Source: Clostridia bacterium (lineage in GTDB: Bacteria > Bacillota_A > Clostridia > Oscillospirales > CAG-382). Taken from it: a stretch of 9,186 bases of DNA. Both the position numbers and the translations under genes were made by a program. The notes under the pieces were generated by a model. That model saw only the letters and a program-made list of their open reading frames with translations. It made no database searches and was not told the DNA's origin. The DNA lies in assembly GCA_017517985.1 (NCBI GenBank), contig JAFWWX010000159.1:1-9186 (forward strand). The letters are read 5' to 3'. Shown piece after piece: positions 1 through 9,186 of this stretch (the first letter of the stretch is position 1; the number at the start of each line of letters is the position of its first letter).

Positions 1-153
1 GAAAACCTTATTGTAGAAGACTATGACGATATGGTTAAGGTTGTCGATCATCAGATGGAACAGTATCACAAAAATGGTGTAAATGATTATGTTTTCTATA
101 CAATTTGTGAAATATATGATGTAGATGTAACTGTATATGCAACAACTGACTGA
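1..153 (+). CDS. C-terminal end of an unrecognised acidic protein (5' end outside window)
   Basis: Frame 1 is open from the first base and ends in TGA at 151-153, with TAA directly after it (154-156), giving two stops in a row. The 50 visible residues are strongly acidic, with about twelve Asp/Glu, two Lys and no Arg. The last part alternates hydrophobic and acidic residues (VFYTICEIYDVDVTVY), which suggests a beta-rich C-terminal end. I recognise no family or motif. The gene lies 43 bases upstream of the membrane acyltransferase-like gene on the same strand and could be in the same transcript, but nothing visible ties its function to the cluster. The start and full length cannot be seen. Confidence 0.6.
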   Translation, partial: ENLIVEDYDDMVKVVDHQMEQYHKNGVNDYVFYTICEIYDVDVTVYATTD

Positions 154-182
154 TAAAATCAGGAAGCATTCATAAAGACGAC

Positions 183-189
183 AAGGAGG
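183..189 (+). promoter_or_regulatory. Ribosome binding site for the membrane acyltransferase-like gene
   Basis: AAGGAGG lies seven bases before ATG 197, a near-perfect Shine-Dalgarno sequence that fixes this start. I could not support a promoter in the 43-base gap before it. Confidence 0.8.
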
Positions 190-196
190 TTGTGAG

Positions 197-1291
197 ATGT
201 TTGCAAAAACAGATATAAATACAGGCAGACAAGTGGAGCTTGATTATATGAAAGGCTTGTTTGTCCCTATGATTTTATTTATCCATGCGTTTCAGATGCT
301 GGGTGGTCCCAATACGATTGTGGCACCGTATGAAATCATTTATATCATTGCAACGATGACCGGCGCAGCAATTTTTATGTTCGTATTGGGCGTTGGCACT
401 GCATTTTCCGGAAAAAGTGATAAAGCACTTGCTCTGTATGGTGTAAAGCTTATTATAATGGAATTTTTATGGAATGCACTTTCGCTTGCATTGCCTATGG
501 TTTTAAGTCAGTTTTTCCGCATGGCAGCAGGACTCACACCTGCATGGGAAGAAACCATGATGCGCGTTCCTGTTATGCTAACATACATAAATGTATTCTT
601 TATTGCAGGGATGTGCTACCTTGTAATAGCACTACTGCGAAAATTAAGATTGCCGATGTTTGGGTATGCAGGATTGGGAGTATTGCTTTTTGTTATCAGT
701 CCGTTTCTTTATATGAATGACAAAACAACCGGGAATAAAATCGTTGACTATATACTTATGACATTTGTAGGCGGCAGAGATGCAGTTTCCTTAACCTTTA
801 TTTCCTTACTGCCGCATGCCTTGCTTGGTGTGAGCTTCGGCAAGTTGTTGCGTCGCACTAAAAATAAAGGCAAACTATACAGCATTTTGGCGCTTCCCCT
901 TTCCTTGATTGTGATTGGCTATTTTGTGTACGCAATTACAACACATACCGAGCTTTCGGCATTATATACCTATTCGGATATGGGCTATGTCTATCCCGGT
1001 ATTTTGCGTGCGTTTGCAAATGCATCAAGCGTACTCCTGCTTGCCGGTCTGTTGTATGCCCTTCGGAATATAATAGCAGGAAACAAAACCGTGCACAACT
1101 TTATTATGCAATTTTGCCGGAATAATACACCGTATTATGCAATACATCCGTTCTACTTTTGCTGTATCACGGCAACTGCGGCATATCTTCCCTTTTCAGC
1201 CGGATTCTGCAGCGCGATGTCTGTTGTAGTCGGTGTACTTTGCTATGGTACGATTTTTCTATGGCATCGCATTAAAAATAAAATTCGATAA
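197..1291 (+). CDS. Multi-spanning membrane acyltransferase-like protein
   Basis: This 364-residue protein is almost entirely hydrophobic, with roughly nine or ten likely membrane segments (for example about 19-37, 43-68, 84-106, 127-147, 153-172, 227-250, 313-333 and 338-358). The N-terminus has the pattern Arg11, Asp16, Gly20, His30 (RQVELDYMKG, then IH). This is typical of the broad membrane acyltransferase group that includes acyltransferase-3/OafA-type, OpgC-type and heparan-glucosaminide N-acetyltransferase-like proteins. A late YAIHPFYF stretch (314-321) also fits that group. Such proteins move acetyl or other acyl groups onto sugars, lipids or other acceptors at the membrane. The substrate here is unknown. 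The start is supported by AAGGAGG at 183-189, seven bases before ATG. It is followed 36 bases later by the LuxE-like gene without a visible terminator, so a role in decorating the cluster product is plausible but inferred. The exact subfamily is uncertain. Confidence 0.7.
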   Translation: MFAKTDINTGRQVELDYMKGLFVPMILFIHAFQMLGGPNTIVAPYEIIYIIATMTGAAIFMFVLGVGTAFSGKSDKALALYGVKLIIMEFLWNALSLALPMVLSQFFRMAAGLTPAWEETMMRVPVMLTYINVFFIAGMCYLVIALLRKLRLPMFGYAGLGVLLFVISPFLYMNDKTTGNKIVDYILMTFVGGRDAVSLTFISLLPHALLGVSFGKLLRRTKNKGKLYSILALPLSLIVIGYFVYAITTHTELSALYTYSDMGYVYPGILRAFANASSVLLLAGLLYALRNIIAGNKTVHNFIMQFCRNNTPYYAIHPFYFCCITATAAYLPFSAGFCSAMSVVVGVLCYGTIFLWHRIKNKIR

Positions 1292-1315
1292 TCATTTAAA
1301 AAGTATAAAAATAAC

Positions 1316-1319
1316 GAGG
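1316..1319 (+). promoter_or_regulatory. Ribosome binding site deciding the LuxE-like start
   Basis: GAGG lies eight bases before ATG 1328. Its last base is also the first base of an in-frame GTG (1319-1321), which is therefore too close to serve as the start. Confidence 0.75.
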
Positions 1320-1327
1320 TGATATTT

Positions 1328-2446
1328 ATGACTGCAAGACATGAACTTTTAAAACTTGAAGATGTTTATGACCACAATAATTCTTCAGAACTTTTCCTCG
1401 ATGCTATGAGGGAATGCCTTACACATCATATAGAAAATTGTGAATTTTTCAGAAAGTTGTGTGATGATGCGGGATTTAAGGTGGAGGATTTGAAAACAGA
1501 AGCAGATTTGGAAAAAATCCCACCGATTCATGCAAACTTTTTCAAACAGTATGAGGTGCTTTCTGTTCCCTATGAAACAATTACAGAGCGTGCAACAAGC
1601 TCTGGTACAGGCGGACAGAAAAGCCAGATGTTTTTTGATAAGGACAGCTTTGATTTTGGAAATTCTATGATAGAGAACGAGTTTCGCTATTATGGATTCC
1701 TTTCTGACGAACTTACCAATTACCTTCTCTTTACATATGAGCCTGCAGAAGTAAGTAAGGATTTAGGTACAGCAAAAACAGATGTGGGACTTTTAAGCTA
1801 TGCTCCCGTAAATGATACGTTTTTTGCTCTTCGTTATAATGGCGAGGGACACGATTTTGACGTTTACGGTACAATAGCGGCCTTAGAAGAATATGAAAGA
1901 CAAGGAAAGCCTGTCAGAATTTTTGGGTTCCCTTCATTTTTGTATTTTACAGTGAAACAAATGAAAGATACAGGACACAGACCGCTAAAGCTTAACACAA
2001 ATTCAATGACGCTGCTTGGCGGCGGATGGAAAGGCTATGCAGATAAGCAAATCAAAAAAACGGAACTTTATTCTCTTGTAGAAGAAATGCTTGGAATACC
2101 CGAGCAAAACTGTCGTGACGGTTATGGCTCGACAGAACACTCTGTTCCATACTTTGAATGTAAAAACCATCATTTCCACATCCCTGTGTACAGCAGAATG
2201 ATTATCCGTGATGTTGAAACATTAGAGCCTTTGCCGAACGGCACCCCGGGTTTTGCTAATTTCGTTACTCCCCATCTTATGAGCGTACCTGCTGTATCAG
2301 TTCTTATGGGCGATATGGCGGTGCTTCACGATGCAGAGGAATGCGGATGCGGTATCAAGACACCGTATATGGAAATCCTTGGCAGAGCCGGAACAAGCGC
2401 AACCAAAAGCTGTGCGATAAAAGCAAGCGAACTTCTGAAGAGATAG
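1328..2446 (+). CDS. LuxE-like acyl-protein synthetase (adenylate-forming)
   Basis: The protein has 372 residues, close to the usual length of LuxE. Members activate a carboxylic acid as acyl-AMP and transfer the acyl group to their own cysteine before passing it to the LuxC reductase. Visible motifs are the glycine/serine-rich phosphate loop TSSGTGGQKS (90-99), the adenylate-binding motif YGSTEH (266-271), GDMA (328-331) and LGR (351-353). Cys362, eleven residues from the end (SATKSCAIK), lies where LuxE carries its acyl-transfer cysteine. The N-terminus (CEFFRKLCDDAGF, then LEKIPPIH) is typical of LuxE/PaaK proteins. ATG at 1328 is preferred over an in-frame GTG at 1319 because that GTG overlaps the GAGG ribosome binding site (1316-1319). 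The stop is 11 bases before the LuxC-like fusion gene, its expected partner. No luciferase or LuxD is visible, so the acid it activates is unknown and need not be tetradecanoic acid. Confidence 0.88.
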   Translation: MTARHELLKLEDVYDHNNSSELFLDAMRECLTHHIENCEFFRKLCDDAGFKVEDLKTEADLEKIPPIHANFFKQYEVLSVPYETITERATSSGTGGQKSQMFFDKDSFDFGNSMIENEFRYYGFLSDELTNYLLFTYEPAEVSKDLGTAKTDVGLLSYAPVNDTFFALRYNGEGHDFDVYGTIAALEEYERQGKPVRIFGFPSFLYFTVKQMKDTGHRPLKLNTNSMTLLGGGWKGYADKQIKKTELYSLVEEMLGIPEQNCRDGYGSTEHSVPYFECKNHHFHIPVYSRMIIRDVETLEPLPNGTPGFANFVTPHLMSVPAVSVLMGDMAVLHDAEECGCGIKTPYMEILGRAGTSATKSCAIKASELLKR

Positions 2447-2449
2447 AGG
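2446..2449 (+). promoter_or_regulatory. Ribosome binding site deciding the LuxC-like fusion start
   Basis: GAGG begins on the last base of the luxE-like stop codon (TAG, 2444-2446) and is eight bases before ATG 2458. It rules against the in-frame start at 2341, which would lie inside the preceding gene without a comparable site. Confidence 0.75.
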
Positions 2450-2457
2450 TGAAATGC

Positions 2458-4932
2458 ATGATGGAATTTATTATAAGAGGTAAAAAAACCGCACTTGAAA
2501 AAGAACATTGTTTTAACGGAATAAACGAACAGATAAACAATGACCTTTCAAACGGAGTTTTAGATATAAGAAAGGCCATTTCAAGCCTTGATAAGCTTGG
2601 TCATTTTGTTGCCGAAAGTGAAACTTTTTTGGTTCCGGAACTCATGGAACTCGGCTTTTCAAAAGATGAGGCAATGCAGATAAAAAAAGACTCTCTTGCT
2701 GTTTTGTCGGAGAAAGAGCTTTACAAAAAGATAAACAGAGAGCTTGGCGGTCTTCCTTTTGAAATTTCCCGTCAGACAAGTCGTGAAGAACAGTTTGAAG
2801 GCTGGATGCCGGTTGGTGTTTTGGGCCATGTTACAAGCTCAAACGATGCAATGCTTCCGTTTTTCAGTTCTGTGGAAGGAATTTTAACAGGAAACATAAA
2901 TGTTATTAAAACGGCATCGGGGGCACACAAGGTTGCAATGAAGCTGATTGAAAAACTTTGCGAAGAAGACGAAAGTTTATGTCCGTATTTTTACGTATTT
3001 CCTCTTTCATCAAAAGATAAGGAACTTTTAACTGAACTTTTCAGTTTGTGTAACACAGTTGCGGTGTGGGGTTCTGACGGTGCAGTCCGTGGCGTAAGAG
3101 AACTTGCACCAAGCGGTGTAAATATCGTTGAATGGGGTAACAGAATAAGCTTTGCTTACTTCACAGAAAAGGGCTGCACAAAAGAAAGGCTGACAGGACT
3201 TGCACACGATGTATGTGTAAACGACCAGCAGGCGTGCAGTGCACCGCAGATTGTGTACTATGAAACGGATTCAAAAGAAGAGCTTTTGAAGTTTGCCAAT
3301 GATTTTTATACAGAGCTTCAGAAGGTATCGGATACCTATCCCCTTCATCCTATGACTCAGCCCGAAAAGGCTGAACTCACGGCACAAACCAAAATGTGCT
3401 ATCTTGAAGAAGTTATGGGGGATGCAAAACTTATTGACGGAAACGGATGCCGTTTGTTCGTCAAATTTGATAACGAACTTTGTGCATCGCCTTTGTACCG
3501 TACTGTTATAGTTAAAGGAATCAAAAGATGTGAGCTTATCAGCGTACTAAGGCCGTTCCGTTCGTATTTGCAGAGCGTTGGTCTTGCGTGCAGCACAGAG
3601 GAAATTGTTCCGCTTACAAACCTTTTGCTTGCCGGCGGTGTTACCCGTATAACAGAACCGGGACTTATGATGGGCGGATACACAGGAGAGCCCCATGACG
3701 GCGTTTTTGCCATGACACGCTATCTTAAAAGGGTAAGCTTTATCAACAGCGGGTTGCCTTCGGGAAGCATGTCGCTCAGCGAAATGAGCTCCGAGATAAG
3801 AAAACCTTTTGATAACGGCACTCCGTTACTTAAAAAAGACGAATTTCCTGCCGAAAGAGAAATTGAAGACGAAGGCTATCTTGTTCTAAAAAGCGGAGGC
3901 AGCAGCGGAAAAGCAAAATACGCACCCCACACATATGCCGATGCTGAAGTTACATATAAAGAAACAGGTCGTTTTATTATAGCCGCAGGCGTTAATCCTA
4001 AAAAAGATATCTGTATGAATCTGTTTTATTCAGGTGAATTGTACGGAGGCTTTATAAGCATATATGAAGCACTGAAAAGTGCTGAAATAATCCAGCTTCC
4101 CATGACTGCGGTTATGGATATGGAACGTATGGCAAACGAAATCGTGGAAAGCAAAGTAAATGTGCTTATGGGTATGCCTACATATCTTTTGAGACTGTTC
4201 TCAGAGCAGAAAGAAACCCTCCAAAATTATGGCGGCATTGACCTTGTACTCTACGGCGGAGAGCATTTTGACCCTGCACAGGCAGAATATATTAAAAAGA
4301 CATTTAATGTAAAAAGAATTGCCTCCATCACATACGGTTGCAATGAAATCGGTTCTATGGGATATGCCTGCGAGTATTGCGAGGGAAGCATTCATCACGT
4401 GGCACCAAGTAAATATCTTGAGATATTAAAACTTGATACTGATGAGCCTGCACCGTTCGGTGAGGTTGGCAGACTTGTATGGACCCCCATCAACCAGGAA
4501 AACACTCCTATTAAACGATATGAAATAGGAGACCTCGGCAGATTTGTGAAAGAACCGTGCAAATGCGGAAGACTTGCACCAAGATTTGAACTTTTGGGAA
4601 GATTCGGAGATGTTTTTAAATTTGCAACTAATTATGTAAATTATAAAACCATAAAATCCATTTTTGCGAAAAAAATGAACTATAACGGATGGCTTCAGGT
4701 TATTTTGTCCTATGACAAAGTAAGCGTAATGACGATTTGTGTTGAAACCGAGTTTGCTGATTCAGAATCGGGAGCCATTGAAATTCTTAAAAGTAATTAT
4801 CCTGAAATTAATGAAAGCTTAACAGATAAAACAGGTATTGTAAACATTGTGAAACAGGATAAAGACCGCTTTGAGCTTAGCTTACGCGGCGGAAAGGTAA
4901 GAAGCGTAATAGACAAAAGGAATAAGAATTAA
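2458..4932 (+). CDS. LuxC-like acyl reductase fused to a PaaK-like adenylate-forming domain
   Basis: This 824-residue protein has two domains. Residues 1 to about 430 match the LuxC acyl reductase family. They contain a Gly-rich nucleotide-binding stretch (GWMPVGVLGHVTSSND, 115-130), GNINVIKTA (145-153) and the catalytic cysteine Cys260 in QQACSAPQ (257-264). LuxC reduces an enzyme-bound acyl group, or acyl-CoA, to an aldehyde with NADPH. Residues about 470 to 824 form a PaaK-type (phenylacetate-CoA ligase-like) domain: phosphate loop KSGGSSGKAKY (478-488), YGCNEIG (626-632, Glu630), YEIGDLGRF (688-696, Asp692), a CKCGR cysteine pair (701-705) and LLGRFGD (712-718). The domains are joined in one open frame by a linker near 430-470. 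The frame is open back to 2341, but the start is placed at ATG 2458, eight bases after GAGG (2446-2449) and 11 bases after the luxE-like stop; ATG 2461 is an alternative. The second domain may supply acyl groups to the first, or reload the aldehyde or acid; this is inference. Confidence 0.9.
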   Translation: MMEFIIRGKKTALEKEHCFNGINEQINNDLSNGVLDIRKAISSLDKLGHFVAESETFLVPELMELGFSKDEAMQIKKDSLAVLSEKELYKKINRELGGLPFEISRQTSREEQFEGWMPVGVLGHVTSSNDAMLPFFSSVEGILTGNINVIKTASGAHKVAMKLIEKLCEEDESLCPYFYVFPLSSKDKELLTELFSLCNTVAVWGSDGAVRGVRELAPSGVNIVEWGNRISFAYFTEKGCTKERLTGLAHDVCVNDQQACSAPQIVYYETDSKEELLKFANDFYTELQKVSDTYPLHPMTQPEKAELTAQTKMCYLEEVMGDAKLIDGNGCRLFVKFDNELCASPLYRTVIVKGIKRCELISVLRPFRSYLQSVGLACSTEEIVPLTNLLLAGGVTRITEPGLMMGGYTGEPHDGVFAMTRYLKRVSFINSGLPSGSMSLSEMSSEIRKPFDNGTPLLKKDEFPAEREIEDEGYLVLKSGGSSGKAKYAPHTYADAEVTYKETGRFIIAAGVNPKKDICMNLFYSGELYGGFISIYEALKSAEIIQLPMTAVMDMERMANEIVESKVNVLMGMPTYLLRLFSEQKETLQNYGGIDLVLYGGEHFDPAQAEYIKKTFNVKRIASITYGCNEIGSMGYACEYCEGSIHHVAPSKYLEILKLDTDEPAPFGEVGRLVWTPINQENTPIKRYEIGDLGRFVKEPCKCGRLAPRFELLGRFGDVFKFATNYVNYKTIKSIFAKKMNYNGWLQVILSYDKVSVMTICVETEFADSESGAIEILKSNYPEINESLTDKTGIVNIVKQDKDRFELSLRGGKVRSVIDKRNKN

Positions 4933-4937
4933 GGAGG
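4931..4937 (+). promoter_or_regulatory. Ribosome binding site for the exporter gene, overlapping the upstream stop
   Basis: AAGGAGG overlaps the TAA stop (4930-4932) of the LuxC-like fusion and is seven bases before ATG 4945. This arrangement favours coupled translation of the two genes. Confidence 0.8.
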
Positions 4938-4944
4938 ACATAAA

Positions 4945-6648
4945 ATGGCAAATTCATTCAGCGTTAAACGAAGCCCTCTTGTAACTAAAACATTTCTGTC
5001 AATTCTTGTCCCCACTATTCTTATGAATCTGACAACGGCAATCGGCTCAATGGCAGATACAGTAATAATAGGTCAGTATCTTGATGACTTGTCCCTTTCG
5101 GTTGTAACTTATGCAACGCCGATTTATATGGTTATCAATACAATTGCCGCTTTATTTGCTATCGGCGGTTGTATCGCCGTAAGCGTTGATACAGGAAAAG
5201 GCGAAAAGACAAGTGCCAACAGAGCATTCAGTATGTCTGTCATCTGTCTTGTGTTCTTATCTATGCTTCTGTTTTTTGCAGGTGTGTTTTTCACTAAACA
5301 GATAACAGTTATGCTTGGTGCGGGAAATGAGCTGGTCTTTTACAAAGTAATGTCATATGTTCGCATTATCTTATTGGGCGCACCTATCTTTATATTAAAC
5401 ATTTCATGTGCATTTTTTGTGAGAAATGATGGCAGACCCACACTTTCGATGGTAGGGATGATTTCATCTATGGGGATAGATATTATATTAAATCTTGTAT
5501 TTGTGGGATTTATGAGCATGGGCGTTGCCGGTGCGGCTATCTCTACGGTTATAGGCAAAGGTGTGGGATTGGTGATTGTGGGAAGTCACCTTTTCTCAAA
5601 AAAGAACACACTTAAATTCTGTTTTTGCTTTAACTCTTCGGTTTGGCGTATTATAAAAAACGGAATTGGCTCAGCACTTTCCTTTGTGTATCAGTTTGTG
5701 ACTATTATTATAATGAATCACTATGTAGTTCAAATAAGCGGACCCGAAGGCATTGTAATATATACCGTTGTGTTTAATTTGTGCACAGTATCTCTTGCAG
5801 TTTTTGAAGGTCTTAGCCAGACTATACAGCCAATGGTCAGCCTTTACTTCGGAGAAAAAAGCAACAAGAAAGTAAAAGACAGTGTAAAGCTTGCAATACT
5901 TTCTGCTGTTATAATATGCGGAAGTGTTATGGCTGTGCTTGAAGTCTTCCCTTCTATTGTGCCTCATATGTTCGGCATCTGTGAAGCCGGTTTGGTCAAT
6001 CAGGCTTCTCTTGCAGTAAGAATCTATACTACAAGTATGTTTATTATGACGCTGAACGTGATAATCGGAAATTATCTTCAGTCTATCGAACTTGGCCCTG
6101 TAACAAGTATTCTGGTAAGCCTCAGATGTTGCGTTTTGCTTTTGGTATGTGTGTTTATTTTAGGCGAGCTTTTCGGATTAGGCGGAATATGGGCGGCGTA
6201 CACAGTAGCAGAAATTCTTACATTTATGGTATTTATAGCCATCAACATAATAAAAAGAAAAAAACTCTCCAAAAACAATGTAAGTGCCGATATATTCTTC
6301 CTTGACAAAAAGGTTGAAGAAAGCTGTGAGTCGTTAGTTTATAAATGCAACACAAATGAGTATGAGAGATTTTGTAATGAGATAAAGATTCTTGCTGACA
6401 AAATTTCAATTTATAATGAGAAAATGCTTGTTACGGCTTTAGAGTATTTGTCAAAGCTTAAGGATGTTATAGTAGATAAAAACGGAAAATATATTGAGGT
6501 TGAGTTTAACGCCTGTGATGAAAAAATAATTATAAGCGATAATTTAAGTCATGATAAGTTGAAAGATGATATTGCCAAAATCACAGATGAAGGCATAGAG
6601 TACGGACCCGTTCTCGGCCTTAACAGAATTTGCATTAAAAGGAGCTGA
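4945..6648 (+). CDS. MATE-family exporter with a degenerate GHKL-ATPase-like C-terminal extension
   Basis: Residues 1 to about 437 are a typical MATE (multidrug and toxin extrusion) transporter, a cation-driven exporter in the cytoplasmic membrane with about twelve membrane helices. Family-like landmarks are IGSMADTVIIGQY (33-45), NDGRPTLSM in the first half (161-169), GVAGAAISTVIG (193-204), and the repeat of this plan in the second half with EGLSQTIQPMVSLYFG (288-303) and GLGGIWAAYTVAE (411-423). MATE proteins are usually about 450 residues, so residues 440-567 are extra. That tail is soluble and resembles an anti-sigma/histidine-kinase-type ATPase fold: a helix with ALEYLSKL (498-505), then beta strands IEVEF and KIIISDN (527-533), and a closing GLNRICIKRS (558-567). 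Catalytic residues look lost. The start follows AAGGAGG (4931-4937), which overlaps the preceding stop. It probably exports the cluster product. Confidence 0.88.
   Translation: MANSFSVKRSPLVTKTFLSILVPTILMNLTTAIGSMADTVIIGQYLDDLSLSVVTYATPIYMVINTIAALFAIGGCIAVSVDTGKGEKTSANRAFSMSVICLVFLSMLLFFAGVFFTKQITVMLGAGNELVFYKVMSYVRIILLGAPIFILNISCAFFVRNDGRPTLSMVGMISSMGIDIILNLVFVGFMSMGVAGAAISTVIGKGVGLVIVGSHLFSKKNTLKFCFCFNSSVWRIIKNGIGSALSFVYQFVTIIIMNHYVVQISGPEGIVIYTVVFNLCTVSLAVFEGLSQTIQPMVSLYFGEKSNKKVKDSVKLAILSAVIICGSVMAVLEVFPSIVPHMFGICEAGLVNQASLAVRIYTTSMFIMTLNVIIGNYLQSIELGPVTSILVSLRCCVLLLVCVFILGELFGLGGIWAAYTVAEILTFMVFIAINIIKRKKLSKNNVSADIFFLDKKVEESCESLVYKCNTNEYERFCNEIKILADKISIYNEKMLVTALEYLSKLKDVIVDKNGKYIEVEFNACDEKIIISDNLSHDKLKDDIAKITDEGIEYGPVLGLNRICIKRS
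6640..6644 (+). promoter_or_regulatory. Ribosome binding site for the GNAT fusion gene, inside the exporter gene
   Basis: AGGAG lies in the last codons of the exporter gene, just before its TGA (6646-6648), and nine bases before ATG 6654. Confidence 0.75.
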
Positions 6649-6653
6649 AAGCT

Positions 6654-8105
6654 ATGAACAAAAGGAAACTTGCATCGCTTGAGATAACCAATGATAAAGG
6701 ATTTATTTTCCCTGTAATGAGTTTTATAGATTCATTGGTACAAAGGCACACATCCGTTGATGCAAGCAGATATCAGCAAATCAGGTTTGTAGCGCTTGAA
6801 GTATTAAAACAAAGAATCGAAAATTCCTATCCCGGCTCTAAAGGCGATATATTTGTTGAACTTTATATTGTGGGCGATTTCTTTGAAATCTCAGTAAGAG
6901 ATAAAGGTATACCGGGATGGCAGGATTTTTCGTTTGATAAAAACGGAATTTCAGAGAACAAAAAAGACTTGCGCAATTATATGATCAGCCTCTTTGTTGA
7001 CGAAATCGGTATGGAAAAGCTTGGTTCTGAGGGACAAAGAGTTTTTGTGCGTAAAAAGATTCTTAATCCCCTTAACTTTGTAAAGCCTGAGCCATATGAG
7101 GAAACTGCCATACTGGATACGAACATAACAATTCGCCCTGTTGTAACTGAGGCAGATGTTATTGAAGCTATTCGCTGTATTTACGCTGAATACGGTTATT
7201 CCTATTCTTATGAAAGACTCTATTATGTAAATTCATTTATGTCACTTATTAAAAGCGGCGAAATTATGTCATTTTTAGCTGTAAATGACCACGGTCAGAC
7301 AGCCGGACATTTTTTACTTGCATTTTCTGATTTGTATAAGAACATGCCTGAAGTTTCCACGGTAGTTGTCAAGAAAGAATTCAGGGGACTTGGATTATTT
7401 GCTAAATTTATGAACTATTGCGATGAAGTCGGAAAAGAACATGGATTCCGTGCGTTGATGGGTCAGCCGGTTACATTTCATCCAATGTCACAAAAGGCAT
7501 TTTTAAGAGCGGGTTATACCGCAACATCACTTTTAATGTCTTACATAAATCCTGAAATCGAAAGCGAATATAACAAGGACGGTGAAAGACTGGGGCTTAG
7601 CGTAAGTGTGAAAATGCTTGACGAAGATGCTTTCAGTAAGATTTATGTACCGGAAGAAATCAAGGATTTTGCTGACAAAATATATAAAAGACTTGGTATG
7701 AAATATGAAATGTGTCAAAGCAGCGAAAAAGATGATTTTACACAAATGTCTGCTGAAACAAGCACCGCCCTCAAAATGTCGAAAATTATTGTTCGCAGTG
7801 CAGGAGATGAGCTTGAAGATGAGTTCAGACAGGCCATTATGGATGCCATAAAGAAAAAGAGCGAAATGATAGAGCTTGTTCTTTGCCTTAATTCCAGGAG
7901 CTGCGCTTATGCCTATGAAACTGCAAAAAAATGTGACTTTTCTCTCTCGGGTATCATCCCCGGTGCTGAAAACGGAGATTACATTATTATGCAGATGCTT
8001 CTGGGAGACAAGATGGACTATAATAAGCTTGTACTTGTAGGAGAATTTGAAGAGTTAAGAAGCGACATTGTTAATATAGTAAAATGCAGTAAGGAGGAAA
8101 AATAA
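6654..8105 (+). CDS. GHKL-ATPase-like / GNAT / GNAT-like fusion protein
   Basis: The protein has 483 residues and no membrane segment. Residues about 1-135 look like an anti-sigma-factor-type (RsbW/HATPase) domain: FVALEVLKQRIENSY (45-59) stands in the place of the N box, SVRDKGIPG (80-88) resembles the G1 motif with Asp83, and GQRVFVRKKI (127-136) is the closing strand. The usual Mg-binding Asn, four residues after Glu49, is Gln53, so ATP hydrolysis is doubtful. Residues about 155-300 are a GNAT acyltransferase domain, with beta strand STVVVKKEFRGLGLF (235-249) giving the acyl-CoA-binding loop and KAFLRAGYTAT (281-291) the late motif. Residues about 376-460 resemble the second half of another GNAT domain (VLCLNSRSCAYAYETAKKC, 409-427). 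The start is supported by AGGAG (6640-6644), nine bases before ATG, overlapping the end of the exporter gene. GNAT enzymes move an acyl group from CoA (or a carrier protein) to an amine. The acceptor is unknown. Confidence 0.8.
   Translation: MNKRKLASLEITNDKGFIFPVMSFIDSLVQRHTSVDASRYQQIRFVALEVLKQRIENSYPGSKGDIFVELYIVGDFFEISVRDKGIPGWQDFSFDKNGISENKKDLRNYMISLFVDEIGMEKLGSEGQRVFVRKKILNPLNFVKPEPYEETAILDTNITIRPVVTEADVIEAIRCIYAEYGYSYSYERLYYVNSFMSLIKSGEIMSFLAVNDHGQTAGHFLLAFSDLYKNMPEVSTVVVKKEFRGLGLFAKFMNYCDEVGKEHGFRALMGQPVTFHPMSQKAFLRAGYTATSLLMSYINPEIESEYNKDGERLGLSVSVKMLDEDAFSKIYVPEEIKDFADKIYKRLGMKYEMCQSSEKDDFTQMSAETSTALKMSKIIVRSAGDELEDEFRQAIMDAIKKKSEMIELVLCLNSRSCAYAYETAKKCDFSLSGIIPGAENGDYIIMQMLLGDKMDYNKLVLVGEFEELRSDIVNIVKCSKEEK
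8091..8097 (+). promoter_or_regulatory. Ribosome binding site for the last ligase gene, inside the GNAT fusion gene
   Basis: AAGGAGG is embedded in the codons for the last residues (KEEK) of the GNAT fusion and is ten bases before ATG 8108. Confidence 0.75.
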
Positions 8106-8107
8106 TT

Positions 8108-9186
8108 ATGAGCTATAAAACTTATACACCGGGGGAAATCATTAAGTTTGCAAGAGAAAATTCACCTTATTATAAGGAACTTTATAAGTCCCTTCCCGAG
8201 GATGTAACCTTGGAGCAGCTTCCGCTTATTGACCAGAAAGATTTTTGGAACAACTGCGACAAACACGGTGGCAAGGTGGCAACCGCACAGCAAACTGACG
8301 GACAGGTTTTTAAAAGCGGCGGTACTACCGGTGACCCTAAGTATTCTCTGTATACAGCTGAGGAATGGCAGGGTATGTGTGAAGCGTGCGGTGCTCTTCT
8401 CCCTAAAGGCGGACTTACAAACGGAGCCAAGATTGCCAACCTATTTTATGCAGGCGGTATGTATGCAAGCTTTTTATATACTTACAGCATGCTCTATTTT
8501 TCACCTGCAAAAACAATTATGTATAACATTTCGGGAAACGGTGCAATCAGCGAAATGGCTGAAACTATCCTCGACCATCAGATTAACTGTATAGCAGGTC
8601 TGCCCTCTATTATCACACAGATTGCCGCCTATATAGACGAGCACAAGCTAACGGGCTTTAATGTTGATACAATTTACTTTGCCGGAGAAACCTTCTATCC
8701 CGATCAGAGAGAAAGAGTTTGTAAAACATTCGGACGTGACCTTGATTTCCGCTCAGTGTTTTTTGCTTCTAATGACGGCGGTCCAATCGGTTATTATGCC
8801 ACCGATTGCGGATATAACGAACATCATGTAATGAGCGATCTTACACTTATGGAAATTATTGACCCGGACACAGGAGAAGTTATTACAGAAATGAACCGCC
8901 CGGGTGAAATATATATTACATCACTTTTCAAAACCCTGATACCTCTTCTTCGTTATCCTTGCGGTGACATGGGAGAATACACACAGCCTGAAGGTGTGCC
9001 TGACAGAAAATTCAGACTTTTAGGCAGAGCACAAACAGCTGCAAAAGCAGGATATGTTTCGATTTCACCACAGGATATTGCAGATGTACTTAATATTGCG
9101 TCAATCAGCTATGATGCATATCAGATTATTGTAACGCATGATATGAAAGATAAGTTTACATTTAAGATTGCAGTTTCCGATCCTGA
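8108..9186 (+). CDS. PaaK-like adenylate-forming ligase (3' end outside window)
   Basis: The frame is open from ATG 8108 to the window end, giving 359 visible residues of a protein expected to be somewhat over 400. The start (MSYKTYTPGEIIKFARENSPYYKEL) and the following LPLIDQKDF (38-46) are typical of phenylacetate-CoA ligase-like and LuxE-like enzymes. The phosphate loop is FKSGGTTGDPKYS (68-80), followed by GLPS (164-167), AGETF (192-196), LLRYPCGDMGEY (280-291, Asp287) and LLGR (304-307). The adenylate-binding motif, usually YGxxE, reads FFASNDGGPIGY here (218-229), so the usual Glu may be replaced by Asp223. The expected reaction is ATP-dependent activation of a carboxylic acid to acyl-AMP, then transfer to CoA or another thiol. 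The substrate cannot be read from sequence. The ribosome binding site AAGGAGG (8091-8097) lies inside the preceding gene and the stop-to-start gap is two bases, so translation is probably coupled. Confidence 0.85.
   Translation, partial: MSYKTYTPGEIIKFARENSPYYKELYKSLPEDVTLEQLPLIDQKDFWNNCDKHGGKVATAQQTDGQVFKSGGTTGDPKYSLYTAEEWQGMCEACGALLPKGGLTNGAKIANLFYAGGMYASFLYTYSMLYFSPAKTIMYNISGNGAISEMAETILDHQINCIAGLPSIITQIAAYIDEHKLTGFNVDTIYFAGETFYPDQRERVCKTFGRDLDFRSVFFASNDGGPIGYYATDCGYNEHHVMSDLTLMEIIDPDTGEVITEMNRPGEIYITSLFKTLIPLLRYPCGDMGEYTQPEGVPDRKFRLLGRAQTAAKAGYVSISPQDIADVLNIASISYDAYQIIVTHDMKDKFTFKIAVSDP

Follow-up and report, generated by a model that had tools for sequence, protein, structure and literature searches.

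Leupeptin and other peptide aldehydes inhibit proteases of the serine and cysteine classes. A leupeptin operon, leupABCD, was reportedly described by Li et al. in 2020 for Klebsiella michiganensis/oxytoca, Photorhabdus and Xenorhabdus. According to the accessible parts of later papers, leupeptin is made by separate AMP-dependent ligases and a reductase without an NRPS (PMC11212599, reporting Li et al. 2020), the peptide acid is reduced by an ATP-supported enzyme (PMC7714073), and the gammaproteobacterial leupeptin route is distinct from NRPS routes (PMC10548850). Passages of two further papers describe leupABCD as a marker of K. michiganensis (PMC8283571) and leupeptin-derived pyrazinones as bacterial signals and as acting on a human histamine receptor (PMC11480411). 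Another described system to which the present locus can be compared is the lux fatty acid reductase of luminous bacteria, which supplies aldehyde to luciferase and whose LuxC-LuxE structure is 7xc6. The operon analysed here very probably represents, in Clostridia, a variant of the NRPS-free leupABCD route to leupeptin, with an N-acyl peptide aldehyde as product.

The window (the whole stretch of DNA that was analysed, 9,186 nucleotides) carries six genes arranged head-to-tail on the + strand with small gaps, and the open reading frames lie where the preliminary description had placed them. A membrane gene (gene 1, 197-1291) ends 36 bases upstream of luxE; the five genes from luxE on are separated by 11, 12, 5 and 2 bases. 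The first of the five codes for a LuxE-like acyl-adenylating enzyme (leupA-like; 1328..2446; PF04443, 1.6e-42). ATG 1328 is the preferred luxE start because the protein of a related locus, L052, starts at the matching residue. The next gene (2458-4932) encodes a fusion, LuxC-AMP, of a LuxC reductase part (leupB-like; 2458..3780; PF05893, 1.1e-74), which was aligned to LuxC of 7xc6, and a PaaK-type AMP-binding part (3865..4932; PF00501, 3e-10). It is followed by the genes of a MATE exporter with an extra C-terminal domain (4945..6648; PF01554 (MatE), 1.6e-25), of a HATPase-like/GNAT fusion (6654-8105) and of a PaaK-like adenylate-forming ligase cut by the window end (8108..9184). For the fifth gene of the window the HATPase_c_2 and GNAT matches (6e-4 each) stayed under the curated Pfam cut-offs, as did the AMP-binding match of the sixth (PF00501, 5e-5); in a structure model of the fifth protein both the HATPase and the GNAT fold are visible. 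By position, the GNAT acyltransferase domain (residues 157-330; 7122..7643) is leupD-like and the ligase leupC-like. The numbers of promoter-like (25 against 26.8 in shuffles) and terminator-like matches (7 against 6.9) in the window were uninformative on transcription either way, and Rfam at gathering scores gave nothing in the window. A role in anti-phage defence was rejected, as no PADLOC family was matched at 1e-3 by the six proteins.

The preliminary description had suggested a search for the same gene order in related genomes. Order and strand from luxE to paaK were kept in all three loci long enough to show them: the window, L003 (on a 49 kb contig of a Ruminococcus MAG) and L052, the gaps in the latter two ranging from -1 to 22 bases. 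At L053 luxE and luxC-AMP are followed by the contig end, and two contigs of 4-5 kb (L001 and L002) carry parts of the operon. The dN/dS ratio was 0.03-0.10 in luxE and luxC-AMP and 0.21 in part of mate; these are the comparisons in which it was computable, synonymous sites being saturated in the genes of the GNAT fusion and the ligase. The kept order and strand together with these ratios represent conservation beyond chance. The conserved unit thus consists of five genes, coding for LuxE, the LuxC-AMP fusion, MATE, the GNAT fusion and the PaaK-like ligase. Flanking genes run through Pfam vary by locus, uvrB and a peptidase gene standing beside L052. At L053 (3754-6526, genome G584) genes for aspartate-semialdehyde dehydrogenase, dapA and dapB lie on the same strand, with luxE following after 65 bases; the other loci differ in this respect.

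Gene 1 was rejected as a member of the unit. It had been counted as part of a six-gene operon, but it does not adjoin luxE in L003 or L052, and the label "membrane acyltransferase-like" was not confirmed, as no Pfam or NCBIfam family was matched at E 0.1. In L002 gene 1 does stand before the operon parts. Synonymous divergence between the window and L002 is much lower for gene 1 (pS 0.17) than for luxE and luxC-AMP (0.48), which suggests that gene 1 had another history and that a recombination boundary lies before luxE.

Related gene sets were found in other phyla. When 72,556 plasmid records were searched at the protein level, the fusion matched 126, and in six of these at least 80% of it is present with 31-38% identity: two records of one Streptantibioticus cattleyicolor strain, two of Streptomyces and two Salmonella enterica plasmids. 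The same six ranked best among the 122 records matched by the PaaK-like ligase and the 61 matched by LuxE. They represent four lineages (one strain occurs twice and the Salmonella copies are 99.8% alike). The gene order in Streptomyces NBC_00158 is PaaK, MFS, GNAT, LuxE, LuxC-AMP, and tblastn located the same five genes in the other two Streptomyces-type loci. On the Salmonella plasmids, which are of the IncF type (L077:13641-19399 and L078), the order is LuxE, LuxC-AMP, PaaK, GNAT, then transposase genes, with no exporter between; the GNAT stretch of L078 consists of two open reading frames and is unannotated as a gene. The Salmonella cluster, searched in near mode, had no match among E. coli genomes. 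The GNAT link is weak: a profile of the GNAT fusion matched the Salmonella GNAT at 6.8e-5 and missed that of Streptomyces. One PaaK match in Burkholderia stagnalis (H31) was discarded, as it sits among unrelated genes.

A profile built from four plasmid fusion proteins matched 525 proteins, including some from Klebsiella michiganensis, Erwinia, Morganella, Providencia, Mixta, Yersinia, Burkholderia and Chromobacterium, among others. This set could be connected to leupABCD through the primer leupB_r, which is printed in the accessible part of PMC8283571 and encodes EQLKDH. EQLKDHA occurs in 66 of the best 120 of the 525 fusion proteins, 65 times at residue 47 and once, in a shorter protein, at residue 23; EQLKDH was absent from the other 240 proteins compared. 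The peptide is carried by the fusion of K. michiganensis P0266 and is missing from at least one protein (P0256) that bears the same species name. The span of leupABCD calculated from the coordinates printed in the same source is 5,831 bp; the four Salmonella genes together occupy 5,759 bp. By these coordinates leupB starts at about 316,482, leaving about 1.08-1.13 kb, the size of a LuxE gene, for leupA, the start of which is uncertain because the leupA_f primer coordinates are inconsistent by two bases. Judged from these matches, the LuxC-AMP fusion very probably corresponds to leupB; leupA, leupC and leupD were assigned to window genes by size and order only.

leupABCD resembles the window operon in its LuxC-AMP fusion, in the LuxE-sized gene directly before the fusion and in the space left downstream for PaaK and GNAT. 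The Klebsiella insertion also includes an adjacent transporter, and the non-NRPS route by ligases and a reductase, as outlined in the available text of PMC11212599, would fit the window genes, as would the other published route descriptions. The two differ in that MATE and GNAT are placed between LuxC-AMP and PaaK in the window, MATE has an extra domain, GNAT stands behind a degenerate SpoIIAB-like domain, and the hosts are anaerobic Clostridia. Compared with the leup-type sets, the window fusion shares only 31-38% identity with those of Salmonella and Streptomyces and has another motif near the ligase active sites. In the literature on LuxC/LuxE in the gut or in biosynthesis and on leupeptin biosynthesis, covered mostly without subscription papers, no Clostridial leup-type operon was found; such operons may be included in Li et al. 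2020. What is new here is the patchily distributed Clostridial version and the degenerate anti-sigma-like domain on its GNAT protein and probably also on its exporter.

The relationship was examined in trees. In the AMP-domain tree (35 rows, rebuilt without the long-branched L027 and with L080 added) the fused domains formed one clade (16 rows, 98/97), in which the window domain grouped with proteobacterial domains, that of K. michiganensis P0266 included, and with Streptomyces fused domains. The PaaK-like ligases of the window, L003, L052, Salmonella and three Streptomyces loci made up a second clade (7 rows, 100/98), and 12 ordinary Clostridial PaaK ligases stood apart. An earlier tree with 13 ordinary PaaK ligases (12 of the 23 PaaK-type loci L014-L036 and one ligase of L060) gave the same grouping. 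The LuxE tree (26 rows; L064 has no LuxE row) united the window, L003, L052, L053, Salmonella, the three Streptomyces loci and the stand-alone L085 in one clade (100/99), with the other 17 stand-alone rows outside. Thus LuxE, the fused AMP domain and the PaaK-like ligase of the window group with the leup-type proteins and are separated from ordinary Clostridial PaaK and from most stand-alone LuxE proteins.

The LuxC-domain tree is weaker evidence than these two, because its grouping was clean only after L085 and L086 had been dropped. With all 42 rows (L068, whose LuxC is split in two open reading frames, was outside the tree) the fusion label needs three changes and the stand-alone Clostridial LuxC proteins are the sister group of the Clostridial fusions, so that the tree was not accepted as proof of a single origin of the fusion. 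After removal of L085 and L086, both on long branches, a single split (99/98) separates fusion from stand-alone proteins.

Stand-alone LuxE-LuxC two-gene units are common; they were seen in Clostridia (L054-L063, L065-L069) and on a Chloroflexota plasmid (L084), with varying neighbours. The Clostridial pairs resemble the operon in having LuxE beside LuxC, but lack the fused AMP domain and have a QLLC-type instead of the QQAC motif, and, by similarity to the window genes, neither the PaaK nor the GNAT of the operon adjoins them.

The catalytic residues of both enzymes are conserved. Cys362 of LuxE (2411-2413) aligns with the cysteine near the C-terminus of LuxE in 7xc6, which we take to be the acylated cysteine, and is present in all 26 LuxE rows. 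The catalytic Cys260 of LuxC (3235-3237) lies in the QQAC motif, which occurs in 24/24 fusion rows, in 119 of the best 120 of 325 relatives of the window fusion and in 118 of the best 120 of the 525 leup-type profile matches; stand-alone Clostridial rows have QLLC, QLYC and similar motifs. A late Gly-Lys, presumably with a functional role in these ligases, was found in 16/16 fused domains and 5/5 full-length PaaK rows.

Both catalytic cysteines are conserved, the structurally characterised relatives are the LuxC and LuxE proteins of 7xc6, and the operon proteins belong to the fold families of these two. One could therefore suppose that the pair, like that of luminous bacteria, produces a long-chain fatty aldehyde, which is then condensed or modified by other enzymes. 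The preliminary description had argued along this line, and LuxE/LuxC pairs do stand with fatty-acid genes in flagellar glycosylation islands according to the available text of two papers (PMC7874193, PMC4522980). The scores, however, are far below the NCBIfam equivalog cut-offs (103.7 against 550 bits for LuxE, 74.3 against 750 bits for LuxC), and, unlike the lux system, the operon has an AMP domain fused to LuxC and no luciferase: a Bac_luciferase domain (PF00296) was found in none of five related carrier genomes, all of them possibly incomplete (the control was found in 10 of 14). The partner genes moreover are those of the leup-type sets, and the five genes include no acyl carrier protein or ketosynthase. 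The fatty aldehyde was therefore set aside as highly improbable. What stands of the preliminary description is a biosynthesis-and-export operon around LuxC/LuxE without luciferase and an aldehyde with some other fate; the product class, which it had left unnamed, can be specified as leupeptin-type, very probably a peptide and not a fatty aldehyde.

The operon thus very probably makes and exports a small peptide aldehyde, a leupeptin-like inhibitor of proteases. The gene set, its order, its leup-type kinship, the catalytic residues and the exporter can be read from the sequence, and a four-step route may be drawn from them. The GNAT domain would acylate a free amino acid. Next, carboxylates would be adenylated by the PaaK-like ligase and by the AMP domain of the LuxC-AMP fusion, and these two would form two amide bonds, yielding an N-acyl peptide acid. 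LuxE would adenylate this acid and carry it as a thioester on Cys362, from which it would be transferred to Cys260 of LuxC and reduced with NAD(P)H to the aldehyde. Finally MATE would export the peptide aldehyde. We infer in this scheme the bond made by each ligase, the amino acids, the acyl group and the action of LuxE/LuxC on a peptide acid. Three adenylate-forming modules would suit the three carboxyl activations (two amide bonds, one reduction) of a leupeptin-sized product. For an operon whose product was formerly unknown the product class has become directly testable, and LuxC-AMP fusions accompanied by LuxE, PaaK and GNAT provide a search rule for NRPS-free peptide-aldehyde pathways.

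The peptide need not be acetyl-Leu-Leu-argininal. After the A5 tyrosine the Clostridial fusions have YGCNEIGS and the leup-type ones YGS(V/T)D; the corresponding motif of the PaaK rows is NDGGPIGY in Clostridia and VDAGL in the leup-type proteins. With such differences near the ligase active sites, the Clostridial substrates may differ from the leup-type ones. Other substrates would also be compatible with an end product that is not a tripeptide aldehyde but a different N-acylated small aldehyde or a cyclised follow-up (an amino aldehyde, pyrazine or pyrazinone), and leupeptin is converted to pyrazinones in Klebsiella and Photorhabdus, as stated in the accessible portion of PMC11480411. The conserved five genes, however, contain no extra cyclising or cleaving enzyme, and we regard such an end product as improbable.

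At L085 (805-5011), on Streptomyces europaeiscabiei plasmid NZ_CP109155.1, an MbnB/TglH/ChrH-type (DUF692) RiPP enzyme is encoded directly upstream of a LuxE-LuxC pair; the locus possibly makes a RiPP with a reduced C-terminus. As this LuxE falls inside the leup-type clade, LuxE and LuxC of the window might likewise be thought to act on a ribosomally made precursor peptide. Against this, no precursor-sized gene was seen among the open reading frames of at least 60 amino acids inside the operon, and ligases and GNAT accompany LuxE/LuxC across phyla. A ribosomal precursor appears the least probable of the readings considered, and the leupeptin-type route is preferred.

Close relatives of the operon proteins are numerous in the protein database. 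Among 7990 scored candidates 325 fusion relatives were found at E <= 0.001, the best 120 being 71-92% identical over their full length; for the GNAT fusion there were 211 relatives among 7997 candidates (best 120 at 52-94% identity). Among sampled species genomes, in contrast, the operon is rare and scattered. A single-protein scan of genome contigs gave three loci only. Strong matches were found in 4 of 391 sampled species genomes of the class of G003, one of them G003 itself; G003 was the only one in 394 genomes of its order and in 300 of its family, where 207 had a weaker LuxC or ligase match. Further draws, several of the genome draws overlapping, gave 1/2, 1/21, 2/16, 2/31 and 1/4. The patchy distribution suggests horizontal transfer of the operon among Clostridia; for the two short contigs, L001 and L002, misbinning is possible. 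Phage records searched with the GNAT fusion gave no match. With its anaerobic gut hosts and many close metagenome relatives, the operon may point to a source of leupeptin-type compounds in animal guts that has attracted little notice.

The GNAT fusion begins with a domain (residues 1-136; 6654..7061) of the anti-sigma (SpoIIAB/RsbW) fold and, in the structure model, ends with a third, alpha/beta domain (7644..8105). In SpoIIAB/RsbW kinases the N-box Asn and the glycine-rich G2 box serve ATP binding; both are lost in the window, L003 and L052, so that the operon version is degenerate. The C-terminus of the MATE protein (6253..6645) resembles SpoIIAB/RsbW by fold only, and comparison with the HATPase profile gave no sequence support; from the modelled fold, the exporter probably carries a degenerate anti-sigma-like domain, too. 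One may speculate that in this transferred gut Clostridial operon, making a peptide aldehyde other than leupeptin, the catalytically dead domains dock the acyltransferase and the exporter on each other or on a regulator, whereby capping and export would be coupled or under the control of the product. We consider this combination rather unlikely; if true, the SpoIIAB fold would thereby have a novel role within an assembly line for natural products.

HATPase-GNAT fusions were also seen outside this operon, in more distant relatives (L081:9432-10910, L082:9001-10545 and L083:8887-10395). In these the N-box Asn and the G2 box are present. At L081 and L083 the fusion adjoins a gene for a 1002-residue protein, which in L081 has HEAT repeats and a cNMP-binding domain.
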